64,000 nucleotides of DNA from Caulobacter sp. (GTDB lineage Bacteria; Pseudomonadota; Alphaproteobacteria; Caulobacterales; Caulobacteraceae): NCBI GenBank assembly GCA_019636175.1, contig JAHBYC010000004.1, positions 62,001 to 126,000 of the forward strand. The letters run 5' to 3'. The position numbers and the translations under genes are program-made. The notes beneath the pieces are model-generated. The model ran no database searches, was not told the origin of the DNA, and worked only from the letters and a program-made list of their open reading frames with translations. Positions 1 to 64,000 of the stretch are shown here, piece by piece. Every line of letters begins with the position of its first letter. The first letter of the stretch is position 1.

Positions 1-394
1 CCTGGGCCTGCTGGCCCACGGCGTCCTGGCCTCGAAGGACGTAACCGACCTGGCCCTGGTCGACATCGACCGGCGCGCCATCGAGCTGGTCAGACGCAAT
101 GTCGACGACCCCCGCGTCGCCGCGCACTGGGCCGATCTGCGCGGCGTCGAGCCGGCGCTGGCCGACCTCAACTTCGTGGTCATGAACCCGCCCTTCCACG
201 ACGCCGGCGCCGAGGACCGCGCGCTCGGCGCCGTCTTCCTCCGCCGCGCCGCCGGGATGCTGCGGAAGGGCGGCGTCTGCTGGATGGTCGCCAACCGGCA
301 CCTGCCCTACGAAAAGACCCTGGCCGAGCATTTCAGCCAGGTGACCCCGCGCGGAGAGGGCGCCGGCTACAAGGTCTATGAGGCCCGCAAGTGA
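1..394 (+). CDS. Class I SAM-dependent methyltransferase, RsmC-like (5' end outside window)
   Basis: The reading frame is open from base 2 to a TGA at 392-394, so the N-terminus lies outside the window. The visible part has a Rossmann-type segment ending an acidic strand (LALVDIDRRAIEL), then the NPPF motif (VVMNPPFHDAG) typical of N6-adenine and N2-guanine methyltransferases, and a C-terminal strand ending YKVYEARK. Proteins of this kind (RsmC, TrmN6 and relatives) methylate base amino groups in rRNA or tRNA in the cytoplasm. The stop overlaps the GTG start of a pseudouridine synthase, which supports an RNA-modification role. RsmC-like is the best guess; the exact target base cannot be read from this fragment. 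Confidence 0.8.
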   Translation, partial: LGLLAHGVLASKDVTDLALVDIDRRAIELVRRNVDDPRVAAHWADLRGVEPALADLNFVVMNPPFHDAGAEDRALGAVFLRRAAGMLRKGGVCWMVANRHLPYEKTLAEHFSQVTPRGEGAGYKVYEARK

Positions 395-1131
395 CCCAGC
401 AGGTCCGGCTGGACCGGCTGCTGTCCAACCTCGGCTACGGCAGCCGTCGCGAGATGGGAGCCCTGGCCGCCGCCGGCGGCGTGATCCTCGACGGCCAGCC
501 GGTCCGCAAGGGCGACCAGAAGGTGCCGGTGGTCCGCGACCTGCCGTCCCGGATGACCGTGCGCGGCAAGCCGGTCGACCCGCCGCCGGGCATGGCCCTG
601 ATGCTCAACAAGCCGCTGGGCGTGACCTGTTCGCACAAGGAGGCCGGGGCGGTTGTCTATGAGCTGCTGCCGCCGCGCTGGCGGGCCCGCGATCCGGTGC
701 TGTCGACCGTCGGGCGCCTCGACAAGGACACCAGCGGCCTGTTGCTGATCACCGACGACGGCCTGTTGCTGCACCAGATCATCTCGCCGCGTTCCGCCGT
801 GGCCAAGCGCTATCACGTCACCCTGGCCCGGCCGATGGACGGAACCGAGGCGGCCGTCTTCGCCGCCGGGACCCTTGTGCTGGACAGCGAGGACAAGCCC
901 CTGCTGCCGGCCGAACTCGAGGTGCATTCCCCGACCACCGCCCACCTGACCCTGCATGAGGGCCGCTATCACCAGGTGCGCCGGATGTTCGCCGCCGTCG
1001 GCAATCACGTCGAGGCGCTGCATCGCGACCGCGTCGGGGCGCTGGACCTGCCGGCCGACCTGGAGCCCGGCCAGTGGCGCATCATGAGCGACGCCGACAT
1101 CGCCGCCGTCTTCTCCGAAGCGGCCGCCTGA
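391..1131 (+). CDS. RsuA/RluB-family rRNA pseudouridine synthase
   Basis: A 246-aa protein starting at GTG 391, overlapping the upstream stop (GTGA), so the two are probably translationally coupled. Residues about 4-50 form an S4 RNA-binding domain (RLDRLLSNLGYGSRREM). The catalytic domain carries VGRLDKDTSGLLL with the catalytic aspartate at residue 111, and MLNKPLGV and YHQVRRMFAAVGNHVEAL, all typical of the RsuA/RluB/RluE/RluF branch. It should isomerise a specific uridine in rRNA; RsuA targets 16S U516 and RluB 23S U2605. Length fits RsuA (about 231 aa in E. coli). Which of these it is cannot be settled from sequence alone, so no symbol is given. Confidence 0.9.
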   Translation: MTQQVRLDRLLSNLGYGSRREMGALAAAGGVILDGQPVRKGDQKVPVVRDLPSRMTVRGKPVDPPPGMALMLNKPLGVTCSHKEAGAVVYELLPPRWRARDPVLSTVGRLDKDTSGLLLITDDGLLLHQIISPRSAVAKRYHVTLARPMDGTEAAVFAAGTLVLDSEDKPLLPAELEVHSPTTAHLTLHEGRYHQVRRMFAAVGNHVEALHRDRVGALDLPADLEPGQWRIMSDADIAAVFSEAAA

Positions 1132-1192
1132 CGCCCGCGGGAACCTTCGATCCGGCCGTGGCTTTAGTCTGCATAGCAGCAGGCGAAATCCC

Positions 1193-1630
1193 GTGTTCCG
1201 TCCCCTCCACATCGCATCCGTTTCCTCCGCCCTGGCGCTGGGTCTGATCGGGCTTGCCGGCCCGGCCGCCGCCGGTTCCTCGGCGGATGTCTGCGCCGCC
1301 CCGGCGCCCGCCGCCGGCGCGGTCGTTCACGGTCCGGTGCTGTTCGTGGATTCAGGAGACACCCTCTGCGTCGCCCTTGGCGAGACACCGGACCAGTGGG
1401 TCCGGCTCAGCCTCGCCGACGCGCCGGCGGACAATCCGATCCGCCGCACCTCGGCCACCCCGGCCAATGACAATCCGCGCGGAACCCTGCTGGCCGTCGC
1501 CTTCAGCCAGACCGTCGACTGCACGGTCCAGACCGACGGCCGCGCCATCTGCACCCTGCAGGACGGCCGCTCCCTCGGCGCCGCCGTCCGTCAGCCCACC
1601 GCCTGGGCCGCCGGCAAGGACTGGCGCTAG
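1193..1630 (+). CDS. Secreted protein with degenerate nuclease-like (SNase-like) fragment
   Basis: A 145-aa protein from GTG 1193, preceded by AGGCGA. Residues 1-27 are a Sec signal peptide ending GPAAAG. The mature part contains VLFVDSGDTLCVALGETPDQWVRLSLADAPA, which resembles the V-x-DGDT...VRL-x-x-x-DAP pattern of staphylococcal-nuclease-like domains, but the rest of the fold and the usual catalytic arginine/glutamate set are not evident and the protein is short. Two cysteines (DCTVQ, ICTLQ) sit close together and may form a disulfide. Function unknown; a catalytically dead relative is only a suggestion. Its end overlaps the convergent DUF72 gene by 4 bp. Confidence 0.6.
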   Translation: MFRPLHIASVSSALALGLIGLAGPAAAGSSADVCAAPAPAAGAVVHGPVLFVDSGDTLCVALGETPDQWVRLSLADAPADNPIRRTSATPANDNPRGTLLAVAFSQTVDCTVQTDGRAICTLQDGRSLGAAVRQPTAWAAGKDWR

Positions 1631-2427
1631 CTCTCCACCCGCGCCTGCAAGGCCATCGCCCCATGCGGCGCCCGCACCTTGCCCTCATGGATGATGTAGG
1701 CGAACACGTCGCGCGGTTTCGATGGCGCCGCGTGGGCGGGATCGACCCTCGGCAGGTCGTCCGGAACCCCGCCGCCGGCCCAGGTCTTCAGGCGGTCGGC
1801 CCACTGGTCCAGCTCCGCCGGCGGATAGGCGGTCTCGCAGTCATCCGATCCGGTCTGCAGCCGCGCGTAGATGAAGTCGGCTGTCACATCGGCGATCTCG
1901 GGATAGGTCTGGTGCTTCGCATAGACGCAGGCGACGCCGTATTTGCGGATCAGGGCGGGAAATTCTGCTGTGCAGAAGCTGTCGTGCCGAACCTCGACAG
2001 CGTGGCGCAGGGTCCGGCCTTCCAACGTCTTTGGCAGCAATTTCAGGAAACCCTCGAAATCCGCCGGATCGAATTTCTTGGTGTTGGCGAACTGCCAGCA
2101 GATCGGCCCCAGCTTGTCGCCCAGCTCGATCAGGCCCTGGCCCAGGAACCGCTCCAGCGACTCCCCGGCCCCGGCCAGGACCTTGCGGTTGGTTGTGAAA
2201 CGGCTGCCCTTGATGGCGAAGACGAAGTCATCCGGCGTCTCGTCGCGCCAGGTTTTCCAGCTGTCGGGCTTGAAGGTCGAGTAGTAGGTGCCGTTGATCT
2301 CGATGCTGCGCTGATGCTCGCTCATGTAGCGCAGCTCATCCTTCTGCCGCAGCCCCTCGGGATAGAAGACCCCCCGCCAGGGCTCGAAGGTCCAACCGCC
2401 GACACCGGTTCTGATCATGCCTGACAT
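1627..2427 (-). CDS. DUF72 family protein (TIM-barrel, YecE-like)
   Basis: A 266-aa protein with the DUF72 signature: N-terminal RTGVGGWTFEPWRGVFYPEGL, then YMSEHQRSIEINGTYYSTFKPDSWKTW and the FVFAIKGSRFTTNRKVL strand, and a later FANTKKFDPADFEGFL segment. DUF72 proteins are TIM-barrel folds found across bacteria; a role in Fe-S or nucleic-acid metabolism has been proposed but no reaction is established. Length is normal for the family. Methionine 4 is an alternative start. It stands alone, convergent with the preceding secreted-protein gene and divergent from the TPR gene. Confidence 0.88.
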   Translation of the reverse strand: MSGMIRTGVGGWTFEPWRGVFYPEGLRQKDELRYMSEHQRSIEINGTYYSTFKPDSWKTWRDETPDDFVFAIKGSRFTTNRKVLAGAGESLERFLGQGLIELGDKLGPICWQFANTKKFDPADFEGFLKLLPKTLEGRTLRHAVEVRHDSFCTAEFPALIRKYGVACVYAKHQTYPEIADVTADFIYARLQTGSDDCETAYPPAELDQWADRLKTWAGGGVPDDLPRVDPAHAAPSKPRDVFAYIIHEGKVRAPHGAMALQARVES

Positions 2428-2663
2428 GCGGAGGCTCCTGGGCGGTCGGTATGGTTAATGGCCTCGAAAGCTACAACATCTTGGGGGTGAACAAAACGGG
2501 AAAACGACCGTTCCGCCGATTCGGTCATGGTCTGTTTCCGCGCTGTTCGGACAGGGGTTAACAGCCGGTGGTTTGCCGTTAACGGCCGCCAGTCGACGGC
2601 GTCGATGAGCGGTATTGCAACGCTTCGCGCTTTGAGGCCTTGTTGCCGTGAGGGGGACTTTCA

Positions 2664-3872
2664 ATGAACCGTCTGTTGGCCGGCGTCATCGCCGCTGTTG
2701 GCTGCCTTGCCGCCGGCTGGGGGGCGTCGGCCCAGACGCTTGATGACGTTCGGGGGCTTCGGGTCGCATCGGACGGTCCTTTGAATGCCGCGGCCTTCAT
2801 CCTCGATGACGGGGACACCGTGGTGCTCACAGCCACGGTGCCGACCGGGGCCGGGGCAAGTTTTGACATCGACGTTGACGGCGACGGCAAGGTCGGGGTC
2901 AAGCGCGATGTGTATTATGGAACCCTCAAGCCGGGCGTAAACTGCGTAACCTACCGGATCAGCGAGACAAGCTGGGACGGGTGCGGATCCTACGTTTCAC
3001 GCAGCAGCTATCGTGAAAACACATCCGGCAAATGGCGGATCATGGAATGGCGGGTTCCCCGGCAGGAACTGACCACAGGCGACCGGGTCTATTTTCAGGT
3101 GACCTTCTATTCGCCGGCCACCGGCTCGCGACAGTCGGCCCGCGCTCATATCGACCTGGAACCGCGCCCGCTTCCACCCCAGGTGCTTCGCGCCATCGAC
3201 GACTGTTTGCTGGTCGCCAACGCCACCGACACGGTCAGTCAGGCCATGGTGAAACAGGCGCTGGCCGGCTGCACGACGGCATTGGAGAGCGGTCGCCTCA
3301 CGCTCGATCAGGTCGGCAGCGCACATATGCTGAGAGCGGACCTCTATCTGAATCTGAACGACAGCGCGGCCGCCCTGGCCGATTTTCTGAACGTGCCGAC
3401 GCAGTCACTTGATCACAGTGCTGGTCAGGTGCGGGCGATGCTGCTCCTCACCGATCTTGGCCGGCACTCCGAGGCGAGAAGAATCGCCGAGACGCTCACG
3501 ACGGACTCCGAACCGATCAACAGGTCGATTGCCGAGAGCCAGCTTTGCTGGACGACCGCGGTGGTGTTCAAGGAAGACCTGACCGCGGCGCTGGACCACT
3601 GCAATCGCGCTGTTTCCAACGCGCCCACCAACCCCGGCGCCTACAACGGCCGAGGCCTGGTCAACCTCATGCTGCGGCGAAACCAGCCGGCCTTTGACGA
3701 CTTCAATCAGTCACTGAAGATCGCCCCCGAAAACAGCATTGCGATCTACGGCATGGGTGTCGCTGCCGGGCGACTTGGCAGGGCCGATGAATCGGCGGCC
3801 GATATCAAGCAGGCCCTGGCGATGGATCCCAAGGTCGAGGAGATTTTCCGCGAGGCCGGCCTCATTCCCTGA
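2664..3872 (+). CDS. Secreted protein with N-terminal beta domain and C-terminal TPR repeats
   Basis: A 402-aa protein with a strong ribosome site (GAGGGGGA about 8 bp before ATG 2664). Residues 1-23 are a signal peptide (cleavage near GASA-QT). Residues about 25-170 are predicted beta-rich and include an acidic loop (DIDVDGDGK) that looks like a Ca-binding turn. From about 175 on the protein is helical, with two clear TPR-like units near the C-terminus (PGAYNGRGLVNLMLRRNQPA and NSIAIYGMGVAAGRLGRADE). TPRs mediate protein contacts, so this is probably a periplasmic scaffold, partner unknown. The gene and its upstream region look less GC-rich than neighbours, which may indicate a different history. 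Confidence 0.75.
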   Translation: MNRLLAGVIAAVGCLAAGWGASAQTLDDVRGLRVASDGPLNAAAFILDDGDTVVLTATVPTGAGASFDIDVDGDGKVGVKRDVYYGTLKPGVNCVTYRISETSWDGCGSYVSRSSYRENTSGKWRIMEWRVPRQELTTGDRVYFQVTFYSPATGSRQSARAHIDLEPRPLPPQVLRAIDDCLLVANATDTVSQAMVKQALAGCTTALESGRLTLDQVGSAHMLRADLYLNLNDSAAALADFLNVPTQSLDHSAGQVRAMLLLTDLGRHSEARRIAETLTTDSEPINRSIAESQLCWTTAVVFKEDLTAALDHCNRAVSNAPTNPGAYNGRGLVNLMLRRNQPAFDDFNQSLKIAPENSIAIYGMGVAAGRLGRADESAADIKQALAMDPKVEEIFREAGLIP

Positions 3873-3885
3873 GCGGCGAACCGGG

Positions 3886-4593
3886 TCAGTCCGCGAGAAT
3901 CTCTTCCGCCCGCCGCGTCACCGCGCTCAGCCTCGGTCCCCAGGCCGCGGCCAGGGCGTCCGGGTCGTCCTCCCGCGCCGCGCGCAGCGGGCCGTCCCAG
4001 ACCATGGCCGCCTTGCCGAAGGGCAGGGGGATCATCGCCCCGTCCCAGCTGCCAAGCCGGATCGCCGGCTTGCAGGCCAGGCCGACCAGCAGCACCGGCG
4101 CCCCGGTCACCCGGGCCAGGGCCGGCGTTCCGGCCTGCATCACCTCATGCGGTCCGCGCGGGCCGTCCGGAGTGATGGCGATGCCGCCCCCGTCCTTCAC
4201 CCAGCGGATCATGTCGCGAAAGGCCTGTTCGCCGTGCTTGTTCTTGCCCGGATCGGACTTCTTCTTCGACGAGCCGCGAATGGCCGGAAAGCCGATCGAC
4301 TGCATGGCCAGGGCGATGAACTCGCCGTCCGACGAACGGCTGATCAGGGCCCGCATGTCCTGCCGCTGGCCCGGCGCCTGGGGCCAGCTGACCGGCGACA
4401 GCGGGATGCGCCCGTGCCAGAAACACAGGATCGCCCCGCCGACCTGGCCGGCCCGATGGTCGGCCCACACCCCCTCGGCCATCTCCTGACCCTCACGGGT
4501 CCAGCGCATGGTGGCGAAGCACAGCCGCAGCCAGCCGGCGAAGATCAGCGCCAGCGCCTGCTGCACGCCCTGCGATCGGAACAGCTTCTTCAC
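3886..4593 (-). CDS. DUF374 lysophospholipid acyltransferase-family protein
   Basis: A 235-aa protein of the DUF374 branch of the LPLAT superfamily. It contains ILCFWHGRIPLSP (the H-x4-D-like region is H-G-R here, as in DUF374), the ISRSSDGEFIA segment, RGSSKKK, and ITPDGPRGPHEVMQAG near residue 150. DUF374 genes in alphaproteobacteria commonly lie beside waaA, lpxK or msbA, suggesting acyl transfer to lipid A or its core at the inner membrane. Here the gene overlaps the MsbA-like exporter by 4 bp (ATGA), so the two are coupled. Its exact acceptor is not established. Confidence 0.85.
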   Translation of the reverse strand: MKKLFRSQGVQQALALIFAGWLRLCFATMRWTREGQEMAEGVWADHRAGQVGGAILCFWHGRIPLSPVSWPQAPGQRQDMRALISRSSDGEFIALAMQSIGFPAIRGSSKKKSDPGKNKHGEQAFRDMIRWVKDGGGIAITPDGPRGPHEVMQAGTPALARVTGAPVLLVGLACKPAIRLGSWDGAMIPLPFGKAAMVWDGPLRAAREDDPDALAAAWGPRLSAVTRRAEEILAD

Positions 4594-6386
4594 CGCGCGG
4601 GCTCCTGCACCGGGTCGGCCTCGGGCGCGCTGTCCAGGTCCTGGGCCCGGGCCAGCCGGGCGTAGAGGCCGCCGGCCTTGGTCAGTTCGCCATGGCTGCC
4701 GGACTCCACCACATGGCCCTTCTCGATCACATAGATGCGGTCGGCGTTCTTCACCGTCGACAGGCGGTGGGCGATCAGGATGGTGGTGCGGCCCGCCATC
4801 AGCCGGTTCAGCGCCTGCTGCACCTGCACCTCGCTCTCGGTGTCCAGGGCGCTGGTGGCCTCGTCCAGCAACAGGATCGGGGCGTCCTTGAGGAAGGCGC
4901 GGGCGATGGCGATGCGCTGTCGCTGTCCGCCCGACAGCCGGGCCGCCGCCTCGCCGACGACGGTGTCATAGCCCTGCGGCTGCTCGAGGATGAAGTCGTG
5001 GGCCGCCGCCAGCCTCGCCGCCTCCTCGATCGCCTCGCGACTGGCCTCGGGGCGGCCATAGGCGATGTTGGCGGCGATGGTGTCGTCGAACAGGAACGGC
5101 TCCTGGGTGACGAGGGCGATAGCCTCGCGCAGCGACGCGGTCTGGGCCTGCCGCACATCGACCCCGTCGACGGTCACCGCGCCGGAGGTGACGTCATAGA
5201 AGCGGGGGATCAGCGACAGGATGGTGCTCTTGCCGCCGCCGGACGGCCCGACCAGGGCGATGGTCTCGCCGCGGCGGGCCTCAAGGCTGACCTCCTCCAG
5301 CGCCGGGGCGCCGCCGGCGTAGTTGAAGCCGACCTTGTCGAAGCGGATGGCCCCGTCGGTGATGGCCAGGCGGGCGGCCTGGTCCGACTCCCGCACCTCC
5401 GGCTTGACGTCCAGCGCCGCGAACAGCCGCCGCGCCGCGGTCATGCCCTCGGCGAAGACCGTCTGCAGATTGGCCACCTGCCGCAGGGCCTGGCCCGCCG
5501 TGCCCAGCGCCCCGACGAACACCAGGAAATCGCCGATGGTCATGGCTCCGGTCGAACCGCGCCAGCCGGCGTAGGCGAACACCCCGGCCGTCACCACCAT
5601 GCTCAGCAGCTCGGTGGCCGGGGCCGACTGGGCGCGGGCGTTGGCGCCCTTGATGATGTGCCGCTGGCGCTGGCGCACCACCTCGGCGACCCGCGCCTCC
5701 TCGGCCGCCTCGCGGTTCTCCATCTTCACCACCCGCACCCCGTCGAGGCTCTCCATCAGGGTGGTCGACAGCACCTCGGTCGCGGCCATGGCCCCCTTGG
5801 CGGCCTTCTTGGAGCGGCGGGAAAAGCGCTGCATCAGGCGGCTGGCGAAGGGGGCGCAGAGCAGGATGGCGGCGGTCAGCCAGATGTCGGTGGCAGCCAT
5901 GACAAAGACCATGCCGATGATGGTCAGCACCTGCTGGCTGTAGGTGATCACTCCGTTGGTCACCGCCTCGCGCAACAGGGTGGCGTCGTAGAGAATCTGC
6001 GAGACGAAGCTGCCCGAATGGGTGGCCCGCAGCCGCGCCAGGTCGGCCCGCATCATCCGCCCGAACAGTTCGACCTGGATGTCGCCGACGATGCCGTGGC
6101 CGATGCGGTTGGTCTGGTAGGACTGCACGACCTGGGCGATAGCCCGGCACAGCGCATAGGCCAGGATGGTCAGCGGAATGGTCAGGATCGCCCCGGGCTT
6201 GGCCTTGACCAGCAGGTCATTGGCCGCCGGCTCCAGCATCTTGACCAGCAGGGCCGAGAAGCCCGCCGACAGCAGCGCCGCCAGCAGGGCCAGCGCCACG
6301 CCCCGCCAGCGGGGCTTCAGATAGGTGGCGGCCACCCGCGCGATAAGCTGGCGACCGGTCATCTCGGCGGGGGCGGCGTCCGTCAT
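4590..6386 (-). CDS. MsbA-like lipid-exporting ABC transporter (fused permease and ATPase)
   Basis: A 598-aa half-transporter: a six-helix exporter domain over residues about 20-320, then the nucleotide-binding domain. Walker A is GPSGGGKST at 380-388, the signature LSGGQ at 484-488, followed by the Walker B/D-loop LLLDEATSALD and the H-loop IAHRLSTV. The homodimer should flip an amphipathic lipid, most likely lipid A-core or phospholipid, from inner to outer leaflet of the inner membrane. The coupled DUF374 acyltransferase downstream favours the MsbA role over drug export, but substrate is inferred only from family and context. Confidence 0.88.
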   Translation of the reverse strand: MTDAAPAEMTGRQLIARVAATYLKPRWRGVALALLAALLSAGFSALLVKMLEPAANDLLVKAKPGAILTIPLTILAYALCRAIAQVVQSYQTNRIGHGIVGDIQVELFGRMMRADLARLRATHSGSFVSQILYDATLLREAVTNGVITYSQQVLTIIGMVFVMAATDIWLTAAILLCAPFASRLMQRFSRRSKKAAKGAMAATEVLSTTLMESLDGVRVVKMENREAAEEARVAEVVRQRQRHIIKGANARAQSAPATELLSMVVTAGVFAYAGWRGSTGAMTIGDFLVFVGALGTAGQALRQVANLQTVFAEGMTAARRLFAALDVKPEVRESDQAARLAITDGAIRFDKVGFNYAGGAPALEEVSLEARRGETIALVGPSGGGKSTILSLIPRFYDVTSGAVTVDGVDVRQAQTASLREAIALVTQEPFLFDDTIAANIAYGRPEASREAIEEAARLAAAHDFILEQPQGYDTVVGEAAARLSGGQRQRIAIARAFLKDAPILLLDEATSALDTESEVQVQQALNRLMAGRTTILIAHRLSTVKNADRIYVIEKGHVVESGSHGELTKAGGLYARLARAQDLDSAPEADPVQEPAR

Positions 6387-6451
6387 GCGGGCGGGCAGGC
6401 TCTCGAAGGCTTTGCATCAGCGCAAGGCGCCACTACTTAGGACGCATCGCG

Positions 6452-7129
6452 ATGGAGCGCCACTTGTCCGGCTTTGATCTGTCCACGCCCGGCGGTCGCT
6501 TTCGCGCCAGGCTGGATTTCTTTTTCAAGGACCACGCCTTTCTGCGTCTGTCCTTTTCCAACGCCCACTGGATCGGGCGCGACATGGTGCGCGCCGCCCA
6601 GCCCTGGCCGTTCCAGCTGGCCTGGTGGAAGCGCGACGGCATCCGCACCATCATCAACCTGCGCGGCGGCTTCGACACCAGCTTCCATGCCCTGGAAAAG
6701 GACGCCTGCCGCCGCCTCGGCCTCGACATGGTCGATTTCACCGTCACCTCCCGCGCCGTCCCGACCCGCGAGCAGGTGCTGGGCGCCAAGGCCCTGTTCG
6801 AGACCATCCAGTATCCGGCCCTGATGCATTGCAAGTCGGGGGCGGACCGCGCCGGGCTGATGAGCGTGCTCTATCGCCACTTCCATCTGGGCGATTCCAT
6901 CCGCGAGGCGATGACCGAGCTGGGCCTGCGCACCCTGCATGTGAAACAGGGCAAGACCGGTGTGCTCGACTATGTCTTCGAACGCTACCTGACCGAGGCC
7001 GAACCCAGGGGGCTCAGCTTTCTCGACTGGGTGATGAGCGACGCCTACGACCCCAAGGCCATCAAGGCCGACTTCCAGGAAAGCTGGTGGGGAACCCTCC
7101 TCACCGACCGCCTGCTGAAGCGGGAGTAG
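6452..7129 (+). CDS. Dual-specificity/tyrosine phosphatase-like protein
   Basis: A 225-aa protein with the C-x5-R phosphatase signature: ALMHCKSGADRAGL, nucleophile C127 and R133. Upstream are IRTIINLRGGFDTSFHALEK and the helix before the P-loop (TREQVLGAKALFETIQYP), as in bacterial dual-specificity phosphatases of the DUF442/ATP-independent lipid phosphatase type. There is no signal peptide, so it is probably cytoplasmic or peripheral. It could act on phosphoproteins or on a lipid phosphate; it diverges from the MsbA-like gene with 65 bp between them, which makes an envelope-lipid role possible but unproven. Confidence 0.8.
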   Translation: MERHLSGFDLSTPGGRFRARLDFFFKDHAFLRLSFSNAHWIGRDMVRAAQPWPFQLAWWKRDGIRTIINLRGGFDTSFHALEKDACRRLGLDMVDFTVTSRAVPTREQVLGAKALFETIQYPALMHCKSGADRAGLMSVLYRHFHLGDSIREAMTELGLRTLHVKQGKTGVLDYVFERYLTEAEPRGLSFLDWVMSDAYDPKAIKADFQESWWGTLLTDRLLKRE

Positions 7130-7134
7130 CGGTT

Positions 7135-7155
7135 CCCTCTCCCTGAGGGAGAGGG
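7135..7155. repeat. Perfect palindromic hairpin after phosphatase gene
   Basis: CCCTCTCCCTGAGGGAGAGGG begins 6 bp after the phosphatase stop codon and folds into a stem of about 9 bp. It has no U-tract on the plus strand, so it may be an RNA 3'-end structure or a remnant of the CTTCTCCC...GGGAGAAG repeat family seen elsewhere in the window rather than a true terminator. Confidence 0.55.
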
Positions 7156-7172
7156 CGACCTGACCTGCATCA

Positions 7173-7305
7173 CCGTCATCCCGGACGCCCGCAGGGCGAT
7201 CCGGGACCCAGGGGGTGACGGGCCCGGCTATCGAAAGCAGCATTGCGCCGAGCACGCCGGCGTCTGGGTCCCGGATAAGCGCTGCGCGTTTTCCGGGATG
7301 ACGGG
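7173..7305. repeat. Paired inverted repeat, family A (GTCATCCCGGA type), copy 1
   Basis: Two arms in opposite orientation about 45 bp apart. The left arm begins CCGTCATCCCGGACGC and contains its own hairpin ending ATCCGGGACCCAG; the right arm begins CTGGGTCCCGGATAAG and ends TTTTCCGGGATGACGGG. The same paired structure recurs at 20780, 30168 and 35667, always between genes. This looks like a REP/BIME-like dispersed element. Confidence 0.8.
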
Positions 7306-7311
7306 AATGGA

Positions 7312-7713
7312 CTACCCCGGCAACCGCTCGAACACCGGCATGCCTTCGGCGACGCAGTGGAAGGGCTGGCGGTCGATGCCGAAGATGGCGATGTCGGGTG
7401 TGAAGACCGACGGGTCATCCAGCGACCCGACCTTGAGGATCACCGCCGGAAAGCCCGGCGCGCGGCTGGTCAGGGGCGTGCCGCAATCGCCGCAGAACTC
7501 CCGGGTCACCGGGTTTTCCAGATCGCCGCGGGTAAAGGCCTTCGGCGTCCCCTTGGTGTAGCGAAAGCCGGGAACCGGCATGGCCATGAACACATTGGGC
7601 GAGCCGCCGGTGATGTACTGGCACTCGCGGCACAGGCATTGCGCCTTCATGATCGGCTCGCCCTCGGCCTCATAGCGCACCGCCTTGCAGTAGCAACCGC
7701 CCTCGATCTTCAT
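7312..7713 (-). CDS. GFA/CENP-V-type zinc protein
   Basis: A 133-aa protein of the GFA (glutathione-dependent formaldehyde-activating enzyme-like) family. Zinc ligands are visible: C7 and C9 (GGCYCKAVRY), C26, C28 and C31 (CLCREC), and C74 and C77 (FCGDCGTPL). The founding Gfa enzyme adds glutathione to formaldehyde, but most family members have no proven activity and this annotation should not be read as formaldehyde detoxification. It lies alone between a family A repeat and the DUF4170 gene. A second, distant paralogue is at 60753-61115. Confidence 0.88.
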   Translation of the reverse strand: MKIEGGCYCKAVRYEAEGEPIMKAQCLCRECQYITGGSPNVFMAMPVPGFRYTKGTPKAFTRGDLENPVTREFCGDCGTPLTSRAPGFPAVILKVGSLDDPSVFTPDIAIFGIDRQPFHCVAEGMPVFERLPG

Positions 7714-7775
7714 CGCCGTTCCTCCCGTTTTGTCCGGAGTAACACGGGCTTTCGAAACCGCTCAAGCGGCCCCGT

Positions 7776-7800
7776 GCTCCTCCCCCGAGAGGGGAGGAGC
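7776..7800. terminator. Strong GC hairpin downstream of DUF4170 gene
   Basis: GCTCCTCCCC...GGGGAGGAGC forms a nearly perfect stem of about 11 bp, 12 bp past the DUF4170 stop on the minus strand. It could end the PmbA-CysQ-DUF4170 transcript. There is no following U-run, so intrinsic termination is uncertain. Confidence 0.45.
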
Positions 7801-7812
7801 GGGGTCGGCCCG

Positions 7813-8049
7813 TCAGTGGTGGTGGTCGTCCTCGCTGGGATCCAGCAGCTTGTGGGCGTGGATGATGAAGTAGCGGGCGTGGGCGTTGTCGACGGTGGCC
7901 TGGGCCTTGGCCTTCCAGGCCTTGTGCGCCTCGGCGTAGTTGGGGAAGGCGCCGACGAACTCGACCTTGGACAGGTCGGCGAACTGGATATCGGAGACGT
8001 CCTTCAGCTCGCCGCCGACGACGAGGTGGAGCAGTTGTTTGTCCGGCAT
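7813..8049 (-). CDS. DUF4170 small protein
   Basis: A 78-aa cytoplasmic protein: MPDKQLLHLVVGGEL, then DLSKVEFVGAFPNYAEAHKAWKAKAQATVDNAHARYFIIHAHKLL and a His-rich tail (EDDHHH) that may bind metal. This matches DUF4170, an alphaproteobacterial family repeatedly found after CysQ and PmbA/TldD, as here. No function is known. It follows CysQ by 22 bp in the same direction, so it should be the third gene of that operon. Confidence 0.88.
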   Translation of the reverse strand: MPDKQLLHLVVGGELKDVSDIQFADLSKVEFVGAFPNYAEAHKAWKAKAQATVDNAHARYFIIHAHKLLDPSEDDHHH

Positions 8050-8071
8050 GGGTTTCCTCTGGGGAAATGAG

Positions 8072-8854
8072 TCAGTTTGGCAGGTCGATATGCCGGACGC
8101 GGTCCAGGATCAACGGATACAGGGCCGGCGCGGCGCAGATCAGGCTGGGCATCAGGGGAACCGGCTTGTTGTAGCTGAAGTCCCGGCCCTTGTGATCGGT
8201 CAGCACGGCGCCGGCCTCGGCGCGGATCAGGTCGGCCGCCGCCAGGTCCCACTCGCTCTTGGACGACAGGGCCAGGGCCGCGTCGAAGCGGCCGTCGGCC
8301 ACCAGGCAGAGGCGGTAGGCGATGGAGTTGCGGGCCTCGATCCGCATTGGCGGCCAGGGCGTTCGCCAGGCCGGATGGGCGAACATCTTCGCATCGCCCA
8401 GCATGGCGCAGTCCTCGACGGTGGTGGCGGCGCTGGCGCCGATGACGGCGCCGTTCAGGCTGGCCCCGCCGCCGGCCGTGGCCGTGAAGGTCTCCTCGAC
8501 ATCCGGCGCATGGACCACCCCGGCGACCGGGCGGTCGGCCTCGACCACCGCGATGCTGACCGACCACCAGGGCTTGCCCTTCTTGAAGGCCACCGTTCCG
8601 TCGATCGGATCGACCACGAACAGGCGCCGCCGCTGGAGCCGCGCCGGGTCATCCGCCGTCTCCTCCGACAGCCAGCCGTATTCCGGCCTGGCCTGCAGCA
8701 GCATCGCCTTGAGCAGGCTGTCGACCTCGATGTCGGCGTTGGTGACCAGGGAGCCGCCGTCCTTGGACCAGGACTTCAGGCCCTGGGCCCGCAGCGCTTG
8801 GGCCGTCTCGCCGACGGTTTGCGCCGCCTCGGTGATGAGCTCCAGATCGTTCAC
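8072..8854 (-). CDS. cysQ: Inositol monophosphatase-family phosphatase, CysQ-like (3'(2'),5'-bisphosphate nucleotidase)
   Basis: A 260-aa protein of the Mg-dependent, Li-sensitive phosphatase superfamily. Metal-binding motifs: GWLSEETADD (catalytic acidic pair) and FVVDPIDGTVAF (DPIDGT), plus a C-terminal WDLAAADLIRAEAGAVLTD segment that matches W-D-x-A-A. CysQ removes the 3' phosphate of PAP made during sulfate assimilation; inositol-1-phosphatase is the alternative within the family. The first codon overlaps the end of the PmbA gene by 4 bp, and DUF4170 follows, a grouping common in alphaproteobacteria. The symbol is chosen by family and context, with moderate certainty about substrate. Confidence 0.82.
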   Translation of the reverse strand: MNDLELITEAAQTVGETAQALRAQGLKSWSKDGGSLVTNADIEVDSLLKAMLLQARPEYGWLSEETADDPARLQRRRLFVVDPIDGTVAFKKGKPWWSVSIAVVEADRPVAGVVHAPDVEETFTATAGGGASLNGAVIGASAATTVEDCAMLGDAKMFAHPAWRTPWPPMRIEARNSIAYRLCLVADGRFDAALALSSKSEWDLAAADLIRAEAGAVLTDHKGRDFSYNKPVPLMPSLICAAPALYPLILDRVRHIDLPN

Positions 8855-10182
8855 GAGCCGGCGATCGCCAGGGCGTCGACCAGCAGGGACGGGGAGTCGT
8901 GGCTGCCCTTGATCACCAGGTCGGTTCCGGGAACCAGCCGCCGGTAGATGTCGATCAGATTGCCGGCCACGGTGATCTCGTTCACCGGATAGGCCAGCTG
9001 GCCGTCCTCGAACCAGAAGCCCGAACAGCCGATCGACCAGTCGCCGGTGTTGCCGTTCAGCGAGGGGCCGAACATCGAGGTGACCAGCAGGCCCTTGCCC
9101 GCGTCGCCCATCAGCCCGGCCAGGTCCTTCTCGCCCCCCGTCAGGATGACGTTCGAGGTCCCCGTGCCCGGCGGGCCGGCGAGGCCGCGCGAGGCGTGGC
9201 CCGTGGTCTCCATGCCCAGTTGCCGCGCCGAGGCGGTGTTGAGCAGCCAGGTGGTCAGCACGCCCTCGTCGATCAGGGCCATCGGCTCGGTGGCCACCCC
9301 CTCGTCATCGAAGGCGCCCGATCCCAGGCCGCGCACGCGGTAGGGATCGTCGAGCAGGGAGACGTTGTCGGCGAACACCTGCTTTTCCAGCTTGTCCTTC
9401 AGGAACGACACGCCCCGCGCCACGCTGGGCCCGGAGATGGCGCCCAGCAGAGGCCCCAGGATGCTGAAGGCGATGCGGTTCTCGAAGATCACCGGGGCGG
9501 TGGTCGAGGCGATCTTGCGGGCGCCCAGTCGGGCGACGGCGCGGGCCCCGGCCTCGCCGCCGACCCAGCCGGCGTCGGGCAGGTCCTCGTTGTGGCGGGT
9601 GGAGCGGCCCTCGCCGCCGCGTTCCATGCCCGCCCCCTCGCCGGCGATGGCCGAGGCGGAGACCGAAAAGCCCGAGGCCTGATGGCCGCCGAAGAAACCG
9701 CCGCTGGTGGCCAGCATCCAGCGGCTGGTCGACCAGCCGGCCGAGCCGCCGTCGGAATTGGTCACGCCCTTCACCGCCCGGGCGGCGTCCTCGGCCTCGC
9801 GGGCGCGGGCCTCCAGGCTCTCGGCGGTGGGTTCGTGGTCGTCGTAGAGATCGAGGTCGGGGAAGGGGCCCTGGGCCAGCCGTTCCTCGGGGGCCAGGCC
9901 GGCATAGGGGTCTTCCGGCGCCAGTCGGGCCATGGCCACCACCCGCTCGACCAGTCTGGCGCGGCCGCCTTCGGAAATGTCGGAGCCGGAGACCGACGCC
10001 TGGCGGGCGCCGACGAAGACGCGCAGGCCCAGGTCGCGGGCCTCCTCGCGCTCGACCTCCTCCAGCTCGCCCAGCCGCACCGACACGGAAAGCGACTGCC
10101 GCTCGGCATAGGCGGCCTCGGCCGCGTCGGCCCCGGCGTCCAGGGCGGCGGCGACGAGGTCGTTCAACAGGTTTTCATCCAT
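8851..10182 (-). CDS. pmbA: TldD/PmbA-family metalloprotease subunit (PmbA-like)
   Basis: A 443-aa protein from ATG 10182; an in-frame ATG at 10248 would add a 22-residue leader with no family match. The N-terminal domain has DLVAAALDAGADAAEAAYAERQSLSVSVRLGELEEVEREE and GLRVFVGARQASVSGSD, the standard PmbA start. The C-terminal domain includes LNTASARQLGMETTGHASRG and NGNTGDWSIGCSGFWFEDG, typical of PmbA (TldE). TldD/PmbA heterodimers degrade unfolded peptides and process antitoxins or modified peptides. No TldD partner is in the window. The stop overlaps CysQ by 4 bp. Confidence 0.87.
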   Translation of the reverse strand: MDENLLNDLVAAALDAGADAAEAAYAERQSLSVSVRLGELEEVEREEARDLGLRVFVGARQASVSGSDISEGGRARLVERVVAMARLAPEDPYAGLAPEERLAQGPFPDLDLYDDHEPTAESLEARAREAEDAARAVKGVTNSDGGSAGWSTSRWMLATSGGFFGGHQASGFSVSASAIAGEGAGMERGGEGRSTRHNEDLPDAGWVGGEAGARAVARLGARKIASTTAPVIFENRIAFSILGPLLGAISGPSVARGVSFLKDKLEKQVFADNVSLLDDPYRVRGLGSGAFDDEGVATEPMALIDEGVLTTWLLNTASARQLGMETTGHASRGLAGPPGTGTSNVILTGGEKDLAGLMGDAGKGLLVTSMFGPSLNGNTGDWSIGCSGFWFEDGQLAYPVNEITVAGNLIDIYRRLVPGTDLVIKGSHDSPSLLVDALAIAGS

Positions 10183-10277
10183 CAGGGGCTTATGGGCGCC
10201 CGTGGGTGTCGCCGCAAGGGCCAGCAGCGTGCGTGCTTCGACAGGCATGACGACGGTTTGTGCAGCCTATCCCTCGT

Positions 10278-10320
10278 CGTCATCCTGAGTAGCCCGCTGA
10301 GCGGGCGTGTCGAAGGACGC
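10278..10320. repeat. Family B intergenic repeat (CGTCATCCTGAG...CGTGTCGAAGGACG), copy 1
   Basis: A single unit with an internal hairpin (AGCCCGCTGAGCGGGC) bounded by GTCATCCTGAG and GTGTCGAAGGACG. Related units occur at 49239 and, as an opposed pair, at 56353. It lies between the PmbA and MAPEG genes. Confidence 0.7.
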
Positions 10321-10337
10321 AAGAACGCAAGGACGCC

Positions 10338-10739
10338 CTAGCCGATCGCGTAAAACAGGCAGCAGGCGATGATGAAGATATAGGCCAGCCAGGTGGCCAC
10401 CACGCCCAGGGTCCGCAGCATCGACACCCCGCCGCTGTTGGACAGGCCTATGGCGTGCAGGGTGCGGCCGACAAACAGCGTCAGGCCGGCGACATGGACC
10501 AGCACAGCCGGCGCCCCGGTCAGCTCCAGCACCACCAGGCCGATCAGCGCCGCCGGGATGTATTCCACCGCATTGCCCTGCGCCCGGATCGCCTGCATCA
10601 GCTCGGGGATGCCCTCGTCGCCCAGCGCCACCTTGTGCTTCTGGCGTTGTCGCACGACCATCAGCGCCAGGACCAGCAGCAGCAACAGGTGCAGGCCGAC
10701 CCACAGGGCGGCGGCGTGGCCGATGGTTTCCAGTGGCAT
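10338..10739 (-). CDS. MAPEG family integral membrane protein
   Basis: A 133-aa protein with four predicted membrane helices: a first helix ALWVGLHLLLLLVLALMVV, the cytosolic loop RQRQKHKVALGDEGIPELMQAIRAQGNAVEYIP, then IGLVVLELTGAPAVLVHVAGLTLFVGRTLHAIG and a last helix ending CCLFYAIG. The loop with QAIRAQGNAVEYIP and the arginine before the third helix are hallmarks of MAPEG proteins, membrane relatives of glutathione transferase and leukotriene synthase. Bacterial members may detoxify lipophilic electrophiles with glutathione; the substrate here is unknown. It is a stand-alone gene. Confidence 0.9.
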   Translation of the reverse strand: MPLETIGHAAALWVGLHLLLLLVLALMVVRQRQKHKVALGDEGIPELMQAIRAQGNAVEYIPAALIGLVVLELTGAPAVLVHVAGLTLFVGRTLHAIGLSNSGGVSMLRTLGVVATWLAYIFIIACCLFYAIG

Positions 10740-10808
10740 GGACGTTTGATCCCCCTGTCAAACTGCAAGGTCGCGGATTAGCCGCTCATTCGGCGGACGG
10801 ATCAAGGG

Positions 10809-12659
10809 TCAGGGTGCGGTTTCGCGGGCGATCGGATACAGGCGGTAGTGATCGTCGTAGAACGGGGTCCGCTCATAGAACCAGGCAAGCCGGGCGTCGG
10901 GATCCTTCGCGAAGTCCGGATCGGCGGCCAGTTTCGCCTCGAACTGCGCCTTCAGCGCCGGATCGGCGGCCAGCATCTTCTCGGCCAGCGGGGCGATGGC
11001 GTAGCCCTCGATGTACTCGACCCGATTGAGCACCTCCGGGATCATCCCCCAGGCGAAGAAACTCTCCGACGACTGAGGTTCCAGCAACAGCGCCACAACA
11101 TCGCCCAGGGGCTGGTCGGTGGAGACCCGCACCGATCCGGCCGGGAAGGTCCAGTCGCGGCGCTCGGGCGTGACCTTGCTGACGGTGATCGGCACATGGC
11201 CCTCATAGGGCTGCGCCGAAACCTTCGGGTCCTCCAGCCGCAGCATCTCGACCGAGACGGTCTTCGGCGCGGCCAGGGTCTCCATCGCCACCCCGTGCAT
11301 CTTCAGCCGCGCGATCAGGTCGCCGCGATACGACGGCACCCAATAGGCCGCCGGCCGCTTCAGCCGCAGCGTCGGGGTCGAGCCATAGAAAGGCATCTGC
11401 CACAGGATCGGGTCGGGCTTGCCCAGCCAGCGGATTTCCTTGCCGCCGGAAGCGGGGCTGTCATAGCGCTCGAACAGGATGCCCTTGAAGGCGCGGGTGG
11501 TCGAAGGCCTGGCTTCGGGCACGAAGTTGGTCGGGATCTCCGCCGGCCTCAGGGCCTGATCGCTGGCGATCGCCGTCTTCAGTCCGCCGCCGTCCGCGGC
11601 CAGCAGCCTCAGGGCCTCCTCGATGAACACATAGGTCCCCAGAACCCGCTGCTCATGCGGTTTGAGGCTGTGGTTCTCGATCAGGATGGTCGGAACATGG
11701 GCCGCCGAGCCCCAACCGTTGGAAAACCGCTCCCCCAGCCCGCCGTCGCTCAGCCCCTTCTTGGGGTCGCGGTCATCGATGGCGAAGACCAGTTCGCCGG
11801 GGATGTGGCCCTGGGCTTCCAGGGCGGCGTTCATCTTCGGCTTGAAGGCGGCGTCCAGCCATTTGGCGATGGCCGGCGAGCGCGACCAGACGCCGTCCTC
11901 GCCGTTGTAGCCGTAGGTCACGTCATACTGGTAGTCGATGCCGTCGGTGACATGGACGTCGACATAGAGGTCGGGCCTGTATTTGTTGGCCAGGGCCCGC
12001 ACCGCCTGCATTTCCGGCTGGTCCAGCTTCATGTAGTCGCGGTTGAGGTTCTGGTTGGCGGCGGTGTTGCGCCAGCCCTGGATGCGCGGGCCCCGCTGAT
12101 TGGGCCGCGAATAGGCGCCCGACCGTTCGTGGCCGTCGACCGACAGGATCGGGATCAGGATCAGGTTGACCTTATCCAGCAGGCCGTCCTTGCCGTAGAA
12201 GGCCATGTCGCGCAGCAGCATCATGCCGGCGTCCTTGCCGTCGATCTCGCCGGGATGAATGCCGGCCTGGACCAGCAGCACCGGCTTCTTCGGATCCAGC
12301 GTCGCGCCGTCCTTGCTGGCGATCACCGCATAGATCGGCCGACCCTCGGGCGAGACGCCGAATTCCTCGATCCGGATCAGGTCGCTGGCGGCGTCCAGCC
12401 GGTCGAACCAGGCGCGGGTGTCGGCGTAGTTGGGGCTGAAGTCGTGGGCCGGGTCCTGCTCGAAGGCGCTGGCCCAGGGGTCGGAGGCGTCGCGGAGCAG
12501 CGCCTTGCTCTTGCCGTTCCACGCCGGCGCGGGCGGCAGGAAGGGCTGGTCCCAGGGCCGGGCGTTGGGAATGGCGCCGGAAGCGGGCGGAGACGACTGG
12601 GACATGGCGGGGCTCGACAGCAGGGACAACAGAACAAGGGTGGAGGCAATGGCGCGCAT
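10809..12659 (-). CDS. Secreted M14 zinc carboxypeptidase-family protein
   Basis: A 616-aa protein whose start is placed at ATG 12659, giving a signal peptide (MRAIASTLVLLSLLSSPAMS) and a 2-bp gap after the UbiD stop; a longer frame into UbiD is not credible. Zinc ligands fit M14 peptidases: GIHPGEIDGKDAG gives H135 and E138, and VDVHVTDG gives H236. Other family segments are YGSTPTLRLKRPAAYWVPS and IENHSLKPHEQRVLGTY. M14 enzymes remove C-terminal residues from peptides; this long periplasmic subtype has no assigned substrate. The tight spacing suggests co-transcription with UbiD, although no functional link is obvious. Confidence 0.88.
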   Translation of the reverse strand: MRAIASTLVLLSLLSSPAMSQSSPPASGAIPNARPWDQPFLPPAPAWNGKSKALLRDASDPWASAFEQDPAHDFSPNYADTRAWFDRLDAASDLIRIEEFGVSPEGRPIYAVIASKDGATLDPKKPVLLVQAGIHPGEIDGKDAGMMLLRDMAFYGKDGLLDKVNLILIPILSVDGHERSGAYSRPNQRGPRIQGWRNTAANQNLNRDYMKLDQPEMQAVRALANKYRPDLYVDVHVTDGIDYQYDVTYGYNGEDGVWSRSPAIAKWLDAAFKPKMNAALEAQGHIPGELVFAIDDRDPKKGLSDGGLGERFSNGWGSAAHVPTILIENHSLKPHEQRVLGTYVFIEEALRLLAADGGGLKTAIASDQALRPAEIPTNFVPEARPSTTRAFKGILFERYDSPASGGKEIRWLGKPDPILWQMPFYGSTPTLRLKRPAAYWVPSYRGDLIARLKMHGVAMETLAAPKTVSVEMLRLEDPKVSAQPYEGHVPITVSKVTPERRDWTFPAGSVRVSTDQPLGDVVALLLEPQSSESFFAWGMIPEVLNRVEYIEGYAIAPLAEKMLAADPALKAQFEAKLAADPDFAKDPDARLAWFYERTPFYDDHYRLYPIARETAP

Positions 12660-12661
12660 GG

Positions 12662-14191
12662 CTACTTCCAGATCGGCTTGCCATCGCCGGGCAGGCCGAG
12701 GCGAGACCACATCTCGCTGACGCGATCGACCACGTCGGCGTCCATGACGATCTTCTCGCCCCATTCGCGATGGGTTTCCGGCGGCAGCTTGTTGGTCGCG
12801 TCCAGCCCGATCTTGCTGCCAAGGCCGCTCTCGGGGCTGGCGAAGTCGAGATAGTCGATGGGCGTGTGCTCGATCACCGTGATGTCCCGCGCCGGGTCCA
12901 TCCGTGTACTGAGCGCCCACATGACGTCCTTCCAGTCGCGGGCGTCGATGTCGTCATCCACGACGATGACCCACTTGGTGTACATGAACTGCCGCAGGTA
13001 GCTCCAGACCCCCATCATCACCCGCTTGGCGTGGCCGGGGTAGGCCTTCTTCATGCTGACCACCGCGATGCGATAGCTGCAGCCCTCCGGCGGTAGCCAG
13101 AAGTCGACGACCTCGGGAAACTGCTGGCGGAAGAGGGGAATGAAGACCTCGTTCAGGGCCTCGCCCAGCACCGATGGCTCATCCGGCGGGCGGCCGGTGA
13201 AGGTGGTGTGATAGATGGCGTCCTTGCGGTGGGTGATGGCGCTGACCCTGAACACCGGAAAGCGCTCGACGCTGTTGTAATAGCCGGTGTGGTCGCCGTA
13301 GGGGCCCTCGTCCTCATACTCGTCGAGCATGACATGGCCCTCGATGACGACCTCGGCCTGGGCCGGCACCATCAGCGGCACCGTCCTCGCCGGAACCAGG
13401 TCCAGCTTGGCGCCGCGCAGGATGCCGGCGAACTGGTATTCGCTGAGGGTGTCGGGCACCGGCGTCACCGCCGCCAGGATCGTGCCCGGATCGGCCCCGA
13501 TGACGGCGCAGGCGGGCAGGGGCTCGCGCTTGCCGGCCTTCTTGTGACGCCCGTAGTGCTGGGCGCCGCCCCGGTGCGCCAGCCAGCGCATGATCGCCCG
13601 GTCCTTGCCCAGCACCTGCATGCGATAGATGCCCAGGTTGAAGTCGTCCTCGCGGGCGTCCGACGGGCCCTTGGTCACCACCAGCGGCCAGGTGATCAGC
13701 GGCGCCGGCTCGCCGGGCCAGCAGGTCTGGACGGGCAGGCGGCCCAGATCGATGTCGTCGCCCTTGATCACCACCTGCTGCACGGCGGCGGTCTTGACGG
13801 TCCTGGGCCGCATCGACAGCACCGTCTGGGCCAGCGGCAGCATCTCCATCGCCCCTTTCAGGCCGCGCGGCGGCTCCGGCTGGCGCAGGAAGGCCAGCAG
13901 TTCCCCGACCTCCCGCAGTTCCTCGCCGGTGGTGCGCGGCTTGCCGCCCAGGGTCACCCCCATGGCCACCCGCTTGACCGTCCCGAACAGGTTGGCCAGG
14001 CAGGGCATGTCCGACCGCCTTCCGTCGGCCTTGAGCACATTCTCGAACAGCACCGCCGGCCCGCCGGTCGCCAGCAGCCGGGTGCAGATTTCGGTCATTT
14101 CCAGCTCGGTGGAGACCGGCTCGGTCACCCGCACCAGTTCGCCGTCGGCCTCGAGGGCGGCGATGAAGTCACGAAGCGAACGGTAGGCCAT
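12662..14191 (-). CDS. ubiD: UbiD, 4-hydroxy-3-polyprenylbenzoate decarboxylase
   Basis: A 509-aa protein (E. coli UbiD is 497 aa) opening [20 protein letters not shown], the usual UbiD start, and containing [62 protein letters not shown] and the late [20 protein letters not shown] segment. UbiD uses prenylated FMN to decarboxylate the ubiquinone precursor after the UbiA step. The prenyl-FMN synthase UbiX is not in the window; UbiA is at 30319-31299. Other UbiD-family enzymes act on aromatic acids, but this length and sequence fit the ubiquinone enzyme best. Confidence 0.92.
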
Positions 14192-14309
14192 GCAAACTCC
14201 GGAAAGGGCGGCCCTGATCTAGAACCATTCGTGGCGCTGAGGAAACACTCCCGGTCAGACGCGAGCCATTCTCAACAAACTGTTTGCCCCGCGCCGCCTC
14301 GTTCGATAT

Positions 14310-14324
14310 TGCGACTTATTCGCA
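14310..14324. promoter_or_regulatory. Fur-like iron box upstream of TonB receptor
   Basis: TGCGACTTATTCGCA is a TGCGA-N5-TCGCA dyad 27 bp before the receptor ATG, inside an AT-richer stretch (GATATTGCGACTTATTCGC). Its arrangement resembles alphaproteobacterial Fur operators, and the receptor/PepSY genes it precedes are a classical iron-regulated pair. Regulation by Fur is inferred. Confidence 0.6.
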
Positions 14325-14351
14325 TAATGGCTTGTTCAAGGCTCCGCTCTG

Positions 14352-16526
14352 ATGACTGTTCGACTCCGCGCCCTCGCTTCCGCCGCCACTGGCCTGGCCC
14401 TTTCCGCGCTCACGGCCGGCGTCGCCCTGGCCCAGACGGCCGACGGCCCGGAGGGCGAGGTTGACGCCCTGGTGATCACCGGCTCGCAGGTCGAACTGCC
14501 CCGCGAATATCCCGGCGGGCAGGTGGCGCGCGGCGGCCGGGTGGGCCTGTTCGGCGGCCTCGATGTGATGGATACGCCCTTCTCCACCACCAACTACACC
14601 GAGCAGCTGGCTCGCGATCAGCAGGCCCGCAGCGTCGCCGATGTCCTGCAGAACGACCCGGTCGTGCGGGTGGCCAAGGGCTTTGGCAACTTCCAGGAGC
14701 TGTATGTCATCCGCGGCTTTCCGGTCTATTCGGACGACATGACCTACAACGGCGTCTACGGCGTCTTGCCGCGCCAGTATGTCGCCGCCGAGTTCCTCGA
14801 GCGGGTCGAGGTGTTCCACGGCGCCACCGCCCTTCTCAACGGCGCGGCCCCCGGCGGCAGCGGCGTGGGCGGCGCCTTCAACCTGGTGCCCAAGCGGGCG
14901 CCCGACGAGGCGCTCAGCCGGGCCACTGTCGGCGCCGAAACAGGCGGTCAACTGTACGGCGCGCTCGACCTTGGCCGCCGTTTCGGACCGGATGATGATT
15001 TCAGCGTGCGGGTGAACCTCGCCGGCCGGGATGGCGAAACCTCGATCGACAACCAGGACCGCAGGCTGTTCGTCGGCGCCGTGGGCCTCGACTATCGGGG
15101 TGATCGCCTGCGGTTCTCCGCCGACCTCGGCCTGCAGGACCATCGCATCGACGCGCCCCGGCCCAGCGTCACCCCGACGGGCGCCATTCCCCGGCCGCCG
15201 GAGCCCGACGGCAACTTCGCCCAGCCCTGGACCTACACCGACGAGCGCCAGCTGTTCGGCGTGGCGCGGGGCGAGTTCGACATCACCCCGGATCTGACCG
15301 CCTGGGCGGCGCTGGGCGGGCGGAACGGCAAGGAACGCAATGTGCTGTCCAACCCCAGTTCCGACGCCAACGGCGTGACCAGCGCCTACCGCTTCGACAA
15401 CGCCCGCGAAGACAGCATTCTCTCGGCCGACGCCGGCCTGCGCTGGAGCCTCGACACCGGCCCCGTTCGCCAGAGGCTGGTCCTGTCGGGCTCCTCGGTG
15501 TCGCTGGAGTCCGCCAACGCCTACGCCTTCTCGAATTTCGCGGGGTTTGCCGGCGACCTCTATCATCCCGTGGCGGTCGCCCCGCCGTCCCCGACCTTCT
15601 TCACCGGCGGCGCCCTGAACAACCCCAAGGTCACCGAGCGGGTCGAGAACCGCAGCCTGGCCGTCGCCGATCTGGTGTCGCTGATGGACGACCGGCTGAT
15701 GATCATGCTGGGCGCGCGCTGGCAGACCATCGAGACCACCTCCTACGACTACAACACCGGCGCCCGGGTCTCGGGCTATGACAGCGACGCGGTGACGCCG
15801 GCGGTCGGGGTGGTGTTCAAGCCGTCGCAGTCGGTGTCGCTCTACGCCAACTATTCGGAGGCCCTGGTCCCCGGCCAGATCGCCCCGGCGACCAGCGGCG
15901 GCGTGCCGGTGATCAACGCCGGAGAGGTGCTGGAGCCCTTCCGCGGCAAGCAGGTCGAAGCCGGGGTCAAGTACGACGCCGGAACCTTCGGCGGCGCGGC
16001 CAGCGTCTTCTCCATCACCCTGCCCAGCGCCTTCGTGCAGAACAACCGCTTCGGCGCCAATGGCGAACAGCGCAATCGCGGCGTCGAACTGACACTGTTC
16101 GGAGAGCCGGCTCCCGGCGTGCGTCTGCTGGGCGGGGCGACCTGGCTCGACGCCGAACTGACCCGCACCGCCGGCGGCGCCCTCGATGGCAAACAGCCGA
16201 TCGGCGTTCCCGAATGGCAGGCCAACGCCAATCTGGAGTGGGACGTGCCGGCGGTCAGCGGCCTGACCCTTGATGGCCGCCTGGTCTATACCGGCGAGCA
16301 GAAGGCCAATGCGGCCAACACCGCGTCGCTGGACAGCTGGACCCGTCTGGACCTTGGCGCCCGCTACAAGGTCGCCATCGCCGACCGCCCGGTGACCTTC
16401 CGGGCGCGGATCGAGAATGTCACCAACGAGGCCTACTGGGCCTCGACCGGCGGCTATCCGGGGGCGAACTACCTGGTGCTCGGCGCGCCCCGCACCCTGG
16501 TGGTCTCCGCCTCGGTCGACTTCTAG
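14352..16526 (+). CDS. TonB-dependent siderophore receptor
   Basis: A 724-aa outer-membrane receptor with signal peptide (cleavage near GVALAQT). The TonB-box region (EVDALVITGSQ) is followed by a plug domain: MDTPFSTTNYTEQLARDQQARSVADVL, VRVAKGFGNFQELYVIRGFPV and FLERVEVFHGATALLNG...GGAFNLVPKRA. The 22-strand barrel ends in an aromatic residue (VVSASVDF), as expected for BAM-dependent insertion. The plug pattern matches the siderophore (FhuA/FpvA-like) subfamily. It imports ferric siderophore using TonB energy. The PepSY gene follows by 15 bp, and a Fur-like box lies upstream. Confidence 0.93.
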   Translation: MTVRLRALASAATGLALSALTAGVALAQTADGPEGEVDALVITGSQVELPREYPGGQVARGGRVGLFGGLDVMDTPFSTTNYTEQLARDQQARSVADVLQNDPVVRVAKGFGNFQELYVIRGFPVYSDDMTYNGVYGVLPRQYVAAEFLERVEVFHGATALLNGAAPGGSGVGGAFNLVPKRAPDEALSRATVGAETGGQLYGALDLGRRFGPDDDFSVRVNLAGRDGETSIDNQDRRLFVGAVGLDYRGDRLRFSADLGLQDHRIDAPRPSVTPTGAIPRPPEPDGNFAQPWTYTDERQLFGVARGEFDITPDLTAWAALGGRNGKERNVLSNPSSDANGVTSAYRFDNAREDSILSADAGLRWSLDTGPVRQRLVLSGSSVSLESANAYAFSNFAGFAGDLYHPVAVAPPSPTFFTGGALNNPKVTERVENRSLAVADLVSLMDDRLMIMLGARWQTIETTSYDYNTGARVSGYDSDAVTPAVGVVFKPSQSVSLYANYSEALVPGQIAPATSGGVPVINAGEVLEPFRGKQVEAGVKYDAGTFGGAASVFSITLPSAFVQNNRFGANGEQRNRGVELTLFGEPAPGVRLLGGATWLDAELTRTAGGALDGKQPIGVPEWQANANLEWDVPAVSGLTLDGRLVYTGEQKANAANTASLDSWTRLDLGARYKVAIADRPVTFRARIENVTNEAYWASTGGYPGANYLVLGAPRTLVVSASVDF

Positions 16527-16541
16527 GCCGCCGCGAGGGTG

Positions 16542-17663
16542 ATGCGTCCCGCCACGGTCCGGATCTGGTCGCTGGTTCACAAATGGACCAGCCTGATCTG
16601 CACCGTCTTCCTGCTCATGCTCTGCGTGACCGGCCTGCCGTTGATCTTCCATCATGAGATCGACGACCTGACCGGTCATGACCGATGGCGGCCGGCCAAT
16701 CCCGGCGGCCCGATGCTGACCTACGATCAGGTGCTGGAGACGGCGCTAAAGCGCCGGCCGGGCGAGGTCCCGATCTTCATGAGCTTCGATGACGACCGGC
16801 CGGTGGTGAACGTCACCTCCGGCCCGACCGCCGACGCCCCGGGGTCCAGAATGACCTTTGCCCCCATCGACCGGACCAGCGGCGACCCGGTGCCCCCGAC
16901 CCCCGCCGGCGGGGTGATGGACTTCATCCTGCAGCTGCACACCGACCTGTTCCTCGGTCTGGCGGGCATGCTGTTCCTCGGCGCCATGGGACTGTTGTTC
17001 GCCGCCTCGGTCATCAGCGGGATCGTCGTCTACGCGCCCTTCATGCGGCGATTGCCGTTCGGGACGGTGCGGGCCAGCCGGTCCGCCAGGGTGAAGTGGC
17101 TCGACTATCATAACGTCCTGGGGGCCGTGACCCTGGCCTGGGTGCTGGTTGTGGGCGTCACCGGCGTGGTCAACACCCTGGCGGGGCCGATCACCGACAG
17201 CTGGAAGGCCGGCGCCCTGGCGTCCCTGTCTGCGCCCTACCAGGGCAAGCCGCCGCCCGCCCGCATGGCCAGCCTCGACGCCGCGGTCCGCACCGCCCAG
17301 GCGGCCATGCCCGGCATGGAGGTCCAGTTCGTCGCCTTCCCCGGCAGCGGCTATTCGACCGGCCACCACTATGCGGTCTTCCTGCACGGGACGACGCCCC
17401 TGACCCGGCACCTGGCCAGGCCGGCGCTGATCGACGCGGAGACCGGCGACCTGACGGCGGTCCAGGACATGCCGCTGCTATCCAAGGTTCTGTCGCTGTC
17501 ACAGCCGCTCCACTTCGGCGACTACGGCGGCCTGCCGCTGAAGATCCTCTGGGCGGTCCTCGACCTGATCACCCTGGTGGTGCTGGGCAGCGGGGTCTAC
17601 CTCTGGCTGGGCGCCGGACGCCGCAAACCGGTGGCCGTTACGCCGGACGAGGCGCGAGCGTGA
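16542..17663 (+). CDS. PepSY-associated membrane protein, iron-uptake partner
   Basis: A 373-aa protein from ATG 16542 (GTG 16539 is just upstream, with GAGGG before both). The N-terminus has RIWSLVHKWTSLICTVFLLMLCVTGLPLIFHHEIDDL, the first helix of PepSY_TM (PiuB-like) proteins. Further helices lie near residues 145-165, 190-215 and 340-360, separated by periplasmic PepSY-like segments. Members of this family often sit beside TonB receptors and some reduce ferric-siderophore complexes at the inner membrane. The context here (receptor before, 4-bp overlap with a small membrane protein after) fits reductive iron release; the redox role is inferred. Confidence 0.87.
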   Translation: MRPATVRIWSLVHKWTSLICTVFLLMLCVTGLPLIFHHEIDDLTGHDRWRPANPGGPMLTYDQVLETALKRRPGEVPIFMSFDDDRPVVNVTSGPTADAPGSRMTFAPIDRTSGDPVPPTPAGGVMDFILQLHTDLFLGLAGMLFLGAMGLLFAASVISGIVVYAPFMRRLPFGTVRASRSARVKWLDYHNVLGAVTLAWVLVVGVTGVVNTLAGPITDSWKAGALASLSAPYQGKPPPARMASLDAAVRTAQAAMPGMEVQFVAFPGSGYSTGHHYAVFLHGTTPLTRHLARPALIDAETGDLTAVQDMPLLSKVLSLSQPLHFGDYGGLPLKILWAVLDLITLVVLGSGVYLWLGAGRRKPVAVTPDEARA

Positions 17664-17830
17664 GCGGGTTCCTGAAGATCTTCGGCTGGCCCATCCTGCT
17701 GGCGCTGGTCTCGCTGATCGGTCTGGTCGCCGCCCTGATCGGCGACGGCGCCTGGGACGGCCTGTCCTGGCTGTGCCTCGCCGCGCCCCTGGCCGTGCTG
17801 GTCTGGGTGCTGCTCACCCGGCGCGGCTAG
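17660..17830 (+). CDS. Small two-helix membrane protein of the TonB/PepSY operon
   Basis: A 56-aa ORF starting GTG 17660, overlapping the PepSY stop as GTGA. It reads MSGFLKIFGWPILLALVSLI, then GLVAALIGDGAWDGLSWLCL and a second helix ending WVLLTRRG, i.e. two membrane helices joined by a short acidic turn with positive-inside C-terminus. Small proteins in this position recur after PepSY genes in related bacteria. The overlap and consistent hydrophobic pattern make it a real third gene of the operon. Function unknown, probably an accessory to the PepSY protein. Its 3' end overlaps the convergent YjbR gene by 17 bp. Confidence 0.75.
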   Translation: MSGFLKIFGWPILLALVSLIGLVAALIGDGAWDGLSWLCLAAPLAVLVWVLLTRRG

Positions 17831-18161
17831 CCTCCCAGGCCTTCACCGCCGCCTTCTTCGCCACCTTGCGGAACTGCCGGGCCAGGAAGCCGCGCGCCTG
17901 CTCCACCTCCAGGCCCGCCAGCCGCGCCAGGACGATGGGGTAGTCCTTGTAGTGGGCGGTGAAGTGAAAGGTGGTCGGATCAGCCTCGATCAGGAATTCC
18001 CGCTCGTCATGGTCGACACAGGACAGCACCGCGCTGTCGTCGTCCTTGCGGATCCGGGTGAAGAACTTGCCGTCGATCTTGAAGGCCGGCTGGCCGTAGC
18101 TGCTGCCTTCGCTCGCACCGGGAAAGCTGAGGGCCACCTCGCGGAACTCCTCACGGGTCAT
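17814..18161 (-). CDS. MmcQ/YjbR family protein
   Basis: A 115-aa protein with start placed at ATG 18161 (a frame continuing upstream overlaps the next gene and has no family match). It has the YjbR pattern: MTREEFREVALSFPGASEGSSYGQPAFKIDGKFFTRI, then EFLIEADPTTFHFTAHYKDYPIVLARL and a basic tail (RKVAKKAAVKAWEASRAG). YjbR/MmcQ proteins have a CyaY-like fold; DNA binding has been proposed from structure but a definite role is lacking. It is 26 bp after a zinc-ribbon membrane protein gene on the same strand. Confidence 0.9.
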   Translation of the reverse strand: MTREEFREVALSFPGASEGSSYGQPAFKIDGKFFTRIRKDDDSAVLSCVDHDEREFLIEADPTTFHFTAHYKDYPIVLARLAGLEVEQARGFLARQFRKVAKKAAVKAWEASRAG

Positions 18162-18187
18162 GGGCGGGTCTCCTCGTAGCCCCTCTC

Positions 18188-18724
18188 TCAGCTGACGATC
18201 GGGGCGTTGCCCGCCGGAGCGCCGACCCGGGCCGCCTCGGCGTCCTGGCGCAGCAGGTCGGCGGCGACCGCCTTGCGCAGGGCGGACTCCAGCGACGCCG
18301 AGGGGCGGTCCGTCGGCTTGGCCGACATCAGGCCGTGGATGTTCCGGATGATCTGCACCGGCGTCATGATCAGGCCCCAGGGGATGCCCCACCAGCCCAG
18401 GAACAGGGCGCCGACCGACGACAGGGCCCGCGATTTCTGACCACAGCCGTGACAGGCGATCTGGGTGCGGGTCGCGTAGGACGTCATCACCAGCGCCGAC
18501 CAGACCGTATAGTGGGTCTGCAGATCGACAGGGCCCGGACCCCTGCACTTGGGGCATTCGCCGCGATAGACGTCGTCGACGATCCGCCGCATCTGGTCTT
18601 CCGGCACCTGGGCCGACAGGGCCAGCAGCCCGTTCTGGCGGCAATCGCGGCTGCAGAACCGCAGATTGCCCTCACGCTCGCCGCCGAACCAGATCGACCC
18701 GCGGCAGTAATCACACTTGGCCAT
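18188..18724 (-). CDS. Uncharacterised zinc-finger protein with membrane segment
   Basis: A 178-aa protein with two cysteine clusters: N-terminal CDYCRGSIWFG...RFCSRDCRQ (a treble-clef or FCS-like finger), CPKC around residue 57, and CHGCGQKSRA near residue 90. A hydrophobic stretch follows (GALFLGWWGIPWGLIMTPVQIIRNI), probably one or two membrane helices, then a polar helical tail with RKAVAADLLRQDAEAARVG. I do not recognise a named family. The fold suggests a membrane-anchored rubredoxin-like or ribbon protein. It precedes YjbR on the same strand. Confidence 0.7.
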   Translation of the reverse strand: MAKCDYCRGSIWFGGEREGNLRFCSRDCRQNGLLALSAQVPEDQMRRIVDDVYRGECPKCRGPGPVDLQTHYTVWSALVMTSYATRTQIACHGCGQKSRALSSVGALFLGWWGIPWGLIMTPVQIIRNIHGLMSAKPTDRPSASLESALRKAVAADLLRQDAEAARVGAPAGNAPIVS

Positions 18725-18798
18725 ACGCTCCCCCTACAAAACGCGACCACCCAAGCAACCGCAACCGGCGCTGTCAAACGCCGATCTCGCCAGGGGGC

Positions 18799-20619
18799 TC
18801 AATAGGCCAGCGCGACGCCATCCTTGCGCATTTCGGTGGCGGCGGAATAGCGGCCGGGCCAGCGCTCGATCGCCTGATAGCCGCCGAAACCGCCGTCGCT
18901 GGCGCCGATCTTCCAGCCGATTTTCGCCAGCGCGGCCTGGGTCGCCGCCGGGACGCCGGTCTCCAGCCGCAACAGGCCCTGGACATCCAGCTGCTCGCCG
19001 GTCGGTTCCATGCCGCCCTCATGGTGCCAGCGCGGCGAGTCGCCGGCGGCCTGCAGGTCGAGGCCGAAATCGACCATGTTGGAAATGATCTGGGCCTGGC
19101 CCTGGGGCTGCATGTCGCCGCCCATCACCCCGAAGCTCAGCCAGGGCTGGCCGTCCTTCACCGCGAAGCCGGGGATGATGGTCTGGAACGGCCGCTTGCC
19201 GGGCGCGAACAGGTTGGGGTGGCCGTCGGTCAGGGCGAACAGTTCGCCCCGGTCCTGGAACATGAAGCCAAGGCCGTCCGGCGACAGGCCCGATCCCATG
19301 CCTCGATAGTTGGACTGGATGATCGAGACCATCATCCCGTCCTTGTCGGCGACGGTGAAATAGGTGGTGTCGCCGTGGCTGGGCGCCTGGCCGGGATAGA
19401 TGGGGTCGAGGATGCGGTCGGGCCGGATCAGCTTGGCCCGCTCGGCGGCGTAGGCCTTGGAATTGAGCCATTCCAGCGGCGCCGGCGAGAAGGCCGGGTC
19501 GGCGAAATAGCGGGCGCGGTCCTCATAAGCCAGGCGCTTGGCCTCGACCGCGTGGTGGATGGCGGCGGCCGACTGGAAGCCCATGGCCTTGACGTCAAAA
19601 TTCTCGAGGATGTTCAGCAGCTGCAGGGTCGACAGCCCCTGGCTGTTGGGCGACAGGCCATAGACGTCGACGCCGCGATAGTCGGTGACCAGCGGCGGGC
19701 TCCATTCGCTCCTGTGGGCCGCAAGGTCCGCCTTGGTCATCCAGCCGCCGATGCGCTTGAAATAAGCCTCGATGGTCTCGGCGATCTCGCCCTCATAGAA
19801 GGCGCGCGGGCCGCCCTTGGCGATCAGGTCATAGGTGCGGGCCAGGGCCGGATTCTGGAACACCTCGCCCTCGGCGGGCGTCCTGCCGTCCTTCGTCCAC
19901 ACCTTCAGGAAGTTGTCGATCTCCTCGATGTTGGAGGCGGGGTTGGTGAACCGCCGGGCGCTGGCGGCCAGGTAGTAGGCGACGTTCTGGCTGACCGGGG
20001 CGCCCTGCGTCGCCATGCCGATGGCCGGCTGGAACAGGTCCTTCCACGGCAGCTTGCCATAGCGGCCATGCAGGTCGCCCCAGGCCGCCACGGCGCCGGG
20101 CACGCTGACCGGCACGGCGCCGTAGGAGGGGATGCGGCCGTTCTTCGCGCGCGATCTGACGGTTTCCAGGGTCAGGGCCCGGGGCGAGCGGCCCGAACCG
20201 TTCAGGCCGACCACCTTCTTCAGCCTGGGGTCCCACAGCATGACGAAACAGTCGCCGCCGATGCCGCAGGAAATCGGCTCGAGAAAGCCCAGGCAGGCGT
20301 TGGCGGCGATGGCGGCGTCAACCGCCGTCCCCCCGGCCCGCAGGATGTCGATGGCGGCCAGGGTGGCCATCGGATGAGCCGTGGCCGCCGCGCCATTGAC
20401 GCCCCAGGCCGCCGAGCGGCTGGCGTAGGTGGCCCCGGCGATGCGGTCGCCGGAATGGACGTCCGGCCGGTCGAGGTTGGGGTTGGTCCCTTCAGGCCGC
20501 CGGCGGGCCGGTCGGGCGGGCGCCTCCTGGGCGGCCGCGGGCGCGGCGGCTCCTGCGGCTGTCAGACCGGCGGCGAGGCCGGTGGTCGGCAGAGCGGCGA
20601 GAAAGGTGCGGCGGCGCAT
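18799..20619 (-). CDS. Tat-exported gamma-glutamyltransferase-family protein
   Basis: A 606-aa precursor with a twin-arginine signal (MRRRTFLAALPTTGLAAGLT) and a low-complexity linker APAAAQEAPARPARRRPEG. The large subunit has AAATAHPMATLAAIDILRAGGTAVDAAIAA and PISCGIGGDCFVMLWDP. The autocleavage site is HGDTTYFTVADKDG with candidate catalytic T418, and SFGVMGGDMQPQGQAQIISNMVDFG is the late conserved block. These enzymes hydrolyse or transfer gamma-glutamyl groups; close relatives cleave other amides such as cephalosporin side chains. The periplasm is the expected location. Stand-alone gene. Confidence 0.9.
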   Translation of the reverse strand: MRRRTFLAALPTTGLAAGLTAAGAAAPAAAQEAPARPARRRPEGTNPNLDRPDVHSGDRIAGATYASRSAAWGVNGAAATAHPMATLAAIDILRAGGTAVDAAIAANACLGFLEPISCGIGGDCFVMLWDPRLKKVVGLNGSGRSPRALTLETVRSRAKNGRIPSYGAVPVSVPGAVAAWGDLHGRYGKLPWKDLFQPAIGMATQGAPVSQNVAYYLAASARRFTNPASNIEEIDNFLKVWTKDGRTPAEGEVFQNPALARTYDLIAKGGPRAFYEGEIAETIEAYFKRIGGWMTKADLAAHRSEWSPPLVTDYRGVDVYGLSPNSQGLSTLQLLNILENFDVKAMGFQSAAAIHHAVEAKRLAYEDRARYFADPAFSPAPLEWLNSKAYAAERAKLIRPDRILDPIYPGQAPSHGDTTYFTVADKDGMMVSIIQSNYRGMGSGLSPDGLGFMFQDRGELFALTDGHPNLFAPGKRPFQTIIPGFAVKDGQPWLSFGVMGGDMQPQGQAQIISNMVDFGLDLQAAGDSPRWHHEGGMEPTGEQLDVQGLLRLETGVPAATQAALAKIGWKIGASDGGFGGYQAIERWPGRYSAATEMRKDGVALAY

Positions 20620-20779
20620 GGTTGATACTCCCCAGGAACAGGCAAGGGACTATAGGCCGCGAGCCGGGGGAATCGAGGGGGCATGGCCATGGCGCGCCCC
20701 AACTGCCCCTCTTCCCGTCATCCTGAAAGGCCCCAGCCCCCGGCCCCAGGCCCGTTGGCCCCGGCCCCATCCCCAATAC

Positions 20780-20909
20780 CCGTCATCCCGGAAACCCCGC
20801 AGGGGTTATCCGGGACCCAGCGGCTTCAGGCGCCGTCCATCAAGGCCGCACGGCCCGCGCCAGGCCCCCTGGGTCCCGGCTCTACGCTGCGCTCCGGCCG
20901 GGATGACGG
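20780..20909. repeat. Paired inverted repeat, family A, copy 2
   Basis: CGTCATCCCGGAAACC...TTATCCGGGACCCAG on the left is mirrored by CTGGGTCCCGGCTCTACG...GGCCGGGATGACGG on the right. It occupies the 417-bp gap between the gamma-glutamyltransferase and VOC genes; apart from this element and a low-complexity CCCCAGCCCCCGGCCCCAGG stretch just before it, I see nothing else there. Confidence 0.8.
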
Positions 20910-21036
20910 ACCAAAGTTTGTTTCCCTTCCGATACGTCGTCCCGGGCGCCCGCAGGACCACAGTGATGCCGGCAGCGGGGCGGCTATCCACACCCGGGGC
21001 AAGCCACCGAAGGACGCCCTCAACGAGACCCCGACC

Positions 21037-21372
21037 TTATCCCTCCGACCAAACCGCCAGCTCATTGCCGGCCGGGTCGCGGAAGTGAAACCGGCGACCG
21101 CCCGGGAAGCTGAAGATCGGCCGCAGGATCTCGCCGCCCGCCTCGGTCACCCTGGCCAGCATGGCCTCCAGATCGCTGGCGAACAGCACCGGCAGGGGCT
21201 TGCTGGTCGCCTCGTCGCCGTCGAAGCCGCCGTCGAGGCCTTCGTCATAGGCGGCGTAGGTCGGACCGTAGTCGGTGAAGCGCCAGCCGAAGGCCGCGGC
21301 GTAGAAGGCCTTGGTCTGCGGCAGGTCGCCGCCGGGCATTTCCAGATAGTCGATCTTGCCGTCTTCGCGCAT
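21037..21372 (-). CDS. VOC-family (glyoxalase/dioxygenase fold) protein
   Basis: A 111-aa protein; ATG 21372 is chosen because GGAGGAG lies 6-12 bp upstream, whereas the in-frame ATG 17 codons earlier has no site. It has the paired beta-alpha-beta-beta-beta layout: KIDYLEMPGGDLPQTKAFYAAAFGWRF and later LPVLFASDLEAMLARVTEAGG and RRFHFRDPAGNELAVWSEG. The DPAGNELAVW ending is the usual VOC metal-strand motif. Substrate unknown; small members include glyoxalases and resistance proteins. Confidence 0.88.
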   Translation of the reverse strand: MREDGKIDYLEMPGGDLPQTKAFYAAAFGWRFTDYGPTYAAYDEGLDGGFDGDEATSKPLPVLFASDLEAMLARVTEAGGEILRPIFSFPGGRRFHFRDPAGNELAVWSEG

Positions 21373-21431
21373 GAGAAGCTCCTCCGTTGTTGCCAGTTTG
21401 TTCTTTCCGGAGGGAAGCGTCAATCAAGTTT

Positions 21432-21598
21432 CCTTCTCCCCTTGGGGGAGAAGGTGGCGCGGAGCGCCGGATGAGGGGTCGATGAAGGAGTCCGCCGCCA
21501 TCGCGCGCGGCCTCGCCAATCTCCTGGCCCAATGGCCGTGGCCGGCGCGACCCCTCATTCGACGCCTTCGGGGCCACTTTCTCCCTAAAGGGGAGAAG
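21432..21598. repeat. Paired inverted repeat, family C (CCTTCTCCC...GATGAGGGG type), copy 1
   Basis: The left arm CCTTCTCCCCTTGGGGGAGA is followed by GGTGGCGCGGAGCGCCGGAT and GAGGGGTC; the right arm mirrors it as GACCCCTCATTCGACG...TTTCTCCCTAAAGGGGAGAAG. Each arm has two small hairpins. Same family at 40043 and 53568 as full pairs and at 35563 as a half. Confidence 0.8.
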
Positions 21599-21607
21599 AC
21601 AACGTCC

Positions 21608-22258
21608 TCATGGAAACGCCCAGACGCTGGTGCGCTTGATGGCGAAGTCCTCCAGCTCCCGGGTGGTCGGCACCTGGTATTCGGCCAGGTGGATCAGGCC
21701 CTCGCGCGGGAAGTAGGTGCGCATCGGGTCGCCGATCAGCACCGTCTTGCCCATGGCCCGGGCGGCGGTCAGCCAGGCCACCACCCGGCCGGCCAGGGGC
21801 TGTTCGTAGCAGATGTCGCCCGCCAGGATGACGTCGATGTCGGGCGGCGGCGGGGCCTCCAGCAGATCGGCGTCGGTGAAGGCCACAGTCACATCGTTGG
21901 CCGCCGCGTTGAGGGCCACGGCGGGGCCGCAGAAGCCGTCGATGTCGCTGCCCAGGGCCGTCGCGGCGCCGGACTTCATGGCGGCGATGGCCACCAGACC
22001 CGAGCCGGTGGCGAAGTCGAGCACCCGCTTGCCGGCGACGGTTTCCGGGTGGTCGAGAATGTATCGCGCCAGGGCCTGGCCGCCGGCCCAGGCGAAGGCC
22101 CAGAAGGGCGGCGGCAGGCCGATCTCCTCCAGCGCCTCCTCGGTCAGCCGCCAGAGCGGCGTGACCTCGTCGGCGAGATACAGCGCAACGCCCGGCGTAT
22201 GGGGCGGCGACTGCAGGCGGGTGTTGTCGAGGATGAAGGCAGTGCGGTCGCTTATCAT
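21608..22258 (-). CDS. Protein lysine methyltransferase-like SAM enzyme (EtfB-KMT/METTL20-like)
   Basis: A 216-aa protein from ATG 22258; the frame remains open far upstream but that part is antisense to the YHYH and PEGA genes and is not coding. Class I methyltransferase motifs: GKRVLDFATGSGLVAIAAMKSGA (SAM loop), LGSDIDGFCGPAVALNAAAN, and post-I/II DVILAGDICYEQPLAGRVVAWL. The order, with N-terminal PFWAFAWAGGQALARYILDHPETVAGKR, resembles ETF-beta and ribosomal-protein lysine methyltransferases. In alphaproteobacteria such enzymes trimethylate electron-transfer flavoprotein, but substrate here is inferred. Confidence 0.85.
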   Translation of the reverse strand: MISDRTAFILDNTRLQSPPHTPGVALYLADEVTPLWRLTEEALEEIGLPPPFWAFAWAGGQALARYILDHPETVAGKRVLDFATGSGLVAIAAMKSGAATALGSDIDGFCGPAVALNAAANDVTVAFTDADLLEAPPPPDIDVILAGDICYEQPLAGRVVAWLTAARAMGKTVLIGDPMRTYFPREGLIHLAEYQVPTTRELEDFAIKRTSVWAFP

Positions 22259-22378
22259 GGGCGGCGGACGATAGGCAGGAGCGGCCGGGCGCGCCAGTGT
22301 CTCCGCCTCATGCCCGGCGACGGATGCGGCGCTCCGGTCCGTGTTAGGCTGGGGGCGCCAAAAAATGGAGTGATACGC

Positions 22379-23281
22379 ATGCGTGCGATCGCCGCCCTCG
22401 CCGCCGTGATGGTCCTGTCGCCGACCCTGGGCCTGGCCCATGAACCGGAGGGCGAAAGCCTGCCTCTGGGCGACGGCCATGTCACCGATCATCCGGCGCG
22501 GGGCAATGTCTTCGCCTGCGCCCTCATTGACGGTCGCGGCTTTCGCGGCGGCGGCGCGCGGCATCAGGGCGACTGGTTTCACGGCGACACCTGGAACCCG
22601 CTGGAAAAGCCGCATGTCGGCGGCAGGGTGATGTGGCCCCGGGCGCGGCTGTCGCTGAAGGCGTCGGGCGACACCGTCGCGGTGTCCGGCAACGGCCTGC
22701 CGGTCAATGAGCCGACCGGCAAGTTTCCGATCTCCCCCGACGAGGAGGCTTGGCGCTACGATACCAATCCCAACCCGATCCAGGAGACGGCGCTGGACTT
22801 CGAGATCCCCGCCGCGCCGCTGGCGGCCGCCGCTCCCGGCTGCCTGCCGATGGGCATGATCGGCTTCTCGCTGACGGGGGTCGCCTTCTACAACGCCCTG
22901 GACGACGCTGGACGCGACGCCGCCGCCCATGAGGTTCAGGACCTCTGCGACGGCCATCCGCAGGGGCGGGGCCAGTATCACTACCACTCCGCCTCCGCCT
23001 GCCTGCCGGGGGTCGACAGCAACGCCGTGGTCGGCTGGGCCCTGGATGGCTATCCGATCCTGGGCATGAGGGATGGCGGCGGCAAACGGCTGACCAACGC
23101 CGATCTCGACGACTGTCACGGCCGGGCCGAGAGGGTGACCGTCGACGGTCGCGCCTACGACTACGCCTACCGGCTGACGCGGGAATATCCCTATGTCATG
23201 GGCTGTTTCACCGGCCAGGTGCGGGCCGAAACCCGTCAGGCGATCCGCCGGTCCATGGGCCCGCCGCCGCGCCCGCGCTGA
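22379..23281 (+). CDS. Secreted YHYH-domain protein
   Basis: A 300-aa protein; ATG 22379 gives a clean signal peptide (MRAIAALAAVMVLSPTLGLA). The family motif is GRGQYHYHSASACLPG near residue 205, followed by GWALDGYPILGM and DLDDCHGRAERVTVDGRAYDYAY, plus MGCFTGQVR at the end. YHYH proteins are periplasmic or secreted with a conserved His-rich centre that probably binds metal; no activity is established. Several cysteines (FACALI, PGCLPM, DLCDG, SACLPG, DDCHG, MGCFTG) could pair as disulfides. Divergent from the methyltransferase gene with 120 bp between. Confidence 0.87.
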   Translation: MRAIAALAAVMVLSPTLGLAHEPEGESLPLGDGHVTDHPARGNVFACALIDGRGFRGGGARHQGDWFHGDTWNPLEKPHVGGRVMWPRARLSLKASGDTVAVSGNGLPVNEPTGKFPISPDEEAWRYDTNPNPIQETALDFEIPAAPLAAAAPGCLPMGMIGFSLTGVAFYNALDDAGRDAAAHEVQDLCDGHPQGRGQYHYHSASACLPGVDSNAVVGWALDGYPILGMRDGGGKRLTNADLDDCHGRAERVTVDGRAYDYAYRLTREYPYVMGCFTGQVRAETRQAIRRSMGPPPRPR

Positions 23282-23371
23282 CCTCCGACCTTCTGAAGCG
23301 ACAGTTGCAAAATAGCTCTGGTCCCGCATCGCGATTGGCATACATCTGCGGCGTTCAACAGGGGGACCACC

Positions 23372-23845
23372 ATGAGCAACACCGCGATTCGCACCTTCGG
23401 CCTGGCGGCGCTCGCGCTCGCCGCCACCCAGGTTTCGGCCTGCGCCACCATCCTGCGCACCGACAGCCAGAAGTTCACCATCGAAAGCTCGCCGCCGGGC
23501 GCCGAGGCGAAAACCAGCCTTGGCGTCACCTGCACCACGCCCTGCACCTTCAAGGCCAAGCGCAAGGATCGCTTCTCGGTCACGGTCAGCAAGGACGGCT
23601 ACGAGCCGGTCACCACTGAAATCGGCCGCAAGCTGGCCGGCGGCGGCGGCACCACCACCTTCCTCGGCAACGCCATCGCCGGCGGCGCCATCGGCGTCGG
23701 CGTCGACTTCGCCACCGGCGCCCCCTACGACCTGTATCCCAACCCGCTGGTCGTCGAGCTGAAGCCGGTCGGCGCCGCGCCCGCCCCGGTCGCCGAAACC
23801 ACGCCCGCCCCGGCGGCCGAAGCGGCCCCGACCGCCTCCGAGTAG
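23372..23845 (+). CDS. PEGA-domain lipoprotein
   Basis: A 157-aa precursor with lipobox VSAC (lipidated C24 after MSNTAIRTFGLAALALAATQ). The mature part carries a PEGA-like beta domain: FTIESSPPGAEAKTSLGVTC, TPCTFKAKRKDRFSVTVSKDGYEPVTTEI. A Gly-rich possible membrane-associating segment follows (LGNAIAGGAIGVGVDFATGAPYDLYPNP), then an Ala/Pro/Glu tail (APVAETTPAPAAEAAPTASE). Such lipoproteins are widespread in proteobacteria; function unknown, probably envelope structure. A GC hairpin follows the stop. Confidence 0.82.
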   Translation: MSNTAIRTFGLAALALAATQVSACATILRTDSQKFTIESSPPGAEAKTSLGVTCTTPCTFKAKRKDRFSVTVSKDGYEPVTTEIGRKLAGGGGTTTFLGNAIAGGAIGVGVDFATGAPYDLYPNPLVVELKPVGAAPAPVAETTPAPAAEAAPTASE

Positions 23846-23852
23846 AGCCATC

Positions 23853-23884
23853 GCGCCCGGCAACAGGCCATCGCCGGGCGCCTT
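23853..23884 (+). terminator. Probable intrinsic terminator after PEGA lipoprotein
   Basis: GCGCCCGGC, an 11-base loop and GCCGGGCGC form a perfect 9-bp stem 8 bases after the stop, followed by only CTT. The stem is strong; the weak U-tract lowers confidence. Confidence 0.5.
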
Positions 23885-23987
23885 GAGCGACCCCCGCTCT
23901 GATCGCGCGGAGTGCAGGGCCTTCATCCGGTCTTAACCCTGTCGGCGGCTGTTTCGGGGCCGTGAAAGGGTAACCTGGAGGTCCGGG

Positions 23988-24914
23988 ATGGCATCGGCGA
24001 GCCTGGCCGACGCGGCGTCGAACGCGGTGGTGGCCGATTTCATTGACCGGGGCGTTCATCGGTTTGACCAGCCGGTCGATCCGGCCGCCTGCGCGTCCCT
24101 GCTGGCCAATCTGAAGGCCGACCGCGACTATGGCGCCGACCTGTTCCTCAGCGAGGCCGAATTCGACGCCGACCCGCAGCACCGCGGGGTCAATCCCCGG
24201 CCGGGCCGCAACCTGCTCGACCGGTTTGCCGATCGACTCGGCTTTGTCGAACAGGCGCCGCAGATCGTTTCCGGCCTCACCGCCCTGCTGGGCGCTGGCT
24301 ACCGGATGCTTGATCGCAAGGTCGTCTGCGGGGTTCCGGCCAGCGCGCTTCCCGACTGGCTGAAGGCCCGGATCGCCGGCAATCCGGTCAACAACCTGGG
24401 CGCCTATGTAAAGCCGCGGTACCGGGACGTGACCTACTTCTACGGCATCGACTTCCACCAGGACCTGATCGACTTCAGGGGGCGCGAGGCCGACTTCCTG
24501 ACCCTCTATGTCTACCTCTCGCCGGTCGGACCCGCCGATGCCCCGCTGTTCCTGCTGGAGGGCAGCCACCGGCTCGGCGCGGCGGTGTTTCCCCATGACC
24601 TGACCCGTCAGGGCGACGACTGGCTCTATCGCAGCGACGGCCGCGAGGCCCTCTGTCGCCAGACCCTGCTGCTCGGCGGGACCGGCTCGGTGTCGATGTG
24701 GCACGCCTGCACCCTGCACGGCACCCAGCCGGACGAGGCCGATCATGAGCGGATCTCCCTGCGCTATCTGTTCGCGCGGGGCCCGGCCGCGACGGCGGGC
24801 ATGGACGAGGTCAACGCCAGCCTGCTGGGCCCGCTGAAACTCGACGACACCCGGATCGATCTCGACGCGGAGGGCGCGGCGCGGATCAAGGCCAACAGCG
24901 TCAACCAGGCCTGA
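23988..24914 (+). CDS. PhyH-type Fe(II)/2-oxoglutarate dioxygenase (first of pair)
   Basis: A 308-aa phytanoyl-CoA dioxygenase-family protein. The iron triad is visible: YGIDFHQDLIDF gives H157 and D159, and WHACTLHGT gives the distal H244; the 2-oxoglutarate arginine is likely in ERISLRYLF. Between them are LTLYVYLSPVGPADAPLFLLEGSHRLG, the normal jelly-roll strands. Ribosome site GGAGG lies 8 bp before ATG. Members hydroxylate or otherwise oxidise diverse small molecules, lipids and sugar derivatives. A second PhyH gene follows after 111 bp and then a TylF methyltransferase, so a tailoring role on a shared substrate is inferred. Confidence 0.85.
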   Translation: MASASLADAASNAVVADFIDRGVHRFDQPVDPAACASLLANLKADRDYGADLFLSEAEFDADPQHRGVNPRPGRNLLDRFADRLGFVEQAPQIVSGLTALLGAGYRMLDRKVVCGVPASALPDWLKARIAGNPVNNLGAYVKPRYRDVTYFYGIDFHQDLIDFRGREADFLTLYVYLSPVGPADAPLFLLEGSHRLGAAVFPHDLTRQGDDWLYRSDGREALCRQTLLLGGTGSVSMWHACTLHGTQPDEADHERISLRYLFARGPAATAGMDEVNASLLGPLKLDDTRIDLDAEGAARIKANSVNQA

Positions 24915-25025
24915 GCCGGTCCCGAGCGCGGTCCGACAGGCGGCGACCGGACCAGGACGCGCGACCAGCACGGATTCCTCAGCAGGGCGATTTGATTCCG
25001 CCGGATCGGTCCCGGCTCTAGAGAC

Positions 25026-25889
25026 ATGGTTAACCGGAACGGACCTAGCTTCCCGCCGATGACCCGAACCGTCCCGGCGACCGAGCGCGCGTCCGCCTCC
25101 GCGGAGCCCGCCTTGCTGCGCCTTGAGCGCGGTCTGATGCCGGCCGACCTCATCGCCGAGGCGGTCGCCACCCTCAAGGACATGCTGGCGCCGGGCGCCT
25201 CCGCCGAGGCCGACCTCGACGCCCTGGTCGATGATCTCCGGGCCCGCGACCGGGCGCGGCTGGGGGCGGTCTATGACGCCTTTCGCGAGACCCTTGTCTT
25301 CCTGAAGCTGATCACCGCCGAACCGCTGGTCTCGGCGGCGCGGGCCATGGTCGGGGCGGACCGCATCCAGGCGCCGGTGCAGCATGCGGTCTTCCGCATG
25401 GACCTGGCCGGAGAGGCCTGGCGCGGCTTCGGCTGGCACCAGGACTTTGCCTACAACGTCCTCAGCGACCGGTTCGTCACCGCCTGGCTGCCCCTGACCC
25501 CGGCTGGACCGGCCAATGGCTCCATCCAGATCGCGCCCTCGCTGTCCGACCGGATTCATCCCGTCGATATCCGCTACAAGCGAAACGGCGCCGGCGAGCG
25601 GCTGGCGACCCGCGACGCCTTCATCACCGGCGCCCTGCAGCCGGCGTTCGACGCCGACGCCCGCACGCTGGACCTGGCCCCCGGCGATGTGGCGCTGTTC
25701 CACAACCGCCTGGTCCATCGCTCCGGCTTCAATCCGGGCCCGCGCCACCGCTATTCCATCCAGGTCCGGTTCGGCGATCTGCTGGCGCCCGAGATGCTGG
25801 ATCGGTCCTGGCGCAATCGCCGGGTCGATGGCTTCGAGACCTTCAAGACCCTCTATCCCGACCTGATCGCTTCCGAGGAACTGCCATGA
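25026..25889 (+). CDS. PhyH-type Fe(II)/2-oxoglutarate dioxygenase (second of pair)
   Basis: A 287-aa protein of the same superfamily but only distantly like its neighbour. Iron ligands: FGWHQDFAYNVLSDRF gives H138 and D140, and FHNRLVHRSGFNPGPRHRYS gives distal H231 and a candidate 2-oxoglutarate arginine. The strand VTAWLPLTPAGPANGSIQIAP is typical of PhyH. The N-terminus is uncertain: ATG 25026 or ATG 25059 (MTRTVPATE). The stop overlaps the TylF start by 4 bp (ATGA), so these two are coupled. Substrate unknown. Confidence 0.85.
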   Translation: MVNRNGPSFPPMTRTVPATERASASAEPALLRLERGLMPADLIAEAVATLKDMLAPGASAEADLDALVDDLRARDRARLGAVYDAFRETLVFLKLITAEPLVSAARAMVGADRIQAPVQHAVFRMDLAGEAWRGFGWHQDFAYNVLSDRFVTAWLPLTPAGPANGSIQIAPSLSDRIHPVDIRYKRNGAGERLATRDAFITGALQPAFDADARTLDLAPGDVALFHNRLVHRSGFNPGPRHRYSIQVRFGDLLAPEMLDRSWRNRRVDGFETFKTLYPDLIASEELP

Positions 25890-26602
25890 TCCCCGCCGAC
25901 GAAACCCTGCGCGAGCTTCTGCGCACCCACATCGACGACCACGATCTGATCGCCAATCTGGGCTCCTTCGGGCGGCGGATGCATTTCATGAAGGCCTTCG
26001 CCCACTATGAGGTGTTCAAGCTGATCGAGGACCTGCCGGGCGATATCGTCGAATGCGGGGTCTACAAGGGCAGCTCGCTACTGACCTTCGCGCGCTTCCT
26101 GGAGACCTTCTGTCCCGGCGACCGGACCCGCAAGGTGCTGGGATTTGACCACTTCCGGGGTCTGGCCGACCGCACCGAAAAGGACGGTCTCGACGACCGG
26201 GTCGGCAACACCGCCGAGGGCTGGAACCCCGGCGCCTTCCGCGACACCCTGTTCGCCCTGGTCGACGCCTTCAACAAGGACGCCTTCGTCACCGTGCGGC
26301 CAAGGATAGAGCTGGTCGACGGCGATGTCTGCCAGACGGCCGGGCAGTATGTGGCGGACAATCCGGGGGTAAGGCTGTCGCTGCTGCACCTCGACATGGA
26401 CCTCTATGAGCCGACCCTGGCGGCCCTGAAGGCCTTCTGGCCGCGGCTGCTGACCGGCGGCGTTGTCCTGTTCGACGAGTTCGCCATCCGCGAATGGCCG
26501 GGCGAGACCCAGGCGGTCGAGGAATTCTTCGACGGCAAACCGCCCCGCATCGAAAAGTTCGGCTGGGCCTCGGCCCCGGGTGGGTTTTTCGTGAAGGAAT
26601 AG
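25886..26602 (+). CDS. TylF/macrocin O-methyltransferase-family protein
   Basis: A 238-aa protein with the TylF pattern: FMKAFAHYEVFKLIEDLPGDIVECGVYKGSSLLTFARFLE (SAM-binding), KVLGFDHFRGLADRTEKDG, then LSLLHLDMDLYEPTLAALKAFWPRLLTGGVVLFDEFA, whose HLDMDLYEPT metal-binding segment is diagnostic. Founding members methylate sugar hydroxyls on macrolides and related compounds; relatives occur in surface-polysaccharide clusters. Coupled to a PhyH dioxygenase, so the operon probably oxidises and methylates one molecule. No glycosyltransferase or polyketide gene is near enough to name it. Confidence 0.85.
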   Translation: MIPADETLRELLRTHIDDHDLIANLGSFGRRMHFMKAFAHYEVFKLIEDLPGDIVECGVYKGSSLLTFARFLETFCPGDRTRKVLGFDHFRGLADRTEKDGLDDRVGNTAEGWNPGAFRDTLFALVDAFNKDAFVTVRPRIELVDGDVCQTAGQYVADNPGVRLSLLHLDMDLYEPTLAALKAFWPRLLTGGVVLFDEFAIREWPGETQAVEEFFDGKPPRIEKFGWASAPGGFFVKE

Positions 26603-26635
26603 TCGGCGTCAGGCGGTGGGCCTGACCCTCTTCCG

Positions 26636-26738
26636 CTTCCCCGGCGAAGGCCGGGGCCCAGTCCTTCCCGCACGACCCTGGGCGATCTTCGAGTTTTGCG
26701 ACCCGACGCTGGGCCCCGGCCTTCGCCGGGGAAACGGG
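26636..26738. repeat. Paired inverted repeat, family D (CCCCGGCGAAGGCCGGGGCCCAG), copy 1
   Basis: The left arm CTTCCCCGGCGAAGGCCGGG continues GCCCAG; the right arm CTGGGCCCCGGCCTTCGCCG continues GGGAAACGG. The arms are near-perfect inverted copies about 50 bp apart, each also a hairpin. Copies at 28364 and 54781. Confidence 0.8.
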
Positions 26739-26764
26739 TCGTGGTGGCCGGGTCTAGCCGGCCT

Positions 26765-27754
26765 TCAGGCGGCGACCGCCTTCCCCGCCGCCATCTTCAG
26801 CACTTCCCCATAGCTCCCCGCCGTCAGCATGCGCCCCGTCACCCCCTTCTGCTTCAGCAGCCGGCTGACCTTGGGCAGGTTCCAGCAGGGCACATGCATG
26901 AACATGTGGTGCTCGCAGTGATAGTTGACGAAGTAGGGGGCCAGCACCAGCCGGGCGATGGGGCCGGCGGTGGTGGTGCGGGCGTGGCGCAGGGGGTCGG
27001 GCTCGTCCTTGCCGACACAGGCGTGCTCGGCGATGTTCCGCAGCCGCGTGATCAGCGGATACCAGGTGGCCATGGGAACCAGCCACAGGGCCGGCCAGGC
27101 CCACCACAGCCCCATGCGATGCTGCGCCAGCCAGGGCGTGGTCCCGATCAGCAGCAGGGCGGCGATCAGAAGGCCGTGGAAGATCAGGAACGGTTTCCAG
27201 AACGCGAACACCCCGCGCGCCGTCTTGCCGAAGGGCACGCCCTTCCTGCGTCCCTGGACGAAGGCGTCGATCGAGGGGGCGATGCGCTGCTTGTAGAAGG
27301 TCTGGCCGGTCAGATCGCGGACGATCTTGCGGCGCAAGGACACCGCCGTGATCGGGAAGGGCGCTGAAAGACCCAGGTCCGGGTCCTCGGCCTGCTGGGC
27401 GAACTTGTGGTGCTGCAGGTGATAGTTTCGGTAGCGCGGCAGATCGGCGTTGGTCGGCGCTCCGGCCAGCCAGTTGCCGATCCAGTCATTGGCCTTCTGG
27501 TCGGGATGCAGGCATCCGTGGGCGCCGTCATGCATCAATATCGCCAGGCCCAGCTGCCGCCCGCCGATGACTACCACGGCGAAGAGATAGGTCAGCGGAT
27601 TGGGCAGCCAGACGAACAGCGCCCCGGCGGCGAAGATGGTCAGCCAGGCATGGACCACCAGCCACAGCCCCATCCACCGCGAGCGCGCGGCCAGCGGCGC
27701 CCACTCCTCGGGGGTGAAGAAATCAGCGGGTTTGACGCGAGCGGCGACGGCCAT
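26765..27754 (-). CDS. Membrane fatty acid desaturase
   Basis: A 329-aa di-iron membrane desaturase. The three histidine boxes are present: HDGAHG (H75, H79), YHLQHH (H112, H115, H116) and YHCEHH (H279, H282, H283), plus the extra RNIAEHA (H244) common in this branch. Hydrophobic helices flank the boxes (WLVVHAWLTIFAAGALFVWL and others). It introduces a double bond or hydroxyl into an acyl chain or carotenoid ring using O2; the sub-branch resembles DesA-like fatty acid desaturases but specificity cannot be read. Stand-alone gene bordered by a family D repeat. Confidence 0.9.
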   Translation of the reverse strand: MAVAARVKPADFFTPEEWAPLAARSRWMGLWLVVHAWLTIFAAGALFVWLPNPLTYLFAVVVIGGRQLGLAILMHDGAHGCLHPDQKANDWIGNWLAGAPTNADLPRYRNYHLQHHKFAQQAEDPDLGLSAPFPITAVSLRRKIVRDLTGQTFYKQRIAPSIDAFVQGRRKGVPFGKTARGVFAFWKPFLIFHGLLIAALLLIGTTPWLAQHRMGLWWAWPALWLVPMATWYPLITRLRNIAEHACVGKDEPDPLRHARTTTAGPIARLVLAPYFVNYHCEHHMFMHVPCWNLPKVSRLLKQKGVTGRMLTAGSYGEVLKMAAGKAVAA

Positions 27755-27875
27755 GCGGCGATTATCTCACGGGCCGGCGGCGATGTGTAGATTGACCCTG
27801 GGGCAGGGCGTTTGCCGGCGGGACAACCTGCCCGAGCCGCGCTAGCCTCCATCGAACACAACCCGAGGCCCTTCC

Positions 27876-28307
27876 ATGACCGTCAGACATCTCGCCCTTC
27901 CCCTGATGCTCGCCGGCCTCGCCCTGGCCGGCGCCGCCCTGGCCGCCGACCCCTCGCCGGTCGGGGTGTGGAAGACGCCCGAGGATCACGGCCTGATCCG
28001 CATCTATGAGTGCGGCGCGGCCCTCTGTGGCCGGATCGTTGGGTCCGACACCCTCAACGCCAACCCCGGCCTGAAGGACGCGGCCAACAAGGACGCCGCC
28101 CTGCGCGGCCGCCCGCTGAAGGACCTGCAGCTGATGAGCGGCTTCAAGGGCGGGCCCAAGACCTGGAAGGACGGCCGCATCTACCGGCCCCAGGACGGCG
28201 GCACCTACAAGGGCTCGCTGGAACTGGTCGAGGCGAACAAACTGAAACTCACCGGCTGCGCCGCGCCCCTGCTGTGCCAGTCGCAGACCTGGGTGCGGGC
28301 GAAGTAG
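27876..28307 (+). CDS. Secreted DUF2147 protein
   Basis: A 143-aa protein with signal peptide (MTVRHLALPLMLAGLALAGA). The mature domain matches DUF2147: SPVGVWKTPEDHGLIRIYECGAALCGRIVG, LKDLQLMSGFKGGPKTWKDGRIYRPQDGGTYKGSLEL and KLTGCAAPLLCQSQTWVRA. This is a small periplasmic lipocalin-like beta domain of unknown function, with four cysteines that could form two disulfides. Close to but divergent from the desaturase (121 bp). Confidence 0.9.
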   Translation: MTVRHLALPLMLAGLALAGAALAADPSPVGVWKTPEDHGLIRIYECGAALCGRIVGSDTLNANPGLKDAANKDAALRGRPLKDLQLMSGFKGGPKTWKDGRIYRPQDGGTYKGSLELVEANKLKLTGCAAPLLCQSQTWVRAK

Positions 28308-28363
28308 GGGCGGGGTCCCAGTCCGCGAGGCAGACCCGGCATTCCGCGGCTCCGGCCCAAATC

Positions 28364-28472
28364 CTCCGCCTTCCCGGCGAAGGCCGGGATCCAGACTCTG
28401 GCGCAGGCTTTGGCGGCCACGGTCCAGGCAGGGCGGCGGACTCTGGGCCCCGGCCTTCGCCGGGGAGACGGA
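28364..28472. repeat. Paired inverted repeat, family D, copy 2
   Basis: CTCCGCCTTCCCGGCGAAGG continuing CCGGGATCCAG faces CTGGGCCCCGGCCTTCGCCG continuing GGGAGACGG. It fills most of the 198-bp gap between DUF2147 and the monooxygenase gene. Confidence 0.75.
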
Positions 28473-28505
28473 TTTCAGGAAGGGCTCGCTGAAAGTCGGC
28501 CCCGC

Positions 28506-30008
28506 CTACCCGCCGTAGACGAACTCCGCCCCGTCCAGGTCGATGGCCGGCAGGTCGTCCTTTTCGGCCCAGTAGTCCTGGGTGTGCTGCCATTCGGGCT
28601 TGTCGCCGCGTTGGGGCAGCAGATGCATGCCGCGCATCAGATAGCCGGGGTTGAAATTCTCCGGATCCATCCACGGCGCCAGCGGCATGTCCCGGTCCTC
28701 CGGCCGCAAGGCGACCTCGACCTTCCGCGCGCCCTTCTCATCCATCCTCTTCAGCAGCCGGGCGACGAAATCGCCAATGATGTCGGCCCGCAGGGTCCAG
28801 CTGGCGCGGAAGTAACCGAATACCCAGACCAGGTTGGGCAGGCCGGTGAACATCATCCCGCGGTAGGTGACGCTCTTGGAGAAATCGACCGGCTTGCCAT
28901 CGACCACGAAGGCGATGTCGCCCAGCACATTCAGGTTGAAGCCGGTGGCGGTGATGATGATGTCCGCCTCCAGCTCCTGGCCCGACTTCAGCAGGATGCC
29001 CTTTTGCGTGAAGCGGTCGATGTGGTCGGTGACCACGCTGGCCTTGCCCCTGGTCACCGCCTGGAAGATGTCGCCTTCCGGCACGAAGGCGATGCGTTGG
29101 CGCCAGGGGCGATAGCTGGGGGTGAAGTGCTGCTTCACCGCCTCTTCGGGCAGGAACATCGCCACCCCGGCCAGCAGCTCGGCCTTGACCGCCTCCGGCT
29201 CCTCGACGGCGCGCCGGGTGAAGGCGGCCTGGTCGAACAGGATCTTGCGGCGGACCAGTTCGTGGATCCATTCCTCCGGCGCATCCAGTTCGCGCAGGGT
29301 GTTGGCCAGCTCGTTCTCGTTGCGGCCGGGAATGAAATAGGTCGGCGACCGCTGCAGCAGGGTGACGTGCTCACAGTCGTCGGCGATGGCCGGCACCAGG
29401 GTGGCCGCCGTCGCCCCCGAGCCGATGACGATGATCTTCTTGCCCTTGTAGTCCAGGTCTTCCGGCCAGGTCTGGGGATGGACGATCCGCCCCTTGAAGC
29501 TGTCCATGCCCGGCCACTGCGGCGTGTAGCCCTGCTTGTGGCTGTAGTAGCCCTGGCACATCCACAGGAAACTGGCGGTGATCCGCACCGTCTCGCCGGT
29601 GTCCTTGCGGACCGCCTCGATGGTCCAGAGGTTGTCCTCGCTGGACCAGCTGGCCTGACTGATCTCGTGGCCATAGCGGATGTGGCGGCCCAGATCGTTG
29701 TCCTCGATCACCTCGCCCATATAGGTCAGGATCTCGGCGGCGGTGGCGATCGGCGGGCCGACCCAGGGCTTGAAGCGGTAGCCGAAGGTGTAGAGGTCGC
29801 TGTCCGAGCGGATGCCCGGATATTTGTGGGTCAGCCAGGTGCCGCCGAAACTGTCCTGGCTCTCCAGCACCGTGAAGGTCTTTCCCGGGCACTGGTGCGT
29901 CATGTGCCAGGCGGCCCCGACGCCGGAGATGCCGGCCCCGACGATCAGCACATCGAAATGCTCGGTGGCGGATGTCGCGGGACGTTCAAGCGTGGTCGCG
30001 GTGCTCAT
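28506..30008 (-). CDS. Flavin-containing monooxygenase, Baeyer-Villiger type
   Basis: A 500-aa protein from ATG 30008 (GGGAAGG upstream). The FAD site is VLIVGAGISG (residues 20-29), the NADPH site is IIVIGSGATAATLVPA, and the Baeyer-Villiger fingerprint F-x-G-x3-H-x3-W-P is present as FKGRIVHPQTWP at 171-182. IIITATGFN is the late conserved ATG motif. It should insert oxygen into a ketone or oxidise a heteroatom with NADPH and O2; substrate unknown. A perfect TTGAT-N4-ATCAA site 80-93 bp upstream suggests control by a FixK/Fnr regulator, unexpected for an O2-consuming enzyme. Confidence 0.9.
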   Translation of the reverse strand: MSTATTLERPATSATEHFDVLIVGAGISGVGAAWHMTHQCPGKTFTVLESQDSFGGTWLTHKYPGIRSDSDLYTFGYRFKPWVGPPIATAAEILTYMGEVIEDNDLGRHIRYGHEISQASWSSEDNLWTIEAVRKDTGETVRITASFLWMCQGYYSHKQGYTPQWPGMDSFKGRIVHPQTWPEDLDYKGKKIIVIGSGATAATLVPAIADDCEHVTLLQRSPTYFIPGRNENELANTLRELDAPEEWIHELVRRKILFDQAAFTRRAVEEPEAVKAELLAGVAMFLPEEAVKQHFTPSYRPWRQRIAFVPEGDIFQAVTRGKASVVTDHIDRFTQKGILLKSGQELEADIIITATGFNLNVLGDIAFVVDGKPVDFSKSVTYRGMMFTGLPNLVWVFGYFRASWTLRADIIGDFVARLLKRMDEKGARKVEVALRPEDRDMPLAPWMDPENFNPGYLMRGMHLLPQRGDKPEWQHTQDYWAEKDDLPAIDLDGAEFVYGG

Positions 30009-30087
30009 GTCGCCTTCCCTGTGCTGTCTCGGGCGGTTGCCGCCTCTCTGTCGCATCGACCCTGTCGGCGCCGCGCGGGGGCGGTCC

Positions 30088-30101
30088 TTGATCTGGATCA
30101 A
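30088..30101. promoter_or_regulatory. Perfect FixK/Fnr-type box (TTGATCTGGATCAA)
   Basis: TTGAT-CTGG-ATCAA matches the FixK/Fnr consensus (TTGAT-N4-ATCAA) exactly, 80 bp upstream of the monooxygenase start on the minus strand. Distance to the unknown transcription start cannot be fixed, so activation versus repression is open. The rest of the 309-bp gap (30009-30318) holds the family A repeat copy 3 and no gene. Confidence 0.65.
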
Positions 30102-30167
30102 GCTCAGGTAAACGTTGATCATAAATCGGCGGTTGGGAAGCCCCTAACCCCGTCATCCCCCCATATC

Positions 30168-30300
30168 CGTCATCCCGGAAAGCGCGCAGCGCTTGTCCGG
30201 GACCCAGGGGTTGCAGCGCACCGGCCGCAAAGCCGCGTTCGAAAGTCAGGTCCGTCCCCTCTGGGTCCCGGATCGCCCTTGGGGCGTCCGGGATGACGGG
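30168..30300. repeat. Paired inverted repeat, family A, copy 3
   Basis: CGTCATCCCGGAAAGCGCGC...TTGTCCGGGACCCAGG is mirrored by CTGGGTCCCGGATCGCCC...GTCCGGGATGACGGG. A separate short CGTCATCCCC lies just before, at 30151-30160. Confidence 0.8.
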
Positions 30301-30318
30301 TCAGGGATGGCTCCCCCC

Positions 30319-31299
30319 TCAAAACCCCGCAGGTCGCCACAGCCCCGCGACCAGGGCGGCGGCCAGCAGGGCGCCGGCCCAGACGTTGGACTTGAACAGG
30401 GCCAGGGCCGCCATCGGATCATCCAGCCGCAACCGCGCCGCCTGCCGTGACAGATGCAGCCCGAACGCCGCCAGCAGCGGCAGCATCAGTGGCCCCAGCC
30501 CCCCGACCCACCCGGCCAGCAGCACCAGGCAGAAACAGGCGATGTAGAAGATCATCACCCCCCGCGGCGCCGCCTCGCCCAGCCGGCGGGCCGAGGACTT
30601 GACCCCCGCCAGGGCGTCGTCCTCGAGGTCCTGCACCGCATAGATGGTGTCATAGCCAAGGGTCCAGAAGATCAGCCCGCCATAGAGCAGCAGCGCCGGC
30701 CAGGGGCTCAGCGGCTGCATCGGGCTTTCGGGCGCCAGGCCGATCAGGCTGAACAGCGTCGGCCCGCCCATCGCCGCGGCGAACCCCAGCGGCGCCCCCC
30801 AGTTGAAGGTCAGGCCCAGCCAGGCCTGTGGCCACCAGGTGATCCGCTTCATGAACGGATAGGCCGCCACCAGCCCCAGCGACGCCACGCCCAGGCCCAC
30901 CGCCCAGAGGTTCATGGTCAACAGGATCAAAAAGCTGATCAGGGCGCAGGCCACGAGGAATCCCCAGGCCTGGGCGACGGTGATCTGTCCGGCGGGGATG
31001 GGCCGCATCGCCGTGCGGGCGACCTGGGCGTCGAAGTCGCGGTCGACGATGTCGTTGAAGGCGCAGCCGGCGGCCCGCATCAGGGCGGCGCCGACCAGAA
31101 ACTGCGCCAGCAGCACGGGATTGGGCCAGCGCTGCTCCATCGCCCCGGCCAGGGCGATCCCCATCCAGCCCGGCAGCATCAACAGCCAGATTCCCGCCGG
31201 CCGGTCGAAGCGCCCCAGCTTCAGCCACGGCCTCAGGCCCGGGGGCGCATGGCGGTCGACCCAGTTGGCGGCGGCGGCGTCGGGAAGGATGTGAGTCAT
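30319..31299 (-). CDS. ubiA: UbiA, 4-hydroxybenzoate polyprenyltransferase
   Basis: A 326-aa membrane prenyltransferase. The first aspartate-rich motif is NDIVDRDFDAQVARTAMRP and the second YDTIYAVQDLEDDALAGVKSSA, which bind Mg-polyprenyl diphosphate. Eight or nine helices are expected. It attaches the polyprenyl tail to 4-hydroxybenzoate, committing to ubiquinone. N-terminal extension (DAAAANWVDRHAPPGLRPWLKL) is typical of alphaproteobacterial UbiA. Divergent from katG with 187 bp between. Confidence 0.93.
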   Translation of the reverse strand: MTHILPDAAAANWVDRHAPPGLRPWLKLGRFDRPAGIWLLMLPGWMGIALAGAMEQRWPNPVLLAQFLVGAALMRAAGCAFNDIVDRDFDAQVARTAMRPIPAGQITVAQAWGFLVACALISFLILLTMNLWAVGLGVASLGLVAAYPFMKRITWWPQAWLGLTFNWGAPLGFAAAMGGPTLFSLIGLAPESPMQPLSPWPALLLYGGLIFWTLGYDTIYAVQDLEDDALAGVKSSARRLGEAAPRGVMIFYIACFCLVLLAGWVGGLGPLMLPLLAAFGLHLSRQAARLRLDDPMAALALFKSNVWAGALLAAALVAGLWRPAGF

Positions 31300-31372
31300 G
31301 CCCCGCCATTGTGGCCGGTCTTGCCGCCCCGGAGAAGGCAGGTTGCGTCATAGGCTCGTCCAATGCCGATGA

Positions 31373-33637
<2,265 letters not shown>

Positions 33638-33693
33638 CGCGATCTGACCGGCCCCGGCGCCCCCTTCAGCAAAGGTGGCCGCCGCCCGATCAG

Positions 33694-33726
33694 TCCTCCC
33701 CCCGGTCTCCGTTCCCGGGGGGAGGA
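33694..33726 (+). terminator. Strong hairpin after katG
   Basis: TCCTCCCCCCGG and CCGGGGGGAGGA form a perfect 12-bp stem around a 9-base loop, 57 bp past the katG stop, followed by ACTTTC. Probably ends the katG transcript before the feruloyl-CoA synthase gene. Confidence 0.55.
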
Positions 33727-33763
33727 ACTTTCGCTGGCCGGTGCGTCATGCGATACCCCGGCC

Positions 33764-35548
33764 ATGGACGGATCCCAGACCCCCGCGCCCTTCCGCGACG
33801 CCCGCTACGCCCCCCGCCGTCTGGAGGTCGAACGCCGCGACGACGGCGCCGTCATCCTCACCAATCCCACGCCCTGGTCGGACCGCTTCCTGACCACCTG
33901 CGCGCCGCTGGAGCACTGGGCGGCCGAGGCGCCGGACCGGGTCTGGCTGGCCGAACGCGAGGGCGAGGGCTGGCGCACGGTGACCTATGCGGAGGCTCAT
34001 GCCGCCGTCTCCGCCCTGGCCGGCGGCCTGCGCAACCTGGGCCTTGGCCCCGGCAAGCCCCTGCTGATCCTGGCCCGCAACGGCATCGACCATGCCCTGA
34101 TCTCCTATGGCGCCATGGCCATCGGCGCCCCCATCGCCCCGGTCTCGCCGCAGTACGGGTTGAAGGGCGCCGACCTCTCGCGCCTGCGCTACGCCTGCCA
34201 GGTGCTGGCCCCCGCCGCCGTCTACACCGATGACGCCGCCGCCTTCGGCGACGCCCTCAAGGCCGACTTTCTCGCCGACCTTCCCGTCGTCGCCAGCCGC
34301 AACGGCCGACCGGCCCACTACGCCTTCGCCTCGATGCTGGCCCATCCCCCGGCGGCCTTCACCGCGACCCCGGAAGACACCGCCAAGCTGCTGCTGACCA
34401 GCGGCTCGACCGGCCGGCCCAAGGCGGTCATCTGCCTGCATCGAAACGTCTCGCTGAACGGCGCCCAGATCGCCGCCTGTTTCGAGGACCCGGACCCGCC
34501 GGTGGTGGTCAACGCCGCCCCCTGGAGCCACAGTCTCGGCGCCAACGCCATCCTGCACATGGTGCTGCACCGGGGCGGGACCCTCTACATCGACGCCGGC
34601 CAGCCTGTCGCCGGCCGCTTCGACGAGACGGTGCGGAACCTCAAGGAGGTCTCGCCGACCTATCACAACATGGTCCCCGCCGGCTGGGCCCTGTTCGCCA
34701 CCGCCCTGGAACAGGACGAGGACCTGGCCCGCACCTTCTTCGCCAAAGTCCGCATCCTGCAATACGGCGGCGCCTCCCTGGCCCAGTCGATCATCGACCG
34801 GGTCCAGGCCGTCGCCGCGCGGGTCTGCGGTCATCGCATCACCTTCGCGACCGGATATGGCTCGACCGAGACCGGCCCCACCGCCTGCAACATCCACTGG
34901 CTCAACGCGCGCTCGGGCATGTGCGGCCTGCCGGTGCCCGGCACCTCGGCCAAGCTCGCGCCCGTCGGCGAAAAGTTCGAACTGCGCATCCGGGGCCCGC
35001 AGGTCAGCCCCGGCTACCTCGGCGAGCCCGAGCTCTCGGCCGCCGCCTTCGACGAGGAGGGCTACTATCGCCTCGGCGACGCCGCCCGCCTGGCCGACGA
35101 CGCCGACCCTTCAGCCGGTCTGGTCTTCGACGGCCGCCTGGTCGAGAACTTCAAGCTGGCCAGCGGCACCTTCGTCGCCGCCGGGGCCCTGCGCGTCGCC
35201 GCCGTCTCGGCCATCGGCGGGGCGGTCAGCGACGCCGTCGTCTGCGGCGAAGGGGAGGAGGGCGTCGGCCTGATGCTGTTCCTCGACCCCGGCTACAACG
35301 CCCGCCACACCCCTGAAGAGACCCGCGCCGTCATCACCGCCGGCCTCGCCAAAATGAACGCCGCGGCCAAGGGCGGCGGCGGACGCATCTGGCGCGCCGT
35401 GATCCTCGAAGGCGCCCCCGACGCCGCCAGCGGCGAACTGACCGACAAGGGCTACATCAACCAGGCCCTGGCCCGTGGCCGTCGCCCGACCGAACTGGCG
35501 AGACTGTTCGCGGCGGAGCCGGATGACGGGGTCATGGTTTTTCGCTAG
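33764..35548 (+). CDS. Feruloyl-CoA synthase-like AMP-forming ligase
   Basis: A 594-aa adenylate-forming enzyme. The phosphate-binding A3 core is LLTSGSTGRPKAVICLH, followed by TYHNMVPAGWALF, RILQYGGASLAQS, ATGYGSTETGPTACNIHW (A5) and YYRLGDAARLADD with FDGRLVENFKLASGTFV. The FKLASGTFV hinge, in place of the usual KxxG-ExxxxxE pattern, is characteristic of feruloyl-CoA synthases. They activate ferulate, caffeate or p-coumarate with ATP and CoA at the start of lignin-phenylpropanoid breakdown. The usual partners (enoyl-CoA hydratase/aldolase and vanillin dehydrogenase) are not adjacent, so substrate is not certain. Confidence 0.86.
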   Translation: MDGSQTPAPFRDARYAPRRLEVERRDDGAVILTNPTPWSDRFLTTCAPLEHWAAEAPDRVWLAEREGEGWRTVTYAEAHAAVSALAGGLRNLGLGPGKPLLILARNGIDHALISYGAMAIGAPIAPVSPQYGLKGADLSRLRYACQVLAPAAVYTDDAAAFGDALKADFLADLPVVASRNGRPAHYAFASMLAHPPAAFTATPEDTAKLLLTSGSTGRPKAVICLHRNVSLNGAQIAACFEDPDPPVVVNAAPWSHSLGANAILHMVLHRGGTLYIDAGQPVAGRFDETVRNLKEVSPTYHNMVPAGWALFATALEQDEDLARTFFAKVRILQYGGASLAQSIIDRVQAVAARVCGHRITFATGYGSTETGPTACNIHWLNARSGMCGLPVPGTSAKLAPVGEKFELRIRGPQVSPGYLGEPELSAAAFDEEGYYRLGDAARLADDADPSAGLVFDGRLVENFKLASGTFVAAGALRVAAVSAIGGAVSDAVVCGEGEEGVGLMLFLDPGYNARHTPEETRAVITAGLAKMNAAAKGGGGRIWRAVILEGAPDAASGELTDKGYINQALARGRRPTELARLFAAEPDDGVMVFR

Positions 35549-35562
35549 CCGTCGCCCCGCAT

Positions 35563-35606
35563 CCTTCTCCCTGAGGGAGAAGGTGGCCCGAAGGGCCGGA
35601 TGAGGG
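35563..35606. repeat. Single arm of family C repeat
   Basis: CCTTCTCCCTGAGGGAGAAG followed by GTGGCCCGAAGGGCCGGATG and AGGG matches one arm of the family C pairs, lying 15 bp after the feruloyl-CoA synthase stop. The mirror arm is absent. Together with family A copy 4 it accounts for most of the 326-bp gap 35549-35874. Confidence 0.75.
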
Positions 35607-35666
35607 TTTACGGACTCGCGGACTGCCCTCGGAAGACGGCCAAGGACGACGGGCTGCACCGTCCCC

Positions 35667-35797
35667 CGTCATCCCGGAAAGCGCGCAGCGCTTATCCGGG
35701 ACCCAGCGGGGCCGCGCGCCGCCCGCAACCCCGCCTCCCAGACCCCGCTCCGTCCCCCCTGGGTCCCGGCTCGCCCTGCGGGCGTCCGGGATGACGG
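35667..35797. repeat. Paired inverted repeat, family A, copy 4
   Basis: CGTCATCCCGGAAAGCGCGC...CTTATCCGGGACCCAG faces CTGGGTCCCGGCTCGCCCTG...GTCCGGGATGACGG. Of the same type as copies 1-3. Confidence 0.8.
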
Positions 35798-35874
35798 CAG
35801 GGGAGGGGCGCCCAGGACGGTCCGACCATCCACCCTCGCCTTGGCTTCCCCCTCGAATCCCCCAAACTCCCCCG

Positions 35875-36726
35875 ATGACCCGCCTTCTCCTCCCGCTCAT
35901 CCTCTTCCTCGGTCTCGCCTCCCCGGCCCTGGCCCAGGACCCCGCCAGCCCCTTCGCCGCCCCCGGCGAGCCGGTCGTCATCGGCCAGGGCTACGATCTG
36001 CCCTCGACCATCCTCGGCCAGACCCGCCGCATCAACGTCATGCTGCCGCCAGGCTACGACGATCCGGCCAACAAGGACCGCCGCTATCCGGTCCTCTACC
36101 TGCTCGACGGCGGCGTCGAGGAGCAGGACTTCTTCCACATCGCCGGCCTGCTGCATCAGGGCGGCCTCTGGGGCATCAACCAGCCGGTGATCCTGGTCGG
36201 CGTCGCCAGTGATGATCGCCGGGCCGAACTGACCCTGCCCGCCGCCCGCAAGGACGAGCAGAAGGCCTATCCCACCCACGGCAAGGCCGACAGCTTCCGG
36301 CGGTTCCTGGTCGAGGAGCTGCAGCCGCGCGTCAACGCCGCGTATCGCACCGACGGCACCGACGGCCTGATCGGCGAGTCCCTGGCCGCCCTGTTCGTGG
36401 TCGACGTCGCCCTGCGCCACCCCGAGGATTTCGACCGCTACATCGCCATCAGCCCCAGCCTGTGGTGGGACAATCAGGCCACCGCCCGCCTGGCTCCCGA
36501 GCTTCTGGCGCGCCCGGGCCGTCCGAAGATCAGGCTTTGGCTGTCCATCGCCGACGAGGGCGGCCAGATGCAGGGCGGCATGGACCGGCTCATCGCGGCC
36601 CTCAAGCGTGATCCCGGCAACGTCGACTGGACCTACCGCCCCTATCCCGCCGAGCAGCACAGCACCATCTACCACCCCGCCGCCACCCGGGCGATCCGCG
36701 ACCTGTTTCCGCCGCCCAAGGAATAG
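35875..36726 (+). CDS. Secreted esterase of the PF00756 (esterase D/IroE/feruloyl-esterase-like) family
   Basis: A 283-aa alpha/beta hydrolase from ATG 35875 with signal peptide (MTRLLLPLILFLGLASPALA). It has RRINVMLPPGYDDPANKDRRYPVLYLLDGG, the nucleophile elbow LIGESLAALF (G-x-S-x-x), the D-bearing strand IRLWLSIADEGG and a late AEQHSTIYHP with the catalytic His. Members cleave esters of formylglutathione, enterobactin (IroE) or feruloylated sugars. Its position just after a feruloyl-CoA synthase makes release of ferulate an attractive but unproven idea. Confidence 0.83.
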   Translation: MTRLLLPLILFLGLASPALAQDPASPFAAPGEPVVIGQGYDLPSTILGQTRRINVMLPPGYDDPANKDRRYPVLYLLDGGVEEQDFFHIAGLLHQGGLWGINQPVILVGVASDDRRAELTLPAARKDEQKAYPTHGKADSFRRFLVEELQPRVNAAYRTDGTDGLIGESLAALFVVDVALRHPEDFDRYIAISPSLWWDNQATARLAPELLARPGRPKIRLWLSIADEGGQMQGGMDRLIAALKRDPGNVDWTYRPYPAEQHSTIYHPAATRAIRDLFPPPKE

Positions 36727-36749
36727 TCATTGGCGTTTCGCGCCGGCTG

Positions 36750-36763
36750 TTGATCCAGATCAC
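36750..36763. promoter_or_regulatory. Near-perfect FixK/Fnr-type box before VIT transporter gene
   Basis: TTGAT-CCAG-ATCAC differs from TTGAT-N4-ATCAA only in the last base and lies 55 bp upstream of the VIT gene start. Low-oxygen control is inferred. Confidence 0.5.
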
Positions 36764-36818
36764 GACGCGCGACGGGCTAAAGCCTAGGGTGCCGCCAACG
36801 CTGAACAGGAAGCCCGCC

Positions 36819-37514
36819 ATGGCCCGTTCTCACCGCGAAATGCATCTGATCGAGCGGGTGGGGTGGCTTCGGGCCGCCGTGCTCGGCGCCAATGACGGCA
36901 TCGTCTCGACCGCCAGCCTGATCGTCGGGGTCGCCGCCGCCTCGCAGGGGCGGGGCGAGATCCTCGTCGCGGGGGTGGCGGGCCTGGTCGCCGGGGCCAT
37001 GTCGATGGCCGCGGGGGAGTATGTCTCGGTCAGCTCCCAGGCCGACACCGAGCGCGCCGACCTGGCGCGCGAGAGGTCGGAGCTGGAGACCCAGCCGGAG
37101 TTCGAACTCGAGGAACTGACCCAGATGTATGTGGCGAGGGGCGTTTCACCCGACCTCGCCCGGCAGGTCGCCGTCCAGATGACCGCCAACGACGCCCTCG
37201 GCGCTCACGCCCGCGACGAACTCGGCATTTCCGAGATCACCACCGCCCGACCCGTCCAGGCGGCGCTGGCCTCGGCCATGACCTTCTCGGTCGGCGCCGC
37301 ACTGCCCCTCTTGCTGGCCGCGATCACCCCGCTGACGGTCCTGGTCGCGACCGTGTCGGCCGCCTCGATCCTGTTTCTCGCCCTGCTCGGCGGCGTCGGC
37401 GCGAAGGCCGGCGGCGCCCCCATTCTGAAGGCCGTTGTCCGCGTCACCTTCTGGGGCGCCCTGGCCATGGCCCTGACCGCCGGCGTCGGGGCGGTGTTCG
37501 GCGTTCAGGCCTGA
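36819..37514 (+). CDS. VIT1/CCC1-family iron/manganese transporter-like protein
   Basis: A 231-aa membrane protein from ATG 36819 (CAGGAAG upstream). The family opening HLIERVGWLRAAVLGANDGIVSTASLIVGVA is present, followed by AGLVAGAMSMAAGEYVSVSSQADTERADLARERSEL. The cytoplasmic region has the acidic PEFELEELTQMYVARGVSPDLA, and three more helices follow. VIT/CCC1 proteins export cytosolic Fe2+ or Mn2+ into a compartment; in bacteria they are thought to move metal out of the cytosol. A FixK/Fnr-type site lies upstream. Confidence 0.9.
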   Translation: MARSHREMHLIERVGWLRAAVLGANDGIVSTASLIVGVAAASQGRGEILVAGVAGLVAGAMSMAAGEYVSVSSQADTERADLARERSELETQPEFELEELTQMYVARGVSPDLARQVAVQMTANDALGAHARDELGISEITTARPVQAALASAMTFSVGAALPLLLAAITPLTVLVATVSAASILFLALLGGVGAKAGGAPILKAVVRVTFWGALAMALTAGVGAVFGVQA

Positions 37515-37530
37515 CGCCCGTTCCGCCAAC

Positions 37531-37551
37531 CCGTCATCCCGGACGCCCGTC
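37531..37551. repeat. Half copy of family A repeat overlapping a gene end
   Basis: CCGTCATCCCGGACGCCCGT matches the outer half-arm of family A copies. The TCA at 37534-37536 within it is the stop codon of the lysoplasmalogenase-like gene, so the repeat has become the last four codons and terminator of a coding sequence. Confidence 0.7.
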
Positions 37552-38187
37552 CCGCAGCGCCTCGCTGACCCCCAGGCAGATCATCGTCTGGCCCGCGAAA
37601 TACAGGCCCCAGACCGCCAGCCCGACCGCGAAGCCCGGCGCGATCGGCCCCATCCGGGCGAAGATCAACAGGTCGGAGACCAGGAACATCACCGCCCCCA
37701 GCCCGGTCCACATCCGGGGAAACCGGCTGATCCAGGCGGTCGCCGCCATCACCGACAGGCCGGTCGCATAGACCGCGATCCCCGGCGCGGCGGCCCTGTC
37801 GGCGGGCAGCAGGAAGGCGATGGTCACCGTCGCCGGGACCAGCAGCACCGCCAGGGCCAGCTGGCTCCGCGACAGGACCGGCCGCCGGTTACGTAAGTAC
37901 AGCCCGATGGCCGCCAGATGGCCGGCCAGGAAGGCCAGGGCGCCGACGATGAACTTCACCCCCAGCAGGATGTCGCCCAGCATGCCCAGCGCCATCACCG
38001 CCGTCAGCAGCCAGCCATCGAGACTCCGCGCCCGCAGCGCCGCGAACACCGCCAGCAACCCGACGCCCGATCCCTTCCAGGCCAGGTCCCAGGCCTGTGG
38101 CAGATGCAGGCTCCAGGCCAGCACATAGCTGGTCCCGCCGGCGATGGCGGCGATGAGAATGATCCGGGCAAAATTCTCGCGCGTCAC
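37534..38187 (-). CDS. YhhN-family (lysoplasmalogenase-like) membrane protein
   Basis: A 217-aa protein with about eight helices. GTG 38187 is preferred because GAGGGGGAC precedes it; GTG 38220 would add 11 residues. Segments such as LTAVMALGMLGDILLG and AVMFLVSDLLIF carry the two conserved aspartates of the YhhN/TMEM86 family. TMEM86B hydrolyses lysoplasmalogens; bacterial substrates are not proven. The last codons (GRPG then stop) lie inside a half copy of the family A intergenic repeat, see 37531. Confidence 0.83.
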   Translation of the reverse strand: MTRENFARIILIAAIAGGTSYVLAWSLHLPQAWDLAWKGSGVGLLAVFAALRARSLDGWLLTAVMALGMLGDILLGVKFIVGALAFLAGHLAAIGLYLRNRRPVLSRSQLALAVLLVPATVTIAFLLPADRAAAPGIAVYATGLSVMAATAWISRFPRMWTGLGAVMFLVSDLLIFARMGPIAPGFAVGLAVWGLYFAGQTMICLGVSEALRDGRPG

Positions 38188-38274
38188 GTCGTCCCCCTCG
38201 GCGGCCCTGGTCAGCGTCACTCGACCACTGTCGCGCCAATCTTTGGCGCGGGCCGACGCGACTGTTCAACGCAT

Positions 38275-38351
38275 TTCGGTGACAGTCACTTTTTTCCGAC
38301 CATCAACCGGGGGCCGGGCCCGCGAACCTGAAAAAAGTGACTGTCACCGAA
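38275..38351. repeat. Perfect 22-bp inverted repeat with 33-bp spacer
   Basis: The left arm TTCGGTGACAGTCACTTTTT continues TC (38275-38296); the right arm GAAAAAAGTGACTGTCACCG continues AA (38330-38351). They are exact reverse complements, each with an internal TGAC-N-GTCA palindrome, and are far more AT-rich than the surroundings. It lies between the divergent lysoplasmalogenase-like and ThDP-enzyme genes. It could be a short mobile repeat (REP/MITE-like) or a bidirectional terminator. Confidence 0.85.
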
Positions 38352-38437
38352 TTATGCCCCCGGGCGGTGGATATGGTCCCTCGGTTTCCCTCACTTCCAA
38401 ATTCCGGCATGACGTCCCCAACGAGGAGACATGCGAC

Positions 38438-39976
38438 ATGAACGGCGCCGACGCCCTGATCACCACCCTCTGTGACAACGACGTCACCGCCTGTTTCGCC
38501 AACCCCGGCACCAGCGAGATGCAGTTCGTCGCCGCGCTGGACCGCGAGCCGCGCATGCGCAGCGTCCTGTGCCTGTTCGAGGGCGTCGCCACCGGGGCCG
38601 CCGACGGCTATGGCCGCATCGCCGGAAAGCCGGCCTGCACCCTGCTGCATCTGGGCGCCGGCTACGCCAACGGCGGCGCCAACCTGCACAACGCCCGCCG
38701 CGCCGCCACGCCGGTGGTCAATGTCATCGGCGACCACGCCACCTATCACCGCCAGTACGACGCCCCGCTGAACAGCGACATCGCCGGCTGGGCCGCGCCC
38801 AACAGCCTGTGGGTCAAGTCGGCCGAGACGCCCAATCAGGTCGGCCCCCTCGCCGCCGAGGCGGTCCAGGCCAGCTATGGCGCCCCCGGCGGCTGCGCCA
38901 GCCTGATCCTGCCCGCCGACAGCGCCTGGCTGCAGACCGATGTGCTGGGCGAGCGGATCACCCCGCGCCCCCGCGTTCAGGTGACTGCCGACGCCGCGGC
39001 CGACGTGGCCGCCCGCATCAAGGCGGCGAAGAGGCCCGTGGTGCTGATGGGCGGCTCCTGCTGCCAGACCGCCGGGGCCGAGGCCGCCGCCCGCCTCGCC
39101 GCCGTCGGGGTCCGTGTCCTCATCGACACCTTCGTCGCCCGCCAGTCGCGCGGCGCCGGCCGCTTCGCCCCTGACCGGATGATGTACTTCGGCGAAATGG
39201 CCATCGAGGACCTCGCCGGCGTTGATCTGATGGTGTTGGTCGAGACCACCATGCCGGTGGCCTTCTTCGCCTATCCCGACCGGCCCAGCGTTCTCGTCCC
39301 CGAGGGCTGCGACCTGGCCAGCCTCTGCGGCCGCGACGCCGACGGCCCGGCGGCCCTCAATGCCTTGGCCGACGCGCTGGGGGCCCCGGCCCATGGTCCG
39401 ACGGTGGAGATGGCCCTTCCGGCCAAACCGGAAGGCCGGCTCGATCCCTATTCCATCGGCAAGGCCATCGCCCGCCACATGCCGGAGGGGACCATCATCT
39501 CCGACGACGCGGTGACCGCCGGCCTGCCGATCTACACCCAGACGAAGAGTGCCCGGGCTCATGAGTGGCTGTGCCTGACCGGCGGGGCCATCGGCCAGGG
39601 CATTCCTCTGGCCATCGGCGCCGCCGTCGCCGCTCCCCACGCCAAGGTGCTCAGCCTCAATGGCGACGGCGCGGCGATGTATACGGTGCAGGGCTTGTGG
39701 ACCATCGCCCGCGAGGAGCTGGACGTGACCACGGTCGTCTTCGCCAACCACGCCTATCGCATTCTCGGCATCGAGCTTGGCCGCACCGGCGCCGGCAATG
39801 CGGGCCCCGCCGCCAGCCGCCTGCTTGACCTTGGCGCGCCGAGGATCGACTGGCTGCAGATCGCCGGCGGCCTCGGCATCCCCGCCGTCCGCGCCTCGAC
39901 CGCCGAGGCCTTCGACGACGCCTTCGAAGCCGCCATGACCCAGCGCGGCCCCCGCTTCATCGAGGCGGCGTTGTAG
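38438..39976 (+). CDS. Thiamine diphosphate-dependent enzyme, acetolactate synthase large-subunit-like
   Basis: A 512-aa protein from ATG 38438 (GAGGAGA upstream). The PYR domain has ANPGTSEMQFVAALD and FEGVATGAADGYGR with catalytic E48. The PP domain carries LNGDGAAMYTVQGLWTIARE (G409-D410-G411) and N437 in VVFANHAYRIL, the ThDP/Mg motif G-D-G-x25-N. It resembles acetolactate synthase-like proteins and benzoylformate decarboxylase rather than biosynthetic IlvB, and no regulatory subunit gene follows. Probably a 2-oxoacid decarboxylase or carboligase. Real substrate unknown. Confidence 0.85.
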   Translation: MNGADALITTLCDNDVTACFANPGTSEMQFVAALDREPRMRSVLCLFEGVATGAADGYGRIAGKPACTLLHLGAGYANGGANLHNARRAATPVVNVIGDHATYHRQYDAPLNSDIAGWAAPNSLWVKSAETPNQVGPLAAEAVQASYGAPGGCASLILPADSAWLQTDVLGERITPRPRVQVTADAAADVAARIKAAKRPVVLMGGSCCQTAGAEAAARLAAVGVRVLIDTFVARQSRGAGRFAPDRMMYFGEMAIEDLAGVDLMVLVETTMPVAFFAYPDRPSVLVPEGCDLASLCGRDADGPAALNALADALGAPAHGPTVEMALPAKPEGRLDPYSIGKAIARHMPEGTIISDDAVTAGLPIYTQTKSARAHEWLCLTGGAIGQGIPLAIGAAVAAPHAKVLSLNGDGAAMYTVQGLWTIAREELDVTTVVFANHAYRILGIELGRTGAGNAGPAASRLLDLGAPRIDWLQIAGGLGIPAVRASTAEAFDDAFEAAMTQRGPRFIEAAL

Positions 39977-40042
39977 AAATCGCCCTCCTTGGGACAGGGT
40001 GGAGGGGGCCGCGCCGCTGCTCCTGGGTTCGCCTCGGGGCGT

Positions 40043-40197
40043 CCTTCTCCCCTTGCGGGAGAAGGTGTCGGCGCAGCCGACGGATGAGGGGTCGCACCGG
40101 CCCAAACGCGCCGGAGCCAAACGCCTCACGGAGGCTTTGAGGGTCATCAACCCCTCATCCGGCGCTTCGCGCCACCTTCTCCCGCAAGGGGAGAAGG
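40043..40197. repeat. Paired inverted repeat, family C, copy 2
   Basis: CCTTCTCCCCTTGCGGGAGA continuing AGGTGTCGGCGCAGCCGACG and GATGAGGGG is mirrored by CCCCTCATCCGGCGCTTCGC continuing GCCACCTTCTCCCGCAAGGG and GAGAAGG. The gap 39977-40215 holds nothing else. Confidence 0.82.
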
Positions 40198-40215
40198 GAC
40201 CCTCACGGCGGCGGG

Positions 40216-42087
40216 TCAGCCCTTGCGCTTGGGCCCCTTGGCGAAGCTGGCCTTGCCCTTGGGCGGGGCGCCCTTGCCGGAACCCGCCTTGAAAGGAGGC
40301 TTCTTGTCGTAGGGCTTCTTGCCCTCGAACGGCTTCTTCTCGCCGAACGGCTTGCGCGGACCGCCGGGGCCGGCGCCGGAGCGGGGCGCGGGTCTGGGGG
40401 CGGGGGAACGGGGCGGGCGGGCGCTCCGGTCCTCAGCGGCGCCTGGCGCGGTCGAGGGCTCGATCTTGACGTCGTCGCGGCTGGTGGCCCGCACCGCCTC
40501 GGCGAACCGCACCGAGGCCTCGGCGCCGATCTCGAACCGGGTTTCGCTGTCGAAGATGCGGATCGAGCCGACGTCCTTCTTGGTCACGTGACCCAGGCGG
40601 CAGATCATCGGCAGGATCCATTTGGGGTCGGCGTTCTTCTGCCGGCCGACATTGAGGCGGAACCAGATGCCGTCGGTCATGGCCCCCATGCGCGGCTCGC
40701 GCGGCGCCCGTTCGGGCCGGTCATAGACGCCCCGGTCGGCGCGCTCCTGTCGCGCCGGCCGCTCCCCGCGCGCCGGGGGCGGGGCGTCGTAGAGCTCTTC
40801 CGGCTCGGGCAGGCCGGACCGCTGCAGGCGCATGAAGGCCCCGGCGATCTCCTCGGCGGACTTCTGCTCCAGCAGCAGCCTGCCGAGCGCCATATCGGCC
40901 TCGGACGGCGCCTCGAAGGCGACGGCCTGTTCCATCAGCCGGGCCTGATCGCGCTCGCGAATGGCCTCGGCGCTGGGCGGACCGCTCCAGCCGGCGTCGA
41001 GGTTGGCGCTGCTGATCAGCATCTCGGCCTTGCGGCGGCGGGTGTAGGGCACGATCAGCACGCTGGTGCCCTTGCGCCCGGCCCGGCCGGTGCGGCCCGA
41101 GCGGTGCAGCAGGGTGGCCTTGTTCTGCGGCAGATCGGCGTGGATGACGAGGCCGAGGTCGGGCAGGTCGAGGCCGCGCGCGGCGACGTCGGTGGCGACA
41201 CAGACCCGGGCATGGCCGTCGCGCAGGGCCTGCAGGGCGTCGGAGCGTTCGCGCTGGGAAAGCTCGCCCGACAGGCCGACGACGGCGAAGCCCCGCTCCT
41301 TCAGCGAGGCCTGGAGGTGGCGGACCGCTTCGCGGGTGTGACAGAAGACCAGCGCCCCGGGCGCCTCGAAGTAGCGCAGCACATTGACCACCGCGTGCTC
41401 GACCTCGTTCGGCGCCACGCGGACGGCGCGGTAGTCGATGTCGCCGTGCGGCTGGTCCTTGGTGGTGGTGTCGATGCGCAGGGCGTCGTTCTGGAACTTG
41501 CGGGCCAGCACGGCGATGTCGCGGGCGATGGTCGCCGAGAACAGCAGGGTGCGGCGCTCGGGCGGCGCGGCCTCGAGGATGAATTCCAGGTCCTCGCGGA
41601 AGCCGAGGTCCAGCATCTCGTCGGCCTCGTCCAGCACCACCGCCTTGATGGCGGTCAGTTCCAGGTTGCCGCGCTCCAGGTGATCGCGCAGCCGCCCGGG
41701 GGTGCCGACGACGATGTGGGCGCCGAAGTTCAGCGCCCGCGCCTCGGCCCGGGCGTCCATGCCGCCGACGCAGGAGACGATCTTCGCGCCGGTCTTGCCG
41801 TACAGCCAGGCCAGCTCGCGCTGCACCTGGATGGCCAGTTCGCGGGTCGGGGCGATGATCAGGGCCAGCGGCGCGTCGGCGCGGTCGAACCGCTCGGCCT
41901 CGCCCAGCAGGGTGGGGGCCATGGCGATGCCGAAGGCCACGGTCTTGCCGCTGCCGGTCTGGGCGCTGACCAGCAGGTCCTGGTCGCCCGCGGCTTCAAG
42001 CACGGCGGCCTGGACGGGGGTGGGGGTCTCATAGCCACGCTCGACGAGCGCCGCGTCGAGGGCGGGGTGGCTGGCGGGGAAGGTCAT
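40216..42087 (-). CDS. DEAD-box ATP-dependent RNA helicase with DbpA-like RNA-binding domain
   Basis: A 623-aa helicase. Motifs: I AQTGSGKT (42-49), Ia PTRELA, II DEAD (153-156), III SAT (184-186), VI HRSGRTGRAG. After the two RecA domains comes a DbpA/RRM-like domain (DGIWFRLNVGRQKNADPKWI and VTKKDVGSIRIFDSETRFEI), then a disordered Pro/Lys/Gly tail (KPFGEKKPFEGKKPYDKKPP). This is the DeaD/CsdA layout: unwinding structured mRNA and rRNA in ribosome assembly and cold adaptation. An ATTGTGC dyad lies 15 bp upstream of the start. Confidence 0.92.
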   Translation of the reverse strand: MTFPASHPALDAALVERGYETPTPVQAAVLEAAGDQDLLVSAQTGSGKTVAFGIAMAPTLLGEAERFDRADAPLALIIAPTRELAIQVQRELAWLYGKTGAKIVSCVGGMDARAEARALNFGAHIVVGTPGRLRDHLERGNLELTAIKAVVLDEADEMLDLGFREDLEFILEAAPPERRTLLFSATIARDIAVLARKFQNDALRIDTTTKDQPHGDIDYRAVRVAPNEVEHAVVNVLRYFEAPGALVFCHTREAVRHLQASLKERGFAVVGLSGELSQRERSDALQALRDGHARVCVATDVAARGLDLPDLGLVIHADLPQNKATLLHRSGRTGRAGRKGTSVLIVPYTRRRKAEMLISSANLDAGWSGPPSAEAIRERDQARLMEQAVAFEAPSEADMALGRLLLEQKSAEEIAGAFMRLQRSGLPEPEELYDAPPPARGERPARQERADRGVYDRPERAPREPRMGAMTDGIWFRLNVGRQKNADPKWILPMICRLGHVTKKDVGSIRIFDSETRFEIGAEASVRFAEAVRATSRDDVKIEPSTAPGAAEDRSARPPRSPAPRPAPRSGAGPGGPRKPFGEKKPFEGKKPYDKKPPFKAGSGKGAPPKGKASFAKGPKRKG

Positions 42088-42101
42088 GTCAGGGTCGTTT
42101 C

Positions 42102-42118
42102 ATTGTGCAGCGCACAAT
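42102..42118. promoter_or_regulatory. ATTGTGC-N3-GCACAAT dyad upstream of the helicase gene
   Basis: ATTGTGCAGCGCACAAT is a perfect 7-bp inverted repeat 14 bp before the helicase ATG, so it falls in the leader or core promoter. It could be an operator or an mRNA hairpin covering the start. The regulator is unknown. Confidence 0.5.
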
Positions 42119-42225
42119 GGTGCGCGCGAGAGGGCGGGGCTGATACGCCTAAATCGACCAAAAGGCCAGCGTTGCGAGGCGGTCGCCGTGCGGGGCCCCC
42201 GTCCGCGCAGCCTGTGGCCCCCTCC

Positions 42226-45200
42226 TCAGCGGCCTTCTGGGCGGCGCCGCGTCCTTCGCCGTATGCGCCGGCGCGGCCTCTGGGTTGGCGGGGCCAGGGT
42301 GGGCGGCGGGGCGAAGCTTGGCAGGTCGGGCAGGCCGGGAGGGGCGGGCGATCCTGACTGGCTGCTTGCCGCCGGCGCGGTCCGGGCCGAGGCCTGGCCG
42401 TTGAGCGATGGCCAGCCCCGCCACCGATAGCTGGCGCCATCGGCGGATCGGTAGACGCCACGCTGGGGCGCGGCGGACGCCCCTGTCGCCGGCGGGCTGG
42501 TCAGGGCGGCCTCGACCCGGCAGTAGGCCTCGACGGGATCGCTCGCCTGACGTCGCAGCGCCGTTGTCAGCCAGGTTTCATAGGCGCGGCGCGAGACAAT
42601 GCCCTGGAAGGTCGCCTCTTCCAGGGACAGTGTTCCCTGCGACCACATCATCACCTCCCGCGGCCCCTGCAACCGCATCAGGCCGATCTCCAGCGGGCTG
42701 AGGGCCTTGCGACCGCCGAACGGCCGGAAATAGCGGCGAACCACCTCCTGGGGGCTGGTGATGCGCAGGTCATAGCCGGACTTCAGCAAGGCCGGGTCCG
42801 GCGCCAGCGGGGCGCCGGGCGTTTCCAGCGCCAGGGCCCAGGCGTCCATCAACACCTCGGCGAAGCGCCCGTACTGCAGGACGCCGTCGATCTCCCGGGC
42901 GTAGTCGGTCCAGAAATGCCCGGGCGTCTCGAACGGCGTGGCTCCATAGGCCGGGCGGAAGGTCACCGGGCCGTTGTCCTGGCTCCTGGCGCAGGACCCC
43001 ACCCAGGTCCCGCCCCTGGCGCCGGCCCGCTGCTGCGCCTCGAAGAAGGCGGCCGACTCCTTCTTGGCCCTTTGCAGGGCTTCGGTCCGGATGCGGCTGA
43101 GGGCCAGTTCGCCGCCCGACTGGCGCGACAGGATGCAGGCGCGTTCCTTCAGCAGGAACTGTCTGAGGGGCGGCTGGGTCGCGGCATGCTCGGCCCGCAC
43201 CGCGCGGATCGCCGCGGCGATGGCGCGCGGATCGGCATGCAGGGCGTCGGGACCGAGCCGCCGCGTCAGGGCGGCGCCGGCGTCAAACCTGCCGATCGGC
43301 GGCGGCGGCCCGTCGCAGCCGGCGGCGGCCACGGCAGGCTCCGTCGCGGCCTCCTCATTCCTGGAGGCCCGCAGAATGAACAGGCCCACGCTGCGGCGGT
43401 CGTCATCGGTGCTGATCTCGACCAGATAGTCGCGGCCGTCCTTCAGGTCGCCGGGCTTGAGGTTGATCTGGATGCGGTTGTCGGACCAGTCGACGATACG
43501 ACCCCGGCTCTGTCGGCCGCGCTTTTCCTCATGGATGTAGACGATGCCTTCCCTGGCGCCGAAGTCGGCGCCGAACAGCTCCACCCGGCCGGCGTCGGAG
43601 GGCAGCACCTGAATGATGTTCTGGCGGGCCAGGGCGGGATCGCCCGACAGCCGGATGATCGGCGTCCTGGCGCACCAGTTGGCGGCCGGCTTCGAGCCGA
43701 AGGCCGGCGCCCTGTCGCGGGCCTCGGTGCGGCTGACATAGCCCTGGTCGAGCCGCACCGGATCGCGGGGATCGCCGCTGGACAGGGTCCGCCGCACCCC
43801 GCGAATCTCGCACAGGGACCGGACCGGCTTGCCGTCCGCCTGGCGGCGGCGCGTCATGCGGCCCTCATAGGCCGGGTCGGTGCCCTGGTAGGCGAGGTCG
43901 GCCAGGAACTGGCAGCTCTGCTGCTTGGCCGGATCGTCCGACCGGCGCAGCAGGGCCAACACCTCCAGGCCCGCTTCGCCGCACCAGTGGTCGGAGTGGG
44001 CCAGGGACATGGCGCCATAGATGGTCTCGCCGTCGACGCCGCCTCTGGAGCGGTCTGGCAGGCCCGAAGGGTCGATCGGCTCGGCATAGACCGGCAGCCC
44101 CGCCGCATTCCCGGTCGGCGCGCCCCACAGCGAGCCGATGCCGCCCCGGGCCAGGTCGGTTCCGTCAGGATCGACCAGCTGTCGCCGCCACATGGTCCAG
44201 GCCAGGGCGATGAGGTCGGCGTTTTTGAAGACATGCTCGTTGCCCATGGTCACGCCGGGCGGCGTTACGACCTGCAGGGTTCCCAGAATGCTGATGCCGG
44301 TGGTCCCCTCGCCGACAAAGCCGACATACATCGACCGGTTGGTGGCCCACATGTCCCAGCAGGAGGCCTCATGGATCACCGCGAAATCCGGCGCCCCGTC
44401 GGCCAACTGGGCGCCGAACACGCCGTAGCCGCCTTCTTCGCGTCCAAAGGCGCGGATCACCTCGGCCCAGCCGGCCTTGGAACAGGTCAGCATCTCGCGG
44501 GTCTGGCGGGAGACGTCGATCGGATGATCCTTGGCCAGCCAGCCATAGCCCCGGCCGAAGGCGCCGCGTCGCAGGTCCGCCAGCCGCTCGTCGCCGACGG
44601 CGTTGATCGGTCCCTCCCGCGGCGAGGCGGCATGGACAAAGGTCATCGGCCGGGCCCCGTCCGGGTCGGCGAGGGGAGAGGACATCGGATCGGCGTTGAT
44701 CGCCCAACCCTTGCCCAGCTTCGCGTTCAGCACCGACTCCGCGCCGTGGATCAGCCCGGCCACGCCGCCGACGAAGACGCCGCCCCAGGGGGAGGGGTGG
44801 GCCGCCTGGGTGCGGTCAGGCCCGTCCCAGCGCTCCCACATATGGCCGATGGCCCAGCGATCCTGCAGGAAGTGCTGGGCATAGCCCTCATACATCAGGG
44901 CCTGGAGCTCGCTCTCCTTCAGCGCCCGGGCATAGACCTGACGCTCCCCGGGCGACATCTGCTCGCGCAGCCGCCTGGCCCGGCTGGCCCGCTGCAGGGC
45001 CAACTCGTGATAGTGGGCGTACATCCGCGTGGCCTGGGAGCCGAAGTGGACGGAGTTCAGGCCGCCCATCCAGCCCATGAACTCGTGGCACAGGGCGTCA
45101 TCATTGGCCGGCTCGCCCAGGGGGCAGACCCGGTTCTTGTTCAGCCAGTCCGCCGGGCCATAGCTGTAGTCGGGCATGCCGGCGAACTGGGCCGGCGCGG

Positions 45201-45510
45201 GCAGCAACCGCTCCTCGACCTCCGTCCGGCGGTTGTCGCCTTCCCGCGAGCTGTCCTTCAGCAGCTCGGCCCGGAAGTAGGTGGCGTTGAGATCGACCAG
45301 ATCGGCGCTGGCCCGACCGCCCTTTCCGAACAGGTCGCCGACGCCAAGCTGATGCAGGGCCATGTCGGCCAGGGTGGTGTGCTCGGGAATGGAGCCGCTG
45401 GAGCCCTGGAAATAGGTCGAGCGCCAGGTCTCGCCATTGATGACCCGCGTGTCCCAGGCGACCAGCAGCAGCGCCAGCGGGGCCAGCAGCCAGGGACGCC
45501 AGGCCTTCAC
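42226..45510 (-). CDS. Uncharacterised 1094-aa exported protein: Zn-PLC/S1-P1-like helical domain plus TIG-like domain
   Basis: Starts GTG 45510, overlapping the preceding lipoprotein gene by 4 bp (GTGA). The N-terminus has a hydrophobic segment (MKAWRPWLLAPLALLLVAW), a signal or anchor. Residues 206-224 read MYEGYAQHFLQDRWAIGHM: H213-x3-D217-x5-H223 is the same spacing as the zinc ligands of zinc phospholipase C and S1/P1 nuclease. Residues about 632-714 look like an IPT/TIG immunoglobulin fold (RVELFGADFGAREGIVYIHE, RIVDWSDNRIQINL). The C-terminal third is helical, and the last 25 residues are very Arg-rich. I know no named family for the whole protein; enzymatic activity is inferred only from the metal-motif spacing. 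Confidence 0.72.
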   Translation of the reverse strand: MKAWRPWLLAPLALLLVAWDTRVINGETWRSTYFQGSSGSIPEHTTLADMALHQLGVGDLFGKGGRASADLVDLNATYFRAELLKDSSREGDNRRTEVEERLLPAPAQFAGMPDYSYGPADWLNKNRVCPLGEPANDDALCHEFMGWMGGLNSVHFGSQATRMYAHYHELALQRASRARRLREQMSPGERQVYARALKESELQALMYEGYAQHFLQDRWAIGHMWERWDGPDRTQAAHPSPWGGVFVGGVAGLIHGAESVLNAKLGKGWAINADPMSSPLADPDGARPMTFVHAASPREGPINAVGDERLADLRRGAFGRGYGWLAKDHPIDVSRQTREMLTCSKAGWAEVIRAFGREEGGYGVFGAQLADGAPDFAVIHEASCWDMWATNRSMYVGFVGEGTTGISILGTLQVVTPPGVTMGNEHVFKNADLIALAWTMWRRQLVDPDGTDLARGGIGSLWGAPTGNAAGLPVYAEPIDPSGLPDRSRGGVDGETIYGAMSLAHSDHWCGEAGLEVLALLRRSDDPAKQQSCQFLADLAYQGTDPAYEGRMTRRRQADGKPVRSLCEIRGVRRTLSSGDPRDPVRLDQGYVSRTEARDRAPAFGSKPAANWCARTPIIRLSGDPALARQNIIQVLPSDAGRVELFGADFGAREGIVYIHEEKRGRQSRGRIVDWSDNRIQINLKPGDLKDGRDYLVEISTDDDRRSVGLFILRASRNEEAATEPAVAAAGCDGPPPPIGRFDAGAALTRRLGPDALHADPRAIAAAIRAVRAEHAATQPPLRQFLLKERACILSRQSGGELALSRIRTEALQRAKKESAAFFEAQQRAGARGGTWVGSCARSQDNGPVTFRPAYGATPFETPGHFWTDYAREIDGVLQYGRFAEVLMDAWALALETPGAPLAPDPALLKSGYDLRITSPQEVVRRYFRPFGGRKALSPLEIGLMRLQGPREVMMWSQGTLSLEEATFQGIVSRRAYETWLTTALRRQASDPVEAYCRVEAALTSPPATGASAAPQRGVYRSADGASYRWRGWPSLNGQASARTAPAASSQSGSPAPPGLPDLPSFAPPPTLAPPTQRPRRRIRRRTRRRPEGR

Positions 45511-45899
45511 GGCGCGGGCTTGCCGACCGGCCGGCAGACGGCGCCGGGCCGGATGAAGACGGTTTCAAAGGCGTCCAGCCGGGCTTCGCGACCGCTGACC
45601 CCCTCCAGCGCGGTGTTCAGGGCGGTCACGCAACGGGGTTCGCAGGCCTCGGGCGTGGCGCAGGCGCCGACCTCGCCCCCCGCCTCGACGCACCGGGTCA
45701 CGGTCTCCAGGCAGCCGGCCCATCTGACCACGGCCGGGTCGGGGTTGGGATCGACCTGGATGACCTGGGCGGTGATGTCCTGGTGGCCGACCGCCTTCTT
45801 GCCATCGCCGCAACCGGAGGCCGCCAGTCCCGTCAGGGCGGTCAGCAAAAGAACAGCGGCGCGTCGCTTCAACTCTGCCCCCGGCAAGGTCGTTCGCAT
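45507..45899 (-). CDS. Small lipoprotein coupled to the 1094-aa protein
   Basis: A 130-aa precursor with lipobox ASGC (C30) after a hydrophobic stretch AAVLLLTALTGLA. The mature part has seven further cysteines (AGCLETVTRCVEAG, GACATPEACEPRC, AVCRPVG), enough for several disulfides, and no family I recognise. ATG 45899 has no clear ribosome site; TTG at residue 10 with GGGGCAGAG before it is an alternative start. Its stop overlaps the start of the 1094-aa gene, so the two are a translation-coupled pair and probably act together in the periplasm. Confidence 0.72.
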   Translation of the reverse strand: MRTTLPGAELKRRAAVLLLTALTGLAASGCGDGKKAVGHQDITAQVIQVDPNPDPAVVRWAGCLETVTRCVEAGGEVGACATPEACEPRCVTALNTALEGVSGREARLDAFETVFIRPGAVCRPVGKPAP

Positions 45900-45986
45900 A
45901 ACAGTAGTTTGCGAATTTCCGGCGGGTCAAGGCAGGGCGGCAACCAACCCTGATGCAGACCGGCGCCGTGTCCCTATATTGCCGGC

Positions 45987-46979
45987 ATGACCAAACTCTC
46001 CGTCCTCGACCTCTGCCCCATCGTCCAGGGCGGCAACGCGGCCCAGGCCTTCGCCAACAGCGCCGATCTCGCCCGCCATGCCGAGGCGCTCGGCTACACC
46101 CGCTACTGGCTGGCGGAGCATCACAACATGCAGGGCGTGGCCAGCGCCGCGACCGCCGTGGTCATCGGCCATGTGGCGGCGGCGACGAACACCATCCGGG
46201 TCGGGGCTGGCGGCGTCATGCTGCCCAATCACGCGCCGCTGGTGATCGCCGAGCAGTTCGGCACCCTGGCCGCCCTCAATCCCGGCCGCATCGACCTGGG
46301 CCTCGGCCGCGCCCCCGGGACCGACCAGCTGACCGCCCACGCCCTGCGCCGCACCCTGACCGGCGATGTCGACAGCTTCCCGCGCGATGTCATGGAGCTG
46401 ATCGGCTATTTCGAGCCGGACAGTCCCGACCGCCGGGTGCGCGCGGTGCCCGGGGTGGGCCTGAGGGTGCCGATCTGGATCCTGGGCTCCAGCACCTACG
46501 GCGCCCAGCTGGCGGCGGCGCTGGGCCTGCCCTACGCCTTCGCCTCGCATTTCGCCCCCGGCGAACTGGATCACGCCCTGACCCTATACCGGCGTCAGTT
46601 CCGCCCGTCGGAATTCCTCGACAAGCCCTACGCCATGGCCGGCTTCAACGTCTTCGCCGCCGACACCGAGGCCGAGGCGAGGTTCCTGTTCACCTCGCTA
46701 CAGCAGGCGTTCGTCAACCTGCGCACCGGAAAGCCCGGTCCCATGCCGCCGCCGGTCGAGGGGTTCGAAGAGCGGCTGGATCCGATGGCCCGCAGCCTGC
46801 TGGCCCAGGCCCTGAGCTGTTCGGCCGTCGGCGACGCCGATCAGGTCCGCGCGGGCCTGAACGCCTTCATCGCTCGCACCGGCGTCGACGAGGTGATCAT
46901 CAGCGGTTCCATCTTCGACCACGCCGCCCGCAAGCGATCCTACGAGATCGCCGCGCAGGTGCACGGGCTGGCGGGTTAG
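45987..46979 (+). CDS. Luciferase-like flavin-dependent oxidoreductase (LLM class)
   Basis: A 330-aa bacterial luciferase-family TIM barrel: [40 protein letters not shown] (a diagnostic AEHH strand), [42 protein letters not shown]. These enzymes use FMNH2 from a separate reductase to oxidise organic substrates, or use F420 in some lineages. The sub-branch is the YhbW/MsnO8-like group with wide distribution and no settled substrate. No flavin reductase is adjacent. 87 bp after the divergent lipoprotein gene. Confidence 0.9.
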
Positions 46980-46987
46980 GCGCGGCA

Positions 46988-47210
46988 ACGCCTCCCTTCC
47001 CCCTGGAGGGGGGAAGGGCCGGGGATGGGGGTGGAGGAGGTTCCGCCGGGCTGGCTGTCGGGGACTGGATGCTGGAATGGGTGAAGGGCGGACAAATTGC
47101 AGGTAACGCACGCGGCTCATTGGGTTGATCGCTGCCAAGACCGCGCCCGGTTCTACCGCCGCCACCCCCATCCTCAATCCTTCCCCCCTCCAGGGGGAAG
47201 GAGGCAAACC
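46988..47210. repeat. Paired inverted repeat, family E (CTTCCCCC...GGGGGAAGG type)
   Basis: The left part CGCCTCCCTTCCCCCTGGAG continuing GGGGGAAGGGCCGGGGATGG is mirrored about 120 bp later by CCACCCCCATCCTCAATCCT continuing TCCCCCCTCCAGGGGGAAGG and AGGC. The spacer shows no gene. Only one copy in the window; it resembles family C in plan. Confidence 0.7.
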
Positions 47211-47214
47211 GCGC

Positions 47215-47694
47215 CTAAACCCGCGCCAGTCCCTCCGGCGCGACGGCGCCGTCCCGCAGAGGCTTCCACAGCACCCGCCGCGCATCGACCGGCCCGGGCA
47301 TGGCGATCCCCGGGGCGCGCTCGAAGCCCACCCGGCCGAAATAGGGCGCGTCGCCGACAAGGAAGACGCTGTCCCACCCGGCGTTGGCGGCCGCCTCACA
47401 GGCCAGTTCGACCAGCCGCTGGCCGACGCCGTGCTTGCGCTCTTCGGCTTCGACGGCGATGGGGCCGAGGAATACCGCGACGCCGTCGCCGACCCGCGCC
47501 GGCCACATCCGCACCGAGCCCAGCAGGGCCTCGCCGCGCCAGGCGCTGAACGACAGATCGGCGATCAGCGCATTGCCCTCGCGCAGGCGCTCGGCCGCCT
47601 TGGCGTAGCGGCCGGGCCCGAAGGCCCGTTCGGTCAGGGCGGCGATCAGGGGGGCGTCGGCGGGCGCCTCGGGGCGATAGAGGATGTCGGGCAT
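47215..47694 (-). CDS. GNAT-family N-acetyltransferase
   Basis: A 159-aa protein with the GNAT core: ILYRPEAPADAPLIAALTERAFGPG, then VFLGPIAVEAEERKHGVGQRLVELACEAAANAGWDSVFLVGDAPYFGRVGFERAPG, in which R/KxxGxGxx/L (ERKHGVGQRL) is the acetyl-CoA loop. The YFGRVGFERAPG ending matches YhbS-like acetyltransferases. Acceptor unknown. Divergent from the MFS gene with a 219-bp gap. Confidence 0.88.
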   Translation of the reverse strand: MPDILYRPEAPADAPLIAALTERAFGPGRYAKAAERLREGNALIADLSFSAWRGEALLGSVRMWPARVGDGVAVFLGPIAVEAEERKHGVGQRLVELACEAAANAGWDSVFLVGDAPYFGRVGFERAPGIAMPGPVDARRVLWKPLRDGAVAPEGLARV

Positions 47695-47913
47695 GGGCTC
47701 GGCGGAACTGGAGATCGGAAAGGACGGATCGTCCCGCCAGGAGCGGGAACGGCTAGCGGCGCGGCGTGGTCGCGCGGCGGAGCGTTCGTCGGAGGCGCAG
47801 CATGGTGAGCCCCTCCTTCAAGCGGCCGTTCGGAGCGCGCGATTTACGGTCGTCGCAGGTCTTCGTCAATGGCGTTGCAGGCGGGCCTCGCACAGGCCAA
47901 GTTGCGCCCTCAG

Positions 47914-49164
47914 ATGAGCGAATCTCCCGAAGACGACAGTTCGATGCGGGCCCTGCTGGGCCAGCGCGATTTCGTATTGTTCTGGTTCTCGCGATGGACC
48001 GCTGTCCTGGGGGTTCAGATCCAGAGCGTCGCCCTCGGATGGCACGTCTACGACATCGCCCGGCGGACCATGCCGGTGAACGAGGCGGCCTTCATGGTCA
48101 GCATGATCGGACTGGTGTCCTTCGTGCCGGTCCTGCTGCTGGCCCTGCCGGCGGGAGAAACCGCCGACCGTCATAACCGGCGGGGCATTCTGCTGTTCTG
48201 CTACGCCGCCGAGATCGGCATCGCCGGGGCGTTGGCGGTCATCGCCTTCCTCAACCGCGAGACCATCCCGATCCTGCTGGGGGCGGCGGTCCTGTTCGGC
48301 GCGGCCCGGGCCTTCTTCGCCCCGGCCAACACCGCCCTTGGCCCGATGCTGGTGCCGCGGGTCCTGCTGCCCCGGGCCATCGCCTGGAACTCCCTGGCCT
48401 GGCAGACGGCATCGGTGATCGGCCCGGCGCTCGGCGGCCTGCTGATCGCCGTCTCGCTCAGCGCGCCCTATGCGGCGGCGTTCGTGCTCTACGCCATCGC
48501 CGGGGTCTGTGTGCTGCTGGTCCGCAAGAACGCCCAGCCGGAGGTGCAGCCCGGCTCGCGCTGGACCCTGATGAAACAGGGGCTGTCCTATGTCTGGAAC
48601 AACAAGATCGTCTTCGGGGCCATCTCGCTGGATCTGGCGGCGGTGATCCTGGGCGGGGCGACGGCCCTGTTGCCGGTATTCGCCCGCGATGTGCTGCACG
48701 TCGAGGCCTGGGGCTTTGGCATCCTGCGCGCGGCGCCGGCGGTCGGCGCGGCCAGCGTCGCCATCTATCTGGCGGCCAACCCGATCCGCGCGCGGGCCGG
48801 GCTGGTGATGTTCGCCTCGGTCGCCCTGTTCGGGGCGGGCACCATCGTCTTTGGCGTCTCCAACATCTTCTGGCTGTCGGTCGTCGCCCTGGCGGTGCTC
48901 GGCGGCGCCGACATGGTCAGCGTCTATGTCCGCCAGACCCTGATCCAGCTGGCCACCCCCGACAACATGCGCGGGCGGGTGGCGACGGTCTCCTCGCTGT
49001 TCATCGGCGCCTCCAACGAACTTGGCGAGTTCGAGAGCGGCGTGGTGGCGCGGTTCCTCGGGCCCGTGGGCGCGGCGGTGTTCGGCGGCGTCGGGGCCCT
49101 GGCGGTGACCGGCCTGTGGGCCTGGATGTTCCCCACCCTCCGCAAGGCCGACAAGCTGGTGTGA
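47914..49164 (+). CDS. MFS transporter, MFS_3/EntS-like exporter
   Basis: A 416-aa protein from ATG 47914; an earlier in-frame ATG at 47869 would add 15 unlikely residues. It has 12 predicted helices with RDFVLFWFSRWTAVLGVQIQSVALGWHVYDIAR at the first, ALPAGETADRHNRRGILLFCY with the loop 2-3 signature (D-x-x-R-R), and FFAPANTALGPMLVP. This branch includes enterobactin exporter EntS and many uncharacterised efflux proteins. The cargo cannot be read; no siderophore biosynthesis genes lie in the window. Confidence 0.88.
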   Translation: MSESPEDDSSMRALLGQRDFVLFWFSRWTAVLGVQIQSVALGWHVYDIARRTMPVNEAAFMVSMIGLVSFVPVLLLALPAGETADRHNRRGILLFCYAAEIGIAGALAVIAFLNRETIPILLGAAVLFGAARAFFAPANTALGPMLVPRVLLPRAIAWNSLAWQTASVIGPALGGLLIAVSLSAPYAAAFVLYAIAGVCVLLVRKNAQPEVQPGSRWTLMKQGLSYVWNNKIVFGAISLDLAAVILGGATALLPVFARDVLHVEAWGFGILRAAPAVGAASVAIYLAANPIRARAGLVMFASVALFGAGTIVFGVSNIFWLSVVALAVLGGADMVSVYVRQTLIQLATPDNMRGRVATVSSLFIGASNELGEFESGVVARFLGPVGAAVFGGVGALAVTGLWAWMFPTLRKADKLV

Positions 49165-49238
49165 GGGTCGTGCGTGCTGCGACACGCGATCCCGAAGGAT
49201 CGCTACTCAGCTGACGCCCATTTGTTGCTCCTCCTGTC

Positions 49239-49282
49239 CGTCATCCAGAGTTGCCTCGCCCTGCGAGGCGTGTCGAAGGACG
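49239..49282. repeat. Family B intergenic repeat, copy 2
   Basis: CGTCATCCAGAGTTGCCTCG continuing CCCTGCGAGGCGTGTCGAAG and GACG. Just upstream (49168-49214), GTGCTGCGACACGCGATCCC and GATCGCTACTCAGCTGACG resemble the opposite arm, so this may be a degenerate pair. Confidence 0.65.
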
Positions 49283-49366
49283 CGAACCCGGCGCGGTCCC
49301 TCTTGCGTGACCTAACGTCCCGGTCCTAGACCCATTGCCGACAACGCAAGCGAGGAGACTGCGGAC

Positions 49367-50284
49367 ATGGGCGTACTTTCAGGCAAGGTCGTGATCGTTA
49401 CCGGCGCGGCCGGCGGGATCGGCAAGGAATGCGCCCTGCTGGCGGCCCGTGAAGGCGCCAAGGTCGTGGTCAACGACCTCGGCGGCGGTGTCGGCGGCGG
49501 CGACGAAGGCTCGGCCGGCCCGGCCGAACAGACCGCCCGGGAAATCCGCGACGCCGGCGGCGAGGCGGTCGCCAACTCCGACAGCGTCACCAGCATGAAC
49601 GCCGTCAAGGCGATGGTCGAACAGGCCAAGGATGAATTCGGCGGCCTGCACGCCATCATCAATCCGGCCGGCATCCTGCGCGACAAGATGTTCCACAAGA
49701 TGAGCGACGAGGACTGGGACAAGGTCATCGAGGTTCACCTGCGCGGCGCCTACAACGTCTCCCGCGCCGCCGTCGAGCTGTTCCGCGACCAGCAGGAAGG
49801 CAGCTTCGTCCACTTCACCTCGACCAGCGGCCTGATCGGCAACATCGGCCAGGCCAACTACGCCGCCGCCAAGCTGGGGGTCATGGGTCTGTCCCGGATC
49901 CTGGCCATGGAAGGGGTGCTGAAAAACGTCCGCTCCAACATCATCGCCCCGTTCGCCTGGACGCGGATGATCGCCACCATTCCGGTCAAGGACGAGGCCT
50001 CCGCCCAGCGCGTCGACCGGATGAAGAACGCCATGCGCGCCGACCAGGTGGCCCAGCTGGCCGTCGCCCTGGCCTCGCCCGAAGCCAGGGACGTCACCGG
50101 CCAGATCTTCGCCGTGCGCGGCAACGAGGTCATCCTGTTCGACCAGCCCCGGCCGATCCGCAACATGGCCAATCTCGAAGGCTGGACCCCCCGCTCGCTG
50201 CTCGACGTCGCCCTGCCGGCGATGAAGAACAGCTTCTTCGACGCCGGCGCCAGCGCCTCGGTCTTCCCCTACGATCCGATCTAG
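49367..50284 (+). CDS. SDR-family 3-hydroxyacyl-CoA dehydrogenase-like protein
   Basis: A 305-aa short-chain dehydrogenase: NAD site VTGAAGGIG, the acidic loop VVVNDLGGGVGGGDEGS typical of the peroxisomal multifunctional enzyme 2 branch, IINPAGILRDKMFHKMSDEDWDKVIEVHL, and the catalytic triad S-Y-x3-K in STSGLIGNIGQANYAAAKLG. Members oxidise 3-hydroxyacyl-CoA in side-chain or fatty-acid breakdown. A thiolase follows 399 bp later on the same strand, with a small minus-strand gene between. Ribosome site GCGAGGAG precedes ATG. Confidence 0.9.
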   Translation: MGVLSGKVVIVTGAAGGIGKECALLAAREGAKVVVNDLGGGVGGGDEGSAGPAEQTAREIRDAGGEAVANSDSVTSMNAVKAMVEQAKDEFGGLHAIINPAGILRDKMFHKMSDEDWDKVIEVHLRGAYNVSRAAVELFRDQQEGSFVHFTSTSGLIGNIGQANYAAAKLGVMGLSRILAMEGVLKNVRSNIIAPFAWTRMIATIPVKDEASAQRVDRMKNAMRADQVAQLAVALASPEARDVTGQIFAVRGNEVILFDQPRPIRNMANLEGWTPRSLLDVALPAMKNSFFDAGASASVFPYDPI

Positions 50285-50613
50285 GGGCTCTGGAAGAGAC
50301 GGGCGCTGTGCCCGTCTGGCAGTCCGAGGCCGAGGCCGTCGATCCACTGCACTTCGACATCATTGTCGCGGGCGTACAGCAGGAGGCGAAGATGGGCGTG
50401 GTCGATCGCCAGCAGCAGCGCCTGCATGGGGTCGACGCCCATGCCGTAATACGTGGCCGGCCCGGCCGGCCACTGCAGTTCAACGTCGCAACGCCAGTCG
50501 TCGCCATCGGGCCGGGGCTGGAAGACCAGAAGGTCGACCGTCCCGTCGGCGCCGATCCGAAAGGTTCGGCTCACAAACGGCGTTGGGGACTTCGAGGTCT
50601 CTACGCTGATCAC
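50281..50613 (-). CDS. Small hypothetical protein between SDR and thiolase genes
   Basis: A 110-aa frame ending at a TAG that overlaps the SDR stop by 4 bp. GTG 50613 is the most plausible start; a longer frame would run into the thiolase gene. It reads MISVETSKSPTPFVSRTFRI...GTVDLLVFQPRPDGDDWRCDVELQWPAGPATYYGMGVDPMQALLLAIDHAHLRLLLYARDNDVEVQW, a mixed alpha/beta single domain. It looks like a small uncharacterised family (DUF6968-like), but I cannot name it firmly. It is antisense to no known gene. Confidence 0.6.
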   Translation of the reverse strand: MISVETSKSPTPFVSRTFRIGADGTVDLLVFQPRPDGDDWRCDVELQWPAGPATYYGMGVDPMQALLLAIDHAHLRLLLYARDNDVEVQWIDGLGLGLPDGHSARLFQSP

Positions 50614-50683
50614 TTGATTGCTGCCCAGGCCATCGACGCGGCCCGGCCGGTTGGCTAAAGCCGAAGAAACACTGGAGTCTATA

Positions 50684-51883
50684 ATGCGCAGAGTCGCCAT
50701 CGTCAGCCCCATCCGCACTGCCGTCGGCAAGTTCCAGGGCGGTCTTTCCAGCATCACCGCCGGCGACCTCGGCGCGGTCATCATCAAGGCCCTGATGGCG
50801 CGAACCGGCCTCGACCCCGAGCGCATCGACGATGTCACCTTTTCGCAGGGCTATCCCAACGGCGAGGCCCCCTGTATCGCCCGCTGGTCGGCGCTCGCCG
50901 CAGGCCTGCCGATCTCCATTCCCGGCGTCTCCATGGACCGCCGCTGCGGCAGCGGCCTGCAGGCAGTGATCGACGCGGCCATGCGCATCCAGACCGGGGC
51001 CGCCGATGTCGTCCTCGCCGGCGGCTGCGAGAGCATGAGCAATGTAGAATACTACAGCCTCGACATGCGCGGCGGGGCCCGCGCCGGCAGCGTCACCATG
51101 CATGACCGCCTGGCCCGCGGCCGGGTGATGAGCCAGCCGATCGAACGCTTCGGCGTCATCAGCGGCATGATCGAGACCGCCGATAATCTGGCCCGCGACT
51201 ACGGCATCACCCGCGAGGAGTCCGACGCCTATGCGGTGATGAGCCACCAGCGCGCCATCGCCGCCTGGAACGAGGGCAAGTTCGCCGATGAACTGGTTCC
51301 TGTCTCGGTCAAGCAGCGCAAGGGCGACCCCGTCATCTTCGACCGCGACGAAGGCCCCCGCGCCGACGCCTCGATGGAAACGCTGGGCAAGCTGCGGGCC
51401 ATCGAAAAGGACGGCGTCGTCACCGCCGGCAACGCCAGCCAGCAGAACGACGCCGCCGCCGCCTGTCTGGTGGTCGCCGAGGACAAGCTGGAGGAACTGG
51501 GTCTGGAGCCGATGGGCTGGTTCCACAGCTGGGCCGCCGCCGGCTGCGATCCGTCCCGCATGGGCATCGGCCCGGTGCCGGCGGTCGAGCGTCTGTTCGC
51601 CCGCAATGGCCTTGGCTGGAGCGACATCGATCTGGTCGAGCTGAACGAGGCCTTCGCCCCGCAGGTGCTGGCTGTTCTCAAGGGCTGGAACTGGGACGAC
51701 CGCGACAAGCTCAACGTCAACGGCGGCGGCATCAGCCTGGGCCACCCCATCGGCGCGACCGGCGGGCGCATCCTCGCCAACCTGCTGCACGAAATGAAGC
51801 GCCGCGAGGTCCGCTATGGCCTCGAAACCATGTGCATCGGCGGCGGCCAGGGCATCGCGGCCGTGTTTGAGCGGGCGTCATAG
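50684..51883 (+). CDS. Acetyl-CoA acyltransferase (thiolase)
   Basis: A 399-aa thiolase from ATG 50684 (GGAG upstream). Catalytic residues: C88 in SMDRRCGSGLQAV, H354 in GGGISLGHPIGATG and C384 in CIGGGQGIA. Also typical are VSPIRTAVGKFQGGL and NASQQNDAAAACLV. It cleaves 3-oxoacyl-CoA with CoA or condenses acetyl-CoA. Beside an SDR 3-hydroxyacyl-CoA dehydrogenase-like gene it most likely works in beta-oxidation. Confidence 0.93.
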   Translation: MRRVAIVSPIRTAVGKFQGGLSSITAGDLGAVIIKALMARTGLDPERIDDVTFSQGYPNGEAPCIARWSALAAGLPISIPGVSMDRRCGSGLQAVIDAAMRIQTGAADVVLAGGCESMSNVEYYSLDMRGGARAGSVTMHDRLARGRVMSQPIERFGVISGMIETADNLARDYGITREESDAYAVMSHQRAIAAWNEGKFADELVPVSVKQRKGDPVIFDRDEGPRADASMETLGKLRAIEKDGVVTAGNASQQNDAAAACLVVAEDKLEELGLEPMGWFHSWAAAGCDPSRMGIGPVPAVERLFARNGLGWSDIDLVELNEAFAPQVLAVLKGWNWDDRDKLNVNGGGISLGHPIGATGGRILANLLHEMKRREVRYGLETMCIGGGQGIAAVFERAS

Positions 51884-51940
51884 AGCCCGCTGCGGGCCGC
51901 CAGGACCGAGCGCGCCTGATCGCGGGAAGGCGCCGTCGTC

Positions 51941-52234
51941 TCAGCCGCTGTTGACGGTGCTCGACAGGCTGCGACGCTGGATGCCGTCCAGCTCGTCCTT
52001 GGCGGAGGCGGCCTGGGCGTCCCACTCGGCCTTGGTCTGGCAGACCTTCTTTCCGGGCGTCCGCGAGCCGGGGTTGTCCATCCGGCGGCAAATGGTGCGG
52101 TTGGGGTCAAGCCGCTTGGCCTTCGAAGCCTTGGCCGCATCGACATTGACGCCCGAGACGTCGGTCGGCTGGGCCATGGCCGAGGCCGGCAGAAGAACGA
52201 CCGCGAGAGCGGCCAGGATCGCGCGCGATTTCAT
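51941..52234 (-). CDS. Small secreted two-cysteine protein (paralogue 1)
   Basis: A 97-aa protein with signal peptide (MKSRAILAALAVVLLPASA). The mature part ends RTICRRMDNPGSRTPGKKVC, QTKAEWDAQAASAKDELDGIQ. This C-x-x-M...GSR-x-P-x-KKVC-x-T-x-x-EWD pattern is repeated in the neighbour at 52259-52561. The two genes are tandem with a 24-bp gap. Such Cys pairs could form one disulfide. Function unknown; similar small proteins occur in Caulobacterales and sphingomonads. Confidence 0.75.
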   Translation of the reverse strand: MKSRAILAALAVVLLPASAMAQPTDVSGVNVDAAKASKAKRLDPNRTICRRMDNPGSRTPGKKVCQTKAEWDAQAASAKDELDGIQRRSLSSTVNSG

Positions 52235-52258
52235 CTCTTCAGTCTCCTCTATGTCCGG

Positions 52259-52561
52259 TCAGCCGCCCGAGGCGTTCTCGATCCGGTTGTTGGAGCCGTT
52301 TCGGCGCATCAGTTCATCCAGCTCGTCCTTGGAGGCGGCGGCCTGGAGGTCCCATTCCTCCTGCGTCTTGCAGACCTTCTTGGTCGGCAGGCGGCTGCCG
52401 GTGATGACCATGGTCTTGCACAGCCGCCCATCCTTGGCGCGGGTCATCTTGCCGTCGCTGCCGACGATCCCGGGCTTGTCGGTGATGGTCGCGACCTGGG
52501 CGAAACTGGCGGCGGGCGCCAGCAGCGCGGCGGCGGTGAGCAGGGCAATGGAAGCTTTCAT
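52259..52561 (-). CDS. Small secreted two-cysteine protein (paralogue 2)
   Basis: A 100-aa protein from ATG 52561 (GGGGAT before it; an ATG 4 codons earlier is also possible). Signal peptide MKASIALLTAAALLAPAASF. The mature part has GRLCKTMVITGSRLPTKKVC, KTQEEWDLQAAASKDELDEL, a clear paralogue of the downstream gene. The tandem duplication suggests either two partners or a dosage arrangement. Function unknown. Confidence 0.75.
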   Translation of the reverse strand: MKASIALLTAAALLAPAASFAQVATITDKPGIVGSDGKMTRAKDGRLCKTMVITGSRLPTKKVCKTQEEWDLQAAASKDELDELMRRNGSNNRIENASGG

Positions 52562-52661
52562 GGCTATCCCCATTTCAGGTTATCAGCCCAGAGTGGGCGA
52601 AATCCGCCCCCCTCGCAAGAGCGACCCGCGTTCTGCGGATCATGCGGCTGGCCGCCGCCGC

Positions 52662-53516
52662 TCAGCCGATCTTGACGCCCGGCGGCGGCGGCATGTCTTC
52701 GGGCACGAAGAAGTCGGGCATCAGCGGCCGGCTGGGATCGACGCGATAGGGTTCGAAGTCGCGCACGCCCTCATCGTAGAGGAAGCTGTCGTCGATCAGG
52801 AAGTTGCCGGTGAAGCTGGCTGCCGGCTTGTTGAAGATCGCATAGGCGGCGTCGGCCATGATCTCCGGCGTGCGGCACATCCGCATGCCGTCGTCGCCGG
52901 CCAGGGCGAACTGGATGGCTGCGGTGGCGATGCCGGTGCGCGGCCACAGGCCGTTGAAGGCGATCTGGCTCCGGTATTCATCGCTCATCCCCAGCATGCA
53001 CAGGCTCATGCCGTACTTGGCCATGCTGTAGGCGACATGCCGCCCGAACCAGTGCGGCGCCAGGTCCAGCGGCGGCGACAGGGCCAGCACATGCGGATTG
53101 GCCGCCTTCTTCAGGTGCGGGATGCAGGCCTTGCTGGTCAGGAAGGTGCCGCGCGCATTGACCTGGTTCATCAGGTCGAACCGCTTCATCTCGGTGGCTT
53201 CCGTCCCGGTCAGCTGGATGGCCGAGGCGTTGTTGACGCAGATGTCGATGCCCCCGAACGCGGCGACGCATTTCTCGACGCCCTCGTAGACGCTCGCCTC
53301 GTCCCGCACATCGACGATCAGCGGCAGGGCCTTGCCCCCCGCCGCCTCGATCTCTTCCGCCGCCGTGTAGATGGTCCCCGGCAGATGCTTGTGCGGCTCG
53401 GCGGTCTTGGCGGCGATGGCCACATTGGCCCCGTCCCGCGCCGCCCTCAGGGCGATGGCCAGCCCGATGCCGCGGCTGGCGCCGGTGATGAAGAGGGTCT
53501 TTCCGGCAAGGCTCAT
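52662..53516 (-). CDS. SDR-family oxidoreductase, HSDL2-like
   Basis: A 284-aa short-chain dehydrogenase: FITGASRGIGLAIALRAARDGANVAIAAKTAEPH (the AAKTAEPH loop is characteristic of hydroxysteroid-dehydrogenase-like protein 2), DVRDEASVYEGVEKCVAAFGGIDICVNNASAI, and the triad YSMAKYGMSL. The C-terminus lacks the SCP2 domain of animal HSDL2. It probably oxidises or reduces a hydroxy/keto group on a lipid or terpenoid. First (3'-most) of two SDR genes on the minus strand in this neighbourhood. Confidence 0.88.
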   Translation of the reverse strand: MSLAGKTLFITGASRGIGLAIALRAARDGANVAIAAKTAEPHKHLPGTIYTAAEEIEAAGGKALPLIVDVRDEASVYEGVEKCVAAFGGIDICVNNASAIQLTGTEATEMKRFDLMNQVNARGTFLTSKACIPHLKKAANPHVLALSPPLDLAPHWFGRHVAYSMAKYGMSLCMLGMSDEYRSQIAFNGLWPRTGIATAAIQFALAGDDGMRMCRTPEIMADAAYAIFNKPAASFTGNFLIDDSFLYDEGVRDFEPYRVDPSRPLMPDFFVPEDMPPPPGVKIG

Positions 53517-53567
53517 GGGGTGTCTCTCTTCTTGAAATCACAACAGGGCGATCCGCCCCTTAATCGT

Positions 53568-53723
53568 CCTTCTCCCCTGCGGGAGAAGGTGTCGGCGTAG
53601 CCGACGGATGAGGGGGTCGCACCGGCCCATAACGCGCCTGAAGCAACGGCCTCATGGCAGCTTTGCGGGTCATCAACCCCTCATCCGGCGCTCCGCGCCA
53701 CCTTCTCCCGCAAGGGGAGAAGG
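53568..53723. repeat. Paired inverted repeat, family C, copy 3
   Basis: CCTTCTCCCCTGCGGGAGAA continuing GGTGTCGGCGTAGCCGACGG and ATGAGGG is mirrored by CCCCTCATCCGGCGCTCCGC continuing GCCACCTTCTCCCGCAAGGG and GAGAAGG. Nearly identical to copy 2 at 40043, including the GGGTCATCAA just inside the right arm. Confidence 0.82.
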
Positions 53724-53732
53724 AAGCGATCC

Positions 53733-54698
53733 CTAGCCAACCCCCGTCGTCGCCACCGACATCGCCCACAGCCGCTCGGCGCTTTCGGGGTTCAGCGCAT
53801 GGGCCATCACCCCGGCGCGCGGGTTTTCCTTCGACCAGGGAACGGCCTGGGCGCAGTCCTCGAGATACAGCCCCCCGACCCCCTCGAGCTCCTCGCCGAC
53901 CGCAGCCCAGACGCTGGTGCTGGCGCCCTGTTCGGTGGTCTTGAACCCGGTCACCGGCTGGTCGTTCTCGTCCAGCCAGCCCATCGCCCGCTGTTCCTCG
54001 ATCGGCAGGTGGCGCTGCAGCGGTGTCATGATCCCGCCCGGCATCACTGCGTTGGCCGTCACCCCCTGGTCCTTGAAGCGCCTGTTGAAGCCGACCGCGA
54101 ACAGGGCGTTGGCGGTCTTGGCCTGGCCGTAGGCGGCCCACTTGTCATAATCGCCGTTCCTGAAGTTGGGGTCGTCCCAGCGGATGTCGCTGCGCACATG
54201 GCCGATCGACGACAGCGAGACCAGCCGCGAGGTCTTGCCCGACGCCCTGGCGCCGGCGATCAGCGCCGGGGTCAGCAGGGCGGTCATCAGGAAGTGGCCG
54301 AAGTGGTTGGTGCCGATCTGCATCTCCAGCCCGTCCTTTGTGTGGTCCAGCGGACAGGCCATGACGGCGGCGTTGTTGATCAGGATGTTCAGCGGCCGCT
54401 CGCCCCACCGGGCGCCGAAGGCCCGGATCGAGGCGAAGTCGGACAGGTCCAGCATCTCGAAGCTGACCTTGCCCTTGGCCGTCTTTTCGATGTCGGCGAT
54501 GGCCGCCGCCGCAAGGTCCGGCTTGCGGGCGGCGATGACCACATCGGCCCCCGCCTCGGCCAGGGCCCGCACGGTCTCGACCCCGATCCCGGTCGCCGCC
54601 CCCGTGACGATGGCGGTCAGGCCCGACAGGTCCTTTCCGGCGACCACCTCGCGGGCGGTGCTGTAGCGTTCAAACTTCGAGGTGATGCGGTCGCTCAT
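53733..54698 (-). CDS. SDR-family oxidoreductase, retinol dehydrogenase/WWOX-like
   Basis: A 321-aa short-chain dehydrogenase from ATG 54698, preceded by GGAGGGA. It has VTGAATGIGVETVRALAEAGADVVIAARKPD, LNILINNAAVMACPLDHTKDGLEMQIGTNHFGHF and the triad region AYGQAKTANALFA (Y-x3-K). The NNAAVM and NHFGHF segments are those of the retinol-dehydrogenase-like group. It probably oxidises alcohols or reduces ketones. Same strand as an enoyl-CoA hydratase 221 bp upstream, which a family D repeat separates. Confidence 0.88.
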   Translation of the reverse strand: MSDRITSKFERYSTAREVVAGKDLSGLTAIVTGAATGIGVETVRALAEAGADVVIAARKPDLAAAAIADIEKTAKGKVSFEMLDLSDFASIRAFGARWGERPLNILINNAAVMACPLDHTKDGLEMQIGTNHFGHFLMTALLTPALIAGARASGKTSRLVSLSSIGHVRSDIRWDDPNFRNGDYDKWAAYGQAKTANALFAVGFNRRFKDQGVTANAVMPGGIMTPLQRHLPIEEQRAMGWLDENDQPVTGFKTTEQGASTSVWAAVGEELEGVGGLYLEDCAQAVPWSKENPRAGVMAHALNPESAERLWAMSVATTGVG

Positions 54699-54780
54699 TG
54701 GGGTCCCTCCGGCTTTCTGTCGTTGGGCGCGATCAGACAGCGCGAGGCGCGACTCCGCAAGGGCAGCGCCGCGCCAAGGC

Positions 54781-54890
54781 TCCGCCTCCCCGGCGAAAGC
54801 CGGGGCCCAGAGGTCGCCAGTATGACCAGGAGGCGTCCCCAAATTGCAGCCCGCAAGGCCTGGAACCCGGCCTGCGCCGGGAAGGCGGAT
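54781..54890. repeat. Paired inverted repeat, family D, copy 3
   Basis: TCCGCCTCCCCGGCGAAAGC continuing CGGGGCCCAG faces CTGGAACCCGGCCTGCGCCG continuing GGAAGGCGGA. More diverged than copies 1 and 2. Confidence 0.65.
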
Positions 54891-54919
54891 GGTGTGTGGG
54901 CCAGAGCGGTTCTGATCGG

Positions 54920-55705
54920 CTAGGCGATCTTCGAGAAATCCGCCGGGCGCCGCTGGGCGAAGGCGGCGAACGCCTCGGCCGCTTCCGCCGTCTGCAGCCT
55001 GGCCCCGAAATGACGGCCTTCCAGGTCCATCAGATCGGCGATCCTGCCCGCGTCCCGCATCAGCTGCTTGGTGATCTTCAGCGAGCCCATCGGCTTGGTC
55101 GCCACCTGGCGGGCCGCCGCCAGGGCCGCGGCGTCGACCTCGGCGGAGGGCAGGGCCTTGTTGGCCAGGCCGATGGTCGCCGCCTCGGCGCCGCTGACCG
55201 GCTCGCCAAGCGCGAACATCGCGTAGGCCCGGGCATGGCCGATCCGCGCCGGCAACAGCCAGCTGGAGGCCGCTTCCGGCACCAGGGCCAGGTTGACGAA
55301 CGGGGTCATCAGCCGCGCGTCATCGGCCACATAGACCAGGTCGCAATGCAGCAGCATGGTCGTGCCCACGCCCACCGCAACGCCGCGCACCGCCGCCACC
55401 AGGGGTTTCTCCGCCGCCGCCAGGGCTTTCAGGAACCGCGTCACATTGCGTTGCAGCCCGGCCTCGCGGCTGGTGTCGCCGGATGCGTTCTGGGCCGCGA
55501 AATCGGCCAGGTCGTTGCCGGCGGTGAAGCTGTCGGTTTCCGATCTGAACAGCACCGCCCGGATCGCCGGGTCGGCCTCGGCCTCTTCCAACCCGTCGGC
55601 CAGCACCTTGTACATGGCGTCGGTGATGGCGTTCTTCTTGTCGGCGCGGTTGAAGCTCAGGGTCATCACCCCGCCCTCGACGGTCTTCAGGACATGGTCG
55701 GTCAT
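54920..55705 (-). CDS. Enoyl-CoA hydratase/isomerase
   Basis: A 261-aa crotonase-fold enzyme: VMTLSFNRADKKNAITDAMY, AVLFRSETDSFTAGNDLADFA (oxyanion hole region) and KPLVAAVRGVAVGVGTTMLLHCDLVYVADDARLMTPFVNLALVPEAASSWLLPARIG. The VPEAASSWLL segment is where the catalytic glutamate sits in this family. It hydrates or isomerises enoyl-CoAs in acid catabolism. The MarR gene lies directly upstream on the same strand across two palindromes. Confidence 0.9.
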   Translation of the reverse strand: MTDHVLKTVEGGVMTLSFNRADKKNAITDAMYKVLADGLEEAEADPAIRAVLFRSETDSFTAGNDLADFAAQNASGDTSREAGLQRNVTRFLKALAAAEKPLVAAVRGVAVGVGTTMLLHCDLVYVADDARLMTPFVNLALVPEAASSWLLPARIGHARAYAMFALGEPVSGAEAATIGLANKALPSAEVDAAALAAARQVATKPMGSLKITKQLMRDAGRIADLMDLEGRHFGARLQTAEAAEAFAAFAQRRPADFSKIA

Positions 55706-55717
55706 CGGCTGTCTCCC

Positions 55718-55769
55718 TAGAGCATGTCAGGGCGAAGTGTACGCGGTTCGCCCGCCCGGACATGCTCTA
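55718..55769. repeat. Family F palindrome (TAGAGCATGTC...GACATGCTCTA)
   Basis: TAGAGCATGTC and GACATGCTCTA are perfect 11-bp inverted arms around a 30-base centre (AGGGCGAAGTGTACGCGGTT...). The arrangement closely recalls the AGAGCATG(N)AAAGTG...GCGGTTTTCG element common in rhizobia, so it is probably an alphaproteobacterial REP-type repeat rather than a terminator. Confidence 0.75.
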
Positions 55770-55780
55770 AATATTTGATT

Positions 55781-55834
55781 CTAGACCCTTTTGATCAGGC
55801 TTTGATGCGTACATCAAAACCTGAAAGGGTCTAG
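55781..55834. repeat. Imperfect palindrome at the MarR gene end
   Basis: CTAGACCCTTTTGATCAGGC continuing TTTGATGCG faces TACATCAAAACCTGAAAGGG continuing TCTAG. The CTA at 55831-55833 is the MarR stop codon on the minus strand. It is a likely 3'-end stem-loop for that gene, or a repeat that includes its stop. Confidence 0.65.
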
Positions 55835-56253
55835 GGAAATCTCTGTTGAATGTGGCTCAGCCAGCGGCCGATGATCTCGACCTCCCCGGCTGAAAATCCG
55901 TCCGTCAGGCGGGCGTTGATGATCTCCAGCCCGGCCCTGGCGGTCTCGCGCGCCTCGCGGCCCCTGTCGGTCAGCCAGATCCGCTGCGCCCGTCGGTCGG
56001 TGGCGTCTGCCCGCCGCTCCACCAGCCCGGCCCGCGCCATCCGGTCGATCAGCCCGGTCATCGCCGACGGCGCCGCGTCCAGAGCCGCCGCGACCTCGCC
56101 GATCAGCGCCCCGTCGTTGCGACCCAGAAAGAACAGCACCCCGGCCTGAGCCGAGCTCAACCCCCCGGCGGTCTCCCCCTCGATCCAGCGCTGCAGGCGC
56201 CGGTTGGCGGCGCTGAGCAGAAAGGCCAGGCGGGGCGGGGCAGGGGCGGACAT
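55831..56253 (-). CDS. MarR-family transcriptional regulator
   Basis: A 140-aa winged-helix protein: ANRRLQRWIEGETAGGLSSAQAGVLFFLGRNDGALIGEVAAALDAAPSAMTGLIDRMARAGLVERRADATDRRAQRIWLTDRGREARE. The DRMARAGLVERRADATDRRAQRIWLTDRG segment is the MarR recognition helix and wing. It likely represses a neighbouring catabolic or efflux gene until a ligand binds; the enoyl-CoA hydratase downstream on the same strand is the closest candidate target. Confidence 0.92.
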   Translation of the reverse strand: MSAPAPPRLAFLLSAANRRLQRWIEGETAGGLSSAQAGVLFFLGRNDGALIGEVAAALDAAPSAMTGLIDRMARAGLVERRADATDRRAQRIWLTDRGREARETARAGLEIINARLTDGFSAGEVEIIGRWLSHIQQRFP

Positions 56254-56352
56254 AGCGTGCTTATATGCTTCGTGTACGAAACATCAAGTTCGTATGTGAA
56301 ATAGCTCTTCTGCGCCTCATCCCTTCGTCGTTGGCGGAGCTGCGCCGGATTT

Positions 56353-56468
56353 GCGTCCTTCGACACGGCCCTGCGGGCCTGTTCAGGATGACGAAAGGGC
56401 CGAGAGGACCTCAAGAGATGGTCGTCATGCTGAGTAGCGGTCGCAGACCGCGTATCGAAGCACGCAAC
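56353..56468. repeat. Paired inverted repeat, family B, copy 3
   Basis: GCGTCCTTCGACACGGCCCT continuing GCGGGCCTGTTCAGGATGAC and GAAA is followed by GTCGTCATGCTGAGTAGCGG continuing TCGCAGACCGCGTATCGAAG and CACGC in the opposite sense. Each arm has its own inner hairpin. It fills most of the 289-bp gap 56254-56542. Confidence 0.72.
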
Positions 56469-56542
56469 CCTGTCTGCGGCCGCGCAGCGCCGCTAGCCCG
56501 GAGGGACCGTTCGAGCAACACCAGCGGGCTGGCGTCATCTGC

Positions 56543-57616
56543 TCACACCCCCCGGTACCACGTCACCCCGTCCGCATCCGTCTCCGCCACCGCCTGTCCC
56601 CGCCCGATCAGGCAGTTCAGATGCGCCAGGCTCTCTCCCGTGGCCATGCCCATCAGCTCCGGCCCGATCGGCCTGGCGAACAGGCTGCCGAAGACGTCGA
56701 TGCTGCGTTTGGGCGCCTCGGCGAGGGATTTCGCCAACCGGCCCAGCTGCCGCTCATGCCCCGCCGCCAGATGGTCGAGCCGGGCGTGCATGCCGTGGAA
56801 CGGGTCGTTGTGCGCCGGCAGCACCAGCACCTTGTCCGGCACCGTCGCCTTCAGCTTGGCCAGGCTGTCCAGCCAGTCGGTCAGCGGATCGCCGTCCGGC
56901 TCGGTCGGGAACACCGAGACATTGCTGCTGATCCTGGGCAGCACCTGGTCGCCGCTGATGAACAGGTTCAGGTCCTCGCACCACAGGCAGGCGTGGTCGG
57001 GGGAATGGCCGTTGCCGGTCACCACCCGCCAGTCGTGGTCGCCGATGCGGAACACCTCCCCGTCGGTCAGCCGGCGATAGCTGTCGGGCAGCTGGTAGAT
57101 CGCCTTGCCGAAGCCGCCGAAACGGGCCCGGTAGTTGTCGATCATGTCCTCGTCCCAGCCGGCGGCGACATAGAACCGCACCCCGTCCTCCGGCGCCTCG
57201 CGCCCGGTGTCGGCCACCAGCATGCGGCACTGGATATACTCCAGCCGGGTCATCCACAGTCGGCACTGGAACTTGCGGGTCATCCAGCCGGCCAGGCCGA
57301 TGTGGTCGGGATGCAGATGGGTGACGATCACCCGCGTGACCGGCTTGCCGCCCAGCGCGCCCTTGAAGGCCTCGCGCCAGGCCTGGGCGGTTTCCCGGGT
57401 CTGCATGCCGGTGTCGACGATGCACCAGCCCTCGCCGTCGGCGATGGCCCAGACATTGATGAAACCCAGCGGTCCGCCCAGCGGCTGGCGCAGCCACAGC
57501 ACCCCCGGCGCCACCTCGACCGCGTCCCCGGCGCCCGGCGTCGGCACGGTTTCGAAGGGGTAGTCGAGCCTGGGTTTGCGGAGTTCCACCGCGATGTCTT
57601 CAACGCCGTCGTGCAC
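56543..57616 (-). CDS. MBL-fold metallo-hydrolase
   Basis: A 357-aa protein starting GTG 57616. The metal motif HLHPDH is at 100-105 (VTHLHPDHIGLAG), with VTGNGHSPDHACLWCEDLNLFISGD supplying the next His and Asp, and LPAHNDPFHG the last His. The N-terminal part GFINVWAIADGEGWCIVDTGMQ is typical. It belongs to the LACTB2-like/glyoxalase II-like group that hydrolyses thioesters, nucleic acids or other esters. Given the acyl-CoA genes nearby, a thioesterase role is possible but unproven. Confidence 0.88.
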   Translation of the reverse strand: MHDGVEDIAVELRKPRLDYPFETVPTPGAGDAVEVAPGVLWLRQPLGGPLGFINVWAIADGEGWCIVDTGMQTRETAQAWREAFKGALGGKPVTRVIVTHLHPDHIGLAGWMTRKFQCRLWMTRLEYIQCRMLVADTGREAPEDGVRFYVAAGWDEDMIDNYRARFGGFGKAIYQLPDSYRRLTDGEVFRIGDHDWRVVTGNGHSPDHACLWCEDLNLFISGDQVLPRISSNVSVFPTEPDGDPLTDWLDSLAKLKATVPDKVLVLPAHNDPFHGMHARLDHLAAGHERQLGRLAKSLAEAPKRSIDVFGSLFARPIGPELMGMATGESLAHLNCLIGRGQAVAETDADGVTWYRGV

Positions 57617-57764
57617 TTTGCTGCCCCTCCGATGAACGGCCCCATCATCCGACGTTCAGCCCCCTGCCGCAATTGCGCCTGTTGGGGGTGGCATCTTGAC
57701 CACCTGCCGATCGGCGCGTTTATGGCGCCAAAACACAATAACCACTGCCCAGGAGCTCGGGTCC

Positions 57765-59096
57765 ATGAGTCGCAATCGTCTCGGCGTCGCCGCCGCTATC
57801 ATTCTGGCTATGGCGGCCACTTCGGCCGTCACCGTTGCCGCGCCCAAGAAGGGCAAGGAAGAGGCCGCCGCCCCCGGCGCCATCACCGAAAAGGATCGTG
57901 AGCGCGGAATGGCCGAGGCTCCGGCCCTGGCCAAGACCGCCGGCCTGACCTGCAAGGTCGTCGACGCCCGCTTCATCATCGCGGACAACAAGACCAAGAC
58001 CAACTACTACGAAATCGCCTGTGACCAGGGCCTTGGCTATGTCGTCATCTCCGACCCGGCCAAGCCGGCGCCGACCGGCGCCCCCTGCTACGAGGCCAAC
58101 CGCCCGATCGAGGGCAAGCCCAGCCCGCTGGCCTGCCGCCTGCCCGGCAACGCCGATCTCCAGGCCCAGCTGGTTCCCTACGTCGCCAAGTCCGGCGTCG
58201 CCTGCACCGTGGCCAAGAGCCGCTACATCGGCGCCAGCCCGACCAAGACCTTTATCGAACTGGCCTGCCAGGAAGGCGCCGGCCAGATCATGATCCTGAC
58301 CAACCCCGCCAACCTCGACGGCGGCGCCGAGATGTCCAACTGCCTCAACTACGAGCCGGGCGGCACCGTCTCCTGCGAACTGACCGACCGCGCCGCCCAG
58401 CTGGCGATCATCGACACCCTGATGGCCGGTTCGGGCAAGGCCTGCGCCATCAAGGACAAGCGCTACGTCCTCAGCACCAAGGCCGGCAGCAACTGGTACG
58501 AAGCGGCCTGTCAGGACGGTTCGGGCTACATGATCGAACAGGCCTCCAACGGCTCCCTGGCCCGCACCGTGCCCTGCGCGGACGCTGACTTCGTCGGCGG
58601 CGGCTGCACCATGACCGACGCCCGCGCCTCCAAGACCGAACAGAACGGCCTCTACAGCCGCCTGGCCGGCAAGGCCGGCTACAACTGCAATGTCGAGCGC
58701 TACGGCGTGTTCAACGTGCCGGACAAGGAAATCGTCGAGCTGAAGTGCACCGACCGCCCGGACGGCGCCATCGCCGACTTCAGCAGCGCCAAGGCCGTGG
58801 TCTACAACTGCCCGGTCGCCGAAGCCCAGGGCTACCGCTGCTCCTTCTCCGACAAGGCCCAGTCCTACGCCCAGATCACCAAGGATCTGAAGTCGCTGAA
58901 GGACACCACCTGCACGGTCCGCGAGACCCGTCCCATGGACAAGGCCACGGACACCACCGTCTACGTCGAGGCCAACTGCAGCGACGGCAACGGCAGCTAT
59001 GTGATCGGCTACCAGCGCGGCGCCACCAAGGCGACCGAGGTGCTGGCCTGCGCCCAGGCCAAGTCGCTCGGCGGCTGCAAGCTGCCCGGCAACTGA
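57765..59096 (+). CDS. Secreted protein of five tandem four-cysteine repeats
   Basis: A 443-aa protein with AGGAG 10 bp before ATG 57765 and a signal peptide (MSRNRLGVAAAIILAMAATS). After it come five repeats of about 60-85 residues. Each has four cysteines in the same order: C63/86/108/124, C147/168/193/204, C227/249/271/281, C308/328/349/359 and C383/405/429/438. The first cysteine sits in G-x-x-C-x-V, the second in (E/V)-x-x-C-x-(D/E)-G-x-G-(Y/Q). I do not recognise a named domain. The even 5 x 4 pattern suggests two disulfides per unit in a beta-rich repeat. A strong terminator follows, so the gene is monocistronic. Confidence 0.82.
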   Translation: MSRNRLGVAAAIILAMAATSAVTVAAPKKGKEEAAAPGAITEKDRERGMAEAPALAKTAGLTCKVVDARFIIADNKTKTNYYEIACDQGLGYVVISDPAKPAPTGAPCYEANRPIEGKPSPLACRLPGNADLQAQLVPYVAKSGVACTVAKSRYIGASPTKTFIELACQEGAGQIMILTNPANLDGGAEMSNCLNYEPGGTVSCELTDRAAQLAIIDTLMAGSGKACAIKDKRYVLSTKAGSNWYEAACQDGSGYMIEQASNGSLARTVPCADADFVGGGCTMTDARASKTEQNGLYSRLAGKAGYNCNVERYGVFNVPDKEIVELKCTDRPDGAIADFSSAKAVVYNCPVAEAQGYRCSFSDKAQSYAQITKDLKSLKDTTCTVRETRPMDKATDTTVYVEANCSDGNGSYVIGYQRGATKATEVLACAQAKSLGGCKLPGN

Positions 59097-59121
59097 TCGT
59101 CCGTTCCTGACGACGGATCGA

Positions 59122-59150
59122 GGGCCCGCCGGCATCCCGGCGGGCCCTTT
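59122..59150 (+). terminator. Rho-independent terminator after the cysteine-repeat gene
   Basis: GGGCCCGCCGG, loop CATC, CCGGCGGGCCC: a perfect 11-bp GC stem followed by TTTGTCTTTG. It starts 25 bp after the stop codon of the cysteine-repeat gene. Confidence 0.85.
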
Positions 59151-59254
59151 GTCTTTGTGGCCGTCAAAAGCTCTCAGGTCCCCGCCTGCGGAACCAAACG
59201 TTCCGGACGGGCGCTCTAGTCGCCACGAACCGATAGTGGAGGACTGGAAAGACC

Positions 59255-59446
59255 ATGGCTGAAGGTAACAGTGGAAACAGTGGACTGGCCTTTGTGGTCG
59301 GCGGCCTTGTTGTGGTGGTGCTGGTGATCGGCGCCTTTCTCATCTTCGGCGGCGGCCTGACCCAGAAGAAGTCGGTGGACATCAACGTCAAGGCGCCGGA
59401 CATCGAAGCGCCCAAGATCGAGCCGCCCAAGGCTCCGGGCTCCTGA
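59255..59446 (+). CDS. Small single-helix membrane protein
   Basis: A 63-aa protein: a short polar start MAEGNSGNSG, one strong helix LAFVVGGLVVVVLVIGAFLI and a periplasmic tail with Pro/Lys/Glu content (VDINVKAPDIEAPKIEPPKA). No family recognised; small anchors with acidic-proline tails are common in alphaproteobacteria. GTGGAGGA 11 bp before ATG is a good ribosome site. The DUF1206 gene begins 6 bp after its stop, so co-transcription is likely. Confidence 0.72.
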   Translation: MAEGNSGNSGLAFVVGGLVVVVLVIGAFLIFGGGLTQKKSVDINVKAPDIEAPKIEPPKAPGS

Positions 59447-59452
59447 TCGGCC

Positions 59453-60316
59453 TTGGCCGAGTTTTTCTGGCCTTCGCTGCGGCGCCATCTGCCCTGGCGG
59501 AGCAGGCCTTCAAGACTAGCCGTGATCCTGGAATGGACAGCCCGCGCCGGCTATGCCGCGCGCGGGTTTGTCTATCTCAGCGTCGGGGCCCTGGCGGCGC
59601 TGGCCGCCGTCGAACTGGCCAGGGCGCCGGCCGGCAGCCGCGGGGCTGTCGCCGCCCTGACCGACTGGCCCCTCGGCCGGTTGTGGATCGCCGTCATCGC
59701 CGGCGGCCTGATCGGCTTCGCGGTCTGGCGCGCCCTGCAGTCGGTGTTCGATGCGGACCGCCAGGGCAGGGATCCCAAGGCGCTGGCCCGACGGGCCGGC
59801 CAGGCGATCAGCGGCCTCGTCTACGGCGGCCTTGCCTGGTCGCTCCTGGAGCTGCTGGACGGCCTTGAGGACATCAGCGAGGCGGCGGAGGACGTCGCCG
59901 CCCGCCAGCAGGCCGCCAGCCTGCTGGACCTGCCGTTCGGCCGCTGGCTGCTGATCGGTCTGGGGGTTTTCATCCTGTCCGCCGGAGCCGCCAATCTTGT
60001 AAAGGCGGTCGGCAAGGATTTCGGCGAGCAGCTGGCCTGTCATCGCGGCATCCACCGCTGGGCCTGCTGGATCGGCCGCGTCGGCTACGGCGCGCGGGGA
60101 ATCGCCTTCGCGCCGCTCGGATTTCTGTTCATCAAGGCCGGCTGGCTGGCCAACGCCGGCGAGGCGCGCAAGCTCGGCGGGGCCCTGCAGATGCTCGAGG
60201 CCCAGCCCCTGGGATCGCCCATCCTGCTGCTGACCGGCATGGGCCTGGTGGCCTTCGGCGTCTTCGCCATGATCGAGGCCCGCTGGCGGCGCATCGAACC
60301 GCCTGATCCCGCCTAG
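59453..60316 (+). CDS. DUF1206 multi-helix membrane protein
   Basis: A 287-aa membrane protein made of three similar helix pairs: RAGYAARGFVYLSVGALAAL, ARRAGQAISGLVYGGLAWSLLEL and GRVGYGARGIAFAPLGFLFIKAG. The repeated G-Y-x-A-R-G motif defines DUF1206. The annotated TTG 59453 has no ribosome site; GTG 59522 (MILEWTARAGYAARG) is an equally good or better start. Function unknown. It follows a small membrane protein by 6 bp. Confidence 0.85.
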   Translation: MAEFFWPSLRRHLPWRSRPSRLAVILEWTARAGYAARGFVYLSVGALAALAAVELARAPAGSRGAVAALTDWPLGRLWIAVIAGGLIGFAVWRALQSVFDADRQGRDPKALARRAGQAISGLVYGGLAWSLLELLDGLEDISEAAEDVAARQQAASLLDLPFGRWLLIGLGVFILSAGAANLVKAVGKDFGEQLACHRGIHRWACWIGRVGYGARGIAFAPLGFLFIKAGWLANAGEARKLGGALQMLEAQPLGSPILLLTGMGLVAFGVFAMIEARWRRIEPPDPA

Positions 60317-60350
60317 ACCCGGCGGCCCTGCGAGGCGCAGACTGCCTGCC

Positions 60351-60743
60351 ATGGACAACGCCATCGAAGAGTCGCTGCAGATCTTCGCCGATCGGGCCGG
60401 CGATCCGGCCGACCTGATCTACGCCCGCCTGTTCGCCGTCCGCCCTGACCTGGAACCGCTGTTCGTCGGCGATCGCACCGGCGCCGCGCGCGGCGAGATG
60501 CTGTCTGTCGTCTTCGAAACCCTGATGGACATGGCCTCCGGCGGCGAGGCGCGACGGCACATGATCGCCGCCGAGGTGGTCAATCACGACCAGCTGGGCG
60601 TGCCGGCGGAAGTCTTCGCCGACTTCTTCGATCTGGTCGCCGCCGCCGTGCGCGAGACCCTGGGGCCGGATTGGACCCCTGCGATGGCCGAGGCCTGGGG
60701 CGAGATGCTGGGCCGAACCCGGTCCCTGTCGCTCGCCGGCTGA
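60351..60743 (+). CDS. Globin-like haem protein
   Basis: A 130-aa all-helical protein resembling single-domain bacterial globins: DLIYARLFAVRPDLEPLFVGDRTGAARGEMLSVVFETLMDMA, then EVVNHDQLGVPAEVFADFFDLVAAAVRETLGPDWTPAMAEAWGEML. H79 in VVNHDQLGV lies where the proximal haem ligand of flavohaemoglobins sits (H-x3-G-V). There is no reductase domain. Its likely role is O2 or NO binding; identification rests on pattern only. Confidence 0.72.
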   Translation: MDNAIEESLQIFADRAGDPADLIYARLFAVRPDLEPLFVGDRTGAARGEMLSVVFETLMDMASGGEARRHMIAAEVVNHDQLGVPAEVFADFFDLVAAAVRETLGPDWTPAMAEAWGEMLGRTRSLSLAG

Positions 60744-60752
60744 CCGGCCCCC

Positions 60753-61115
60753 TCAATCCTCGTCGAGATAGCGCTCGGTCACCGCCCCATCCAGGCGGCG
60801 CACCCGGGCGGCGGCCAGCACCGCCGGGTCCATCAGCCGGGCGTTGACCCCCATGCGATTGCGTCCGGGGTCCTCCGCCGACCAGTGGGTGACGCAGCCG
60901 CAGACCCGGCAGCGGTTGAAGGCGATCGACCGGTCATCCCACAGATAGCGATCCAGGGCGACATCGGCCGGCTCCACCCGCACCTCGGTGGGGGCGTAAT
61001 AGGCCCACAGCACGCCATAGCGGCGACAGATGGAGCAGTTGCAGTCGGTCACCGTCTCCGGGGCCGCATCGATCTCCAGGCGCACCGCGCCGCAGTGACA
61101 GCGGGCCTCGATCAT
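60753..61115 (-). CDS. GFA/CENP-V-type zinc protein (second copy)
   Basis: A 120-aa protein of the same family as 7312-7713 but only distantly similar. Ligands: C6, C8 (ARCHCGAVRL), C25, C27, C30 (DCNCSIC) and C69, C72 (NRCRVCGC). It begins right after the stop of the aldo/keto reductase gene with no gap on the minus strand, so they are probably one operon. Activity unknown, as for the first copy. Confidence 0.87.
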   Translation of the reverse strand: MIEARCHCGAVRLEIDAAPETVTDCNCSICRRYGVLWAYYAPTEVRVEPADVALDRYLWDDRSIAFNRCRVCGCVTHWSAEDPGRNRMGVNARLMDPAVLAAARVRRLDGAVTERYLDED

Positions 61116-62060
61116 CTATTCCCTCGCGGCCCTGGCGATCTCCTCGGCCTTGGCGAACAGGGCCGGATCGACCTTCGCCTCCACGGCCCGCGCATTGTCG
61201 TCCAGCTGCGAGGGGCGGCTGGCCCCGACGATGGCCGAGGCGACGTTGGGCTCGCGCAGCACCCAGGCCAAGGCGAACTGGGCCAGGGTCAGACCGGCCT
61301 CGGCCGCCAGCGGCTTCATGGCCTGGGCCGCTTCCAGAACCGGCCGCTCCATCCAGCGGTCGATCATCCGACCCATCGCCTCACTGGCGGCGCGGCTGTC
61401 GGCCGGGGGCGGGCTGCCCGGATCGTATTTCCCGGTCAGCACGCCCTGGGCCAGGGGCGACCAGACGATCTGGCTGATGCCGTTGGCGGCGCACAGGGGG
61501 ATGACCTCCTTCTCCGGCCGCCGCCACAACAGGCTGTACTGCGGCTGGCTGGAGACGAACTTCTCCACGCCGGGAATGGCCAGGGCGTCGCGGATGTTCT
61601 GCGGCGACCATTCGGAAAAGCCGATCCACCGCGCCTTGCCCGCGCGCACCACCTCGCTCAAGGCCTCCATGGTCTCTTCCAGCGGGGTCTCGGGGTCGTA
61701 GCGATGGCACTGGTAGAGATCGACGTAGTCGGTCCGCAGCCGCTTCAGCGAGGCGTCGATCTGCTTGTGGACCTGCGCCCGCGACAGGCCCTTGTCGCCG
61801 CCGCCCATATCGCCCCACAGCTTGGTCGCCAGGATGTAGCTGTCGCGCGGCACGCCCGCCAAAGCCTCGCCGGTGACCGTCTCGGCCGCGCCGCGGCCAT
61901 AGACATTTGCGGTGTCGTGGAAGGTGATGCCCAGGTCCAGGGCGTGGCGGATGTTGCCGATCGCCGTGTCCTTCTCCACCCCGACGCCGGCGGTCAGCCA
62001 GGACCCCAGTGCGATCTCGGAAACCATCAGATCGCTCGATCCCAGCTGGCGGTATTTCAT
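61116..62060 (-). CDS. Aldo/keto reductase
   Basis: A 314-aa (alpha/beta)8 barrel with the full catalytic tetrad: D49 and Y54 (FHDTANVYG), K80 (ILATKLWG) and H119 (LYQCHRYD). It also has RWIGFSEWSPQNIRDAL and the NADPH-side IVGASRPSQLDDN. The sequence matches the voltage-gated potassium channel beta-subunit-like/YghZ group of AKRs, NADPH-dependent reductases of aldehydes. The GFA gene follows immediately. Confidence 0.92.
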   Translation of the reverse strand: MKYRQLGSSDLMVSEIALGSWLTAGVGVEKDTAIGNIRHALDLGITFHDTANVYGRGAAETVTGEALAGVPRDSYILATKLWGDMGGGDKGLSRAQVHKQIDASLKRLRTDYVDLYQCHRYDPETPLEETMEALSEVVRAGKARWIGFSEWSPQNIRDALAIPGVEKFVSSQPQYSLLWRRPEKEVIPLCAANGISQIVWSPLAQGVLTGKYDPGSPPPADSRAASEAMGRMIDRWMERPVLEAAQAMKPLAAEAGLTLAQFALAWVLREPNVASAIVGASRPSQLDDNARAVEAKVDPALFAKAEEIARAARE

Positions 62061-62113
62061 CGCGTTCTCTCCCGTTTGTCCTCAGGGTAGGCCCGCGCGG
62101 CTCGCCAAAACAA

Positions 62114-62169
62114 CCCGTCATCCCCACCGACCGTCACCCCCCGTCCCGCGCGCGTCCGGGATGACGGGC
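62114..62169. repeat. Degenerate family A repeat
   Basis: CCCGTCATCCCCACC and GCGCGTCCGGGATGACGGG face each other with a shortened middle. It looks like an eroded or internally deleted copy of family A, between the aldo/keto reductase and pirin genes. Confidence 0.6.
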
Positions 62170-62205
62170 GTTGCGAAAGCGGCCGCGGCGCGCCACCTAT
62201 CGCCC

Positions 62206-63066
62206 ATGACCCACAAGACCGTCCTTGCCGTTCACCCTGCCCAACGGGACGACATCGCCGACCTGACCACCCGCCGGCCGCTGCCGGGACCGGGCGTCGA
62301 TCAGGTCGACCCCTTCCTGTTCCTCAACCACCATGGCCCGCAGGTCTATCGCCCGGGCAATCGCGGCCTGCCGTTCGGGCCCCATCCGCATCGCGGTTTC
62401 GAGACCGTTAGCTTCATCCTGGCCGGCGAGATGGCCCATCTCGACAGCGGCGGCCACGAGAGCGTCATCGGCCCCGGCGGGGTGCAGTGGATGACTGCCG
62501 GCTCGGGCCTGGTGCATGCCGAGATCTCGCCTGAAGGGTTCAAGCGCGCGGGCGGCCCGCTGGAAATCCTCCAGCTCTGGGTCAATCTCCCGCCGGCCCT
62601 GAAGATGGCCCCGCCGCGCTACATCGGTCTTCAGGCCGGCGACATTCCCGTGCATGAGGCCGACGATGGCCGCGCCCGCCTGCATCTGGTCTCCGGCCAG
62701 TATGGCGACACCGTCGGCCCGGTCGACAGCCTGACCGGCGTCTTCATGTCGACCCTCGAGCTGAACGGAGGCGGCCGCATCCATTTCGACGGCCTGGCCG
62801 GGCGCAATGTGTTTCTCTACGTCGTCGATGGCGCGATCCGCATCGGCGGCCGAGACATCGGCCGCTGGAACCTCGTCACCCTCGATCTCGCCGGGGACCT
62901 GCTCGAGATCGAGGCGACGCCCGAGGCCCGTCTCCTGTTCGGCCACGCCGATCCCATCGGCGCCCCGGTCGTCGCCCACGGCCCGTTCGTGATGAACACG
63001 GTGGACGAAATCCGTCAGGCGATCACCGACTACAACGCCGGAAAGTTCGGCCAGGTCAGGCTCTGA
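62206..63066 (+). CDS. Pirin-family cupin protein
   Basis: A 286-aa bicupin with ATG 62206. Metal ligands of the first cupin are H60, H62 (GPHPHRGFETVSF), H104 and E106 (GLVHAEISPE), the same set as pirin. The first cupin is followed by QLWVNLPPALKMAPPRY and a second degenerate cupin. Bacterial pirins such as YhhW have quercetinase activity; others interact with regulators. Context gives no further clue. Confidence 0.9.
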   Translation: MTHKTVLAVHPAQRDDIADLTTRRPLPGPGVDQVDPFLFLNHHGPQVYRPGNRGLPFGPHPHRGFETVSFILAGEMAHLDSGGHESVIGPGGVQWMTAGSGLVHAEISPEGFKRAGGPLEILQLWVNLPPALKMAPPRYIGLQAGDIPVHEADDGRARLHLVSGQYGDTVGPVDSLTGVFMSTLELNGGGRIHFDGLAGRNVFLYVVDGAIRIGGRDIGRWNLVTLDLAGDLLEIEATPEARLLFGHADPIGAPVVAHGPFVMNTVDEIRQAITDYNAGKFGQVRL

Positions 63067-63086
63067 TCCTGGCCGTAGGTCGGCCG

Positions 63087-63125
63087 GCCGCCGATCGACC
63101 CACATCCGCTGACGGCCGGCCTACG
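63087..63125. repeat. GGCCGGC-rich imperfect inverted repeat after pirin gene
   Basis: GTAGGTCGGCCGGCCGCCG and CTGACGGCCGGCCTACG mirror each other around GATCGACCCACATC. This lies between pirin and the ABC gene in a 232-bp gap that also has a repeated ACGCCAGACCCACGCC/CACATCAGGCCACGTCC character. Not seen elsewhere in the window. Confidence 0.45.
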
Positions 63126-63298
63126 CCAGACCCACGCCCCGGACCACATCAGGCCACGTCCGGCCTACATCAAGTCACAGCAAAATCAATGGGTTATCGA
63201 AATTCCCGGCCTCGGTGGCCGACGCCCCTGCTACAATCGTCTACCGCTTCGACAACCCTGCCTTCCCCTGGCCCGCCCAGCCGGTAAACTGCCGGTCG

Positions 63299-63976
63299 AT
63301 GACCTCTCCCATGCTGGCCCTCGGCGGCCTGACCAAGTCACTGCCCGGCGGTCGCGTGCTGTTCTCGGGCCTCGACCTGACCATCGCGCCCGGCGAGTTC
63401 GTGGCGATCATGGGCGAAAGCGGGGTCGGCAAATCGACCCTGCTCAACGTCATCGCCGGCCTCGACACGGCCGACAGCGGCGAGGTGTCGATCGCCGGAA
63501 CCGCCCTGTCGGGTCTGGATGATGATGGCCGCACCCTGCTGCGCCGCGACCGCATCGGCTTTGTCTTCCAGGCCTTCCACGTCCTGCCGCATCTCAGTCT
63601 GGCGCGGAACGTGGCCCTGCCGCTGGTCCTGGCCCATGGCGATCCCGCCGCGGCCCTGCAGCGGGCGGCGGCCCTGCTGGAGGAGGTCGGGCTGGGCGGG
63701 CGCGGCGGCGACTATCCGCGCCAGCTGTCGGGCGGCGAGTTGCAGCGCGTGGCCATCGCCAGGGCCCTGGTCCATCGTCCGGCCCTGATCCTCGCCGACG
63801 AGCCGACCGGCAACCTCGATCCCGACACCGCCGACCGGATCATGGCCTTGTTGACCGCCCAGGCCCGCCAGGCCGGGGCCGCGGCCCTGATCGTCACCCA
63901 TTCGGAAAAGGCCGCGGCGGCCGCCGACCGGGTGCTGTCCCTGACCCACGATGGCCTCGTCGCCCATGGCCGCTGA
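63299..63976 (+). CDS. ABC transporter ATPase, LolD/MacB-like
   Basis: A 225-aa ATPase from ATG 63299 (a second ATG at 63311 is possible). Walker A GESGVGKST, the Q-loop FVFQAFHVLPHLSLARNVALPL typical of LolD/MacB-type ATPases, signature LSGGELQRVAIARALVHRP and Walker B LILADEPTGNLD. It would pair with an FtsX/LolE-type permease to release lipoproteins or export a substrate. A new ATG overlaps its end, which suggests the permease gene starts there. Confidence 0.88.
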   Translation: MTSPMLALGGLTKSLPGGRVLFSGLDLTIAPGEFVAIMGESGVGKSTLLNVIAGLDTADSGEVSIAGTALSGLDDDGRTLLRRDRIGFVFQAFHVLPHLSLARNVALPLVLAHGDPAAALQRAAALLEEVGLGGRGGDYPRQLSGGELQRVAIARALVHRPALILADEPTGNLDPDTADRIMALLTAQARQAGAAALIVTHSEKAAAAADRVLSLTHDGLVAHGR

Positions 63977-64000
63977 CGCCGCCCGACCCAGTCTGGCCGC
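63966..64000 (+). CDS. Start of next gene, probably the permease partner (truncated by window end)
   Basis: ATG 63966 lies within the last codons of the ABC ATPase gene and reads MAADAARPSLA before the window ends; ATG 63951 in the same frame would add MASSP. The overlap with the ATPase gene is typical of coupled ABC permease genes. Too short to identify. Confidence 0.4.
   Translation, partial: MAADAARPSLA

Follow-up and report, generated by a model that had tools for sequence, protein, structure and literature searches.

The window (the whole 64,000-nucleotide stretch of Caulobacter sp. DNA analyzed here) carries on its reverse strand, to which all features below belong, two overlapping genes. 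The larger (bp 42226–45510) has a GTG start and encodes a predicted secreted protein of 1094 amino acids with a PLC/P1-type ligand order, a TIG-like domain and a variable C-terminus; the smaller (bp 45507–45899) lies upstream and encodes a 130-amino acid predicted lipoprotein with a six-cysteine domain. A preliminary description of this DNA had reported two such open reading frames with a 4 bp overlap, and this is indeed the arrangement; the overlap is GTGA (bp 45507–45510), and an RTGA overlap is present at all 14 loci where the pair was compared. The GC contents of the three codon positions (0.69/0.55/0.89 in the large frame and 0.71/0.58/0.86 in the small one) give a coding signal in both, and comparison with locus L001, whose best segment is 77% identical, gives dN/dS values of 0.165/0.634 for the part of the enzyme that begins at residue 145 and 0.170/0.510 for the partner.

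By eye, residues 1–18 of the large protein (bp 45457–45510) form a predicted signal peptide that ends in alanine just before W19 (bp 45454–45456), and the residue ahead of the corresponding tryptophan is alanine or glycine in 14 of 14 proteins. W19, the predicted mature N-terminus, is the first of nine putative metal ligands, and the others are H44 (bp 45379–45381), D114 (bp 45169–45171), H155 (bp 45046–45048), the H213-x3-D217-x5-H223 motif (bp 44842–44874, within MYEGYAQHFLQDRWAIGHM), and H255 and E258 (bp 44737–44748). All nine are invariant in the 11 proteins of alignment A7, which comprises the window protein and 10 of its 13 relatives (L001, L003 and L005 were omitted). D73 is likewise invariant and rivals D114 as the predicted third ligand, and E208, Q212 and H168 are further invariant polar residues. 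The preliminary description had noticed the H213/D217/H223 motif, which is conserved in every row that covers it, and the rest of the ligand order is also present and invariant. Its additional candidate ligands fared unevenly: H44 and H168 are invariant and H142 is histidine in seven of eight covering rows (tyrosine in L008), but H166 is replaced by arginine or glutamine in some rows and H238 is shared only with L001 among the rows printed, while the invariant H155 and H255 had not been named and the N-terminal tryptophan had been overlooked.

Zinc phospholipases C have the ligand order N-terminal Trp, H, D, H, HxxxDxxxxxH, H and an acidic residue. At the level of sequence, the window protein has the nine-ligand order, N-terminal Trp and HxxxDxxxxxH that mark PF00882, and equally the trinuclear-zinc ligand order and mature N-terminal Trp of PF02265, with the spacing of the last pair off by one. 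The ligands listed for the S1/P1-type nuclease SmNuc1 are Trp27, His32, Asp71, His88, His141, Asp145, His151, His175 and Asp179 (PMC11705217); W19 would be the analog of its Trp27 and of W1 in the L. monocytogenes phospholipase LmPC-PLC. Compared with SmNuc1, the window protein has longer spacings between the first ligands, and all 11 aligned proteins end the set with H255-x2-E258 (+3, vs. +4 in SmNuc1) rather than the PLC-type H-x3-[DE]. When residues were shuffled among the 35 invariant columns, HxxxDxxxxxH arose in 18,485 of 2,000,000 trials and the full ordered nine-ligand pattern, which was picked after the data had been seen, in 64 of 2,000,000 label shuffles, so an order of the PLC/P1 type appears rare under this form of chance.

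A structure model of the window protein (pTM 0.81) is mostly helical ahead of a TIG/IPT-like domain at residues 613–718 (model residues 595–700; bp 43357–43674), and the mature N-terminus (model residues 1–23) has pLDDT below 50. The predicted structure and its fold matches support a TIG-type immunoglobulin-like fold and thus bear out the domain that had been proposed there from the sequence. All 50 rows shown by VIA fall at model residues 533–705, and the best Foldseek match has E 8.8e-3 (ranges not given), none reaching 0.001. There are no PLC or S1/P1 entries among the 50 VIA and 50 Foldseek matches listed; this carries little weight because one domain filled the VIA list. In a sequence search of the PDB, profiles A7 and A8 gave no matches, and with profile A1 the TIG region gave weak matches, at E 0.079 to a CGTase and at E 0.43 to an IPT/TIG chain. 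The C-terminal region (residues 741–1094, bp 42229–43290) is weakly conserved with an arginine-rich end, and the C-terminal part of the enzyme drifts fastest (dN 0.31 vs. 0.09). The Pfam scan found no VWA match in this region of the window protein; three longer relatives have VWA matches, and a DKSGSMS stretch can be read in one of them (L021).

The partner has seven cysteines (residues 30, 63, 70, 80, 86, 90 and 122), not the eight originally counted, and six of them (C63, C70, C80, C86, C90 and C122) lie in a domain at residues 60–122 (bp 45534–45722). Both Maricaulis partners lack C63 and C86 together, a joint loss that fits the expectation for a disulfide. The lipobox proposed earlier would be ASGC at residues 27–30, with C30 the candidate lipidated residue, but its alanine at −3 is weaker than the canonical residue. 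That position is canonically L, V or I. Judged by eye, the anchor is of the lipobox type in 8 of 14 partners and a transmembrane helix in the other 6, and the outer-membrane location first suggested for the partner was rejected on this account. The window's partner has no matches in Pfam, NCBIfam, PADLOC or PHROGs.

As the adjacency check suggested at the outset bore out, the partner frame lies immediately upstream of the enzyme gene at 14 of 14 loci (repeat genomes L010, L011, L014–L016, L018, L022, L023 and L028–L032 were excluded from counts). The L009 partner was accepted by position, overlap and cysteine pattern only, its sequence E value being 0.22 and that of its best domain 1.3, and it is absent from a second listing at E 1. 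When each gene was searched for separately, both were found in the same 5 of 390 genomes of the family, and partner and enzyme pairwise identities are correlated (r = 0.83, 66 pairs), to which shared ancestry contributes. The pair is found in alphaproteobacteria, one Myxococcales bacterium and one gammaproteobacterium, the last with a weaker partner match. Plasmids, phages and viral contigs held no relatives at the sensitivity used (two peptide patterns only for the viral contigs), and a phage or plasmid origin was therefore set aside. A role in a defense system was also rejected, as PADLOC gave no matches.

The profile check proposed at the start, with PF00882, PF02265 and PF01833, came out negative, both for the window protein and for the relatives. 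Pfam, PADLOC and PHROGs gave no families for the window enzyme, and an NCBIfam tom40 match (E 0.04; 13.6 bits vs. a cut-off of 271.85) was taken as chance, as were three weak single-member Pfam matches among the relatives and matches to antibody light chains. PF00882 had no matches in the window's own genome, nine family members scanned or four further relatives; that profile can find members, as its matches in 12 of 299 genomes across the phylum show. PF02265 was likewise without matches in the window's own genome, the window protein, the nine members and the four relatives; within the class, 3 of 58 genomes matched it. Het-C gave none for the window protein and these members and relatives, and PF01833 none in Pfam for the window protein and the nine members. 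Profile-profile comparisons were insignificant with PF00882 sets (E 0.23 to 0.5, using 3 or 6 of 12 loci) and with PF02265 sets (E 0.097 to 0.44; the S1/P1 set of the largest run had 14 of 15 sequences, L056 being omitted because it gave no frame). The control comparison of PF02265 with PF00882 gave E 0.2, 0.083 and 0.001 over three runs, and since it reached 0.001 once, sequence distance as well as weak test power may lie behind the insignificant scores.

Like the PF00882 phospholipases (B. cereus, L. monocytogenes and C. perfringens PC-PLC), the window protein is predicted to be secreted and has their ligand order with an N-terminal Trp. It differs from them in lacking a Pfam match and an apparent propeptide, in the +3 spacing of its last ligand pair, in its much greater length with a TIG-like domain and C-terminal region, and in having a separate partner gene. 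An extra residue before W1 switches LmPC-PLC off, and its propeptide inhibits in trans (PMC10576769). S1/P1 nucleases (PF02265) share the SmNuc1 nine-ligand order and mature N-terminal Trp, whereas the window protein has longer spacings and no Pfam match; the TIG-like domain and partner gene are features seen at the window's locus. The notion that plasmid S1/P1 genes have no partner was given up, since flanks of 60 bases and a gene table with gaps are unable to establish it. The Het-C domain, which passages of PMC3482391 connect with PLC and S1/P1, is similarly a remote branch recognized through ligand residues with borderline profile scores, but those passages give no N-terminal Trp rule like that of the window family. 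In Tle/Tli and LipA/LipH, as far as the cited passages go, a lipid hydrolase also lies beside a membrane-tethered or lipoprotein partner; Tli3 is a lipoprotein immunity protein (PMC9860674), and one Tli both neutralizes and activates its Tle (PMC10294624). Unlike those systems, the window enzyme has its own Sec-type signal and its partner is a small six-cysteine domain that is unmatched in the libraries searched.

On balance, we lean toward reading the pair as a secreted metallo-phosphodiesterase with a dedicated membrane-tethered handler. The partner would be made first and anchored in the periplasm through either a lipid or a transmembrane helix, its cysteine domain probably oxidized to three disulfides. 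The enzyme would follow by translational coupling and reach the periplasm by the Sec route, where cleavage by signal peptidase should leave W19 as the new N-terminus; this Trp would then join H44, D114, H155, H213, D217, H223, H255 and E258 to complete a trinuclear zinc site. Since the enzyme lacks an apparent propeptide, cleavage would activate it at once; the partner would therefore bind it in the periplasm and either keep it inactive or aid its folding until release or export. Type II secretion is a candidate export route, as the window's genome has a T2SSC match (E 5.4e-14). The likeliest substrate would be phospholipid head groups, since a phospholipase in the periplasm, in contrast to a nuclease, endangers its own cell and needs control. 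More tentatively, and with rather less confidence, the family may represent an additional PLC/P1-superfamily branch. In it, a separate co-translated, membrane-tethered six-cysteine protein would stand in for the cleavable propeptide and capture the enzyme at the moment of its arming by signal peptidase; no such inhibitor- or foldase-enzyme system is described in any profile library searched. If so, it would be a new family in the zinc phospholipase/nuclease superfamily that profile libraries have missed, and a clear-cut example of an enzyme whose own N-terminal residue lets signal peptidase arm it, and which for that reason needs its partner in trans. The strict pairing makes the partner's role directly testable.

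Other readings share parts of this evidence. The partner could be a steric chaperone like a lipase foldase, with no inhibition; membrane anchoring, adjacency, the type II secretion gene and the precedent of membrane-anchored LipH (PMC13381987) all suit such a role, which we regard as a serious but lesser possibility given that a domain of ∼90 amino acids with conserved cysteines is unlike the five-domain Lif (PMC7046727). It seems rather unlikely that the enzyme is instead an S1/P1-like nuclease or 3′-nucleotidase for nutrient scavenging with the partner only a foldase or tether. Such enzymes share its ligand order and N-terminal Trp and are widespread in bacteria (64 plasmid records), but the ligand surroundings EH..L...AL, PD, N..HF and HF..D....GH are by eye nearer those of PF00882 members than the S1/P1 GDIHQPLH core.

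Two further readings are less likely. A binding or adhesion module, its metal site structural or its activity lost, would accord with the TIG-like domain and with the VWA matches of the three longer relatives; we consider it quite improbable, since the nine ligand positions with E208, Q212 and H168 are invariant and it is the C-terminal part that drifts fastest. Convergence, in which another metalloenzyme fold has acquired HxxxDxxxxxH by coincidence, draws on the negative profile tests and on the absence of PLC or S1/P1 entries among the fold matches listed. This too would be surprising, as six further ligand-type positions stand in the correct order and a tryptophan occupies the apparent mature N-terminus in all 14 proteins.

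The enzyme and its partner form a two-gene unit that is real, conserved, and rare. The two ORFs lie on the reverse strand at 42226..45510 (the enzyme; 1094 aa, GTG start) and 45507..45899 (the partner; 130 aa), as the preliminary description had placed them, and the coupling it proposed is present as a GTGA shared between the two (4-base overlap). The translated enzyme also contains the described H213-x3-D217-x5-H223 motif, but the partner has seven cysteines (one within the putative lipobox) rather than the eight originally counted. GC at the third codon position is typical of coding sequence in both ORFs, and comparison with the relative in a Caulobacter MAG (L001) gives dN/dS values of 0.165/0.634 (enzyme, residue 145 onward) and 0.170/0.510 (partner); purifying selection acts on both. 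In the same comparison enzyme residues 145–740 evolve more slowly than residues 741–1094 (dN 0.094 vs 0.305). Downstream of the pair on the same strand lies a gene for a DEAD-box helicase with a DbpA RNA-binding domain (40216–42087), and an ORF of similar size and start is kept at that place in L001; bp 36750–37514 encode a VIT1-family protein.

One scan of genome contigs found nine loci with enzyme relatives (best-segment identity from 77% down to 29%), whose hosts are Caulobacter, an alphaproteobacterial MAG, Brevundimonas, two Maricaulis, Psychromarinibacter, Robiginitomaculum, a Myxococcales, and a gammaproteobacterial MAG. Searches of class, family, and phylum genomes gave matches in 3 of 385, 5 of 390, and 3 of 398 genomes, respectively (the window's own genome included in each case), and added loci L012, L013, L017, and L024; the non-redundant relatives number 13. 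The enzyme gene is rare and patchy within the genome samples searched, and plasmids, phages, and viral contigs held no relative at the sensitivity used. Among the open PMC papers listed on zinc phospholipase C together with P1 nuclease, VWA, Caulobacter, TIG, or PF00882 (in one case 10 of 45), no title concerns this pair. The enzyme frame is disrupted once each in two of the three nearest relatives: codon 63 of the Caulobacter MAG copy is an in-frame TAG (L001:6187–6189), and the Brevundimonas MAG copy has a frameshift where the HxxxD motif lies (L003, around 6618); these are either assembly errors or decay. An ORF adjoining the pair at another locus (L006:5199–5897) has a sequence that we take to resemble an IS6-type transposase, a possible sign of transfer.

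The partner lies upstream of the enzyme in L001–L007 (tblastn), and profile searches find it in L008 (E 9e-18), in L012, L013, and L017 (E 3e-20 to 4e-18), and in L024 (E 1.2e-32). The gammaproteobacterial relative has a 418-aa upstream ORF (L009:4454–5710) in which PKD-type repeats precede a Cys-rich C-terminal stretch whose cysteine pattern resembles that of the partner; its similarity to the partner profile was not significant (E 0.22), and a later profile search did not list it at E 1. The 4-base RTGA overlap between the end of the upstream ORF and the enzyme start is the same in all 14 loci. A search of the 390 family genomes with the partner alignment hit exactly the five in which the enzyme had been found; since both profiles include members from these five, the co-occurrence shows only that none of the 390 carries one gene alone at E 0.001. 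By eye, eight of the partners begin with a lipobox-like sequence and the other six carry a transmembrane helix, so the constant partner feature is predicted to be membrane tethering. Beyond its anchor the window partner has six cysteines; C63 and C86 are jointly missing from both Maricaulis partners, which suggests a disulfide between them.

The PLC/P1-type chemistry (that of zinc phospholipases C and S1/P1 nucleases) predicted for the enzyme is well supported by its residues; its place within the PLC/P1 superfamily is putative. An alignment of 11 proteins (the window enzyme and 10 of the 13 relatives) has 35 invariant columns, among them W19, H44, D73, D114, H155, H168, E208, Q212, H213, D217, H223, H255, and E258. 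The bacterial S1/P1 nuclease SmNuc1 is reported to hold three zinc ions with the ligands Trp27, His32, Asp71, His88, His141, Asp145, His151, His175, and Asp179 (PMC11705217), and S1 nuclease has as one ligand the main chain at its N-terminal residue, Trp21 (PMC5201275). The SmNuc1 ligand order recurs in the window enzyme family, but the last ligand pair is four residues apart there, whereas H255 and E258 are three apart here; as a second deviation, D73 is as invariant as D114. In a post hoc test, the ordered nine-ligand pattern arose in 64 of 2,000,000 shuffles of residues among the 35 invariant columns.

In the window enzyme LLLVA immediately precedes W19, and in 14 of 14 proteins an Ala or Gly before this Trp closes a hydrophobic stretch (by eye), so ordinary signal-peptide cleavage is predicted to yield an N-terminal Trp. 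Extending LmPC-PLC by one residue ahead of W1 is reported to switch off activity, and the propeptide acts as an inhibitor in trans (PMC10576769). The most economical interpretation is that signal peptidase arms the enzyme and that the partner controls or folds it: cleavage would arm it via its own Trp N-terminus, which would leave no propeptide control, and the co-translated, membrane-bound partner would supply control or folding. If the predicted activity is that of a phospholipase, it would account for the need of control better than a nuclease would. Precedents for a lipid hydrolase with a tethered partner are Tle3/Tli3 (PMC9860674), a Tli reported both to neutralize and to activate its Tle (PMC10294624), and LipA/LipH (PMC13381987). 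Export of the enzyme is possible, given the T2SSC gene found in the window's genome.

In L019, L020, and L021, which are longer stretches around L012, L013, and L017, the enzyme reaches roughly 1400 aa or more and ends in a VWA domain (E 6.5e-8 to 4e-7), and a DKSGSMS stretch can be read in L021; the window enzyme has no match to this domain. Each of the three has an extra ORF with a signal-peptide-like start directly downstream (enzyme and ORF together span L019:7710–13000, L020:660–5994, and L021:5832–11359), and one of these ORFs has a weak PPC match (E 0.0065). In the Brevundimonas MAG the enzyme is followed by a protein with RTX nonapeptide repeats (L003:9283–11346; 14 matched stretches).
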